DNA of 64,000 nt from positions 31,189,075-31,253,074 of the forward strand of contig NC_135175.1 of NCBI RefSeq assembly GCF_041146795.1, read 5' to 3'. Shown piece by piece: positions 1 to 64,000 of this stretch. The stretch's first letter is position 1. Every line of letters starts with the position of its first letter. The notes beneath the pieces are model-generated. The model did no database searches, had not been told where the DNA came from, and saw only the letters and a list, made by a program, of their open reading frames with translations. The translations under genes and the position numbers were made by a program. Source of the DNA: Maylandia zebra (lineage: Eukaryota > Chordata > Actinopteri > Cichliformes > Cichlidae).

Positions 1-272
1 CTAGCAACGTACACCTGGCAGTTTAGATTAAGGTCAGAGTGCATTCACAACATAAATGAACCGTACGGGAGGAACACTACCTCCTCCAAAGGGTCTTTAT
101 TACTGTGCTCACATGTGCACAAAAGAAACGCAACGGGGTGCAAATTAAACCAGAGTTCAATTTGAATGAAGTAAACACAGCAGGTGTGAAAGCACCCTAA
201 GTGTGTTTGAACTCTGTGGCGCGATGTTTGCAGTCTGCGTTCAAATGCAGAAAGGCAGAGATCATCACTCAC

Positions 273-2643
273 CACATGAGTTTCCTTAGAAGCTTTGGCC
301 ACAGCATCCCCCCTCTCTGTGAAGTACCTGAGGATTTAAACAGTAGTGATGAAAGGCTCCACTCTCAGTAAAATGACACAAAGGCAGCTGCCGCGCTTTA
401 AAGAAGGATTTACGTCCAACCTACTTGTTGATGTTGGTCTGAAAACCGTCGACTTTGGTTCTCACTGCAGCGATTCTCTCCAAGATTTTCTCCTGTGGTT
501 TAAAAAAACCCAAAAAACCTTAAAGGTCAACGTATTTCTTTATCACATTAATCCAAAAGTTAAAATCAGTGGCTTTATATTCAGTTAAAATGAAAGAGCA
601 GCCAATTAAACAGACGACGTATACCTGGATGGCAACTCCGAAGTCATTTCCATCCTCTATCTTTGGGATGAGGTGCTGAATCCAGCAGGTGACCTGCAGT
701 TTGAACCCAGAGCATTAATCCTCATTTTAAAATCATTCTCATATTGTTCCTGTCTTAGAGCATCAATCAGCCCTCAGAGCGGCAGTGATTCACTCACAGT
801 GATGATGGTCTCTCTAAAAGCGACTATCTCTGGTTTCACTCTCTCTAGCACCATCGTGATCTTCTCGTTCCCCTTGATGAAGCCACACTTCGGCGCTGAA
901 GAGCAGAGAGAACAGATGAAGCTTTTGTTCCCCGTCCCCACAGACATCACATGCTACCTTTCAGTTTTCACATGTGTGACTACAAAAATGCCTTACGCTT
1001 CTTCTTCTTCTTCTCGTCGTCTTCATTCTTGTCGGTCTCCATCTCCTGAGAGAGACATTTTTTTACAGAGTGAGAAAAGATCGGCTTTACCGGGCGTCTT
1101 AAATCAATTAAAAATGTGAAAAATCAGATGTCACAGTAGCAGTCTGTGCACAGCCTTCCTCCTTCTTTTATAATCCTATCTGTGACCCCACAGCAACATG
1201 GCAGGGTGGGGTCATTTTTTGATAATCATAGCACATGTTTTGATGTCTCCATAGGTGCTATACCCCTTTTTCCTTCTGCAAGTGAGGAAGCTGAATATTT
1301 GCACTCACATTAATCCAGTTAAAATTCATTCAGAGCCAATAAAGACACATTCAAAGGTCAAAGCTGTCACAGTGAGATGTGAGTGTGTCGGTCGACTGTG
1401 TCAATTAATGCACTAGTGAAGAGCACGTCAGAAAAGTAACTTTCAGTATATTAAAAAATATAACTGAGATTTCTGGAAGGGCAAAGCTTCTGGTCTCTAA
1501 TGTCAATAGTTTTCTCAGAAAATTTGAGCTTAATTTTTGTGAAACTGTTCCCTTGATTTCAAAAGCTTTAAGGAATATTATGTGCCTTGTATATGACAAG
1601 CTGCAACCAAATATCAGTCCTCTACCTGCAAAGCGGGGTCTTTACAGGCCTCCAAATCTGCTGTCAGAGATCTAAGCTTCTGTCACTATGTTATCCCGAG
1701 CTTCACCCTGAGAGTCTCAGGGTGTTTTATTTTAATTCAATAAACAGATGAAATGAACCAAAAGTTACCGACCTTCACTTATCCCAACTTCTGACCATAA
1801 CTGACCTTTTCTTATTCCTTCTGTATGATATTATAAAGATAAGTTGTTATAATAATGTAATTAGTAGCGTCGTCCTGAATCTTATCTGGATGTCCGGCTC
1901 ATTATAATTCACGAGCCTCAATTAAAGTTGTCCAAACCAACCCAGATTTATTTTAACATGCGTTGGTACAGCCCAAGTTAAATAATATGTCTTATTACAT
2001 GTGCATTTCAAATCACAGTGATTGTGTAAAGCTCCAGAAATATTAACTTCCACGCCTGTGTAGTAAAGTGAGGATATTAGAAAACTCCATGGCACTTTTC
2101 ATAGCTGGGCTGATAGCAGTCTACTAATCAAAAGGTCGGTGGTTCGATCCCCGCCTCCTCAAGTCTACGTGTTGAAGCGTCCTTGCATGAGAGGCAGGGA
2201 ACAAGTTCTTGTGTCAGTGTATGGGTCAATTAATGTTGCCGAATGACCCAGTTTTTCAAAGTAAAAGCCTTCTCACCGTTTTAGTGGACTGAAGCACATT
2301 CATATGGAATGAGTGATCTCAAACACATTCATGTTGGCCATGTTTAGTGAAAGATGAAGCTAAAAGCGTGACAGGCTGCAGCGCTCTCACCTCGTCCTCG
2401 GGGGAAGGAGGGTCTGGTATGGGGATGTCCAGAGGAGCCCTAAGGGAAGCTGTTTCTGTGATGCTGAAGCCCTCATCCTGACAAAATAATCAAATAAAAG
2501 ACAAACACAAGGACAAGAGTGAAGAGCAGTTTTCCCAGATCAAAGGTCACAGAGGCTGTCAGTTAAAATGCTTCACCTTGAGCAGAGAGTCCAGCTTTAT
2601 GATCTTCAGAGGGATGAAGTCAGAGAAGAGAGTTTCTGCCTGG

Positions 2644-2684
<41 letters not shown>

Positions 2685-3135
2685 GAGGGGCCTCAAGTCA
2701 TTATTAAGTCACAAAAGTTGGTTTATTTCAATATTTTACTAATTTAACGCAATCAATGTGTCAACTGACCTCCCGATACAGAGCCTGGCGGAAGTTGTCC
2801 ACCTGTGGAGAAAAGGTGAGCAGACTAAATAAACCAAATAAAACACGGTTCAAGTGCTGACTCACGTTTGTGAAAAGCTTTACTTTCGTTTTCCTGCCCG
2901 CTGCGGGGGACTTTCCGCTGCTTTTCAACTATAACCGACTGCTTTCAAACACACCGGGGCTCAACACTCACACCAAGTCCGCTTTAAAGTCACTGCAGGC
3001 CGCAGGAAGCCGTTTAGCTCCTTTACCTTGCAACCTGCCCTCCTCAGAGAGCGCTTACTCCCAAAAAGCAAAAGCTCACCGACTTACCTTCCCCGCAGTC
3101 GTGCTGCTTATTTTCAGAGTCGCTGCCTTTGACAT
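273..3135 (-). CDS. psme2: Proteasome activator subunit 2 (PA28 beta), 3' end missing
   Basis: PA28 beta forms a ring with PA28 alpha that caps the 20S proteasome and opens its gate, aiding peptide supply for MHC class I. Nine coding exons are visible on the minus strand: 3088-3135 (start codon at 3135), 2770-2802, 2577-2639, 2391-2477, 997-1045, 798-895, 625-693, 425-492 and 273-327. All have GT-AG borders and join in frame into 190 codons. The first exon gives [16 protein letters not shown]. Later exons contain [20 protein letters not shown] and [14 protein letters not shown], which match human PSME2 rather than PSME1. The charged linker (KKKKK, exon 5) lies between the two helical halves. 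The family is about 240 residues, so the last roughly 50 residues lie left of base 1; bases 1-272 are intron. It is head-to-head with rnf31. Confidence 0.93.
2095..2262 (+). repeat. tRNA-derived SINE fragment in psme2 intron 4
   Basis: The stretch holds GGTCGGTGGTTCGATCCCCG, a pol III B-box context, followed by a tail (agtctacgtgttgaagcgtc cttg) typical of teleost tRNA-derived SINEs. The tRNA head is decayed and no matching acceptor stem is visible, so it is not a functional tRNA gene. The rest of this 1.35-kb intron shows nothing recognisable. Confidence 0.6.
2646..2682. repeat. (CA)n microsatellite
   Basis: An uninterrupted CA dinucleotide run lies in psme2 intron 2, just upstream of exon 3 in the gene's direction. 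Confidence 0.95.
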
Positions 3136-3653
3136 GACTAAAGAAACTTTTTTCAGGAATATATTATCATAAATATATCCGCTGGAGCGGTTTAAATGAA
3201 GTCCGACGGCTGCAGCACAGGACAATATGTCTGTCTTGTGGATTTTTTTATTTCCTCATTCACTTTGCTTTCGATTTGATATCGGATGCGCCTCCTACTG
3301 ACTCCCTCCTCCTCTCCTGGCACAGGCTCAGCTTTCAAACTTGAATATCCTGTACATGGCAACCCAGTACACGGTACAGACACCGAGAGGCGTTTACAGG
3401 ATTATTTAAGATGAAGGCGGTTGTCTGCAGAGCAGAATAGTGATTTTAGAATAAATACATTTTCAAATCAATTTCTAAAGAGTTTAAGAATTTAAATATA
3501 TACCGTCAATTTAAAAATGGCCTCTTTTAATCTCCTGTACAGTGTAAGTCTGTAGAATGAACAATAAATTGGATCAGGTTCACTGATACAGCCTCACGTC
3601 AGTTACAGTATAAAGCTGATTTCTTTCACACCCCTAAAGGACCTTTGACAAAA

Positions 3654-3677
3654 GAAACTGAAAAAGAAAATGAAACT
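3654..3677 (+). promoter_or_regulatory. Double ISRE in the psme2/rnf31 divergent region
   Basis: Two overlapping interferon-stimulated response elements read GAAACTGAAA (3654-3663) and GAAAATGAAACT (3666-3677). The second fits the full GAAANNGAAACT consensus bound by ISGF3 and IRFs. A CCAAT box follows within a few bases. The site lies about 0.5 kb upstream of the psme2 start codon and 1.3 kb upstream of rnf31 exon 1, so it could serve either gene. Function is inferred from the motif and the known interferon inducibility of PSME2. Confidence 0.6.
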
Positions 3678-4059
3678 GAGCCAATGAAAAAAAGTCATGT
3701 GGTTTAAACAAAATGTGATTACTTATTATGATCTTCATTGCCTCATCCTGAACGCGTCTTTTGTCTTGTATTTGTATGAAGGAGCTTAATCTGCTGATGG
3801 AGTTCAAGGAGTCAACAAGTCATCAGAGTAAGAGCAAGATTAATGAATGACGTTGGATGTAATATATATACTTCTAGAAGATTGTGCTAAAATGAACGTG
3901 ACTTTGCACAGTAGCTTCTTTTTCGATTGGTCAAGAAACTTGAGAAACATTAAATATATAAAACAAAGGTTTTTATGAGCTGACACATTTCTTTTAAGTC
4001 AAATAAAATAAAACTATACTTTAGAAAAAAGAAAAATAAATGGGAAATTACTTACTCAC

Positions 4060-4565
4060 TTAAAATGAACCTAAATAAAAATGTGGCTGTACCTAATAAA
4101 GTGGCACTCACTGGTAGTACCAAGTTAGACCTTCTTTTGCCTTCAGATCTGTGGCATATCTGCTTCAAGGTTCGATGTGCTGTGCGTTCAGAGATGATCG
4201 TCTGCATGAGAAGTTATTTGATTTACTGTTGCCTTGTTAGCAACTTTAAGCAGTCTGGCCATTCTTCACTGACCTCTGGCATCAACATTTTCACCCAGAG
4301 AACTGCCTTTGACGGGATGTTTTCTGTTTTCCAGACCATTCTCTGTAAACCTTAGAGAGGATTTTGTAGGGGAATCCCAGTTGATCAGCAGTTTCTTAAA
4401 CCAGCTTATCTGGCAACATCAACCATGACATAGTCACTGAAATCACCTTTTACACTATTCTCATGCTCAGTTCGAGTTACTGCCTTATGATTGGCTCATT
4501 TGATATTAGTATTAACAAGCAGCTGAGCTGGTGTCACTAATTAAGTGGCCAGCGAGAGTGGAGGG
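4060..4565 (-). mobile_element. Tc1-like DNA transposon remnant, internally deleted
   Basis: The ends carry the fish Tc1 signature 'tgtacctaataaagtggc' (left) and 'actaattaagtggccag' (right). Between them, minus-strand sequence matches transposase-coding stretches remembered from this family, for example the complement of 'cagtctggccattcttcact gacctctggcatcaac'. It is about 0.5 kb against about 1.2 kb for a full copy, with no long open frame. It lies between psme2 and rnf31. Confidence 0.75.
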
Positions 4566-4945
4566 GATGTTTTTTTTGTTAGGTTTTCTTAATTTAGTAG
4601 TTTTAAATAATTTAGTAGTTTTAAACAACGAAAATTAATGCAATAACTAATGAAAAATACAAATTTGCATCACTGATGATTATTTTTCAAAGATAGTACA
4701 GATAATAAAATACCAGACTCAGGCACATTTTTTTGTCCAAAAAGCTGGTAAAATGTGTCACAACTAACAAAAATGTAAATATAATATGAAATATTTACAA
4801 AATTAATTAAATAATTATTTAATAATTTGGTCGCTGGTCATAATTAATTAAATATTTAATTTTTTTTTAGGCATGATACAACTGGGAGCTTAATAAATAA
4901 ATACATACATAGTAAAGTTAATCATTTTCATGACTACTGTTACTG
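4566..4945. other. AT-rich spacer upstream of rnf31
   Basis: Very AT-rich sequence with TTAATTAAAT-type runs separates the Tc1 remnant from rnf31 exon 1. I see no gene or clear element in it. Confidence 0.6.
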
Positions 4946-4949
4946 GAAT

Positions 4950-5178
4950 ACCGCTTTTATTTTGAAAAGATCACAATCAGACCGGACGTATGGAGGAGTT
5001 CCGCGTTTAAAGCATAAAGCTAGCTTCAGACAGACTGAAGGAGCTCACTGTAGAAGAGGGTCTAACCGCTGGCTTGAAATCTAAAACATGCTGACTTTAC
5101 TGGCGGAAATGTAAAGACTTTATTCGGAGAAGAGGCGACAGAAATAACCGTTAAAAGAAGGCCAGAACAGCTGAGGCG
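4950..5178 (+). other. rnf31: Probable noncoding first exon of rnf31
   Basis: A less AT-rich block ends in a strong donor, CGGCG|GTAAGT after a GAGG run at 5174-5178. It is followed by a 1.7-kb intron with no recognisable content before the ATG exon at 6910. The 5' end is not defined by the sequence; the start given is approximate. Confidence 0.5.
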
Positions 5179-6911
5179 GTAAGTTAACTGATCAGATATG
5201 AAGCTAAGTTATGGAGCTGTGTTAAAGTTTCTGTTTTTAGAGTTTCGTTTTCAGCTGCTGTGAATTGTTATTGTTGGGACTTCAAGACGGTCAAAGTGAC
5301 AAAAAAATCCACCGTCGGGTCCAGTTAATTTGATGTTTTACTGTACAGAAAGTAGCAGGGAGCGGATTTAAAGTGGCGACTGTGATGTGATACTGAACTG
5401 TTTACCTCTGAAACTATGATTAGCCTGGACTTTCCCATCAGATCACATGATTTATTAAAAGTGAAATTATCAATTATAAAGGTCACCGATGACTGTTTGA
5501 TTTACCTGAATGTTGATCCTTCCTGTTGTTATCCTTCCTCTGCCACTCGTGTCCTTTTTCAGTGTGGATTGGCCATTTTTGGATTGATTTTTAAAATAAT
5601 AAACAAGGTTGCAAGTTTTGCACCTAGCTATTTTTTATTTTTTTTATTTAAGGATAAGTATTTGTTAAAGTATATTAAGTATTTAATCTGTGAACACGTG
5701 GAAAAGTTGTGATCAGGCGTTAATACTATGTAGTTGAAGAACGTCTAAAAATCAGGTGGTAACTCAGGTAATCACTGTTATGAAACCATTGTGTTTGACT
5801 TCTGTGTATTGGGTCATTTCATCAAATTCCTTTTATTTGACCAGCTCACATAAAAAAATAAAATAAAAAAGAAACTATGGAGTGATGCCCTTCATAATAG
5901 GAGTTATGGGAAAGGTCAGAAAGTTCAGGTCCCTGCTGTTATTAGACTTCTCAAAAGTCATTTTTCAAGTGAAGACGAGGGCTCAACTTCTTAGGTGTTT
6001 TTATAGCATCATTTTTTGAGAGTCAATTTAAAATTTGTTATGTAGAAAACTACTTGACCTCGTTCCTACAGATGTTTTAGAGTAAATACCTGTTTTTGTG
6101 GCTCTCAGGTATGGAGTCTTGTTTTGCCACCATAATAAAGATTAATACTTACTATCTCAAAATTTTTTTTGTTTTTGTTTTTTTTCACTGGCAGAAACAA
6201 CTTTCCACTCTTATTCCTGATTTAGTTTTCTGTGGGGAACCTTTGTAGAGCTTTTGTATAATTTCAGTAATCTGCTGACATTTTTGGGTCCTTATATTGA
6301 TGCTGTGGTAATGATTTATATATTATCTTTATTTATCCTGATTGTTATTGGTAAATACAAATCATCTATAAAAACTGCATGACTGAACTTTGACATAGTA
6401 GACACACCAATAAGCTGGACATCTTTAACCCTGCAGGAAAGCAGGGTAAGATAGACAGAAAACAGCCCGAGGCCTCAAACGGTCCCTGCATAACAACGTG
6501 GAATGAGGCGTGGCTGGAACCAGCAGGGGACCTGCTCTCCACCTGCAGACAGCCACACCTGCAAAGCTTTATTACAGTAGTTTACAGATCATATTTAATA
6601 ATAAACTGAGTGTCTTGGTCATCTTAACAAAACGCTATCGGAATTTTGAGGTTTAATGTATTTTGAAATTTGGAGGTTACACTGTGAGTTTAGCTTTTTG
6701 ATCTCCTCTGGCAGTCTTTGCTGAGTCTCGCCGCACATTAATGTGACTTTTATGTTTTCCTCTAATCAGTTATTTCTTTTACAAAAACCGTCTCACAGAC
6801 CGAAAATAACAGCGAATTTGCAGTGATTTTCCAAACCAAATAAATCAGCTGATCCTCGATTTTGAAGCCCTGGAACGATCTCTAAAAAGTTCTCTTCTCT
6901 TTCTAACAGCA

Positions 6912-9900
6912 ATGAGCAGCAGTCCTGCGTCCGTCCAGATGGACGAGGCCAGGAGAAGAGCCCAGTCTCTCCTTTCGTCCTCGGGTTCAGCTCAGGAAGT
7001 GAAGGCCGACGTTCAGACGATGGCCACTATCGAGCTGCCTCTGTCGGAGAAGTACCGCCACGTCTCAGCTGAGGTTATGCTGAAGGAGAACTCGGCAGGT
7101 CGTAACAAACAGGAGGTAATCTTTTCTCTTAAACGATCGCTTTAGTGCAGTTTGATGTAACATTTCTGTGTCTGTTTGATCCCCAAAGGTCTACTCAGTT
7201 TTTTTTTTTATTAAGGAAAAAAGATTTTGTGACACTTATCTTTGATTTTTTTGGATGAAAACAAAGATGAAGATATCCACAGGGGAGTGAAAAATTATCT
7301 TCAGCACTGTGGCTTCTGTTAGTAAATTTGTTCCAATCTTAAACTGCTACAGTAGCTTTGCATCATTCATTATTCAAAATAATCCTTATGCATTTTACAC
7401 TGGGACTTGACAGTTCATCCTCTGTCTGAAACGAGCTGTTAGCCCCTCCCCATTTATGTCAGCTTGTTTCTGTTTGGTTACCCCTCTGTAAAAGATTTTG
7501 AGAAGGCCGAATAGGGATTTCCCTCTCTATTATGTCACACAGAACCAGGAGCTTAAAATAAAGTCAGTGTTTGGAGCATTTTTCTTTTCTGTAATCAAGT
7601 TTGAGTATCGATATCATGGGATATAGCAAAACTGCATCACTTCAATGTCTATGACATAGAGAAACAGAAACAAGTATTAGTATCCTGGATGCTTGTATTG
7701 TATTGCATAGTAATTCACAGGAGATATGAATAGGATAGGATATGAAAGCTCTTTTTTTAACCTGCATTTGATACCAGCCTCATCTGCTAGCTGTGATTCA
7801 TTGTAACATTGTTGTTAACTAAATCATCACAAATAATTCATTTGGATGGAATAATGGAGGCAAACTGATTAACATCAATACTCATTTTTCTTCTCACCAG
7901 GTCCTGGAGTCTTTGAATCGATTCATCAAAGCCTTGAGCATCCTGGAGAAGTATGGCTGTAACCTGACCTCTCCCACCAGACCCAGATACTGGAGGAGTG
8001 TCAAGCACAACAATCCTGTTTTCAGGACTACAGTGGATGCCATCAAAGTGAGGAAAAAACTCCATTGTGTCCAAAGATTGTGCAGAAACTTTGACTGAGA
8101 ACCTTTAAGTTTTGTTTAAAAGATTAGGATTGAAATGTGGGTTTTGGTCCACAGGGAGGCCGCAGAGTCCTCTATCTCTACGGTTACACTAACCAGCAGG
8201 TCGACGGCCTCAGCTTTCCCGACGAAGTCGAGGATCCGGATACTGAAAAAGTCGCAGCGGTGACGCTGGAGGTCATGACGCTACGCACGGAAGTGGATAT
8301 GATAGTAAAGGTTTGTATCGACTCCTAAGCAGATCTGATCATCGGTAACATGTGCGTGCAGTTTTGATGTTCCATTTTCTTATGTTTGTTTGTTCAGGGC
8401 ACTCATCCTCACCTAGAACACTTCAAAGAAATCATCCCATTCGTCATCCCAAAGGTGTGTACACGTTTCAAAAGGCTGTCGGCCGAAAAGTTCATTTAAG
8501 TTCATTAAAGATAAAAACAGGCTGAATTAAGATAATCTGTTTTTTAATATTTGTCCTTTTCAGACTTCATTCGTTTTGTTTGTCATGCTGATATTTATTT
8601 ATTTTTGTTAAGGCTCAGATGGTGACTGACTCTGTGGCTAAGCTTCCCGTAGAGGAAAAGAAGCAGCAGCAGCAGCAGCAGCAGGGGGACAAACCTCTGA
8701 TCCTGCCTCTTCCTCCTAAACCTGCTCTGGTGCCAAAACCTTCAACAGGTCAGCTACTGCCACACCTGATGGCCTGGGAGTTTTTATTTTATTTATTTTT
8801 TCATTCCAGCAGTTTTTCTTCTTAACTCTTAACCAAATTAGTTTCTTCTTCATTTGATGCCACAAAGTTAAGAAGCTTTTTTAGAAACTTTGCTGTGCTC
8901 CGAAGCAATTTATAAACTTTGTATAGCATTTTTGAAGACGCACAGTTATGGTAAAATAAAAGTACACCCTCAGGTCTAAAGTTTCCATATCACGTATTAC
9001 ACTGCGTCATTACGTTAAGAACAAAAACAAGTATGGCTTATTTAGAAGGGTTGCCAGGAGAACGCCTCTTCTCTTTAAGAAGAACATGGCAAAGTTGAAC
9101 ACGTCTAAACAAACCACAGGACTCCTGGAACAATGTCCTTTGGACAGAGTGGGCCAAACTCAGCATATCAGCACAAACACCTCATGACACCTACCGGGCA
9201 CAGTGGTGGAGAGGAGATGATTTTGGGATCTTGCAGACACTGAGTAAACCATGAACTCTTCAGTATACCAATGTATTTAAGAGTCAAATGTAAGGAATAT
9301 CTTGTGGTGTTGTTTATCTGAGGATGTATTTAAATTTTGTGAAAAATGGCAACGACCTGATATGTTTTAAAAATGTGGTCTGTTTCGTGTTTGTCTCCAG
9401 GCTCTGCTGCAGTGAGCGGGTGCAGTTTGTGCGGCGGAGACGCGTCTCTGTTTTGCTCGTCATGTGACAATCCACATTTCTGCGACGCATGCGATGACCT
9501 CTTCCACCGACACCCCAACAGAGCCAGTCACAAGAGGGACAAATTACAGCAAACCAAACAAAGTAGGCCGAGTTACATCTGCAAAACAAAAGTCAAACCT
9601 CGGCTCTGCTTGTTTTTTGCTGCTTACTGTTTTAACTCTTCGTCTTTTTCTTGCAGACACCTGCACCATCTGTGGAATTTCTGCTGTCCATGCTCGTTGC
9701 GCCACATGCCTCCAGAGGTTGTGTCTGAAGTGCGACAAGCTGTACCACTCCCACCCTGATCGTAAAGGGCACAACAGGACCATTACTACACCTGCTAAAA
9801 CATCCAGGTGAGAAGAGAAACCCACATTCAGCTCTTTATTTGGCAGCAGATCAAAGCCAGGAAGGACACAGGCTGGATTTGTTCACCATTTCCTTTGTTA

Positions 9901-12900
9901 CAATAAAGGATCAACTTTGTTTGATCAAAACTCCAAAGGTTTTTGCTGAGAATCAAACACCAGGGTCTCTAGAGATCCCTGAAATGTCTTAACAATGTAT
10001 TTTATCACATCTGGGGATCTGCAGCTGTGGAGGAAATGAAGATTAGCTGAAGACGTGTTCTTGTTAGGAGCTGAAAAAAAATGTTGTCCTTCTCCGCTGC
10101 TTTTCAGCCCGTCTCTGTCCCCGTGGGAGTGCTCTCACTGCACTACAGTGAACGAGATGCGAGCCGTTCTCTGCACGACCTGCGAACGGCCTCGACTCGC
10201 CACAGCTGTGTCCACTGTTCTGGAAAGCACCATGTCACTTCCTGCATCGCCGAATGCAGGTAAGAGCAAAGGTTTACACACGCAGCAGGTTACAGGGTGT
10301 CTGTGAATTAACACATTTGCTTATAAAAGGCCCTATAGAGTTTAAAGTTCACTTGCTTATCCACCCTCTTTGTTATTTTAGAAAAAGGGGAAGATCCAAG
10401 TGTAAGAAAAAATGGTTGGAAATTGTTATTTATTATTATTGTTCTCTGTGGTTGAAACCAATTCCTAGAAGTTCCCACTAAGGACAGGAATCCCTGTTTT
10501 GAGGATGAATGAAACTTAAGATATAGCTTAAGATAAACATAGTATTTTTTGACTTATTTGCCCACACACTCAGGCAATATTTTTTAAAGGTATTTATAGT
10601 AAATTTCTGTATTTTAAAAGAGCTGAAACCTTTCAAAATTAACTAAAGCTTTCAAGAGAATAACATCAAACACTATGCGTTTGTGGTTAAAGAATTCATG
10701 CACTGCACTGCATGTAATACCAGGTTGTATCACTAGGGGGGTGCCAAGGGTCAAGGTCACCTTTCTTTTAAACTAGGGAGGTCATCAAGGTCACATCAGA
10801 GGAAATCTCTTAAATATGAGTGGGCAGCTGAAAAGAGATACACGCTGGTAACTGGTGCCCCCTGGTGGTGAAAGGAATAGTTCAAGCCTCAGGAAGTTTT
10901 GTCTTAAATTTTATTTAAGGTGCCATTAAGGTTGACTTAAAGGCTTAAGTTTAATTTTCAGACGCCCTGTGCCCTCGAGTTAAAGTAGAAATGCTTTTAA
11001 CTTATTAAAAGCACAGAACTTTAACTTATTATGGAGGAAACATTTGTTTTTACATAAAAATTCTGCATAATATGTTAAAGTTTGAAAACTATTTGATTTG
11101 AACTGAACTGTGTTGGTGCTCGTTCTCTCAGAGTGGCAGTGTAAGAGCTGCACTGTGATGAATCAGGGCAGCAGCATCCTCTGCGAGGTGTGTGAGCGCC
11201 CCCGTCTGGCCACTCGCCCTCCGGTCTCCTCTGACATGTCCATCCTCAGATCTCTGTCTGACGCAAAGGTTTGTCTCCTGCTGCTGATAACGCTACTAAC
11301 CTGTTTCTTATTTTCTCAGTCTTTACTGTGCTGAGCGTTGGCACAGACTGAGACTACAGATTCCTGCTGAATGAAAACCTTTTCTGTTAGTCTTAGCTCT
11401 GCGGGGAACACATTTATCTACAGTCACTTGTTGTTGGGTTTTCAGTGAAGTAGAGAATTCATAAGAAGACCGATTAATGAAAAACATTAATTTGCTGTTA
11501 AATTATTCTGCTGATTAGATGTTTCTGAGATGTTTTTGGCTAACTCATGTTGTTGTTTCATCGTATGTACAATATATTTAGGTTTGACCTTGTTTGTAAG
11601 ACATTCTACATCAGCGATCCCCAACCCCGGCCCACAGACCGGTACCAGTTACATGAGTTGTTTGGGCCCGGGTGTGAAATTTGTGTTTCAGGGTTTTTAT
11701 CGTTAACTCAGTTTCCCTGGGTCTTTTCCCGTGTTGTAGTTGTGCGTCTTGTTTTGAAAGAAATATTTACATATTACCATAGCGACCAGAGAGGAGGATG
11801 TAGTTGGCGCATTTTAGGAGGACGCTGCTAATAAAGTTACACAATTACACAGTGAATTCTCATTTATTATTATATTTACAAAATACCACAGTTTTTGTCT
11901 TGGGCGTAAATATTGTCTGACATTAAACCGGTCTGTGGCGCAGAAAACGTTGGGGACCGCTGTTTTACATGGTAGCCTCTGTCTTACACCTGCTGTTCTT
12001 TAAGCTTAACAGCTGTACCTATCTCTAGATATAGTCAGTTTTTCTTGTATTAGTCAATAGACCAGGATCCATATTGTCATCATCATCATGGTCAGGATCA
12101 TTATGACGTCCTGAATCACCACCTACCAATCAGATATCTAGACCTTGTCCACAGATAGTAGGAGGACTTAATCCTTTTTTTATAGCATTAAAGTCAAGTT
12201 TAAGCTACACATGAAAATATTACCATAATGTCAGACATAACTTAAAGCACGAATGCCATTCTCACTTGGATTACACTCAGGTTAGTTTAAGTGAGGATGG
12301 AGGTGTCCCAGCAAAGCCTTTGAAGTCATCAGTTTTTGTTAGTGTTTGCTTTACATGCTTTTCTTTCTTCTTCTAGCAGTGGACCTGCCAATTCTGCACC
12401 TTCGCTAACACCAAGGCCTCCACAGTGTGTGAGATGTGCAACATGTCCCCTAAAGATTCTGGTGGACTTTCTCTGCCCCAGTCTCTCCAGCAGACGCCGT
12501 GCGGACCTAAGGACCGGCCACAGCCGAAGCCCCGAGTCAACCTGGAGCTGAAGAGGCAGAAGACGATGAAAGAAGACGGGCTCGCTCTTGTCCGTCACAT
12601 CAGAGTATGGCAAACGTTTCACACAGACTCACCTCAAAACATTTAAATGACATTTTTCAAAATAAATTACAATATTATAGAATTGAAACGCTGGAAAAGA
12701 GAAGATGCATTACGTTTCTCATTCACAGGAAGCAGAACAGCGAGGCATTAGCCCAGAGGAGGTGTACGCCGCTCTGGGCGCGTGCGGTGGCAGCAACGTT
12801 AACCCCTGTGACTGGCTGACCTCAGAGCTGCCTCACCTGCTGGATGAAATCTGCGCCATGGCCGCCTCAGTCCAACTGAACTACAAAATGGGGCGTGTCG

Positions 12901-15900
12901 GGACGCAGCCCGTGCTGGAGAGAGACGGAGGCGAGTCCGAGAAGAGCGGTCCGACCTCCATAGGTGACAGCATGAAGCTGTCCAGAGCTGAGGCCAAGTT
13001 GGCGTGGCTGAAAACAGGAGGAGAAACTGACAAAGCCGTGAGAGAGCTGCTGAGAGACCGCAAAGAAAAGGTGGGACAATTAAAAGCACATTAAAGTTTT
13101 AAATACATATTTATTGTTAAAAGAAAGTATGAACTTTTCTTCCTTCTATCTCAAAAAGGACTCTTTTTATTTTTAACCTTCATACTGCAAATATTTTGTG
13201 AATTACGACAGAAAATTGTTTCTTTTGATTTAAGAAAATCATTTGACACACCTCAAAATCCAAAAACGTCTGTTTGCTTTTCTCCACAACATGTGGTTGG
13301 TTATAACTTAAACTTCACAGGGATTAAAATGAAAATGTAAAAAATCCAAGTTGTTGCTGGGAACTTCCCAGTTTTCACTACACTGCTGGGACCTCTCACC
13401 TGTTGTTTGGTGAGATTCAAACCTCTTTACTGGTGAAAGAGCAAATGCCTGTTTTTAATATTGTTTATCAGCAGTGTAAAGACTCTTGATGTGAGTCTTT
13501 TATGTTCACTGCAGCCATTTAAAGTGATTCCTTTGTTTCATTGTTTTGTTTTTGTTGTTCCTGCTGGGTGAAGATGAAGGAGCTTCACTCTCTGGGCTTC
13601 CAAGATGTGGCCCAATGCGAGGAGGCCCTGCGGCAGAGTGGAGGTGAGATGCAGGGGGCTTTGTCTCTGCTTCAGCGCCCCCTGCTGGAAGCTTTCCACC
13701 AGCGAATCTGGACAGCCCAGCCCGAGCCGCCGATTGATCCCGCACACCCAGACAAACAGGTTTGACTAGAAAGAGATTTTTGTTTTGACGTGTATCTTTT
13801 TCATTTTAACATAAACCTCTGTGCTGACCTGGCTTGCTCCCTTCAGAGGACGTGCAGGCGGCTGCTGGCATTGTATGACCTGCCCAGCTGGGGGCGCTGC
13901 GAGCTCGTCCTGTCGCTGCTCCAAGAGCCGGGTGTCAGCTACTCCCTGGAGGATGTGGTGCAAGCCGTGAAGGAGTCACATGACAGAGATTTTATCAGGC
14001 GTCTCCTCAACAACGAGTGCCCCATCTGTCTGAGCATCTTCCCCCGCAGCAAGGTGGGTCATCGGGGAGAGCGATCTGTTTCCGCAGCAACCAGTTATGT
14101 TTAATGCACAGCTCTTAAAGTCTCTTTCTTTTCCCCTTGGTACTCCAGATGCAGTCTCTAACGTCCTGTCAGTGCTCGGTGTGCCTCGAATGCTTCAAGG
14201 CCCACTTTACCATCGCCGTGAGAGACAAACACATCCGAGACATGGTGTGTCCCAGCTGCTGCGAACCCGACATCAACGACCCAGAGAAGCTGGACAGCTA
14301 CTTCTCCACGCTGGATATACAGGTGAACTCAGAGGAAATGTGCCGGAAATGTTAACGTGAAAAGTCCTAAATAGGATTTTTAACAAGAGACACCAGATGC
14401 ATCTTTAAACAGGTCATTTATTTTTGTTACAAATACATGACACAGAGCATATTTAAAGTAATAAAAGGCATTTCTGAGCAACACTTTAGCTCAGTGGATG
14501 AGCAAGAGACCACGTGCCACATGGCACTAGTGCAGCAGTCCGGATTCAAATTCCCTCCCCACGCCTGTGAAAAGCTGTTTTCACACGTTCACTGAGCCCT
14601 GAACTCTTCTAGATATTTCCTGTTGGAGGCGCATGTGCATCATATCACATAATAAACACTTTGACCTGCACTCTCTCTGCTACAAAGTCTGTGCCGTGTC
14701 CTTTTGTGTTGATGTGAGAGAAGCACAGGGGATAATGGCCGCTTGAATTAGTAGTAAAGTGGGTGTCCTGCCTCTCTCAGCTCCAGCTGCCTTTGCCTAA
14801 ACCTCAGAGTATTTCCACAGACGACAACATGCCTGATGTGAATTGTCTCCTGCTACATGTGAGAAATAACTACAGACAAAGTCTCAATCATATTTCCCAA
14901 AGCCTAAACAGATGTGCAATATAAACAGCTGTATAAACAGATTAAGCGTACTATAATTATTTACTCACGAACTGCAGCTTGAACATCTTTTCCTGACTGT
15001 ATGCAAGGCTGTGGGGAACACTTCAGGGGCTTTTAGTGTCGTCTGCAGATACAAGGGCCAAGATTTCAGTTTGCATCTGATTCTCCATGTGATCATAAGT
15101 ACTTATGAAGAAAATATGAAACTGGGGTTATTTGTGGGTTGATGGGAGAATGGAGCTTTGTTTCAGCTATTAAGACAGAATTTGATCTGTAAACAGATTT
15201 TTAGCTCTTTAAGATATTCTTAGAAGATGCTGTGGATTGTAATCATGCATGATAATTGCATTTATCTCAACATAGTCATTTTTAAACAGGGTGAAGTGCT
15301 CAGAGGGGGAAGATGTTTTGTTTAAAGTGCACAAAATGACATTAAACTAGTATCAAAACCTGCAGCTGTTTTTCGTCTTATAATAACGACGCGGCGACGC
15401 CTCGTGTCGTGTTTTGTTTTCCAGCTGAGGGACTGCCTGGAGCCTGAGGTGTACGACTTGTTCCACAAAAAGCTGACCGAGCACGCTCTCATGAAAGACC
15501 CCAAGTTCATGTGGTGCTGTCATGTGAGTTCACCGTAACGCAGTCTGCTTGTTCGTCCCTGTCGTTTAATCTTCTTAACAATCAGATTTCCACCCTGTAA
15601 TTTGCATTCCATAGTTTTCATACAACACATAATTTGGGTTATTTTAAGCTCCGTCTTTGAAGCCTGGATTTTATTGACAGTGTAACCAGACAAGGACAGA
15701 CAATCCTTGAACGCACCTCAGAGTCAAAATAATCTAGTTTTATCCTGTAGTTGTAGCAGTTGTTTGAAATTTATATATGGAGTTAGATTAAGTAAAGAAA
15801 CAAACTAATTTTCTTGAAAACATTAAAAGAATAAGGAATTAGGAACTTTGGATGTTAGTGCTGTAGATTACAGTTGTTTTTTTTGTTGTTGTTTTAGAAA

Positions 15901-18900
15901 ATAATCATTGGCCTGTTAACTTACATGAAGTGTGGAGGAAAAGTTGAACATCCACAAACACTTTGTGTTATTTCAGCCTTTGTAGGTACTTTAGTTTAGT
16001 TTTATGATACAAGTTAAAAAAAAAAACGCAGCCAGTCCTGGTACAGCTGTATTCTCTGTTTTCTGGATGAGCACATTATTGAAATGGATAAAACACCACA
16101 TATGATTTCATTTAGAAAGTCAAAGAGCCTCCTGAGTCCACTCAAATCAGCGGCCTAGTAATGGACTGACATCAGGTGTATTGGGGGGGAAAAAAAATCG
16201 AAATCTTATCCTGTTAAGAGTAAATCAATAAAAAAAAAATCACATCAGCTCAGATTTCTGCAAATTGTGGGAGAGAAAATCACAGAGCCACTGCCAGACC
16301 GGGCACGCTGGACGATTTTTTATTTACTTATTTTTTTTCAGGCAGGTTTGTTACACTGTCTCTTTGACGCCTGTCACATGTGCTCAGTGTGAACCTGCTG
16401 TCATCAGTGAGAAGAACGGGCTGCTAATGGCCGTTTTCCCTTCATTTTCTGCAGCCGTGTATTTACTGATTATTTAAAACCAAGCAGAGATCTTTTAGCC
16501 TTTTCTAATAGGGATTTTTAGCTTTATTGCATTTCTCTTTCCTGTCTTTCTCAGTGCACGTCTGGGTTTATCAACGAGGGAGACCAACTGAAGGTCACAT
16601 GCCTGTCTTGCCACAAGAGTTTTTGTGCTCAGTGCAAGAAACCTGTGAGTATAATCTGAAATATTTTCCGTTGTGCATGGGAGCTGTCTATCTTATCTTA
16701 CATTTGATTAAAAATAAGGAAGAGGCCTCAGAAGTTTCCACATGCAACCTTGAAACTTTGCCACTTCAGTACAGGAAGCACTCAAATCATTAACCCCTTC
16801 TCTGGTCACAGTGGGAACCTCAGCACCAGGATGTGTCCTGCGAGCAGTTCCAACTGTGGAAGAGGGAGAATGACCCGGAATACCAGAGACAGGGACTGGC
16901 TGGCTATCTGAGAGACAACGGAATTAGTAAGGCTTGCCAGAGACTCGACCTAAAACCACAACCACAAGTTTCATTTCCATGTTTGGCTCCTCTGTTTGTA
17001 CATCAGTCAGCTTCCCTCACCACACACAGACACACAGTTTGAATGTGTGCTTTCATCTGTTCCAATTGTTCCTGTTTTCGCTCTTATCTCATCTTCCTGC
17101 AGCATGTCCTCACTGCAGGTTCCAGTACGCTCTGACGAAGGGCGGCTGCATGCACTTCAGCTGCTCGCAGTGCAGGTACCAGTTCTGCAGTGGCTGCAAC
17201 AACCCCTACCACAAGGTGAGGGTGAATTATAGGATGAATGTTTGTATGGTAGACAGCCCCGTTTTTCTTTGTCATATCAGTGGCATGTAGGCTTGAGCTC
17301 CAATTCTCCATAATATCACAGCTCTAGAAAGAGGGCTGAGCCTGTTGGGAGGATGTGCTTTGTATGAGACAAGCTGCAGGTTGCAGTCTCATTTGTTTCA
17401 GGACACATCCTCTGGTTCATTCGTCATCTTCTAATGTCTGGAAAATTCATACAATTTGGTTTAAGACTGATATATTTAGACAAAGATTACACATCTTAAA
17501 GTGTTGCAATTTTTAGTTAAAAGTGTAACATTTTCTTTAACCTGACTAAAACCTGCTGCTCCTTTTTTTGCAGACTAAATGTAAGCCTGACTGCTCTCTC
17601 AATTGCTTGCACGCTCATCACCCTCGAGACTGCCTCTTCTATCTTAGAGACTGGGAGCCTCCCAGACTACAGGCGTTTCTACAGGTGAGACGCTCACGTA
17701 TGTATGTTTCTTTGCATTGTTTGCATTATTTGCATTGCTGATTGTTGTACAGGAAGCTGCAGCCGACCTACGTGGATTACATATCAGCTGACAGCTGTGC
17801 CGCTGAATCCACCTGGCTCCACTCTCTAAAATATCCTGCTCCACCTGTCCTCTCACAGCTGAGCTAAAAACCACAAACCACACATGTATTTTCTTCTGCT
17901 GTTCACCCAGTAAATTGTTTTTATTTTAAACTGTTGCTTTCCATGAGAGATGGTTCAGTTCCTGTGTTACCTGAAGCAGATGGCAGTCGGCCATGAGCTG
18001 AAGCAGACAGCGGGCGAGAAATGTTTGTTCATACTGACAGGAATCACAGAGCGCTTTACAGGAAATAATCTGAGACAATGCAGAGTTTAAAGAATTGAAA
18101 TGCATTGCAGAAACTTATAGTAAGGGAAACAGAATCAAAATGCAGAGTATGAACTGCAGAAAAGCAGAAACTGCCACAAAACATGTGACTTAGCTGACCT
18201 TTAGGAGGCCTCTGGGTCAGCTGACCTCAGGTGAATATTTTAAAAGAGCTCAATTTCACTTTCTTAAAGCTGCACTGGAACAGGAAGCCGGCGAGTGGTG
18301 GATCTGGTGTGAGACCCAGTAGTGAGCCTAGCAGCAGCATATTAAATGACCTGCAGGTGATCCAGGGCAGATTAACCAGAAAAAACGTTGATATTCGAAA
18401 TGGAATATAAAAGCCACTGAGGTGTTCGTTGGCAGGGGTGACACGACGCCACTGTTATGAATGAAACTTGTCACAGTCTAATAACTCCAGCCGTACTCAT
18501 CCTGTCTGTTTAACATATTATTGCACTGCCATCACTTGTATTTGTTGTTCCACAGTCTCTTTATCAACGTCATTCATCACAACAGCGCAGCGGTCACAAT
18601 CTGTTTGCTTCTTCCGACCAATAACACCGGGCGCTAATTACATGTGTCTACCTTAAATACAGTCCCATAAACACACCATACTATAAAGTGACCCTTAGTA
18701 GCACACATAAGGCAACAACACAAAAAATGTCTCCCACAACAATATTTAAACATTTCTCGTTTTTTTTTTTTTACCCTGACTCCAGCTCATATCTCACTAC
18801 CAGTGGGATTTAAGTAAAGTCGAGCAGCGTCTTTCATACAGATGCTGAAAGTAAAGCTGTTAATAGATGATAAATGTTATCAAAGAAATCATGAGGAGAA

Positions 18901-21900
18901 GAAGTGAATAAACAAAAGGACCGGTGAGGAAATGCTTTGTCTTGGGCTCTCGCGATGATCAGGAGAAAGAGGTTTTGGAATAGTTAAGTTTGTGTTATTG
19001 TGACTTTGTCCCACAGAACCACAGATAGTTTTCTGGCTTCAAAGAGGTCCATTTTCTTTTTAGTGTGCTCTCCCCGCAAACCAGCTTACACCTTTACAGC
19101 TTAATTATTATTAATTGTTTGAGCAGCTCTGTGTACTCTGTCAATGTAAACCACATTATCCAATTTTCTAAATGTATTTCTAATATAATGCACTTTGACA
19201 AAATAATGTAATATCAGCTGTGTTGGAATGAAGATATTTAAGGTCATCTGGAGGATAAACTGACTGGCAGTGGAAAAAAAGGGAAAATGATTTGATTGTA
19301 AAGGATAAAACAAAATGTCCTTGTGTTCATACAGTCCACTGTGCCAGATATAGTAAATAGAGCCTATGTCCTGTTGTAAATAGAACTTTGTTTGTGCTTG
19401 GTGTGTCCCCTCCCCTTTGAGTCACCAGGGATTTGGCCTTTTGACAAATAACAACACAAGTTTTATTTTGTGATTTATCCTCACTAATAACTCGTCTCTT
19501 TGCGGCTCTATTATATTTATAAGTAAGAGGTGGATGGTATGTGAGGGTTTGTTTAAACCTGATGAGCTCGTCCCCGATCTAAATGTAAACAGCGTGTTTA
19601 TTGATCTGTTTTTCTGCCCTTAGAGGAGCGGTGTGGAGTTCAACACGGATCCCTCTAATGGAGCTCAGACCGGTAAAACAGTTTTTTGTGTTAATGGGAA
19701 TCCTGGCATGACTGAACAATTTCTGAAAATTAAGTGGTCGGATTTGCTTTTCAGGATGTTTAGAGAAGCGAAGTCGGATGCTGAGCATTTCATTTCTCAT
19801 TTGTGCAAAACAAAAACAAACTTTGGCAATAAAAGCATTAAAAGAAAAATAAATGCATTCACCTTTATTCATGCATATCCAGTTCACAACAATAGTTGTG
19901 AGGGAGTGTTTTATATTTTACCATAGACTTTACGATATTAGAGAGTCAATCAGAACAATCGGAAGATCCTCTTTGAGCAGCATTTAGTGACAGCGGGGAG
20001 GAAGAATATTCTTTAAACAGGAAGACACAGTGCAGGGCAGCCATCTGCTGCAACCATAGAGAAACAACGGAGAAAAGAAACTGAGTGACATGCTGCAATA
20101 GCATCAGGCTGTTTATAGGCTCAGGGTGCGAGGGACTTCCCACAATGCACTAAGGGACGGTTCAGGGTCACCTGATTCAGCCCTTATTATAAGCTTTATC
20201 ATAAAGAAAAGAGTCTAGTCTTAAAAGTAGAGAGGGTGTCTGTTTCTTAGATCTTTGAAAATCGATAGCAGTGTATTTGTTTATGATAATATCTGAAAAT
20301 TGAGCTCTGTAAATAAATACTGCGCTACATGGATAAAAGTACTGGGCCTGCTATACACCAAACAGGAGCTGTTATGAAGCTGCTGGTGCACAGCGTTTGT
20401 GCTGCTGTTAATGGCGGGGGAGGTTTGCAGCTCGGCAGCTATGCCTCAGCACATGGTGTAATCCGCTCTTTAACGGTCAGGCCCGACACCAGGCCGAGTC
20501 GCTGAGGTGCCTAAATGCTTCCTCTTCAATCGGATTGTGTAATATTTCAGAGGGAAGACATTTCACAAACAGACTTGCTGCTGTGGTGGCATCCTGTTGC
20601 ATTACCACACTCAAGCTCCTCAGAGCGAGCCATTCCTTCCTAAGCGTTTGTAAAGGCAGACTACATGGTGAAGTGTTCGATTTTACACACCTGTGGCTCA
20701 ATACTTTGGTCCATATGGTGTTTCATCACCCTCATAGTAATGATGATAATGTTGCTCATATTCAGTAAATAAGGAGTTTAGACATAAGAAATATTTAAAT
20801 GGATACAAGATTACAGCTGATGTTTAGGAATGATGTAATATGACAGTGATGTTGTTAAGGGGCTGTTAGTTCTAGTGTCCATGCGTAGGAATGCAGGTGG
20901 TATTTAATAAATGAGCTCTAGCATGAATTCACTGACTGTTTGTTGTTGTTGTTGTTGTTGTTTTGTGGTTTTTATATACATTTTAATTGACTTTGTGTTT
21001 TTGGTGCAGATGAATGTGGTGTGATGGAGCAGAAGGATGAAGGCGGTCAGCAGGTGGATTCACCGTGTGGCATCAAAACACAGCCGGGACAAGCTGGACT
21101 CTGCGAGTGAGTGAATCTGTGTTTCCACGTCCGCTTCCTTTTACAGTTTTTCATGCATCTTAATTGCTTCGATGGAAGTTTCAAATTAGAACGCCACTCA
21201 CAGCGCTCTTAGGCTAATTCCTGTTTCAACATATTGGATTTTCTCAATATGTTTGTACGCGCTGCTGTTGTTTCTACACATGAAGATGTTTTGTCATTGT
21301 TGTGGTTGCGGTTCTCATGTGATTTCCACAGCTCATCAAAACCTGTATACTGTCCTGCATTGACCTGTTGTGTTCAAAGAGTCAAAGCCTGTCAGTGGTG
21401 ACGGTGAAGCTTCCCATCAAATAGAAGCATGTGCTCTCAGTCTTGTGTCACATGTGCATGTTATAGCACTGCTGATTACACATAATTGTATACTGTACAT
21501 ATATGGAGTATGGTTTTATTCTACTAGGCAGTTGTTGGTGTGTATTTTTTCTTTGTCCGTACCCTGAAGCTTGTAGCATCACAGGTGATTTGTGACACAG
21601 GGGGAAGTGATCGAGATACTTAAATGGGAGTTTTGATGACTGAGGGCCAGCATAAACATAAAGGTTCAATCAGCACTAAAGATTTATATATATTTTTTGT
21701 CATGTGTAGAGATAAGCATTACATTGAATCGGGTGTATTTTTTCTAACTCCAGCACAAAGGTAGCGGCTCTTATTTCCCTTCATGCCCAGTTTGCTGTTT
21801 GTAAGGATGAATGTTTATGCTGTGATTTGCACTTCTGTGCTGGTTTATGGTTTTTCATTTAGCACTGCAGTATGTTAGCATGAATGGAACCGAGGCTGAA

Positions 21901-24530
21901 TAAGATGTCGTTTCTTTGTTTGTAGCCAGCAGGGACACACATTGAGAGTTTAATAAAACTTGAAGACTCCCTCATCGTGTAACCTCTGACACTCTTCAAG
22001 TCCCAGTTTGTCCAAATTGGGGTTTTTTTCTGGTTGCTAGTTTTTTTTCCACTCCTGTCGAATCTTCTTTTTAAACCAGGAATTTGCACGTGGGAGAAAC
22101 GCTAGTAATGTTCGCTTTTGCTCCCACTGTGATCTGTCTGACCTCATGATAGAAATATGTGACTCTTCAGTGGCTCCATTATGTTCAGCTATGCCTCTGT
22201 CTGGTGGTGTGTTGTGACATCTTAAAGAATTTCCGCTCAAAACAGCTGCCTGCTGCAGCAGAAACATCCCTCCAAGAGTGATGACATAGAGCTAAACAAT
22301 GAAGTCCCTAAAAAGCTTCCAATTCAACTTCTAGTTCAAGTTGAGGTTCAACCGTAAAAGAAGTTTTAATGTTGTTTTATGGAAACAGTCTGCGACATTT
22401 GAGACGGCGATAAATCATACACACAGGTGCAGAAACGTCTTAACTTCTGTCAGAGAGATTATCAGGGTTCACATTCAAGAAATCCAGCAGATCCGGAAAG
22501 ACAGGATGATGCTGGAATTTCTTTTCTTGCATTGTTCAGTCACTTCAGCCTCTTCAGATGAACCACTACGTACGCAGGTCCTCCCCAACACTGAAACATT
22601 TTACAAATTCCAATACATACCAAAGTTTAAAGAGAAACAAAATGAGATTTAAAGCCTGGAGCGACTGATTTACTGTAATCTCATTAGAAGACGGTAAACT
22701 GAGACGAGTTCAGGAACAAAGACGCCGTAAAAGAATTCATCACCACACCAGGTATCTGCTCAGAGCTGCCAGGAACTGGCTAACATCAGCTTTTTCCTTT
22801 TAAAACCCAAAGTATGATTCAGAGAGTAAATCAGGTCAGGCAAGAAGACACACCAGTTTGAACTGTTTAGGTTCACTGTCACGGCAACATTTGTGGCAGC
22901 AGTTTCCAAAGAAAAGGGCCACTCTGCACTGCCTGCTCAAGCAGACTCAGCTGAACGGCAGCTTGTGAGTAAAGTGGTGGTCAGATAGTTTCCTCACATG
23001 TTGGTCGAGACCCAACACAGAGTCAATACTGGGATTGTTCAGGTTGTAGCTGAGTGAAGTCGTTTCCAACACACCGCCTAAAAATCAAAATCAAATATTG
23101 CAGGTGAATCTGTGCCTCCTTTGATGAAGATAACTTCTAAGATTCATGTGTGTTCCCACAGTAAGCACTACAGGGAGTACCTGGTGAGCCTGATAAACGC
23201 TCACTCTCTGGACCCGGCTCTGATCTACGACCTCAACGAGGTGATTCGGGCCTGTGAGAGGTACCAGGTGGACGTACAGCGAGGAGAGGGCGAGGAGGAC
23301 AACGCTTACCAAGCTCGACTGCTCAAGGTGGGACGCTGATGAATGTATTCATGCACACAGACAAAGAGAGTTCAGTAGGACTGGGCACTTTGGATAATTC
23401 AGGGGAAAATAAAGAAACGATGACCAAACCAAACCAAAAAATGTCCTATAATTACTCTGAGAATGTCAATAAAAGCAATAACAACTAAAAGAAAAGAGAA
23501 AAAGGGGATTTAAAAAAATAATTAAAATAAAAATTTCTACCCTAACCTACGGTCATTATCTCTGGGTAGTGACTGAAAGAATGAGGGCTCTCCATAGAGA
23601 CAGAATGAGGAGCTCGGTTTGAGCATGCCCTACCAGGAGGACGCCCCAGGGCCAGACCCAGGACCAGCTGCACAGATCATCTCTGTTGGCTAGCTTGGGA
23701 ACGACTCGGTGTCCGCCAAGTCTGGTTGGATGGAAAGTAAAGATAGTATAAATACAGTATGAGAAAATATAATTAAATATAAAGTATATATGTAATGCAA
23801 TGCTAGATAAACATAGCTGATTTGAAAATAGCTTATAAGAGAACCAGAAAAAATCCATCAAACTTAACTTATAATTCATATAAAAAAAATACATCAAATA
23901 AATAAATGAATGAATATGAGTGAATGAGGCTAAAATCAAGTTTATTTATAAAATGTTCACAGTAAAATAAAATTACAGATGACCAAGAAAAATTAAAATC
24001 AGCTACAATAATAAAACATCCAGCATTACTTTATGTATTTAAAACTTTGAAAAACCAATTAAAATTACTACAATCATCTTTAAGTACACTAACAATGTGA
24101 AAAACATTAGGAGCCACTAAAAATATAAAAAATAAATCTTGGAAAAAGTATATTTAAAAAACCAAAACATGATAAAATAGAATTCAAAGGTACAATACGC
24201 TTTACCAAGTAAAAACAAAACACCGGAATAAAAATATGACTCATAAAAATTCAAAACAAACTCCAACATGGACACAAAGTTACTAAAAATATGTGATCAT
24301 GGGGAGTCACACGGCATCTGTCCTTAAAAAAAAAGCAGAAATGAATTTAAGGAAACTGCCTGTCAAAGCAAGTCATATGTTTCTTCTGCTGTTCGAAGGC
24401 CACTCTCCACAGAAACCTTTACAAATAATTACTCTTTCTTAATTGGTTGAGATCATGTAGCTGATTTCTGTTCTCCCCACAGAAACTGATGGAGGTTCCT
24501 CTTGGAGAAAAAGTTCCTCGAAACAAATGA
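6912..24530 (+). CDS. rnf31: HOIP, catalytic RBR E3 ligase of LUBAC
   Basis: HOIP makes Met1-linked linear ubiquitin chains for NF-kB and cell-death signalling, in complex with HOIL-1L and SHARPIN. The 23 coding exons are 6912-7115, 7901-8047, 8155-8310, 8398-8454, 8613-8748, 9401-9562, 9657-9807, 10108-10259, 11132-11268, 12377-12604, 12729-13070, 13574-13759, 13847-14053, 14149-14322, 15425-15523, 16555-16644, 16812-16926, 17103-17215, 17574-17684, 19624-19672, 21010-21106, 23162-23327 and 24483-24530. They join in frame to 1108 residues (human 1072). Domains in order: PUB, about 69-169; Cys/His B-box-like region, 240-335; three RanBP2/NZF fingers (WECSHC about 343, WQCKSC about 390, WTCQFC about 436); UBA, 511-686; RING1 from CPIC, about 740; IBR; RING2, 915-952. 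The predicted catalytic Cys930 lies in GGCMHF, matching human Cys885. The linear-chain domain (GLCDKHYREYL) closes the protein. The start follows a good acceptor at 6908-6909. Confidence 0.95.
8661..8682 (+). repeat. CAG tract coding seven Gln in HOIP
   Basis: A run of CAG codons in rnf31 exon 6 gives [11 protein letters not shown] in the linker between the PUB domain and the zinc fingers. It is in frame, and probably length-variable between individuals. Confidence 0.85.
8960..9300 (+). mobile_element. Tc1/mariner transposase remnant in rnf31 intron 6
   Basis: Phrases such as 'ggttgccaggagaacgcctc', 'aaaccacaggactcctggaa caatgtcctttggacaga' and 'catatcagcacaaacacctc' match the body of a common fish Tc1-like transposase gene. 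Segments between them are missing and no open frame remains. The element lies just upstream of the B-box exon at 9401. Confidence 0.7.
11612..11962. mobile_element. hAT-type MITE in rnf31 intron 10
   Basis: A 351-bp element starts CAGCGATCCCCAACC and ends with the inverted partner GTTGGGGACCGCTG. It is flanked by TTCTACAT and TTTTACAT, an 8-bp target duplication with one mismatch. The 8-bp duplication and the CAG-start termini fit the hAT superfamily. No transposase is encoded, so it is non-autonomous. Confidence 0.8.
14480..14575 (+). repeat. Possible decayed tRNA-like SINE
   Basis: An A-box-like TAGCTCAGTGG and a weak B-box-like GGATTCAAATTCC are spaced as in a tRNA-derived SINE. Both are degenerate and no cloverleaf can be drawn with confidence. 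It is in rnf31 intron 15. Confidence 0.3.
17685..23161 (+). other. Long 3' introns of rnf31
   Basis: Introns 20-22 (17685-19623, 19673-21009, 21107-23161) separate three short exons of the linear-chain-determining domain. They hold a (GTT)n run near 20940-20962. I see no other gene, and the short open frames inside show no domain. Confidence 0.6.
23565..23735 (+). mobile_element. LINE 3' coding remnant in rnf31 intron 23
   Basis: One frame reads [10 protein letters not shown] and, after a short divergent stretch, LAWERLGV. This matches the C-terminal 'GRPRTRWRD...LAWERLGV' tail common in teleost LINE ORF2 copies. Only about 170 bp remain. The following 600 bp to the last exon are AT-rich with nothing recognised. 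Confidence 0.55.
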
Positions 24531-25489
24531 AGACTTCCAGACTTTTTTCCACCCAGATCCACATCAGAGGAGTGTACTATGAAGCACGCTCAACAAAGCT
24601 GGGCTTTCTCCGCTTTAGCTGGCTTGACAAAACCTAAAATCCCAGTCAGAGATAACTGCTGCTTCTCAACTTTCTCTGTTAATGGAAGCTTTCTGGTCTG
24701 GGCTCACATTAAAGGTGGTGTTTGACGCATTATTTCACAAGATGATTGAATGCCATTTACGTCAATCAGAGGTCACTGAGAGAGATGAATGATATATTTT
24801 AAAAGAAAATGAAGCCAAAGATGAGTGCCACAGAAAGCTTTTAGCCTTGCCTAGAAAACCTCAATTTTAACGTGACAGTAGCAGATGAGAGCTTCTTCTC
24901 GAATGATCAAACCAGACAGTTTGTAGCATGTGACCGATCGCGGACTGAAAACTGGCAGCACAGCAGCTGATCATATGAAGGAAACTAAAGCTGTAATCTT
25001 AGAGAAATATGAACAGGTTAAACACAGAAAACAGACTCAGTAATGCTCCATCATCGGGATACAATAAATATAAATGAAATATAAATATTCCATTAATTCA
25101 ACAGGCTTTGTCGTTTAATTCAGACTGAATACAGAATAATAAAACTGCTGTAAAACTCCAGGAAACGAAGAAAAAAAGCTACAAATAAAGTTTCTCCTAA
25201 AAATCTGCATTTAATGATTGATGCTTATTATTTATACTGTCACTAAAAACACTGAGCTCCACGGGGAATGGATGCACTGTTTCAGGTGATTTCATATGTG
25301 CTTTGGTGTAGCTGCAGCATAAATTACCATGGCGATGTAGCCCTGTAAGAAGAACAGCAAGGTTTAAAGCTGACGTTAACTCCATAAGCAGAGTCCTGCT
25401 TTCCATAGAACAGGACCAGGTTGCCTTAAGCATTAGTTACCATGGTGATCTAGCAGGTTAAACTGAGCCTGTGGTCACTGAGGTAGAGC

Positions 25490-25523
<34 letters not shown>

Positions 25524-26760
25524 GAATAAAAGCGCTGTATGAATGTGTGTGCTTGAAGTGAATGAGGCTTGTAGTAAAAAGCACTTTGAGGGTTCATGTT
25601 CATTTAAGAGATCCACCTTCATCACAGTGAAAACTCTGACTTAAAGCTCGCCATGCCCAACTAACCAGTTTATCTCTTTGTAGTACACCTCTCTATATTC
25701 AGACTGTTTTTAATTAGCATGTTTATTTTATTTTAAATGTATTGGAAATTTGTTGTTTTATTTTGAAGGAGATAAACCTTTGGAATGGGTTTTTAAAAAA
25801 ATCATTCATTTGTGATTTTCTTTTGCTCTCACGTCTGGTGCCTTTTAGGTAGCAGTGATGCACAAATTTTAAGATTTGAAAGGAAATAATTTGTGGTGTG
25901 GAGCTGGCTCTTGATGTAATAAACTCTCAGTTTGATTTATCCAGTTAAAAAAATGGAAACGTCTGTTTCAGAATAAATGTACGTTTATTAACCAAAATGG
26001 TTTTTTGGGGTTTTTTTTGTTTTTTCAATCTTTAACATTTTGTCTGAGAGTTTCTAGTTTTTTCTGCTTTATAACCGATGGGTGGAGATGAGGTTGAAAA
26101 TCATCTCAATAAATAGAATGATTATTTTAACAAAAGTGGAGTTACTGATGTCCTTTGTTTTGACAGATTTTGTGGTGTTTTCATTAATACAGTTAATTTA
26201 GCCAAATGTGACTTTTAAAGTGTTGTTTTTAATGATAATTTAAATGTTACATTTGTGAACAATAAGATTACAGGTTAGTGTAAAGAAATGATACAAACTT
26301 GTGTAAGGAGAGGAGATTTCCTCTTTTTCCTGAATGCATCAGCACCGCTACTTAGAAACCCTGTAGGCGAAAGCAAAACTGTTATCAAATATAACATTTA
26401 ATTAATTCTGTATCAAAGAAAAAAGTCCAAGCTAAAACTTTAAGTTCACACAAAAAAGAACTTTTTAAATTTAAAATGTAAAGTACATCTTATGTTAGTT
26501 ATTATTCTGTGATTGTATTTCAGTGAGATTCATTTGTTTTACTTTAAGGATAAGGAAAACCATTCAGAGGGTTTAAAGAACATTTACTTGAATTTAAACA
26601 CACTACAGTGAATTGATGGTTTGGAGATTTAGTATTTTCTTATTAAAAGGACCTGAAGGTAAGGAAAAAAGGCACAAGAATAAAGAATAAATTAATCATT
26701 CAGTCAAAAAAACATCATTGAACATTTATAGAATCTCTGCTGTTAGTATATATATATATA
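24531..26760. other. Region downstream of rnf31
   Basis: This holds the rnf31 3' UTR and spacer. AATAAA-type signals occur near 25063, 25919 and 25973, but none can be chosen. A (GT)n run at about 25492-25521 is followed by the tail of a tRNA-derived SINE (AAAGCGCTGT...AGCACTTTGAG) to about 25605. Nothing else is recognised. Confidence 0.5.
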
Positions 26761-26762
26761 TA

Positions 26763-27425
26763 TTGATCCGGTGTAACATTATGATCACCTGCTTAATATT
26801 GTGTTGGTCCCCATGTTGCTACCAACTGTTCAGTCCATGGATCGGACTTGTTTGTCCAGCACGTCCCACACGTACCTGATTGGATCGAGATCTGGGAAAT
26901 TTGGAAGTCGAGTCAACACCTCAAACTTGTTGCTGTGCTTCTCGAACCATTCCTGAACCATTTTTTGCTTTGTAGCAGTTACAATGCTGAAAGAGACCAC
27001 AGCAGAGGTGGGATCAAGTCATTGTTTTGCAAGTCTCAAGTCTTTATCCTCAAGTCTCAAGTCAAGTCTCAAGTAATGTCAGGCAAGTCAGAGTCAAGTC
27101 TCAAGTCACTGGTGTAAAAGTCCAAGTCAAGTCACAAGTCTTAGAACATTTTTTCAAGTCAAGTCTAAAGTCGTAAAATTAATGACTCGAGTTTTACTCG
27201 AGTCCAAGTCATGTGACTCGAGTCCACACCTCTGGACCACAGCCATCGGGGAATACTGTTTCCATGATGATTGTGGATGAACATGACCCTAAACACTGCT
27301 TAGGTAGGTGGAAAGTGTCAAAATAACATTCACTTTGTTGGCAGGACTCAAATTCCCAGCAGAACATTTCCTGAGGCATCGCACTGCCTCTGCCAAAAAA
27401 TGACTCGTTGGCCTGCAATCTGCCA
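26763..27425 (-). mobile_element. Tc1-like remnant carrying a nested hAT element
   Basis: The left end reads 'acattatgatcacctgctta atattgtgttgg' and the body 'gatcggacttgtttgtccag'. Both are typical of a second fish Tc1 family in reverse orientation. After the nested insertion (27003-27234) the text resumes exactly ('accacagccatcggggaata ctgtttccat'). The right part is lost after about 27420 and no transposase frame survives. Confidence 0.75.
27003..27234. mobile_element. hAT-type MITE nested in the Tc1 remnant
   Basis: The 232-bp element has termini CAGAGGTGGG and CCACACCTCTG (inverted partners). A perfect 8-bp duplication GACCACAG lies at 26995-27002 and 27235-27242. The interior is a run of variants of CAAGTCTCAAGT. 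It has no coding capacity. Joining the Tc1 sequence across it restores that family's usual text, so it inserted after the Tc1 copy. Confidence 0.88.
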
Positions 27426-27610
27426 AAAACATGTCAAACATATGCCTTATGAATACTATCACATCATTTTGACCCAGAAAGAATATTCCTATTACAAGGT
27501 AGAAACTTACGCTTATGGTGACAAGTTAAAACAAGATCTAAGGACCTTTAACTACACTCTTGTATAACTGTTTGACTGTCTGGACAAGTTACACAAACAT
27601 CAATCTAAAT

Positions 27611-28205
27611 ATACACTCACTGGACATTTTATTAAGTACAACTTGCCAGTAATTTGCTAATACTTGCTTTTTCATGGTTTAGATTCAACAACTTGCTGGA
27701 AACATGCTTCAGAGACTTTAGCCCTTATTGACAAGATAGCATCACAGCAGCTGCAGCTTTCTAGGCTGCTGTGATGTGAATCTCCTGTTCCACCACATAC
27801 CAGAGTTGCTCTAATGGACTGAGGTCTGGTGCATGTGGAGGTCACTGGGTAGAGTGAACTCATTGTCATGTTCAAGAAACCAGCTTGAGATGATCTGACA
27901 TTTGTGACATGGTGTGTTACGTCTGTCATAAACATAACATTTTCATCCAGATAACTGCTGCCCACTGGATATTTTCCCTTCTTTGGATCATTTTCTGTAA
28001 GCACTAGAGATGGTTATGTGATAAAATCCCATCACATGAGCAGTTTCTGAAATACTCACGCTAACTATCATGCCACATTCAAAGTCACTTAAATCACCTT
28101 TCTTTATTGATCTGATGCTTGGTTTGAACTTCAGCAGGTTGTCTTGGCTGTGTCCACATGCCCAAATGCACCGAGCTGCTGCCACGTGATTGGCTGATTG
28201 GATAT
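27611..28205 (-). mobile_element. Tc1-like remnant, family of 4060-4565
   Basis: It starts 'atacactcactggacatttt attaagtaca', a decayed terminal repeat of the 'cactttattaggtac' family. Antisense transposase text continues ('gttgctctaatggactgagg', 'gcagtttctgaaatactcac'). The central part is deleted and the frame is broken many times. It lies 300-900 bp upstream of irf9 exon 1. Confidence 0.75.
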
Positions 28206-28527
28206 TTGCGTGTTCCTGGCTGGTTAGTTCATTTCCAGCTCATATATCTGCTTTATTTGTCATGCAGCAATGAGGAACCAGGCCTTACCTGGCCATGAAT
28301 CTGCTTCTTACTTATCGTCCAATTATTTTAGAGCCTTTGAATGTCATTCCTAAACAGGTAATGGAATATTTATTACAATCCCCTTGAATGAAAGGTGAAA
28401 GTCTGCACTTCAGTCATTCAGTCACATCTCCACTGTGCACATACTCAGGGACCTGACTGTCTCTGTGTGTGCTCACTTTCGCCCCCTGGTGTCAGGCTAG
28501 CAGAGCCTTTCTCTAAAACCACGTGAC

Positions 28528-28536
28528 TTCGGGGAA
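28528..28536 (+). promoter_or_regulatory. GAS (STAT-binding) site upstream of irf9
   Basis: TTCGGGGAA is a perfect TTCNNNGAA palindrome about 90 bp upstream of the donor that ends irf9 exon 1. A CACGTGA E-box lies directly before it. GAS sites bind STAT1 dimers and several IRF genes are STAT1-induced. Function here is inferred. Confidence 0.5.
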
Positions 28537-28539
28537 AAG

Positions 28540-28621
28540 GAGCGCCTTCATAGACTGAGCCGCAGAACTAAAGAGGAGAAGACAGTCAGTCCGCAGGCAC
28601 CGCGGAGGAAACACGACCGAG
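28540..28621 (+). other. irf9: Probable noncoding first exon of irf9
   Basis: A block ending GACCGAG|GTAAAC at 28621 gives a clear donor. The next exon begins at 29072, 19 bases before the ATG. The transcription start is not visible in the sequence, so the left end is approximate. Confidence 0.5.
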
Positions 28622-29090
28622 GTAAACGAAACTTAAATCAACTTCCTTAATTTAACACCTTAGCGTCTATATTTGATTTTTTATAAATATAACATGCGGC
28701 GGTGGGAGGATGTTTGCAGCTGCTTTGTTGTTTCCAGACCAGACTCCATTTAAAAAAGACCTAAATTTAGAAAGTTTTTGTCTGTCTTTCTTTTCTTTTC
28801 TTTTTTAATGTGTGTCGACTCTGTTTAAAGACCCGGCTTGAACACGAGGCTTGAACTTGGCTTTTTACGCGAAAGCAAATCGACGTTTATTCATATTTTT
28901 ACACATTTCTTATGTCTAATATTGGATGTTTTTGATGTGCCCAGAGTGAAACTGTGCTATTATTAAAAAATGTGAGGCGGGGTGGGTGTAAGAGGGCATG
29001 TCGGGGCAGTTGATCGTAGTTGTTTGTGTTGATGTTTTGCCGCTGACCCTGAAACTTTGCGGTGTTTTCAGCATTTTTAAAGAAGCAGCG

Positions 29091-32000
29091 ATGGCAGCTG
29101 GGAGAATGCGCTCCACTCGCAGACTGCGCTCCTGGATCGTCGAGCAGGTGTGTGTGGCTGTGTATGTGTGTGTGTGCATGAGTGTGAGAGGGAGGCAGGG
29201 AGAGGGTAAGGACAAATGAAAGAGTGGGGTGGGGGGGAAGGGAAACGGGAAGAGAAAAAGGGTGATTGAGAGGTCACTAACAAACATATATTCATAACTA
29301 TGGGGCTGAAAATGACACCAGCAAAAGTTTAACTTTTCTCTTGTTAGAAAAGCAGCTGCAATTGCATAATCTGCTTAAGCAAATTGTAGGTCAGCTGTGG
29401 AAAAATGCACTTTTCTGTTTCTACTATCATATAAATGTGTTATAGGTGCTTATTGCTACTTTTTATTTTTACAAAACAGTTTAAACCCTTGAAAATGAAC
29501 TAAAGTCATAAACTGAATATCAGGAAATAGCTGATTTTGACTTTAGGCCACAAAATTCTGTGTATAGTGTAGAAGTGATATCAGCTGAAGTTGAGCTCAG
29601 CTGCACTTTCATCAAGTTTATATTTTTTTAGATTAGTTGGTTAAGAAATAAACAGATATTGCTCCAATTATGTGAATGTGTTCTGCTTTTTCTTGCTTTC
29701 TGACATATATAAGTGAAATCAGTGCAAGTGCAAACTTCACTGTTTTTTCTACAAAGACATGCAGAAGAGGTGGCTGGTTAGCAGCCCTGATTTATGTCTG
29801 CAGTTATTCAGCTTTAGGTGAAATTCAGGAAAACTATAAGCTTCTCTAACGTCGCTGTGTTTTTTGGTTTGTTTCAGGTCAGCAGTGGGAAATATCCGGG
29901 GCTGGTGTGGGATGACGAGGCCAAAACCATGTTCCGCATCCCCTGGAAGCACGCGGGGAAACAGGACTTCCGCAAAGACGAAGACGCCGCGATCTTCAAG
30001 GTAGCTCTTGAAATTCTCAAGATTTGCTTTAAATGCCACAAATCTTGTGTGCTTTAAATCTCTGAGATCGCCATCGCTGTCCTCCCCAGGCGTGGGCAGA
30101 GTTCAAGGGGAAGCTGACAGACGGGGGCCAGGACAACCCGGCCGCTTGGAAGACCCGTCTGCGCTGCGCCCTCAACAAGAGTCCTGAGTTTAAGGAGGTG
30201 ATGGACCGAGCCCAGCTGGACATCTCAGAACCGTACAAGGTGTACCGCCTGGTCCCCATCAGCGAGCAAGGTGAGGCTTGACGTACCTACTCAGCATGCT
30301 CTGGCTAGGTCGTAGTACGACTTAGTTATACCTCAGCAGCAAAGCATTTGACTTACCTCAGACCTGATAACCTCGATGACAAAATCAGTCTCGTGGTCAC
30401 ACGAAGGTGGTTAAGTCAACCCAAAACTTCCCAGTGGGTCACATGAGGGCACAGGAGGCAGGACAGACATGTGACAGCAATTACAAAAACATACATGTGA
30501 AGACCAGGCGAGGCCCGAATGTGCAGTGTAAAGATGCTGAATTCAATAATGTAACCATGATATCTTCTGCCAGGGTAGAAATGGGACGTTTTTCTGTAAG
30601 AGCTCTGATAGTTGGTGTTCCCACTTCACTGGCTCAGATGTCTTCCATCTCAAGACATCTGTATTTCATTCAAAATAACTGCTGTTTAAGATTTATTAGC
30701 TCACAGTCTAACACGAGCAGCCCGGTTTCACTCCTGATGGCAGAACAATGCAGGCACACCAGCGCACAAGGACCCTTTGTGGCGGGAATTCAAAGCAGCA
30801 CCATAAATTATACCCCTGCCTTGTTTTACGAAACCAAGGACAAAGTACAATATTTAAAAACTCTCAGTAGGTTTAAGACAATACAGCCCGAAAGCAATGA
30901 AGCAGGCTGGGAGTGTGCGTGAGAGAAAGAGTGTAGTGTTAAAAAGTCTTGTATATGTGCTTTAAAAGGTCAGTAAGACTGGAAAAGCTGGCAAAAATGT
31001 TGAATGTCAAAGTTCTTGGTATCCCTGCTTGATGATGAAGAATAGATCTAAACTACTCCTAAATCAATGTGAAGGTTTGGTGAAGGTATTTCTGTAGAGC
31101 ATGTAAGATAGTTTTATAGTTTTTTCAGAATTGTTGAAAATTTTATACAAGATCAGCTAGCATGCAGCTTAGGCTCCTTGATTTAGTATAAACCTTGTGT
31201 ATTTGATATAATCTCTGAGCCATCAGAGTCTTAAGAGTCTTAAGACTACAGACTCTCTACCTACACACAGGAAGTGGTGACCCTTTTTCAGAGAATTGTT
31301 AGGTCACTAAGTGGTGGGCGCCGGTATGCGTTGTTCTCTTATCTGGAGCATATGTTAGCATGGCACTGTGGCCCGGTAATGTTGGAGTCCCACAAATAAG
31401 AAGGTTGCAGTGAGATTGCAGATATGCAGATATGCAATCTCACTGCTTTGAAGTATCTGCAACCACTTGAGTCAGTGGGTGATGAAGTCAGTCTGCAATC
31501 AGTTTACAACTGAATGGGGTCAAGTTGGCATTTACACACAATATCTGTGTTATTGTGTGCAATTATTTCCTCTCTTGCAAAGAGTCATGTAACAAATAAT
31601 TTGCCCTCATTGGTCCAGACTGACTCGGTCTGATTGCAGCACGTCTGTCTGTGTTTATACATTAAGACGGTGATCGCATGGAAAACCAGCTGTTCCACAG
31701 TGATTGCAGTCAGTTGGACTGTTTGTTTGGAGACAGGTTGCCTCCCACCAGGTGATCTGTGTAATCGCCTTGTTATCACAGTTATTAAAATCCCAGAGGT
31801 TAAGGTTATTGGAACCTCTGGTGAGCAGATGCCAGATGCAAAAAAATTCAGTGCAATCGCCTGGCAACCACTGATTTTTCCCAGCCACGATGTTCCTGTC
31901 CTATTTTCATTTAATGTAACTGAGCCAAAAAGACGTGACCCACCCTTATAAGAATGCACATCCAGGGTTAAACACAAAGTTAGCACGATGAGCCTCAACT

Positions 32001-35000
32001 CCTGCTACATAGTACCAGCCTGTGATGATCGTGGCAGGTAAACTGATATTTCAGTTGTAATGTAGGGCAGACCTGCACTCACTCACACAGTCACATGGTC
32101 AGCTTCCATCTGCCAGGTTGGATTTTTATCTCAAGATAATGAGCAACAGTCTTTGCGTCACTTTAACAGCCAAAAAATAAACTGACTTAATCCTGACCTC
32201 TCTGAGTCAGACTGGTGAACTCATTTAAAGCAGGTAGTTTGGGAATACTTGTAGCTCCTCGGGGTTCGTATTTAGTCATGATGGGGGTTAACCTACAAAC
32301 CCATTCTGTTTGCAATACACTTTCACAACAGTCTGTTGCATTTAACGCAACAGTGGATGTTTGCCTGGCTGCCACTTAAAACTGTTCCAGTTATTGATTC
32401 AGAAGCAAAAACAGTTCACGTGCTTTGCCACGCCTGTGCATGCTCATTAAAGTGTAGGGTGAGATGAGCAACTGCAGGCCGGCGATGTCTCAAAATGCAG
32501 CAGCTCTTTTTCTGAGAAACAGAAACCTCAGGAAGCACATGACGACTGCGTCTGTCTCTTCAGGCTGCAGGCGCACAGATCCAGCGCGTTGATTGGTTGG
32601 TTACATCTCAGAGATCGTGTGAAGATTAAGGAAAGATGAACTAAAACTAGTTTCCTCTCACTTTTAGTAAATGCAGTTAGTCAGTTTCTTCTGCTCTTAA
32701 TGTGGAGGAGCTTTGTAGCTTGTATTCTGAAAGCTACAGTTACTAACAGCTCTGCCATCAATTCTGCTTTTACAAAGACTTATTCTTTTCAGCTTTTCTT
32801 TATCATCATATCACCTCATAAATACTGGATTAAACTATTACTATTATACATGAACCGGTCAGAATATTAGGAACACCCAGAAGCCCACCATCACTAACTA
32901 CAAACTCCATAATTAACGTGAACGAACTGAAAAATTGGATCTAAAAGTTTCCCACGGCTGATGGTAACGTGTTTACAGTTTTGCCCGACTGTTAGCAGGG
33001 CTGGCATCGCCGCTGCTGAAAGCTGATGCCGGGTTTATAGCTTAATAGCTCCTCTGTTTGAGAGAGTTGAATATTTAATCTGTCAGCAGGACGTCACAGA
33101 CCATCAGAAATACTCTGATAAGTTTATCAGCGGAAGCCAGCGAACTTAATGTTAAATGTGCTGCAAAAACAGCCTTTCGTTTTCAGCTGGTTTTAGTTGC
33201 TCGTCCCTGCAAGACTTTTTTAAACTAGCAGAAAAAAATTAATATAATATAATTTTAAATGTCAGAATGAGTGACACCGAAGCAAACCTAAGCAAGAACT
33301 GAAGGAAGGGTAATCAAATGTATGTATATAGGTTTTCTTTGTTGTTGTGGTCGACATTGTTCTCCATTTTTAAAGGTTTGATTCACTAAAATAATTAGAA
33401 TAACCTTTATTTACATCAGAGAAATGATTGTACACATATGACATATAAACGTGGTTTTAATCGGAGTGTTTATCTGCTGTGGGTGCTGGCCACAGTAGAT
33501 GAACAGTAGATGAGAAAATGGAGGTTTAGCTGCGTTAGGTGTTGCAGAGTAAATGTTGCACAATGTACCTGCAGAAACGGGTGAACTTTCTTCTCTATTA
33601 GCGCACGGTTAGTCTGATCACCACTTCCACCTTTTCTGCAGCGTTAAGCCCTCTCGCTGTTTATTTCTCTCACACCTTTTTTTTTAAGTGGCTTTTGGAC
33701 CCGCTGACTCTTGACCTATTTTCTGCTGCTTTGCCTGTTTAATGTCATAAAAGTGCCAAACAAATATGTTAAATGTAGGCCGAAGGGTATTTAAAGCTCT
33801 GCCGTGCCCTCTGCTCTCGTTGTGTTGCAGATGTTTGTCTGTTTCCAGGGAGAAATACCTGGATTCTAGTCTGGATTTATGACCATCTTTTCTTCTGATA
33901 ATCTCCTGCACTTTGGTCTTTGCGTGAACTTTATCTGTTTTTAAGTTACTTTTTTTCAACTTTTCTTTACTTTAGATTTTATTTTAATCACTGGAAAGTC
34001 TTAAAAAGTAAACAAGACATGCAACACAATCAGTCACATGTTAAAACAGAGAAACAGACATTATTAAACACATTTTAATAAAAGCCTATAAATCAGAGAC
34101 ATGACAGAGATGGATGGAGAAGGAAAATACTTAGAAAGAAGTTCCTCTTTTAATCATTGCGTGTAGTTCTGCTGTGTCTTATCGTTTCTTTAAAAAAATG
34201 ATAAATATATTTTAAAACATCTGCTTTTGATTTTAAGCCAAAAAAAATTATCAGTAACTTTCTTTCCAGATGTCTGACTTCTTTTATACAATTCATACTT
34301 GACCTTAAAGTTATTAGTTATATATTTTAACTGTTTAAACATGTCCTCTGCTGCTTAACCAGGTTCAGATTAGTTATTTTTACTTTCTTTAACCTTCATT
34401 TAATCAGCAAGTTAAAGCACTTTGAATTTACATCTGTTTTGTAAGATTGCTCCGGGTCAGGATAAGGTGCGTTAACTTCGCGTATTTCATTTTGATAGCA
34501 GGAGAAACTAGAGCATCGCTGTCAGAAACATGCAAATTCCACACAGTATCCGGCCACCGCGCTGCTAAATACTGATTCAGTTACTGCTATCAGGGCTGCT
34601 GCTCACAGATGTTTTCGATAAATGGTCAGTTTGTCAGTCGATAAACTGGTTGGTCCCTGAGATTTACAAAGTGGGTATCTCTGTTATTTGGGAGGTCTGC
34701 AATTTGATGCCTGGGTCCTCCAGGCTGCATGTCAAAGTCATCTGGGGTGATACACTCACACTTGATTCCTGAATTAGGCTTCAGTGGGCAATCTACGCGT
34801 AACCTGATGCACACTTTGATAGGAATGTAACCACGTGTCGGGTCGATGCAGCGAAGGATTAAGAGGCGTCTGAGGCATCAAAAAAAGCACTTGTGTGAAA
34901 CGATGTAGTAGAAAGTTCTTCAGGCAGAACGGCACCAATCAATATACTGCACAGTCCTCAGGAAATATGTGAGATTTCCAAAATAAAAGCCCCCAGTTAT

Positions 35001-38000
35001 TTATAGAGATTTATCATCATGCTTTAGGGCTGAGGTGTCAAACTCCAGCCCTCGAGAGCTACTGTCCTGCAGCTTTTAGATGCATCCTTACTGCAACACA
35101 GCTGAATCAATTGGTTGGATTACCTCTTCAGCCAACAAGTTTGGCAAAGGCCTGATAACAAGCCATTCGTTTGATTCTGGTGTGTCGGAACAAGGATGTG
35201 TCTGAAAGCTGCAGGACAGTAGCTCTCGAGGGCTGGAGTTGGAGACCCCTGCTGTAGGGTGCCAACCACATGTGGCAGCGCTCTCATATAAAGTGTCAAT
35301 CACAGCCTTGCAGGATTTAGGCTAAATAACATTTTATGTTAAATGTGCATCCTGGCATTTAAGGAGGTGTACATTTTTTCTTCATTTTCATCTACAGAGC
35401 TACTAAAATAAGGCTTCTCCCTGTATTGGCTCTTCCTGCAGCCTGTTGTAGCCACAGTTATGTACATTATGCTCATGCATGCAATGACCGGAGCCAGTGA
35501 TTCATAACTTAAGAGTAATCATTTGATCATTACACTTTTTCGCTTATAAAATCTCTAAATATTCACTTCACGGCACTAGGACCAGTGGAAAAACAAAGCC
35601 CGACATTTGGGAAGCTCAAACCATCGAACGCTTCCCCATCAATTAAGGTGGCACTCTGGTGAGATAGCATGGGGAAGTACTGACAAAAACACATTTAACT
35701 GATTTAAATGTCAGTAAATCCATCTGTTCTGTATTTTTTCTTCATTTTCTCAGCATGAGACTTTGTAAAACTAATTTCGTGGTGCGCTTAAAGGGCTGCA
35801 GAAGACCAGTGCGACTCACTTTGCATTATTGTCGTATTTTAAAGCTGCTATAAAAATAAACTGTCTGTGCATCACCATTCAGAGGTCAAAGTACAAACAT
35901 GACGGAGCCTGACGGAGTTTATCTTTGGCTATTATTTTGGTAATTACATGGAAAATAGAATAAACATCTGCAGAGCTGTTTGTGTGCTAGTTCTAGTGAG
36001 GACATTTAATCAAAGACTTTTTATTTTGCCAAATGAGTCAAATTCTCGTGGAAGCAATGGGGCCGAAGAGCACTAAAACGACTCAAAAGTAAAAACAGCC
36101 GGTTGTTTTCAGCTGCTTCACGAGTGTTTCCTCTGTGTGCGTTTAGGTGTGGTGGTGCCTGAAAAGAAGAGCAGAGAAAAAGCCTCCAGGAGGTCGAAAA
36201 GGAGGAGAAGCGATTCAGACAGCGACGCCGCCAGTGATGACAAACAGATAAAGAGGGAAGAAGCCACGTCTCAGCTGGTGGGTTTATAGGATGTGGGGCG
36301 TATGCCGAGTCATTTTAGCCTCAATGTTTGCTCCGAGATAGGAGAGCATCTGATAGCATCTCGAAGCCCTGCAGTATCAAACGCTGTTTGCCATTTCTGT
36401 GTAGTTTGAATTATAGATGTTGGTGTAATGACTCCTTCCTGCCTGCTGGAGCTCAGCTAATCTGAGCATCTGAGAGGCAAATTAACAGTGACTTAAAAGC
36501 TGCGCAGCATAAACAACATAATTGAAGTGAACCGAACTGAAGTTCATAAATACTGATTACATTTTTTTTTGTCTGATTCTCAGTATGTCGAGGAAAGCCC
36601 GGTCCAGACGGAGGAGCCCACTCAGTGCCCCACCTTCATTCAGACGGACTGTGAGTTTAACTGTCTTTGTAATCTGATTACTTCTGATTACTTCTAATTA
36701 CTTCTTCGTAATCGGGATTTTTTCATATGTATAGAGTTAGCGATGCGAGGAGTATCCTATGATTTGCCCTCACATTTGTTCTCTTTTCCATCTAAAAAGA
36801 TCTAAAAGATCCATTTGAATCGTGATCTCTGGCTTCCTCAAATGTAAACAATGAGTTAATTCTCCATTTCACACAGTTGAAGGCTTCGCCTGTAGCCCAC
36901 ACAAATAGTATCTCAGAAACTTGTTTACACCACTGGAAAAAAGGTATTTTTTTGTCATTCGTAAATCAAAATTTTAGGTTATTGAGTCCACTCAATAACC
37001 TAAAATTTAGATTTTCGAATTTCAAGTTCTTTCCTCAGTTTCAAGTAATTTCATCAGTAGTTTGAGAGACATAACAACGTGAAACTTTGACTTACGAACG
37101 ACAGAAATTGGTTTAAAGTTTTTTTTCACTGGTGGAAATAAGTTTCCATATTTCACACGTTAAGAAAACTTTGCTTTGAGTTTGACGGAGGATCTAAAAG
37201 TTAAGCCAAAGGGACAAATTTCCTTTCTGTCTGAGTCCGTGTTTTCCTGTGATCCTGTGAGGCTGCAGTCACAGTCTTTGCTTTGTAAAAATCATATTTG
37301 CACTTCGAGGACGAGCAGGTCTGTCGCTGCCTCTGAAATCAGGTCATGTCCGAGGAGAAATCTAATCGCTGACCTTGGGTCGGGCGATTTTATTTATACG
37401 CCACATGTAGCACGTATACAGGTGTCAGTGTGCTTAAAACTAAAAACATAAAATCCTGTGTAGGTCTGCTGTTCCTTAACCCTCTCAGGCTCAGATGAAC
37501 TCTTTTGTTGCTAATGCACAACCAAGTCCTGCAGTGGTACTTCTGAGTAAAAAAACCTCATAAAATATGTGCGTGGGGTAATCAGGTTGTTAGTTTGTAA
37601 CTGTTGCAAATCGGCAACGCCTGCCTCGAGAGGGTTAAGGCAGTAAAAACTAAACAAACTTTACAAAGAAGTAACATACAAGCCTACACACGCACATTGT
37701 GAAGCAAATGGATTACTGCAGTGTAACCTTGTGTTCTTATTTCATCATGTGTTTACATTTCAACTAACAAATCAAACTCACAGGCGACCAAAAGAAGCCG
37801 CTGATGTAACTGTTTTATGTCCCTTCAGCGGTCGATGAGATCAGGTTGGACGTGCGGATTGAGGAGAGTGTGACCGCTCCCGTAGGAGGTAATAAAGCAT
37901 TTACAGCTGAGCAGGCTGTGATATGCTGGGTTCAGAGTCATGAACCCAGTCACGACCTGCTGTGAAAACACTGAGTGTTGTTGGCTCGAGAAGATAACGA

Positions 38001-40601
38001 CTCCTCTGTCTCCATCTCTACAGCCCAGGACTCCTTCAGTGTGGCAGTTTACTATTTAGGACAGCAGGTGCTCAAACGTCAGATTCAGGGCACCGATGTG
38101 CGGATAATGTACCTGCCCTCTTCGCCTATTCCCCCCACGCCACTCGTCCTGAAAGCCAGGTTCCCACGCATCCCGCTACCCGAGCCGCCCTCCACGTTGC
38201 CGGCCGGTCCGGAGCTGCAGGCCCTCTTCACCCTGCTCCCCTTCATGGAGAAAGGGGTGGTGCTGACCTCCACTCCGCAGGGAGTTTACGGCAAGAGGTT
38301 CTGCCAGGGGCGGGTCTTCTGGACGGGGCCGCACACGACCATGCCGGACCTGCACAAGATGGAGAGGAACACAGAGCCGGTGCTCCTTTTCAATAAAGAA
38401 ATCTTCAAGCAACGTAAGTCAGAAATGAGCGTGTTGATATTTGTTAACAGCCCTGCCAGATGCTGCAGAACAAATTATCACACAGATGTTATCACAGCAA
38501 GAGCTTGAATGTCTGCGCAGTGAAGCTAATATGTACTCTGCAGGAAAAAAAGAACTCACCAGGACTTTAATCAAAATCTGTCTTTAGAATTAGTGTTTAT
38601 TAACTGAAGTATCACAGACTCATTGCCATCACTGTTTTATGAACTAAGTGTGTTTTTGCCACCAAAACATGGTTTGGCGCCAGTCTGCAGCTGTGATTGG
38701 ATAATTGACGGGACATCCAGGATCATTTTGCTCTAATGCACTGCTGACATGGTTAGCTCACGATCGATAATAACACTGCTATCAAATTGCCTTATTTCGT
38801 GTTATTGGATAAAACCGTTGCCTGGTGCTTGTCTGGGCAGCAGTCTAACCAGAGATGCCCGCGTCCAGCTCTCCTTTGAGGAAATGCAGAAGCCTTTCAA
38901 ACACAGCAGATGCACATAATCTCTGCAGCATGTCATCCTCCCAATTGGACACATGCCATACCCAGCAGCAGCTTTAGTCTGACTCCAGGAGAACACCGTT
39001 TACGTGTCTCCAACACACTTTGTTCTTAAACTAAGGGTGTTCAGGATCTTTTATTTTGAAAAGCTGCTAATTCAGTTCTGTGTTTGACTTGTCGCGTTCC
39101 TTACCTGCTCTGTGCAGCTTGACCTGACTACAGGAAAAAAATAAAAACATTTAAAAATAGTGCAGTTTTCAGCAACGTGAAGTGGAGAGCTGCTCCTGAA
39201 CGGTGTTACAGGCTGGTACGTCACTGGGAATACGCGTCTCCCAAATAACTCAGATGAAGCCAGCGATAGGTGCGGGTAGGAATGCAGGTCGAGCAGTAAA
39301 TAAGCTGCTTTCCCTTCATTCTCAGCTCTTTCTTTACCGTAGCAGGCAATCAATCCTCCCACACTTGGAAACACAATACGCATGTTCATTATACATCTGG
39401 CAGCGCTGTTTAAGACTGAAAAATCAATGTTAAGTGCATGTTATTTTTTAATTTTAGAGAGTTTTCATGATAATAAGGTCCAATCTTCAAAAAACTTTAG
39501 TCTTTGGTTGAAATTGTCCAACTGGAATTTTGATTTTAAATGTCATGAGCAAAGATTCAGTGTAGGGCTGTTTTTTGCCCTGAGCTGATAACTTACATGA
39601 AGCGCTAATAAACGCCCGCCCCTTCCCTCCTCAATCATCAGAGTTGGACTACTTCCGTACAAATGGCGGCGAGCCTCCCCAGTGTGGCTTCACCCTGTGT
39701 TTTGGAGAAGAGCTGAGTGACTCAGAGGACCCTTTCCAAAAGCTGATCATTGTTCAGGTAAACCACACACACTCAGCAGTATGTTTTTTCTGTGGTGGGG
39801 ATTTTCCAGGGAATTTCAGGTAAACCACACACTGGATTATTGAAAACTGTAACTAGAGAAAAGTTTCCTTTCTTTGTCCTTTAATTGTCACCAGTATTCA
39901 TTTTTCTACATGAGATTCTTTTAAATCACCCTTCAGGTGCTGGGATTGTTACTCACATGTGATTTTAGTGACACCTAACTTATTTATTCTTCTGTAACAA
40001 CTTGTGCTTAACTGGTGCCCTCTTCCCTGCTCTCCTTTTTGTGATTCGTTAAAGTGGACTTGCACACTCCTCATCCAAAAGCTCAGGGTTCACACTGCTC
40101 TGAATGCCCCATTTTTGGCTCTTTGTGATGTCAGACAGGGGCTAGCCCTCATAACTGGTTATATCAGGCATAGAAACCCCCCCCCACATGCTGTTCAAAC
40201 CTTCTGCTTGTGAGGGGAAGCCAATCAGCTGAAATGGAAGCGTTAAAAACAGTTCTAAAATTCATTTTTAGGGACCTTTAAATGTGGAGAAATCCGCAGC
40301 TCCAATACAGGAGATCTGAGTAACTAACAAAAACTACCTTCACTACTCTCTCCTCTACAGATTACTTTACGATGGGAACAACGGCAGGTCCAGAACGCTC
40401 AGTCCGTCTGATTTCAGTAAATGGTAAAAACTGCCTTTACTGCTCTTTCCTCTGCAGATCACTCTACCGTGGGAAGAACAGCAGGTACAGAACGCTCAGT
40501 CCATCTTTGAATCCATCACCATCCTCCAGTCTCTGGCCAGCCAGTCCCCGCTGGGAGAAATAACCCTGAACCTCGTCACGGTGCCTTCGCCAACCAACTA
40601 G
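29091..40601 (+). CDS. irf9: Interferon regulatory factor 9 (ISGF3 gamma)
   Basis: IRF9 gives ISGF3 (STAT1-STAT2-IRF9) its DNA specificity for ISREs in type I interferon responses. Nine coding exons: 29091-29147, 29878-30000, 30090-30270, 36147-36277, 36584-36650, 37829-37888, 38024-38413, 39642-39757 and 40458-40601. They join in frame to 422 residues. The DNA-binding domain (about 1-118) shows the tryptophan repeat and the block [14 protein letters not shown], then [12 protein letters not shown], nearly identical to human IRF9. A basic, Ser/Asp-rich linker (RRSKRRRS) may be a nuclear signal. The IRF-association domain runs from about residue 205 to 395 ([15 protein letters not shown] ... 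[10 protein letters not shown]). Position next to rnf31 and psme2 supports IRF9 over other IRFs. Intron 4 is 5.9 kb. Confidence 0.93.
31380..31965. repeat. Unclassified interspersed repeat in irf9 intron 4
   Basis: The stretch is full of motifs seen repeatedly in fish genomes ('gtttggagacaggttgcctc', 'gtgatctgtgtaatcgcctt', 'caatcgcctggcaaccactg'). It includes a perfect 14-bp inverted repeat (31407-31420 and 31433-31446). I cannot assign a class and see no coding domain. Confidence 0.4.
34655..34890 (+). repeat. Decayed tRNA-derived SINE in irf9 intron 4
   Basis: The text 'ggaggtctgcaatttgatgc' followed by 'gtcctccaggctgcatgtca aagt' resembles the B-box and adjoining body of teleost SINEs, strongly diverged. 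The remainder of intron 4 (30271-36146), apart from this, the repeat at 31.4-32.0 kb and the MITE at 35.0 kb, shows nothing recognised. Confidence 0.4.
35030..35251. mobile_element. hAT-type MITE in irf9 intron 4
   Basis: A 222-bp palindromic element has ends CTGAGGTGTCAAACTCCAG and CTGGAGTTGGAGACCCCTG. CCCTCGAGAGCTACTGTCC near the left end is mirrored near the right end. Flanks are CTTTAGGG (35022-35029) and CTGTAGGG (35252-35259), an 8-bp duplication with one mismatch. It is non-coding. Confidence 0.8.
36933..37137. mobile_element. MITE with long imperfect terminal repeats in irf9 intron 6
   Basis: Near the ends, GTCATTCGTAAATCAAAATT is matched by the complement of AACTTTGACTTACGAACGAC, about 18 of 22 bases. 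Outer CCACTGGAAAAAA pairs with TTTTTTTTCACTGGTGG. A perfect 18-bp hairpin (36969-36986 with 36991-37008, 4-base loop) lies inside. No target duplication was settled. Confidence 0.55.
39753..39832 (+). repeat. Duplicated exon-9 donor segment in irf9
   Basis: TTCAGGTAAACCACACAC, which spans the end of irf9 exon 9 and its donor, occurs at 39753-39770 and again at 39815-39832. The second copy is a ready-made cryptic donor 62 bases downstream. Its use would add sequence between exons 9 and 10. Confidence 0.8.
40329..40425 (+). pseudogene. Partial tandem copy of the start of irf9 exon 10
   Basis: A stretch of about 97 bp immediately upstream of the last irf9 exon repeats that exon's branch and acceptor region and first about 48 bases. 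The copy has an intact acceptor (CTCTACAG at 40353-40360) and reads [16 protein letters not shown], then TGA at 40409-40411. The true exon at 40458 reads [16 protein letters not shown] and goes on to a 47-residue end. If used, the copy would swap the C-terminus for 16 residues. It is in phase with exon 9. Confidence 0.85.
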
Positions 40602-40869
40602 AGCATCGGCTGCGGGACTTTCTAAGCACTTTGATGGGTGGCATTTGAAAAATAAGACACATTTCCCCCTTATTATAAATCCGACAGCTAGAAGGATTTT
40701 TTTCTTTTATTATTCTAATTAAGACAGATTATAATAAGATAACAAAACAGGAACCTGCAGTTATTTTCTGTGGTAATTGTTTTTTTTTTTTCATATTGCC
40801 CAAACACGTTGCACAGAAACGGATGCATAGCATTTAAGAGAAATAGGAAATCAAATGGTGAACTAATAT

Positions 40870-41509
40870 AAAGGGGACCTATTCTGCTTTTCCTTATTTT
40901 TTGCCACAGTGGTCAAAACCCATATGAAAAAAGTTTGACAAACTCAGTTTCAAACAAGAGTAGATTTACCCAATACTGTCATATTACACACATAGTTTTG
41001 ACCGTTAGCACAGAAACAGCCCTCACTGCAAACAGGAACCTGCAGCTCCTGTTTCCAGTGAGGGCTGTTTAAGAGGGGCAGCCAATCAGAAAAAAAGCTG
41101 GCTTGAAGAGGGAGGAGCATTTGGATAAGAGGGTGGAGTGACTAAAACCATAGCACAGACTTGTGCCTCACAACAAGCTGTATTCTTTATCAGACAATAG
41201 CATCAACAATGCTAAAAATGCTAAGAGAACAAAAGATCGCGTTTACAGGAGAAACTTTCCATTCAGACTAAAATACTTTTTGTCTCAGGCTGTTTTTATG
41301 CTTTCAGGTGGCGTAAAGCTGAGAATTTTAACACGGGGATTGACTCCCTTTTGTAACCAGCAGCCTCAAGTGGCCATTAAAGGAACTGCACCTTTTGACG
41401 CTGCTGCAAGACGTCCTGTAAAACAAATAGGACTTATTTTGAACTGTGAATCATGCAAAGCTCCCGGAGTAAAAACAGAGTTGGAAATAAGCATTAATAG
41501 GTCCCCTTT
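40870..41509. mobile_element. 640-bp non-autonomous DNA transposon
   Basis: Ends are AAAGGGGACCTATT and its inverse AATAGGTCCCCTTT. They are flanked by AATAT on both sides (40865-40869 and 41510-41514). Inside is a 24-bp hairpin at 41014-41070. The open frame at 41163-41558 crosses the right end and has no known domain. The superfamily is uncertain. Confidence 0.75.
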
Positions 41510-41514
41510 AATAT

Positions 41515-43186
41515 CAGTTTTGGGGTGCACCTTCTTTTTCATTTTAGATATTAGTTAGTGTACTGGTAACACTACATGTAAGCCAACACTTGGAAGCTTT
41601 TTATATTCATCGTGCATCTCAGAATGTGATGTAAGCAGCATGCCGATCAGAGCTGAGCAATCATCTTCCTGTAAATTCCTCTCATTAACTATTGGGTCAT
41701 TTTAGATATTATAAGTCTATTGTTTTGGTTAGGGATTGGGGGTGGAGCCATTTAGTACTGTAGACGCTGCTTAAGTTGTGTTGATGAAAATTGTTTATAC
41801 CACAGGACTAGATAGAAGTTTCACTGTACAATCAAAGGGGAAAAAAGCATCATAATAGCCTGCAGTAGTTCAGTAGACTATTTTGTAAAGCACCTTTATC
41901 TTTACTATATTGCCGTCAAGTCTTTTCAGATCCAGTGCAGATGTGTCCTTTATACCATTAGGGTTTTGTAGTTAAAAACATTTTTTACAAATGTGTCTTA
42001 AATGGTCATCTTTTAATAGACAAAAACTGAAACTGGAGATGAGAAAGGAGGAGCGTGTCACCCTGGAGCAGGTCAGTCAGGAATATCACATTCAGCGCAT
42101 TTACAGTGAGAAACTTTCCCGATTTACAGGACTGTGCGCTGTTAGACAGCTGCACCGTTGTATTCATTTTAAATGCCTGTTAACAGTTAAACTTTCAGCT
42201 TTTCTTTGGCGGTTTGTGAAGGACGAACAAAACACACATTTCAATACAAAAGTTCTGCAGTGAACACAGGGAGGAGAAGCTCTGAATATTTGGCTTATTG
42301 AGAGTGTAAGGCAGCCTCAGTTTGACACGTTGTAAGGCAGGTTTCCCAAACTTGCAACACATTGTTCCTCTTTCCTGAAGTTAAAATGATTTAGAAGAAA
42401 TTTCCTCTAGACTCATGTTATTTTTGTAGCACCTGCTGCAGAAGCTTGGCAGGTATTTGCTGAACAGCAAATAACAAGAACAGCTGCAAAAACACGCTTT
42501 AATTGAGGATTTAAGGTAACAACACAGAATAAAGACACTAAACAGTATAAACTTTGACAGGGAGTTTATTTGAATGGTCAACTGTTATATTTGTAATGTC
42601 ACAACTCTATTTAACCAGTTCTTGTGCCCACACGAGGCATTGAAGTCATAACAAACACATCTGCACGGTGTTAAAGGGTGGATGTACCCCCCTCCCCGCC
42701 CCCATTTTATTTTTAATATATTACTTTAAGTCTTCCCAAAGTCAAAACCACAAACTTGAGAGTTCCTTTTAAATCAAACCTAATGAAAAACAAATATTTT
42801 GAGCTTCATCTAGCTTGGTATTTACTGCAGGATTTTAGTATTGTAAGGCATTTTTGTCCTTTTGTCCATCCTGTTTCATGTATAGTTTGCTGGAATCATA
42901 CTAATGCATAAACTAAGGGAAAGAGGGGGAACATATCTATATGTTGTAGTAGTGTTAGAGGAGGACTTCAAGGTGGAAGTGTCCTTTAAATGAGCAGGGT
43001 ATTGGGATGGACCACAAGGCACACTCTGGGGTGGGCGGGAAACTAGTGAGATGTAAATATTGTTATTTATGCATATATGTTCTTGTTCACTCGGAAAAAA
43101 ATAAACGTCTCCTTAAACTCGGTGTCGAGTGTGCGTTGTTCTGTAAAAATCACATTTGTGCAGAAAAAGTGATGCTACTCTTCAGT
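41515..43186. other. Convergent spacer between irf9 and emc9
   Basis: irf9 (plus) and emc9 (minus) end towards each other here, so the stretch should hold both 3' UTRs. TTTATT (AATAAA on the minus strand) occurs at 42565-42570 and near 42706. I see no gene or clear repeat. Confidence 0.5.
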
Positions 43187-44786
43187 CTAGATGTTTCCGT
43201 TGGCCGGCGAGGCGAGCTCCTCTATCTTGGTGTTAAGTTTCTGATTGGTCCAGTCTTTTGTGATGTCGTCCAGGTGGCTGTCAAAATCCACCAATAGCGT
43301 GTGATCACCTGACTCCATCATCTGGCTCGCTATGGCCCGAGTCTCCTCCCACTGTCTCAGCATTATCCTGAACAGGACAGAGGAAAAAAGGAACAGGTGA
43401 GTGTAGTTTTCAGACAGAATTCAGGCGCAAAAATAAAAAACAGACGTGCTGCTCAGCTTTCACAGCGTGTCCCACATAAACGTGCAGTTTGCTGGGATAT
43501 GGTCATTCATGCTCTTACGTGTGTTTGTCTTTGAGTATCCATCTTGAGTCTTTGCGCTCGTACAACACGATGGGAGGAACCCGATAGTCTGGAGACATCT
43601 TACTGCCATCGAGCTGTAAGGAAAAAAAAAAAATCATCCTGAACTACTTTATTAAACAGACAGCACAGCTAAGCTTAACTTATTTCTGAAAGCCTGCTTA
43701 CCAGCAATAGAAATATGTCCAGGTTAAACCAGCAGGTAAGAGACAGCCGATAAAACAATTTTACTTCTGTTTTTCTTACCATTAATAAAACTGGATTGTC
43801 AAACTGCTCTGCAATCTTATCGGCGACCTTCAGCGCACACGGTGTCGGGCTGCCGAGCAGAAAACATAAAAACATGTTAAACAGAAATTCCTGAGACCAC
43901 ACGCCTCCGCCAAAGCCGCAAAGTTACAGAAGGATGGCATATTTTTCTTGAGAATATCATTTTGATATGTGTGAAGATCCAGTTTATTCATTCCAAAGCT
44001 AACTTTACTGCTTGAAAACTGACAAAAGGTAACCCTTTAATCTCTTTTCTGAACAGAGAGGTTTCAGATTTTTTTAAATTTTAACTAAAATGTCTTTTTA
44101 CATCTTGTTTTAGTTTTTATTTAATAACCTTTTCATGCTGGTTTTCCCATCTAGACAGATGTGCTGAGCTGTAAAGTGTTACTGCATGAGGTACGAAAGG
44201 CTAAATGTGCAGCTTTGCCGCATCTCAAAACAAAAAACAGGGTTCAAATGAAAACCTCTTTAGTGACACGAAGCTCTGGAAACCCACTTGTTATCAGACA
44301 CGCAGGCGTTGGCTTGGTAATATCCCACTATCCTCTGCTGAGTCTGTGAACACCAAACATCCACCTGGAAGGAGGAGAGCACCCACCGCCACTTTTAAAC
44401 TTCATTTAATGCTGATGCAAGTTATAAATTCTTAATAACTTGGTAGCTTGGTCCAGAATATCTGACTGCAGGGTTTTATGCCTTCACAATAAACAATCAC
44501 GAGGAGTCTTTAAGGTCTTCTCCGGGATCAGAGCTCCAGACTGTGGTGCTATTAAACAAAATTGTGAGGGCAGAAAAACACCTGTGAGCACCTGTGTAAG
44601 GGCCAGCTGGGTGATAGGAGCCAGGGGCAGGTGGGAGTGGAGCAGCGGGACACAGTCAGTCACGCAAACAGCGCCACCTGTCGGGCTGGACGACAACAGC
44701 AGGCCATTGATGCTACAGCGCGGAAAGAGGCAGGCGTGCAGGTACATCTTCACGTAAGCGCGACAGGACAGCTCCACCTCACCCAT
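43187..44786 (-). CDS. emc9: ER membrane complex subunit 8/9
   Basis: EMC8 and EMC9 are alternative cytosolic subunits of the ER membrane complex, which inserts tail-anchored and multi-pass membrane proteins. Five coding exons on the minus strand: 44592-44786 (start codon at 44786), 44288-44364, 43780-43849, 43519-43613 and 43187-43367. They join in frame to 205 residues, the family's usual length. The N-terminus MGEVELSCRAYVKMYLHA, then CVTDCVPLLHSHL and VDVWCSQTQQRIVGYYQAN, and the end DFDSHLDDITKDWTNQKLN are typical. The fold is MPN-like without the JAMM metal site. EMC9 is preferred to EMC8 because the human EMC9 gene sits in the same PSME2-RNF31-IRF9 cluster. A CCAAT box on the minus strand lies at 45221-45225. 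Confidence 0.9.
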
Positions 44787-46105
44787 GGTGTCCGCTGCGG
44801 GGAGATAAGAGCACAGAAGCACTGAAAACTTGCCTCAGAGGACCGAGGCTAGCGGGAGAAGCACTGATGAGACACATAACAAAGGGCTGCCGTTAATAAT
44901 GTCGCTGAATTTATCGAAGATCAGAAGGAAAAACGTCCGCAAGTGGCTTGTTGCTCAATGAGCTGCCAACCGGCCACACTGTGAATGAGCATTAGCATCC
45001 AAGCTAACCAAGCAGAGAATTTAATTCCGCCTTACCTGAATGGGAATATCAGTAAACACCAAAATCTACAGCTTCAAACTGGAAATATCAAATTAAGCTT
45101 TGCACGCAACTGTTGACACGAGCTTTTAAAAAAACAGACCCAATTCACTTGACAGATACATGAAGAGCGTCTGAACGGCAGCTTTTGGTCCCGCCTACAC
45201 GTCTTAAATGTAATTACCTGATTGGCTAAGAGATAAAGGCTTTGTAATGCGGTTCGAGATAAAAGATGCCAATCATTTCGTCAGGAGTTCAACGTAAACA
45301 CGACTATGTGTACGCTTTACGGTAGTGCGCCCTCTACTGAAGAGGATGACCGAGGGGATAAAAAAAAATAGGTGTGTGTGTGTGTAAAGAAAAGTAAAGC
45401 TATATCAAGTATAAAATATACATGACTTAATTTGTGTGACTGACTTCTTTTGCACTGACAGAACTGCACCTCTATTTAGTCTAATAAAACTACTTTGTTA
45501 TTGTAGTTTCATTGCTACAATGACAAAGATTCTGGTTCTGAGAAAACAAAACATAAAACAAACCCACTCTGAAAACTCAAATTTGAATTAAATATTTTAA
45601 ATAAATGTTACATTCATAACCCAGCCTTTCCCTGTCAACGATGGCTTCTTGACAGATGCTCTTCCACTGAGACTATTTGTGATAAGGTTTTATTGAACAG
45701 TGGATCAAGTCAAAGGCCAGATGCTGGCTAGTAGCTCTTTAGGAATCACCTTCACTTGTCAAACTGTTTTGAACAAAAATATGAACAAGTTGTGTTTTGC
45801 AAATTATGCTGGTAAAGTATCTAAAGATGAATGTAAAATGGGTTCTTTGCCAAACTACCAGTGTCCAAAAAAGAAAAAAAGAAAAAAAGAAAACATTGCT
45901 CAGCATGTGTGTATATTTGTATATTTTCAAGTAACTTTCAAGTGGCTTCAGATTTTCTTATGATTGTATGGCTAGATAAAATGCAAGACAGAACTAGAGA
46001 AGTTCTTAGATACAAATTTCAGCATATCTCCCAGAAGTGCAGAGTGTACAAATGTTTGAGTGAGAATCCATTTTCTTCAGTCTCTTATCCAACTAATAGA
46101 GTAAG
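44787..46105. other. emc9 upstream region
   Basis: This covers the emc9 5' side. A possible noncoding exon may end at a minus-strand donor, CATTCAG|GTAAGG, near 45036-45045. Beyond about 45350 the sequence is AT-rich spacer with a purine run at 45870-45892. No gene is recognised. Confidence 0.45.
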
Positions 46106-47616
46106 TAAGTAAAACTTTATTTATATAGCACCTTTCAAGATAAAAATCACAAAGTGCTTCACAGAAGCTAAAACCTAAAAATAAAAATCAACCAAAAGCA
46201 AGTTTAAAAAGATGGGTTTTTAGCAGTTTTTTTTTTTTTTTTTTAAAGCGACCACTGAGTCCACAGATCTCAGGCTCAAAGGGAGAGAGTTCCACAATCT
46301 GGGGGCCACAGTTCCAAAAGCTTTGTCGCCTTTTGTTTTCAGCCTCGTGTGTTGGACAGCAAGCAAGCCCTGGTCACATGACCTCAGGGACCTGCTGGGA
46401 ATGTATGGATGTAAAAGTTCACTTATATATGTTGGTGCTTGTCCATGCAGAGCCCTGAAAGTCAAGGTCAAAACCTTAAACTGGATTCTGAATTCAACGG
46501 GGAGCCAGTGCAGCTGAATCAGCAGGGGTGTGACATGGGAAAACTTGGAGGACTTGGTCAGAAGCTTTGCAGCGGCGTTCTGAACAACTTGTAGACGCTC
46601 CAAAGAGGCTTTACATAAACAAGTAAACAAAGAATTACAATAATCCAGACGAGATGAAACAAATGCATGAATGACAATTTCTAATTCGGAGCGCGATACA
46701 ATGGGACTCAGCTTAGCAATGTTTCTCAAATGATAAAAACAGGAGCGAACCAAAGATTTTACATGGGCATCCAAAGTCAGAGCTGAGTCAATACTAACAC
46801 CAAGGCTCCTGATAGACTGTTTTGCAAATGTAGCAAGTGGACCCAAGTTTTCCATAACACTAGGTACAAAATTTTTAGGAGCACAAACAAGAACTTCAGT
46901 CTTCTCCTCATTTAGTTGAAGAAAGTTTCCAGCCATCCAACATCTAATGGAGTCTATGCACTTGTGCAAAATCTGTAGCTTGGAAACATCATGGGGCTTA
47001 AAGGAGATATATAACTGAATATCATCTGCATAGCAGTGATACGAAATGTCCTTAAAAGTGCTCAATAAGTGTTGAAGAGGAAGTAAATACAGTAAGAACA
47101 ATAAAGGCCCCAAAACTGAACCTTGTGGCACACCATAGGCAAGAAAAGTAGAAGAGGAACTGTACTTCGAGGTAGCCACAGAAAAGGATCGTTCATGCAA
47201 ATAGGATTCAAACCAGTCCAAAGCAGCCCCTGATATACCCACCAAACCTCTCAGCCTATCTAGCAGAATATGATGGTCCACAGTATCAAAGGCGGAGGTC
47301 AGGTCCAACATCAACAGAACGGAGCATTCTCCTGCATCACATCTCATCAAAATGTCGTTGGAGACTCTAAGAAGTGTAGTTTCAGTAGAGTGAGCTCTAC
47401 GAAAGCCAGATTGGAATTTATCCAGAATGCTGTATTCATCTAGAACAGCTATAAGCTGCTTAGCCACAACCTTTTCTAAAATCTTAGAAATGAACGGTAA
47501 TTTTGAAATCGGTCTGTAGCTACTGAGAAGAGAAGCATCAAGCTTAGGTTTTTTAACAGTGGGTGAATAACAGCATTCTTACAATAAACAGGGACCTGAC
47601 CTGTTTATTGTAAGAA
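46106..47616 (-). mobile_element. 5'-truncated L2/CR1-like LINE with reverse transcriptase
   Basis: A minus-strand frame of 415 codons (46220-47467) encodes the C-terminal half of a non-LTR retrotransposon ORF2. It shows the RT blocks DLTSAFDTVDHHILLDRL, YGVPQGSVLGPLLF and YADDIQLY, then the thumb and tail (RLDYCNSLF, LHWLPVEFRI). The element's 3' end lies at left, with the TTTATTTATATAGCACCTTT motif and TAAG tail repeats at 46106-46140. Upstream the same protein continues in another frame (near 47545 one base is missing in the run of A), so the copy is broken. It ends in a 17-bp fold-back at 47576-47616. The endonuclease domain is absent. Confidence 0.88.
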
Positions 47617-48600
47617 ACCCTAACTTTATCAGTAAAGAGGTATCGGTACAAGATGTAACTTATGTTTGTCCTTTCTAAAGTACTTAACTCAATAGGAATT
47701 CAAGTTATGTTTAAACAGCCTGTGTGTCAATACATTTAGGTAGAAACCTCACAGCAAGTTCACTGCAGTGCAGCTAGCATGTGTGTTATTTCTAAAAACA
47801 GATTAAGTGGCAGGAAGGCAGAAAGTACTTTTTATATTAATTTAATGTGACAAGTTCAGATGACAGTGGTTCAAATGCAAAAAACTAAGCATCTTCGGTG
47901 TTGCAGTGAGAATACAGGGATTAAAAATAATCTGCAAATTTTAATCACACACCCATCTTTGTCCAGTGCTCTTTCAGATTTGGTTAGTATTTAGGCTGTA
48001 CCTGGAAAGCAGACACCAGCAGCTTTGCAGCTTGAGCAAAAACTGGGAGATTGCAGTAGCTTCTTGGGCGCGTGCTGCCTCCCTATAGTTACATTTTAAA
48101 TGTTTGGCTGCTTTATGGGGAAATTGGGCACCTGGTCCTACTTACCCCACCAAGCTTATACTAAACAGGTGCACTAATTTAAGACCTTTATACATTTAAA
48201 TAAGTTCTACAAACCAGTAACCACAATCATAAAATAGAGAAAATCTTAAAGAGACTGGATGTGGGTACCATGAATCCCCATGTGTCACAACAGTTATGAT
48301 GCAACATTCATTTCTCAAAGAATGCAGAGACTTGTTTGGTATCAGCTTTTCACCATTTACCAAAGAATTTCTACAAGTCTGGGAAAAGCACTGGTGTGTT
48401 GGTTGATGTGGATTATTTTTTGCACAGGCTTAACAAAAAAACAAACAAAAAACCAAAAACAAAACGCATGAGCTAAATCAGACCTCAAGACTCCTGTTTA
48501 AAACATTCAAAGGTGCTCAGAAACTTGGCATCAAACGGATCAGCACATACAAAACATTTAGTAGTCAAGAGTATAAAGCACAAACTAAATGTTCATTTGA
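47617..48600. other. Spacer downstream of gene A
   Basis: Nearly 1 kb between the LINE and the 3' end of paralogue A. No coding frame, repeat or RNA gene is recognised. Confidence 0.5.
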
Positions 48601-48781
48601 AAGGTCAGTCCAGTAGTCCAGCAGGTTCCACACTGCAGTTCCTAAAATAAAAGGCATAGATTTAATGTAGTGTTTGAAACTTGCCCTGCTCCCCTCAACA
48701 AGGATGATGTGCCTGAAAGAAACCCACAATAAATTCATTGATTTTGCGCATTTTGTTTTCTGATGTGCCAGTGTGGGTGGC

Positions 48782-51700
48782 TTACCGACATGAAGCTATG
48801 AAATGTTGGTATCTGATCTGCAGGGGGTGCTGAAGCTTCTTGGCCTGGTACAGTGGCACCTTGGGACTGTAGCTTGGCAATCGGGATTGGTAGTGTGACA
48901 TGAAAGGCTGGTAGCGTGGCTGCTTGGCCTGGAGCTGGTAGAGTGGCCGTTTGGGCCATTGGGCTTCCAGAAGCTGCTTGAATTGGTAATATGTCTGCTG
49001 AGGCATGGGCTGAGGCTGAGGGTACAGGGGCAGAACGGCAGCCTGCTGGGGCACCTGCAGATGGAGGTACAGGGGTGGGAAGACTGCCTGCTGGTGCACC
49101 TGTGAATGGGGGTGCAGGGATGGAAAGACAGCTTGCTGGGGAACCTGTGGATGGGGGTGCTGGGACAGAAAGGCAGTCTGCTGGGAAACCTGTGGATGGG
49201 GGTGCTGGGACAGAAAGGCAGTCTTCTGGGGAACCTGTGGATGGGGGTGCTGGGGCAGAAAGGCAGGGCCCTGTGGTGGCTGAAGATGCAGGGGTGGGAA
49301 AGCCTTCTGCTGCGTTGCCAGAGGCAGAGAGTGTGAATGCAAACCAGTCTGCTGGAGAACCTGTGGATGGTGGTGCTGGTGCAGAAAGGCAGTCTTCTGG
49401 GGAACCTGTGGATGGGGGTGCTGGGGCAGAAAGGCAGGGCCCTGTGGTGGCTGAAGATGCAGGGGTGGGAAAGCCTTCTGCTGCGTTGCCAGAAGCAGAG
49501 AGTGTGAATGCAAACCAGTCTGCTGGGGAACCTGATGTGGATGATGTGGACGTAAACCAGTCTGCTGCTTCAACTTAGGGAGACTTGGTGGATGGTGTGG
49601 ATGCAAATGAGACTGCTGGGTCACCTGAGAGAGACTGGGTGGATGCAAACCAGTGTGCATTGTCACCTGAGATAGACTGGGTGGATGCAAACCAGTGTGC
49701 ATTGTCACCTGAGATAGACTGGGTGGATGCAAACCAGTGTGCATTGTCACCTGAGATGGAGTGGGTAGATGGTGTGGATGTAAACCAGTCTGCTGGCTCT
49801 GCTGAGGCACACTGGGTGGATGCAAAACAGCCTGCTGGCTCACCTGAGGCACACTGGGTGGATGCAAAACAGCCTGCTGGCTCACCTGAGGCACACTGGG
49901 TGGATGCAAAACAGCCTGCTGGCTCACCTGAGGCACACTGGGTGGATGCAAAACAGCCTGCTTGCTCTCCTTAGGCACACTGGGTGGATGCAAAACTGTC
50001 TGCTTGCTCTCCTTAGGCACACTGGGTGGATGCAAAACTGTCTGCTGGCTCACCTGAGGCACACTGGGTGGATGCAAAACTGTCTGCTTGCTCTCCTTAG
50101 GCACACTGGGTGGATGCAAAACTGTCTGCTTGCTCTCCTTAGGCACACTGGGTGGATGCAAAACTGTCTGCTTGCTCTCCTTAGGCAAACTGGGTGGATG
50201 CAAAACAGCCTGCTGGCTCACCTGAGGCACACTGGGTGGATGCAAAACTGTCTGCTTGCTCTCCTTAGGCACACTGGGTGGATGCAAAACTGTCTGCTGG
50301 CTCACCTGAGGCACACTAGGTGGATGCAAAACAGCCTGCTGGCTCACCTGAGGCACACTGGGTGGATGCAAAACAGCCTGCTGGCTTACCTGAGGCACAC
50401 TGGGTGGATGCAAAACGGTCTGCTTGCTCTCCTGAGGCACACTGGGTGGATGCAAAACTGTCTGCTTGCTCTCCTTAGGCAAACTGGGTGGATGCAAAAC
50501 TGTCTGCTGGCTCTCCTGAGGCACACTGGGTGGATGCAAAACTGTCTGCTGGCTCTCCTGAGGCACACTGGGTGGATGCAAAACAGTCTGCTTGCTCTCC
50601 TGAGGCACACTGGGTGGATGCAAAACGGTCTGCTTGCTCTCCTGAGGCACACTGGGTGGATGCAAAACGGTCTGCTTGCTTTCCTGAGGCACACTGGGTG
50701 GATGCAAAACTGTCTGCTTGCTCTCCTTAGGCACACTGGGTGGATGCAAAACAGTCTGCTTGCTTTCCCGAGGCACACTGGGTGGATGCAAAACTGTCTG
50801 CTTGCTCTCCTTAGGCACACTGGGTGGATGCACCTGAGGCTGATGCAGTGCTGGCTTACCAACATGCTCTGACAACTCTGGCTTTTGGGGCTGCTTTACC
50901 TGGCAGCTCAGGGTTGGGCAAGGCCGGCAGGCAGACTGCTCCTTGTGCGGGCAGGGCCGGCAGCTAGGCCCCTGGGGTGGACAGGGTCGGCATGAAGGCT
51001 GCTTATTGGGTAGGCAGGAAGTTTTTAGTTGTTGTTGGGGCACCTGTGACTGCTTGGGTTTGCGCTGACGTGGTTGAGATGCCCGTAGATTTGGTAGGGG
51101 CCGAACATCAGGCTTTGGTTCTTTGGACACAGAGCCATTCTGTTTTAGGGTTTCAGATTCAGGGTGATACTGGTTAGTGGAGGACATAGTTGTGTTGTGG
51201 CTTTTTGCATTCAAGGGTGAGGTATGATTTCCAAATGTCTCACTACCATGCAAAGTGTCATTCCCAGAGTTAAGACTACTTAAATCCAATCGATCATCTG
51301 CAACAGGCACCTTCTGATCTGCATGATTTTCAAAAGGGACAGTGTTATAGGCTTTTAAGCAAAAATTTAAGTCTACAAAATGCAATGGTGTGTTTGCTTA
51401 CCATTTGCTTGAGGTCCTCCCACAACTAACAAAAACAGCATCCACCATCTAGACAAAATACCAAAATGACTCTAAGCTTTAATAACACAACTTAAGAGAT
51501 GGTTTGATACAGATATTAGTAAAAACTAGTGATGGGTCCAGAAACACTCACGCACCGACGCATGTATCAAGCTCCACTAGCGATGCCTTGCCGTGCGTCG
51601 CTTTAAGAAAAAGTCACGTGATCGATACAGCTGCTGTATCGCTCATTGCCAACGCGCCAAACTGTGTTTAAAAGGTACCGCATCCGCATCTGCCAACGGA

Positions 51701-52468
51701 ATGAGTCCCCACCAAAAAAACAAAACAAAACACAAAATTACTCTCGCAAAGATTAAAAATAATAATAATAATAATAATACACATCTCTCCATAACACAAT
51801 GGAGCCCGAAAGAAAAAGAAATGTTTCTGCTGTGTGGAATCATTTTGATCTTTTAACTGCAAATAAGGTAATAGTTTGTCTGTCTTTGTTTCAGTGTAAT
51901 CTATCAGAATAGAGAAAAAAAAAAAACAGCCATGTGACTTGAAGTGTAAATTATTCATTTCATTTTATGCAGGTTAAATGTCGCATCTGTTCTGCGGAGG
52001 ATAAACCTATTTTTCTGAATAGAAATTTATAATAAACTGAGTCAAATGGGTAATATTACATTCACAATACTTTCATTTTAATTTTCACTTAATGTCATTC
52101 ATAATATCAGAATCAGAATCAGAATACTTTATTGATCCCTGGGGGAAATTATTTATATATTAATATATTTTAAAGATGTCTACAATATTTGCAATATAGA
52201 AGATATAAAATGATTCCATGGAAAGTACAATACCTTACAGTGTATACAGTGCATATAAGTATGACTAGGTCATTGAATCAGTGTCTGTTGTGAGTCTCAA
52301 GTAAGTTGCCTGCAATGATATTTAAGGTCCAGCAGGTGTCAGTATGGAGCAAAACAGTCGACACAGTGTCGATACAGTTTGGGGAATGTGCTGAAACGCT
52401 TCACGAGGCCTCATCTACCCATCACTAGTAAAAACAGTTTTAAAAGCTTACCTTAATAAAAAACTCAT
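48782..52468 (-). CDS. Secreted Pro/Gln-rich repeat protein, paralogue A
   Basis: I do not recognise the family. Exon 1 (52452-52468) and exon 2 (51402-51448) encode a signal peptide, MSFLLRWWMLFLLVVGGPQA. Intron 1 is phase 2 with a GT donor; intron 2 is phase 1. Exon 3 starts at 51351 and stays open to 48782, giving about 877 residues. The order is: an Asn/Ser-rich head with N-glycosylation sites (NHTS, NTTM); a Pro/Cys-rich patch (QPSCRPCPPQGPSCRPCP); about 24 copies of VLHPPSVPQESKQT; His/Gln/Pro repeats; and a Tyr/Pro C-terminal module from QWPKRPLYQL (about 819) to QIRYQHF. A GT donor at 48785 overlaps the stop, so the last residues may come from a further exon (acceptor near 48715). A 901-bp hAT element sits in intron 1. 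An extracellular coat or matrix role is only an inference. Confidence 0.8.
49211..49552 (-). repeat. 171-bp tandem duplication inside gene A
   Basis: Two adjoining copies (49211-49381 and 49382-49552, the last diverging near its end) encode AFPPLHLQPPQGPAFLPQHP and neighbours. The spacing of 171 bp is 57 codons, so frame is kept. Confidence 0.75.
49800..50830 (-). repeat. 42-bp coding minisatellite in gene A
   Basis: About 24 head-to-tail units of 42 bp encode VLHPPSVP(Q/K)(E/V)S(K/Q)Q(T/A). Units differ by few changes and fall into KESKQT, QESKQT and QVSQQA/T types in a mixed order. This pattern points to repeated unequal exchange or gene conversion. Towards the C-terminus, longer diverged units GLHPPSLSQVTMHT follow. 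Confidence 0.92.
51757..51779. repeat. (AAT)n microsatellite
   Basis: Run of AAT units inside the hAT element in gene A intron 1. Confidence 0.9.
52112..52270 (-). mobile_element. LINE-type 3' tail nested in the hAT element
   Basis: CAGAATCAGAATCAGAATAC followed by TTTATTGATCCCTGGGGGAA is a common terminal sequence of teleost LINEs, here in reverse. About 160 bp remain and no coding part is present. Confidence 0.5.
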
Positions 52469-52507
52469 GGTCTCAGCTGCAGGAAGCAGCAAACTCTGCC
52501 ACTTCTC

Positions 52508-52522
52508 TCAGCTGCTACCAAA
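52508..52522 (-). promoter_or_regulatory. Family 5' box, gene A
   Basis: On the minus strand this reads TTTGGTAGCAGCTGA, containing a CAGCTG E-box, 40 bases upstream of the start codon. The same 15 bases occur at the same place in genes B and C. A TATA-like TTTTAAAAGG lies about 45 bases further upstream. Confidence 0.6.
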
Positions 52523-52810
52523 TCAAGAAGCTGAAAAACACAGCAAGGCCAGTGCAGCCCTTTTAAAAAATTTTCCTCTCTGTCATGGGTGGTTAATTGG
52601 ACTCAGGTGTGATTGTTTGTATGCAGGTGTAGCTAATTAGGAAACACTGTGGCCAACAGTAATGTTTTAATCTTCTTCATTATTCAACATTTGCACATAA
52701 ATAAGTGACATATTATTCAGTACTTTTAAAAGTTTTCGGCAAAATTATCCACGCCCACTGCTGCACTATGAAGTCTGGGATATTTTGGGCCACGAAGTCT
52801 ACGCCGTCAC

Positions 52811-52949
52811 ATCCTTAAAATTCAGGGAAATCAAGGACGCATTTGTGGCTGCATTTCGAGCAGCCTTTGAATTGGGACAGCCTCGCTGTCGCTGTGACGT
52901 AATCGGCCTTAAAATGCGGCCTTTTAGGCTGCAGACCCTGAATTAGGAT
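52811..52949. repeat. Small MITE-like repeat
   Basis: ATCCTTAAAATTCAGGG at the left and CCCTGAATTAGGAT at the right are inverted partners (two-base gap) around a GC-richer core. No clear target duplication is seen. Other sequence from 52560 to 53160 is spacer. Confidence 0.4.
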
Positions 52950-53164
52950 ACAGCCATATTCTACTGTTTTACATGGTGCTGTATGCAATACATTTGTTTT
53001 TTTTGTAAAGCATAATAGGTCAGGCTGGGCCAGTTCCTATGTATTTAACAGTTCTATCACTGATACTTTATTCTGTTTATTTATAGTCAATTACTAGTTT
53101 TTGGTCACTATTATTCTGGTATTTATTGTTATAAACTGTGTTTTAACTAGTTCTTGTTGTTTGG

Positions 53165-54500
53165 GGGCCCTTAAAAATGAATTATTTCTTGACCTATCTG
53201 AATCAGCTGTCTTAGGAACAGTTCTGTTTACGTTATATGTGCTTGCTTTAGGCAGTATTATTAGGATGCATAGTATACATTTTCACTGCTCTGCAGATGA
53301 CACCCAATTTTATCTAGAAGCCAGATAACGCAAACCATTTAGATAAGCTGTAGGTATGTCTTAAAGACAAAGACGTCAATCACGTCTAACTTTCTGCTTC
53401 TTAATTCAGATAAAACTGAGGTTATTGTATTCTGTCCTGAAAATCTTAGAAATATGGTATCTAACCAGATTCTTACTCTGGATGGCATTACCTTGGCCTC
53501 CAGTAACACTGTGAGGAACCTTGGAGTGAAGTTTGACCAGGACATGTCCTTCAATGCACATATTAAACAATTATGACTGCTTTCTTCCATTTGCACAACA
53601 TCTCTAAAGTTAAAACTGTCCCATCTCAGAGTGACACTGAAAAACTAGTTCGTGCATTTATTACTTCTGGGGTGGACTACTGAAATTTATTATTATCAGG
53701 ATGTAAGAAAAAACAAAAATCTCCCTTAAAAGCCTTCAGTTTATCCAAAACCCACAGCAAGAGCACTGATACGGTCTAGAAAGATCAAATTTCTCTTCCT
53801 TGCCTCGCTGTTAATCGAATTTAAAATCCTGCTCCTCTCATACAAGGTCTTGAATAATCAGCCCCCCCATCTTATCTTAAAGACCTTATAGTACTGCATC
53901 ACCCCAATAGAGCACGTGTGTGATTCCCACTATCAGTGAGCTTCTATCCTCAGGCCAAGTCCTACGACCTTATGTCCCATTCCAGAACTTTCACTGTCAT
54001 ATTTGATTTGTTATATCAAACGCTGCTACACCGTTTGTTTATATTACCCTGCTCGCTGTTGTACATTACACTGGTCACTCTACTTGCATTGCTCTGTCAA
54101 TAAATTGCCATTCTAATAAGGCAGAAAGCACTTTAACATTCCATTTGCACAATGTACATTTCCAGAGTTTAACCTTACTTATTGTTTAAGTCTTGATCAA
54201 AGGAGCAGTTCAGAACATTTCATTGTGTGTTGTACTTGTATGACAATGTGACAAAGACTCTTGTGGTTCCTGGAGTATTCAAAAGTAGGACAGGAGGCAG
54301 AGTCTTCAGCTGTCAGGCGCATCTTCTGTGGAACCACCTTCAAATTTGGATTTAGGAGACAGACACCATCTCTACTTTCAAAAATAGGCTTAAAACGTCT
54401 ATTAAAGCATATAGTTGGGGCTGGATCAGGTGAACCAAAAACCTCCCTCTGTTACGCTGTAATAGTTTCTGGGCGATTCCCATGATGCACCAAGTATTTT
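53165..54500 (+). mobile_element. Decayed L2-like LINE with a nested LINE tail
   Basis: Fragments of reverse transcriptase text survive on the plus strand: HCSADDTQFYLEAR, NQILTLDGITLASSNTVRNL and GVKFDQDMSFNAHIK. Later pieces resemble the ORF2 C-terminus (53640-53990, 54255-54440). Stops and frameshifts are frequent. Between about 53990 and 54255 lies a separate tail ('catttcattgtgtgttgtac ttgtatgacaatgtgacaaa') typical of another LINE's 3' UTR. It lies between genes A and B. Confidence 0.7.
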
Positions 54501-55012
54501 TAGTCACCTTTCACACTGCGTTTATAAACCACTCCGTATTTAATCCTTAGTAATTATCTTTGGGGAGAGCTCTTCCACAGCATCTCTTATCTGCAGTGTA
54601 AAATTTCAATCTGCTTTGTATACAAGTTTCTACAAATTGTAACTCTTAACAGAAGGAAAGCATTGTGTTGGCATCATACACACATCTTGTCAAACTTTAT
54701 TACCAAATCATTCAGTAAATGCTTAGAGAGTCAAGATGAAAGTTATTTTAATTGGGAAGGTCCGTACAACGATTCAGAAGGCTCAACATTGCTGTGCCTA
54801 AGAGAAAACATTCATGAATAAAGGCCATTGAAAACCAGTTATCTCATTAATCGTTTTCCATGACCATTGGTCCCTTTGTGTGGCTATTACATTAGCACCA
54901 CGTTCTGTGCCTGAAAGAAATAAATCCCACTTAAAATTCACTCCTGTTACTCAGCCAGTAAGAAGAGCTCACCCAGATGAAGGTTGAGCAGAAATTGGAC
55001 TGTTTAAAAAGT

Positions 55013-55929
55013 TTAACTTTCTAGAAGTAACTCACCTGGTGGGGATACTGGAGTTGCTTGCCTGGATAGACCAATAACTTTCCCCCTGTAGATGGGCAAG
55101 ACAGTCATGTAGTGTGGACGCTTGGACTGGTAGTAAGGCTGGTAGTGTGGCAATTTTGCATGGTACTGAGGCATCTGGAGTGAGTATAGTGGCCACTTGG
55201 CCTGATAGTGAGGTCTCTGAAGCTGGTAAAGTGGACGGTCAGGCCACTGGGGCAGGAAACCAGGCAGCCTGAGTGGAGAACCAGGCCGGTGGGACACCCG
55301 AGGCTCCTTGGATTGGCAGAAGTGCTTGGGCGGGCAGGAAGGCTTCCACTTTGGCTGGGTTGCCCAAGATAGGGAGTCAACCTGCTGTCTGGGAAGCTGT
55401 GGTGCACTGGTGAACTGCTGGGCCTTCTGGGGAAAGCACAAAGCCTTTGAGCTGTGCCAGCATACACGCTGAATGGGTGCCTGAGGTTTATGCTGCTGCC
55501 GGGGGACCCGTGACTGCAAACCAGACTTCACTACCTGTGACATTTGATGATGTGCATAAAACTAGTGATCAGGCAGAGACTTGCACGGTTAGATTCACTG
55601 TTGTGCCAGGATCACTTGCCTTTGCATTCAGGGTTAAAGTATGAGCAGCATTTGACTCGCTGCGCCATGAAGCATTCACTCTGGGGTAACGACTACCTGA
55701 ATCTGGTTGGTATCCAGCAAAAAGCAGTTTGTTAACCTTTAAGAATATTTAATCTATGCAATTAAACAGTGATGCAATTTAACTTGCTTACCGTTTGCTT
55801 GATGACTTCCAACAGTGAGAAGTAACAACAACAACAGCCAACTAAAGAAAACAAGTGTCTGTAAGCTCTAACTGAAAACTTTTAGCTTCATAGAAACCTA
55901 TTTAGTACTTGCCTTAATGAAAACCTCAT
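55013..55929 (-). CDS. Secreted Pro/Gln-rich protein, paralogue B
   Basis: Exon 1 (55913-55929) ends in a GC donor. Exon 2 (55792-55841) completes a signal peptide, MRFSLSWLLLLLLLTVGSHQA. The intron phases match A and C. In the region matching A and C exon 3, an uninterrupted reading hits a stop at 55569-55571. Removing an 85-base GC-AG intron (55535-55619) restores frame, giving exon 3 at 55620-55702 (acceptor CCAACCAG) and exon 4 from 55534. The product would be about 223 residues. It lacks A's repeats but keeps QWPDRPLYQL and many Tyr-Gln pairs (PHYQAKWPLYSLQMPQYHAK). A donor at 55036-55041 (CAG|GTGAGT) suggests a further 3' exon near 54900. It could instead be a pseudogene. Confidence 0.55.
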
Positions 55930-55971
55930 TGCTTCAGCAGCAAGAACCCACAAACCCAGCAGCTACTGCTG

Positions 55972-55986
55972 TCAGCTGCTACCAAA
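55972..55986 (-). promoter_or_regulatory. Family 5' box, gene B
   Basis: The same TTTGGTAGCAGCTGA as in genes A and C, 43 bases upstream of the start codon, with a TTTTAAAG TATA-like motif further upstream. Confidence 0.6.
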
Positions 55987-56591
55987 CCAGGAGACCAGCA
56001 AAAGAACCTGAGCTCTCGAAAATCTTTAAAAGGTTTTCCCTTTATCTTGTTGATTAGGTGACCACAGGTGTTTCTACTTCAGAGCAGATTAAGCTCACTA
56101 TGACACCAGGAAAGGACCTTGAGGTATTTTGCAACTCTTTGCAAATCATTTTCAGCAGCTTCCATTGTGCAGATGCTGTTCAGATGACTTAAATGTGAAA
56201 AACCTGCAGCTGAATTTGTTGGAGCTGCTGATTGGTTTAGATGTTTGTTCTTAAAGAAGCCTAAATATTTTCACTGGATTTCCAAATAGTATGATTTTAA
56301 ATTATGAAGGTTAATTCTGCTAAAATAATACATGTGCAGCTGACAGAAGTATTCCGCCATTGGCTTTATGTCTATATCAACATGATTTCTATCAATAAAA
56401 TCATTGCAAAGTTTGGAAATTCCTTTGCTACAAACATTAAAAAGTAGGTTTGGCTTAACAAACATAAACAACACATTAAATAAGTGTACTAGTCTAAAAA
56501 TCTCCTTTATTTCATTTATTGCAAAAGTTTAAGAATATCATATAGCTTAGAAAAGACAGCCTGCTCACTTTACAGGTTACCACAGCTGATC

Positions 56592-56690
56592 GTGGGGCGA
56601 CCGTGGCTCAGGGGGTTGGGAAGCGCATCTGTAACCGGAAGGTTACAGATACGGAGTAGTGCTCCCTCTAGTGGAGGGGATTGTAAAAGC
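56592..56690 (+). repeat. tRNA-derived SINE fragment
   Basis: GGGGCGACCGTGGCTCAGGG (A-box region) followed by 'gcatctgtaaccggaaggtt' is the head of a common fish SINE. It is cut off before the B-box. The remaining spacer between genes B and C (56040-57400) shows nothing else recognised. Confidence 0.6.
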
Positions 56691-57431
56691 TGCATTATTA
56701 GAGTTACAATAAAGTTTACTGAAGCAGAAAGCACCAACGTCTAAGAAAAAAAACCCCTGTGAACTTTGCACACTCCTAGAAAACACATTGAAACACAAAG
56801 GTTTGCCAGGTGAACAGTATCTACTTTGATCCAATGTTTTAAAGAAAACAAGTTAGAAGCAGTTCTTAGCCTTCTGAGTGTAATGGAGTAGATGTGCTGT
56901 GGAATGGATATGGATACGTTCAATGGAAATGTTGCAAAAACCCTTTTGGGGCACACATTATGCTGGCAGCCTTTGTCAAAGATGGTGTAACAATATAGGG
57001 GATAATATAGGGATTTAGTTTAGCTTAACGCTAAACTAGATATTGAGCTTTTCAACAAATAAATAGACACGTATAGCAAAAATAATTATAGCAGTAGCTG
57101 TATTTTACTTTGAAAGGTCAGAACAGTGTTTCAATGTTGCAGTGCCTAAAACAGAAATCGTGAGTTCAGGAAAGTAACATCTGAACTCTTGGATGATCTG
57201 AGAGGTTTCATTAGATAACCTTCCCCATTGTTTCTCTTAGTGTTGCTGCCTCATGCTTATTAGCTGCTGCGCCGGAAAGAAATTCATGTTAAACACAAAA
57301 GTCCCCCGATGTTGCCCTGCCTACTTTTATAACGTCCTAGCGGAGACAGTTTGATTACAAAATTTGAGGGGAGAAAAAAAAGAAAAAGAAAAAGATTTGG
57401 ATCATAATTTTAATGAGTCTGCTTGAAAAAC

Positions 57432-58549
57432 TTATTTCCAACGTGCATATCTGATCTGCTGGGGGTGTCGAAGATGCTTGATTCGAAAGAGCGGAGTCTT
57501 GGGTCGGTGTCCTAGCAGCCTTTCCCGGTAACGGGATATCATGGGCCGGTAATGTGAGTACTTGGCCTGGTAGCGAGGGATCAGGAGCTGGTAGGGTGGC
57601 CGTTGTGGCCACTGGGCCATTTGCGGCTGCTGGAGCCGGATACTTGGCCGGGGTACCTGCTGCCACTTTAGGGCCGAACCAGGCTGCTGGGGTGCCTGAG
57701 CCACCTGTGCCCATTTGAGTTCAGCTCTAGGCTGCTGGTGCACCTCTGCAAATTGTAGCTGTTGGAGAGGGGATTGATGCATTTGGATTAAATCCAGCCG
57801 CTGGTGTGATGAACCAGGCTCCTCTGGCACCCACAGCTGCTGAGATGGAGAGTAGAACTCTGGGGATACCTGGGACACCTTAGGCACCCCCAGCCGGTTG
57901 AGTGGAGAACGGGGCTGCTGTGGTACCTCCAGCTGCCAAAGTGGAGGACTACGCGGCATTGGCACCTGCAAGAGCACCTGTGATGGGCATGTAGTCTCAC
58001 TGGGTGGGGAGGTAGGTGGCGGCACCTGGGGCTCCTGTGACTGCCTGGATGAGAAGGTACGCTGCTGTTGGAGCACCTGTACCTGAAAACCAGACTCCAC
58101 TTCTTTTAGTGGAGGTTCAGTATTACTTAATGAATACTGGAAATCTGGCAAAGACCCATTTTGTGCCAGTGTTTCGGCTTCAGGCTGATAATCCACTGTT
58201 ACTGTTGTGCTGTAGTTACTCTCATTCAAGGTTGAATTATAGTTATCAAGTATCCCACTGGTCCCCAATGTCTCATTTTTAAAGTAAATGCTTAAATCCA
58301 GTTGATCATCCGTATGGGCTAATTCTTGATCTGTGAGAGAACATTGGAATATGTTAGACAAAAATGTTGGTGCATAAAATTATCAAATTTTATTTGCTTA
58401 CCATTTTCTTGATGACTTTTGACAGCTAGCAAGAACAACAGCAACCATCTAGACAAAAGAGACTATAAGCTTTAATAGTGACATTAAAAATATGTTTGAT
58501 TTAACTTTAAAAAAAACTTCTTTAAGGCTTGCCTTAATATAAACATCAT
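57432..58549 (-). CDS. Secreted Pro/Gln-rich protein, paralogue C
   Basis: Exon 1 (58533-58549, GC donor), exon 2 (58402-58448) and exon 3 (57432-58330) join in frame to 320 residues. The start gives a signal peptide, MMFILRWLLLFLLAVKSHQ; two ATGs adjoin and the upstream one was used because it matches the 17-nt exon of A and B. After an Asn-rich, probably N-glycosylated head (YNSTLNESNYSTT), the protein is rich in Gln, Pro and Ser. It ends in the family module QWPQRPPYQL (about 261) to HPQQIRYARWK. It has no long tandem repeat. The spot matching the last acceptor of A and B reads TTTCTTTCCG, without AG, so C seems to have lost that intron. The family is unknown to me. Confidence 0.8.
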
Positions 58550-58588
58550 AGCTTCAGCTACAGGAAGCAGCAAAGACAGACACTTCTG

Positions 58589-58603
58589 TCAGCTGCTACC
58601 AAA
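58589..58603 (-). promoter_or_regulatory. Family 5' box, gene C
   Basis: TTTGGTAGCAGCTGA on the minus strand, 40 bases upstream of the first ATG, as in genes A and B. Confidence 0.6.
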
Positions 58604-58839
58604 CTATGGACCTAGAAACTAATGAACAGACAGTAAGGCAGCGAAACTCTTTGCAGAACTTTATTTTCTTACCTTCTGGCTTAATTGGCCAGCTGTGTGA
58701 CTACTTGAAGCCAGGTGAAGCTAATTAAGAAACCAGCGAAGCACAATGAGGCACTGCAGGCAGATTTAAGCAACACTCTGCCAACCTTCAGTTCAGCTTT
58801 CTTCAAATGTTTTATCAGGGTTGTTTGAAATGAAGCAGA

Positions 58840-59420
58840 CCTGCGTAGTGTTCAGATTTCTTAATATTTATATTTAATATATTTTTATATCTAAAATCTG
58901 TTTGTTTTTAAAATCAGTATTTTAATAAATTAAAATTTAATTTTAATGCATATTTATTTTTAATTTTTATTTGATATTTTAAATATTTTATTTACCATTG
59001 TGAACAAATAAAAACACATCATCAACAACATTTAAATTTCAGTATTTAGATTCATCACTTAATTATTAAAACAAACTTAATGTTTACAGTAATATTTTTA
59101 TATTTGCATTATTTTTAATACAAACATGTTAAATTTAAAATATGCATTTAATATTTACATTTAACTATAAAAAAATTATATTTGTAAAATGCATAGAATA
59201 CTTTCAAATTGTGATTTAAAATGTATACTTTATATTTAAGAATTCAAATTGTTTATTTATATTAAGTGTATATCACTTTTATTTACACGTCACAATTTTT
59301 GTTATTTCTTTTTTAAATTTCCTACATATTTTAAATAAATATTTATAATGTCATATTTGGATTTACCATTTTAATTTATATTCATACTTAATAAATTGAC
59401 ATTTCTATTTAACGTTTAGA
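58840..59420. other. Very AT-rich spacer
   Basis: About 600 bp dominated by TTTAAAT, ATATTT and TTTATAT-type words lies between the divergent genes C (minus) and nceh1 (plus). I see no coding content or terminal repeats. Confidence 0.7.
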
Positions 59421-59774
59421 TTAAAATGTTTGCAAATATAGCTATAAATCTGATCAAAACTTCAAAAAATTTGTCAAAATGTCGCAGTTTTATTTCAGCA
59501 TTTTATTTCGGTTTACCATCGGAGCTCAAACGGACTACATTTCCCAAATGCAACAATGTTACGAAATTCTTAAGCTACTTCCTTAGGAAACATTTCAAAA
59601 TAAGATGTATGTTTCCAGCGTAACGTCCTATCTTTGTGAAAAGATCCCTGCTCTCTGCATAGAGCTTTAATTTTGAAGCCGGGGTCATTCCTCCCATTCT
59701 CGTCGATCTCTGGCGGAGGCAGCGACCGCTCAGGACCGTGTGGGAGGGTTAATCTCGTTTCAACCGTGGACGCG

Positions 59775-60978
59775 ATGAGGCTCCGTTTGGCCGGAGCCGT
59801 GCTGCTGTCAGCGGCCGCCTACTACGTCTACCTGCCGCTACCGAGCGGAGTTAGCGAGCCGTGGAAACTGATGTTGCTGGACGCGCTTTTCCGGAGCTTC
59901 ATGAAGGCGGTGAGAGCTGACTGATGACTGACAGGAGGGCAGAAAAGGGCAGGTTGATGTGAGGAAAGACAGGGCTGTTAGGATCACAACACCTGAAGCA
60001 CGAAACCGTGCAGGTGAACGGGTGATATGAGAATCAGGGTTTATTTTATAGCAGATCCGAGGTCGTGCAGAGAGAAGGAAGTTACTGGTTAAAATGAAAG
60101 CCTGGTATGGCGAATGAGCCAAAATAAAAATGTCTGTAAAAGCCAAATCTAAACAAGAATAAAAATATGGTTTTAGTCTCAGCCAGTATCTATTCTCACC
60201 TTCTAAAATCTCGCCTTTGACGAATGTCTACTATAATCTAATGATTAAAAAGATCTAACTCTACACTGAAATTGATAACGTCAAGACAAAATCACAACAA
60301 CCACAAGAAACAAAACAAATACAGAAATAGGACGAGAAATAAAAGGTAACTAGAAAATATACAACTAACTTAAGTCTGTTCATAGGTTCAACAGGTTAAT
60401 TGAGAGGATAAACCCAGAAGTTTTAGGAAGTCTTGGGGTTATTTTAAAGCTTGCTTTCATCACTAAGATGGCCTTTCTGTCTTCTTGTTTATGCATTCAT
60501 TCATTGTTCTTTCATTACTGGCTCCTACAGAATCCTTGTATATGACACTTAAAATAGATTTGCAGTTTTAAATCTGAACGGGATCCAGAGAGAAAAACTC
60601 TTAATGCAAATTTTGCAATTTATGTTCCCAGAAAATCCCACCAGGTGGCTGGACTTGACTGCAGCCATTATTAAAACAAAACATTGATTTTTGTGCTGCA
60701 TTTTTTTCAAACTATCCTCGTTTTGCCTTTCAGCGCATCCCTTTCACTCATATTTAAATACACTCCTTATGTATTTGTTTAGGCATTACTAATTTTGTTT
60801 ACTATTTGTTTACTATATTGGCCAGAATGATTATAATGAGCATTAGTGCAATAATGCACAGCAACAACTTCGGTTTTTTTTTGTTTTGTTTTTTTGTTCT
60901 TTACACAGAACAAGGAGTTTGTTGGTTTAATTTTTGATTAAACGGTGTGAAAATTTTGAAAATTCATATTTGTTGTTG

Positions 60979-61037
<59 letters not shown>

Positions 61038-62532
61038 TAATTATAAGTTGTTTGTAAGGGGAAGTTTTTGGAATTTGAGATTCCAACTAACCACAGCATT
61101 TTTTCAGGGCTGGTGACTCACTGACACGGAGCAATAACACCTCCTCAGGCTGGTTGTCGTCACCATTTCAACACATTGGCAAAGACTAAATCTGAAGACT
61201 TTCACCTCACCTTATCTGGGAAACTTTGTCCTACACTTGAGTAAACCAGAACTTTCACAGGAGAATCAGAACTACTGCATGAAGCTTCTTTCACAAAGGG
61301 TTGTTGATAAATCTGCATATTCGATTTGGCAGATTTTAACCTGATCCTGACAGTTTTTCCAGGGAAATTAATTATAAACTATATTATATATATTAGAGTT
61401 TTTCCTCCATACAGAAAATATTGGCACTGACCAAACAGGTTTTGGCTTTCCATCAATGGAAAAGTACAAATCAGCCACAGTCCTTCAATCTGTATTCAGG
61501 GAATAACATAAAAAGGACCTTTAACTAGGCAGGCCACATGCCACAGAGCTGTAGCTCACCTGCAATGCTTCACATTTAATTAAACACCACACAGTTTACA
61601 CGCCCACAGCTTGAGTGACGAGTTTCCATGCGTGTTCCCCACATTGAACAGGTTTTCACGCCCTGCTGGTTTCTTACCTTCAGGTCCCGTCACTTTGAGC
61701 ACAAAGAGACAAATGGTTCTCTTTGTGTTTTGGAGACTGCAACCCCAAACCTGTGGCGTTCCAGTTCAAACTAAATCAGTTCCCTTAGAAAACGGTGAAT
61801 ATTATTACAAAAATGCGTTATTAAATCTCTTTGCAACCGCACAAAAAGTCCAGATTAAAATTTTCTGGATGTGTAATTTGAGGACAATCGCTGTGCCTGA
61901 TGGTGGGAATGATTATCGGGTTACACTGTAAACTGATTTCAGGGAATAGGCGAATGGTGCCACACAAGCTTAACTAATGATCTGCTCTGCTTCAGAGCAG
62001 AGCTCTAGCTAAACCTAAAAAATCTTTTAAGACTGGTGAAAGTGTCAGATGAGGTCGTGTAGGCAAACCCTGTGCTAACTCTCTGCATGCTCAGTCCAAG
62101 TGTGACGATCTAAAGCCAAAATCGTGGTTCTGTAACCAGCTTTGAGCATCAGTATTATGGGATTTATCATAGTTTCAACTGCAAACCTGCAATATTTCAA
62201 TGTTTGTGATGGAGACCAACAGAATCCACAGAAGAGAACTGCAAAAAGTACTTGAAAAAATTTCCTTGAGCACAAAATATAAAAGTTATTTCTTTTTTAA
62301 AATTTCCAGAGTGATGTAGCTCATGCGATGGGCGTGTGCCACCGCGTCCACGTGTTGAACCGGGTGGTGTCCTGGGTGGAGGTGATTGAGGCTCGCTCCA
62401 GCCCCGCCGTGAACGTCACGGACTCCGCGCTGGGAGGCGTGCCCACCCGGGTGTTTCATCCCATCGGAGGGGAGAAGCTGAAAAGAGGAGTTATTTATTT
62501 CCACGGTGGCGGCTGGGCCCTCGGCAGCGGAC
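59775..62532 (+). CDS. nceh1: Neutral cholesterol ester hydrolase 1-like, first two coding exons
   Basis: NCEH1 (AADACL1) is an ER membrane serine hydrolase of the hormone-sensitive-lipase family that cleaves cholesterol esters and ether lipids. Exon 1 (59775-59909, 45 codons) encodes an N-terminal membrane anchor and VYLPLP...[15 protein letters not shown], very close to the human N-terminus. Exon 2 (62310-62532) joins in phase 0 and ends [12 protein letters not shown]. The HGGGW motif is the oxyanion-hole signature. The GDSAG nucleophile and the rest lie beyond the window. Intron 2 holds a Tc1 element at 62687 onward. A fish paralogue of the AADAC/NCEH1 group cannot be excluded. Confidence 0.85.
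59910..62309 (+). other. nceh1 intron 1
   Basis: A 2.4-kb intron. It includes an (ATT)n microsatellite at about 60983-61037. Short open frames show no domain. Nothing else recognised. Confidence 0.6.
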
Positions 62533-62686
62533 GTGAGTGCGGTGCATAAGAGGCTTTAGACAACCGTAAAGCTGCTGACGGTTAAACAAATCCAATCAAC
62601 TTAAGTCTGTTTTTAAGCCTATTTTTCTGCTGGTTTCAGTGTTTAGATCTCACTGTGACAACGTGAGCTTGTTAAACACAGTCTTA

Positions 62687-64000
62687 CAGTGGGGCAAAAA
62701 AGTATTTAGTCAGCCACCGATTGTGCAAGTTCCCCCACCTAAAATGATGACACAGGTCAGTAATTTGCACCAGAGGTACACTTCAACTGTGAGAGACAGA
62801 ATGTGAAAAAAAATCCATGAATCCACATGGTAGGATTTGTAAAGAATTTATTGGTAAATCAGGGTGGAAAATAAGTATTTGGTCACCTCAAACAAGGAAA
62901 ATCTCTGGCTCACACAGACCTGTAACGTCTTCTGTAAGAAGCTTTTCTGTCCCCCACTCGTTACCTGTATGAATGGCACCTGTTTGAACTCATCATCTGT
63001 ATAAAAGACACCTGTCCACAGCCTCAAACAGTCAGACTCCAAACTCCGCCATGGCCAAGACCAAAGAGCTTTCGAAGGACACCAGGAAAAGTATTGTAGA
63101 CCTGCACCAGACTGGGAAGAGTGAATCTACAATAGGCAAGCAGCTTGGTGTGAAAAAATCTACTGTGGGAGCAATCATCAGAAAATGGAAGACATACAAG
63201 ACCACTGATAATCTCCCTCGATCTGGGGCTCCACGCAAGATCTCATCCCGTGGGGTCAAAATGATCATGAGAACGGTGAGCAAAGATCCCAGAACCACAC
63301 GGGGGGACCTGGTGAATGACCTGCAGAGAGCTGGGACCAAAGTAACAAAGGTCACCATCAGTAACACACTACAACGGCAGGGAATCAAATCCCGCAGTGC
63401 CAGACGTGTTCCGCTGCTGAAGCCAGTGCATGTCCAGGCCCGTCTGAAGTTTGCCAGAGAGCACATGGATGATACAGCAGAGGATTGGGAGAATGTCATG
63501 TGGTCAGATGAAACCAAAGTAGAACTTTTTGGTATAAACTCAACTCGTCGTGTTTGGAGGACGAAGAATACTGAGTTGCATCCCAAGAACACCATACCTA
63601 CTGTGAAGCATGGGGGTGGAAACATCATGCTATGGGGCTGTTTTTCTGCCAAGGGGACAGGACGACTGATCCGTGTTAAGGACAGAATGAATGGGGCCAT
63701 GTATCGTGAGATTTTGAGCCAAAACCTCCTTCCATCAGTGAGAACTTTGAAGATGAAATGAGGCTGGGTGTTCCAACATGACAATGATCCAAAACACACC
63801 GCCCGGGCAACAAAGGAGTGGCTCCGTAAGAAGCATTTGAAAGTCCTGGAGTGGCCTAGCCAGTCTCCAGACCTCAACCCCATAGAAAATCTGTGGCGGG
63901 AGTTGAAAGTCCGTGTTGCTCGGCGACAGCCCCAAAACATCACTGCTCTCGAGAAGATCTGCATGGAGGAATGGGCCAAAATACCAGCTACTGTGTGTGC
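62687..64000 (+). mobile_element. Nearly whole Tc1 transposon, runs off the right edge
   Basis: The left terminal repeat begins CAGTGGGGCAAAAAAGTATT directly after a TA at 62685-62686, as in Tc1/mariner insertions. The transposase follows from 63051: a paired-type helix-turn-helix DNA-binding region ([20 protein letters not shown]) and a DDE domain. The DD34E residues are seen in [21 protein letters not shown] and LNPIENLW. A single in-frame TGA at 63759-63761 falls at an Arg codon of the family (probable CGA to TGA change). Otherwise the frame is open to the window end. It sits in nceh1 intron 2, same strand. Confidence 0.93.

Follow-up and report, generated by a model that had tools for sequence, protein, structure and literature searches.

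A tandem trio of genes for putative secreted, Pro/Gln-rich proteins in Maylandia zebra and a promoter motif in common with a ZP gene

Results

Three neighbouring genes with a common layout

The window analysed here, a 64,000-nt stretch of the Maylandia zebra genome, carries three neighbouring genes on its minus strand. These genes, A, B and C, have a common layout, a common promoter and a common QWPxRPxYQL module, and the trio proposed by an earlier sequence-only reading is real.

57432..58549, minus strand: gene A, coding exons 58549-58533, 58448-58402 and 58330-57432, 320 aa
57432..57617, minus strand: C-terminal module of A, QWPQRPPYQL and a basic, Tyr-rich tail
54798..55929, minus strand: gene B, coding exons 55929-55913, 55841-55792, 55702-55620, 55534-55036 and 54910-54798, 253 aa in this model
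48605..52468, minus strand: gene C, coding exons 52468-52452, 51448-51402, 51318-48786 and 48641-48605, 877 aa

As described in that reading, the coding part of the first coding exon is 17 nt in A, B and C, the second exon measures 47 nt in A, 50 nt in B and 47 nt in C, and each of the genes has a phase-2 intron followed by a phase-1 intron. The splice acceptors of the trio are AG; exon 1 is followed by a GC donor in A and B and by a GT donor in C. The lengths given earlier for A (320 aa) and C (877 aa) hold, the latter only with the fourth exon 48641-48605, which belongs to our own model and is without outside support. The figure of about 223 aa for B is near but unconfirmed, since our models give 253 aa with five exons or 232 aa if splicing passes over the fifth exon to the next acceptor, and the outside relatives of B have 228 and 244 aa.

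Each protein starts with a signal peptide, followed by a short N-terminal module with N-glycosylation sites, a Pro/Gln-rich middle and a basic, Tyr-rich C-terminal module. The N-terminal module is acidic in A, less acidic in C and basic in B. The N-glycosylation sequons noted before are present, five in A, four in C and two in B; the count for B is that of the spliced model, because the other sequons listed lie inside the removed intron or in another frame. The claimed C-terminal module reads QWPQRPPYQL in A, QWPDRPLYQL in B and QWPKRPLYQL in C. Pro and Gln together make up about 26% of A and 33% of C, and Gln/Lys/Tyr counts are 45/10/12 in A, 26/14/10 in B and 130/48/11 in C. Among the part of the window's genes that we identified, the neighbours are IRF-family, IBR-domain and UPF0172 genes, of which the UPF0172 gene is EMC8/9-like and borders the interval of the trio; Rfam gave no match at gathering scores.

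The middle of gene C contains two tandem arrays:

49597..50832, minus strand: array of 42-nt units (14 aa, HPPSVPxxSxQxVL)
49020..49266, minus strand: second array, 45-nt units (15 aa)

Because the 42-nt repeats keep other frames open too, the long open frame of C is weak evidence by itself, and no codon-position signal was found in the repeat units. A search with protein C scored the 7988 candidates sharing most words, none of which reached an E-value of 0.001 or better; the repeats probably swamped this search.

A short GC-AG intron in gene B

The third exon of B, when read through, contains a stop codon and a frame change that the earlier reading did not mention. Both are accounted for by a short intron:

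55535..55619, minus strand: 85-nt GC-AG intron of gene B, containing the stop codon behind the broken appearance of B

B was at first taken for a pseudogene, a view that was dropped once relatives joined at this intron turned up. The predicted Oreochromis aureus protein P0006 (isoform X2) and P0004 are joined exactly at the splice sites of B, and the P0004 contig, at 965 nt, could not accommodate the unspliced form, which would take roughly 1040 nt in this window. This joining, together with the short contig, makes it very probable that gene B is transcribed in cichlids.

The intron sits within a region that is a single exon in A and C. Aligned to B across the intron, the exon-3 regions of A and C scored 113.5 and 125.5, exceeding all of 300 shuffles (maxima 80.5 and 89.5). 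The 85 intron bases alone were not significantly similar to either paralog, their score being reached by 126 of 2000 shuffles against A and by 1611 of 2000 against C, so that conversion of coding sequence into an intron in B is only a possible origin.

Copy number and relatives

The three genes are the only copies in the genome according to two DNA searches: the exact back-translated pattern of the C-terminal module occurs three times in the 962-Mb assembly, always at the trio (reversed control 0), and a 121-nt query from the region of exon 1 of C returned only the three trio places (three candidates, three scored). A protein search with A led to three clusters (P0001-P0003), both named ones being from cichlids. 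Gene A shares 87% identity with the relative from Oreochromis niloticus and 57% with the one from Archocentrus, the latter over 83% of the query. A profile search recovered three relatives of B among 7183 candidates and none of P0001-P0003. All relatives with a species name are cichlid, and cichlids are so far the only group in which the family is known.

In RefSeq the relatives of A are called 'putative uncharacterized protein DDB_G0294196' (O. niloticus) and 'glutenin, low molecular weight subunit 1D1-like isoform X3' (Archocentrus), and that of B is O. aureus LOC116322162 isoform X2. These names look like composition-driven labels without functional meaning. Homology to glutenin was rejected for P0003, the bearer of that name, which has no Pfam match; the named relatives of A are cichlid. 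The tail of the named Archocentrus protein runs in another frame. The earlier remark that no named family with this layout is known agrees with our finding of no credible Pfam or PDB match, the Pfam query for A being its O. niloticus relative. In the literature, as far as its text was available, no paper appeared under the locus names and none on this family was found.

Sequence evolution and predicted disorder

An interpretation as a fast-evolving family of secreted type had been put forward before; that part of it stands, with the identity of A to its named relatives falling from 87% to 57%. Judged from the coding sequences, purifying selection acts on both ends of A and C: dN/dS between the two genes is 0.42 in the N-module and 0.51 in the C-module. 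The Pro/Gln-rich middle seems to change freely and in C to have been expanded by tandem repeats. The proteins are predicted to be intrinsically disordered and secreted: in the AlphaFold model of the O. niloticus relative mean pLDDT is 45.6, and the signal helix alone comes near confidence.

Promoter blocks and likeness to a ZP gene

Upstream of each gene lies a related block:

58681..58728, minus strand: promoter block of A, TAATTA and CACCTG, then CAGCTG and CCAATTAA
56065..56101, minus strand: promoter block of B, partly degraded, with the second E-box CACCTG kept
52593..52640, minus strand: promoter block of C, TAATTA and CACCTG, then CACCTG and CCAATTAA

The 300-nt upstream regions of A, B and C align with one another better than any of 1840 control windows, which overlap one another. 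A 17-nt motif matrix derived from A, B and C scored 14.7 in the promoter of a ZPB-type gene that carries a trefoil domain, at position -188, which exceeds all 1840 control windows; in the trio the motif lies at -172 to -179 from the ATG. This comparison was post hoc, being run after the likeness had been noticed by eye. When B was left out of the matrix, the ZPB score was reached by 1 of 1840 controls between -200 and -100 and by 2 of 1840 over the whole 300 nt. The motif was found in one of the five ZP promoters examined in this genome; in the other four the best same-strand scores were 5.5 to 7.8, and one ZPC promoter scored 11.2 on the opposite strand. Whole-promoter alignment of the trio with three ZP genes did not rise above background.

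The bare pattern TAATTAGCTNNACCTG occurs at 18 genomic places, 15 of which were fetched; among the 15, a second CASSTG E-box together with a further CAATTA or TAATTA within 50 nt is present at A and C alone. At the 13 fetched places besides A and C, a check of nearby motifs and ATGs identified no egg gene. Below one of these places (L056) lies a homeobox-like ORF, which was set aside, having neither a Pfam match nor a second homeobox exon in the fetched stretch. In oocytes, FIGLA binds E-boxes (CANNTG) and NOBOX binds TAATTG/A (PMC3718783).

Discussion

The best functional reading of the trio, which we hold tentatively and at rather less than even chance, is that of oocyte-made matrix proteins associated with the egg coat. 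The oocyte would make the proteins under E-box/homeobox control, as for some ZP genes, and they would be secreted into the egg envelope or a surface layer of it. There the basic, Tyr-rich tail might anchor them, and transglutaminase might fix them in place by cross-linking their numerous Gln and Lys residues when the envelope hardens after fertilisation. Cross-linking via Gln, Lys and Tyr, as the earlier reading proposed, is a plausible inference. The fish chorion is hardened through transglutaminase cross-linking, and in African mouth-brooding cichlids there is little or no loss of hardening genes (PMC12186722). B is without the acidic N-module, and this speaks against one mechanism shared by all three genes. 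The one specific support for the egg-coat reading is the promoter motif common to the trio and one of five ZP genes.

A similar logic of composition would suit a secreted matrix or mucosal protein of some other tissue, the likeness to the ZP promoter then being chance. Candidates include skin or gut mucus, buccal lining, pharyngeal tooth or scale matrix and seminal fluid. We rate this about as likely as the egg-coat reading, at somewhat less than an even chance: any such layer would be compatible with the composition, the signal peptide and the disorder, and only one of five ZP promoters has the motif, but chance would have to explain why the three-gene motif at the ZPB gene, at a similar distance from the ATG, beats all 1840 controls. 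Among tooth and scale proteins, P/Q-rich SCPPs are likewise secreted and Pro/Gln-rich, form tandem clusters and evolve fast, and SCPPs are linked to the SPARC-like/SCPP cluster. The trio resembles them in being Pro/Gln-rich, secreted and of matrix type. However, its introns are of phases 2 and 1 in all three genes, whereas virtually all SCPP introns are of phase 0 (PMC6732285). Membership of that family is thereby largely refuted, and the neighbours identified in the window (IRF-family, IBR-domain, UPF0172) include no SCPP gene. Derived SCPPs of enamel, scale or tooth matrix with an altered gene structure therefore seem highly improbable.

Fish ZP egg-coat proteins (choriogenins, ovarian ZPB, ZPC) are also secreted; one ZPB gene has the 17-nt motif of the trio, at least one ZP protein in this genome (L007) has P/Q-rich N-terminal repeats, and in fish eggs transglutaminase cross-links the choriogenins (PMC12186722). 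In contrast, no ZP or trefoil domain was found in the trio or its relatives, nor any sequence similarity to these proteins, and the exon layout is another. ZP-domain membership was rejected, with no PF00100 match for P0002, P0003 or the window ORFs of C and B, and of the 68 places in the genome that matched PF00100, none is in the window. It might be imagined that the genes once were ZP genes, having lost the domain and retained the promoter and a P/Q-rich N-terminal part, as the common motif and the N-terminal part of L007 would allow. This appears improbable: the trio proteins showed no similarity to 2034 open frames of the fetched loci (mostly loci with a ZP-domain match), and the ZPB signal peptide is whole in one open frame with the start of the trefoil domain while that of the trio is split. 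Even less credence goes to decaying, non-functional duplicates whose frames stay open through low complexity. The stop in the uninterrupted reading of B, the alternative frames that are open as well, the shifted Archocentrus tail and the repeat units of C without codon-position signal would suit such decay. Against it, A and C show dN/dS values below 1 at both ends, the splice sites are retained, and spliced B is predicted in O. aureus and also present on a short contig.

If the egg-coat reading were correct, it might further be speculated, although we consider this unlikely, that the trio is a cichlid-born egg-surface family under the oocyte ZP programme, whose fast divergence makes the coats of close cichlids differ. 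Repeat expansion, intron gain and coding divergence would then separate coats, which would make the family a candidate for gamete recognition or for differences in egg adhesion between substrate spawners and mouth-brooders. If ovarian, the trio would be a candidate for an egg-surface family that is confined to one lineage and evolves fast, in a vertebrate radiation that has received much study, and with a tractable locus of three genes. The intron of B within the single exon of its paralogs is useful for studying the origin of short GC-AG introns. At the least, corrected gene models are now given for a locus labelled 'glutenin' or 'DDB_G0294196' in databases.

Family structure and copy number

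The three tandem genes A, B and C, encoding candidate secreted Pro/Gln/Tyr-rich proteins, almost certainly form a real family. We searched them in an assembly of 962 Mb and 63 contigs, where the window lies on contig 9 (31189075-31253074), and modelled their coding exons as follows.

Coding exons of the trio
58549-58533, 58448-58402, 58330-57432, minus strand: gene A
55929-55913, 55841-55792, 55702-55620, 55534-55036, 54910-54798, minus strand: gene B
52468-52452, 51448-51402, 51318-48786, 48641-48605, minus strand: gene C (fourth exon a model without outside support)

The common layout claimed by the sequence-only reading is confirmed in these models: the first coding exon measures 17 nt in A, B and C, the second 47, 50 and 47 nt, respectively, and the intron phases are 2 and then 1 in all three genes. 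A and B use a GC donor after exon 1, C a GT donor. Intron 1 of C (51449-52451) spans 1003 nt compared to 84 nt in A and 71 nt in B, perhaps because of inserted repeat DNA.

The shared C-terminal module proposed in the same reading was borne out as well: an exact-match search for the DNA pattern encoding QWPxRPxYQ hit the assembly at three places, all of them at the trio in the window, and the reversed control gave none. When a stretch of 121 nt around the first exon of C was searched against the assembly, only the trio places came up (E 1.4e-55, 9.8e-15 and 3.8e-7); this search passes over very frequent words and scores only the top candidates, so that more diverged copies could escape. The mutual alignment of the 300-nt upstream regions of the trio exceeded that of any of 1840 control windows.

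Probable splicing and transcription of gene B

Uninterrupted reading of exon 3 of B leads to a stop and a frame change. In two outside relatives of B, P0004 and P0006 (a database prediction, O. aureus LOC116322162 isoform X2), TLTLNAK is directly joined to VVKSGLQ or VAKSGLQ, which fits a putative 85-nt GC-AG intron of B at 55619-55535. The P0004 contig is most simply taken as spliced RNA because its 965 nt are shorter than the ATG-to-stop span of ~1040 nt, unspliced, in the window; alternatively, the contig may come from a processed copy in the genome of another cichlid. Together, this contig and the predicted P0006, both joined at splice sites, make transcription of B very probable. The intron (55535-55619) interrupts a stretch that forms a single exon in both A and C, and was possibly born from coding sequence.

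Relatives and protein properties

Searching 5.77 billion sequences with A (838 candidates, E up to 1) yielded three proteins, from O. niloticus (87% identity), Archocentrus centrarchus (57%) and one without a species name (99%); both species-named relatives are cichlid. A profile search (7183 candidates) added three, all B-like, the sole named one from O. aureus. The family is probably restricted to cichlids at the sensitivity of these protein searches, which require common 5-residue words. P0001, a relative of A, starts in intron 2 and is thus an unspliced genomic reading. The tail of P0003 (Archocentrus, 'isoform X3') resembles A in another frame, VLTLPxHDxxLPxKAARxPTQD, not that of QWPxRPxYQL, compared over this region:

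57355-57720, minus strand: P0003-tail frame comparison

Either a species frameshift or alternative splicing could account for this tail; its frame is open in A and C as well.

The trio proteins are very likely secreted and disordered. Across four queries, the only Pfam match fell short of the curated cut-off and lay in P0002, which stood for gene A; a PDB search with A alone returned two matches of E about 1, taken as chance. AlphaFold of P0002, with three sequences in the alignment, reveals lack of a confident fold only (mean pLDDT 45.6; 206 of 305 residues below 50). Basic/acidic residues number 1/12 in A, 6/9 in C and 11/2 in B within the N-module (residues 21-90), and 15/1 in the 61-residue C-module of A; Gln/Lys/Tyr totals are 45/10/12 in A, 26/14/10 in B and 130/48/11 in C.

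Codon comparison of A with C put dN/dS at 0.42 for 82 N-module codons and at 0.51 for 56 C-module codons. For A and B the ratio was 0.48 across 23 codons of the signal peptide and 0.79 across 58 of the C-module, and for C and B it was 0.26 across 45 codons, all of these stretches being short and partly gappy. The 26 repeat units of C gave no clear codon signal, because minority bases number 32, 17 and 24 at codon positions 1-3 (364 each).

Promoters and possible function

An association of the trio with the egg coat is conceivable but somewhat doubtful. Membership of the SCPP family and of the ZP family was ruled out by the features tested; the trio proteins may nonetheless function in the manner of a P/Q-rich egg-coat protein. 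Upstream of A and C, TAATTA and CACCTG are followed by a second CASSTG E-box and CCAATTAA, at about -179 to -125, and B keeps a weaker form of the TAATTA/E-box block. According to PMC3718783, FIGLA binds E-boxes and NOBOX binds TAATTG/A in oocytes. We compared five ZP promoters of this genome with a placeable start (ZPB on contig 18; ZPB, choriogenin-H-like and two ZPC on contig 7), whose types were assigned by reading their sequences. A three-gene 17-nt matrix scored 14.7 at position -188 of the ZPB gene on contig 18, a value reached by none of 1840 control windows; a matrix built from just A and C gave 13.9 there, reached by 1 of 1840 windows at -200 to -100 and by 2 of 1840 over the whole 300 nt. 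The other four promoters scored 5.5 to 7.8 with the 17-nt matrix on the same strand, and one ZPC 11.2 on the opposite strand. Because the likeness was noticed first and tested afterwards, and is present in one of five ZP promoters, a motif common to the trio and this ZPB gene is a lead. Across the whole genome, TAATTAGCTNNACCTG is matched at 18 places vs 1 for the reversed pattern, an excess that suggests a composite site in use.

Genomic neighbourhood

Pfam placed an IBR-domain gene, an IRF-family gene and a UPF0172 gene in the window, together with two further ORFs.

46220-47578: RVT_1 (reverse-transcriptase) ORF in the interval from the UPF0172 gene to gene C
62988-63761: Tc1/Sleeping-Beauty-type transposase ORF

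By our reading, the IBR-domain gene is RNF31-like and the UPF0172 gene EMC8/9-like; RNF31, IRF9 and EMC9 adjoin one another in mammals.
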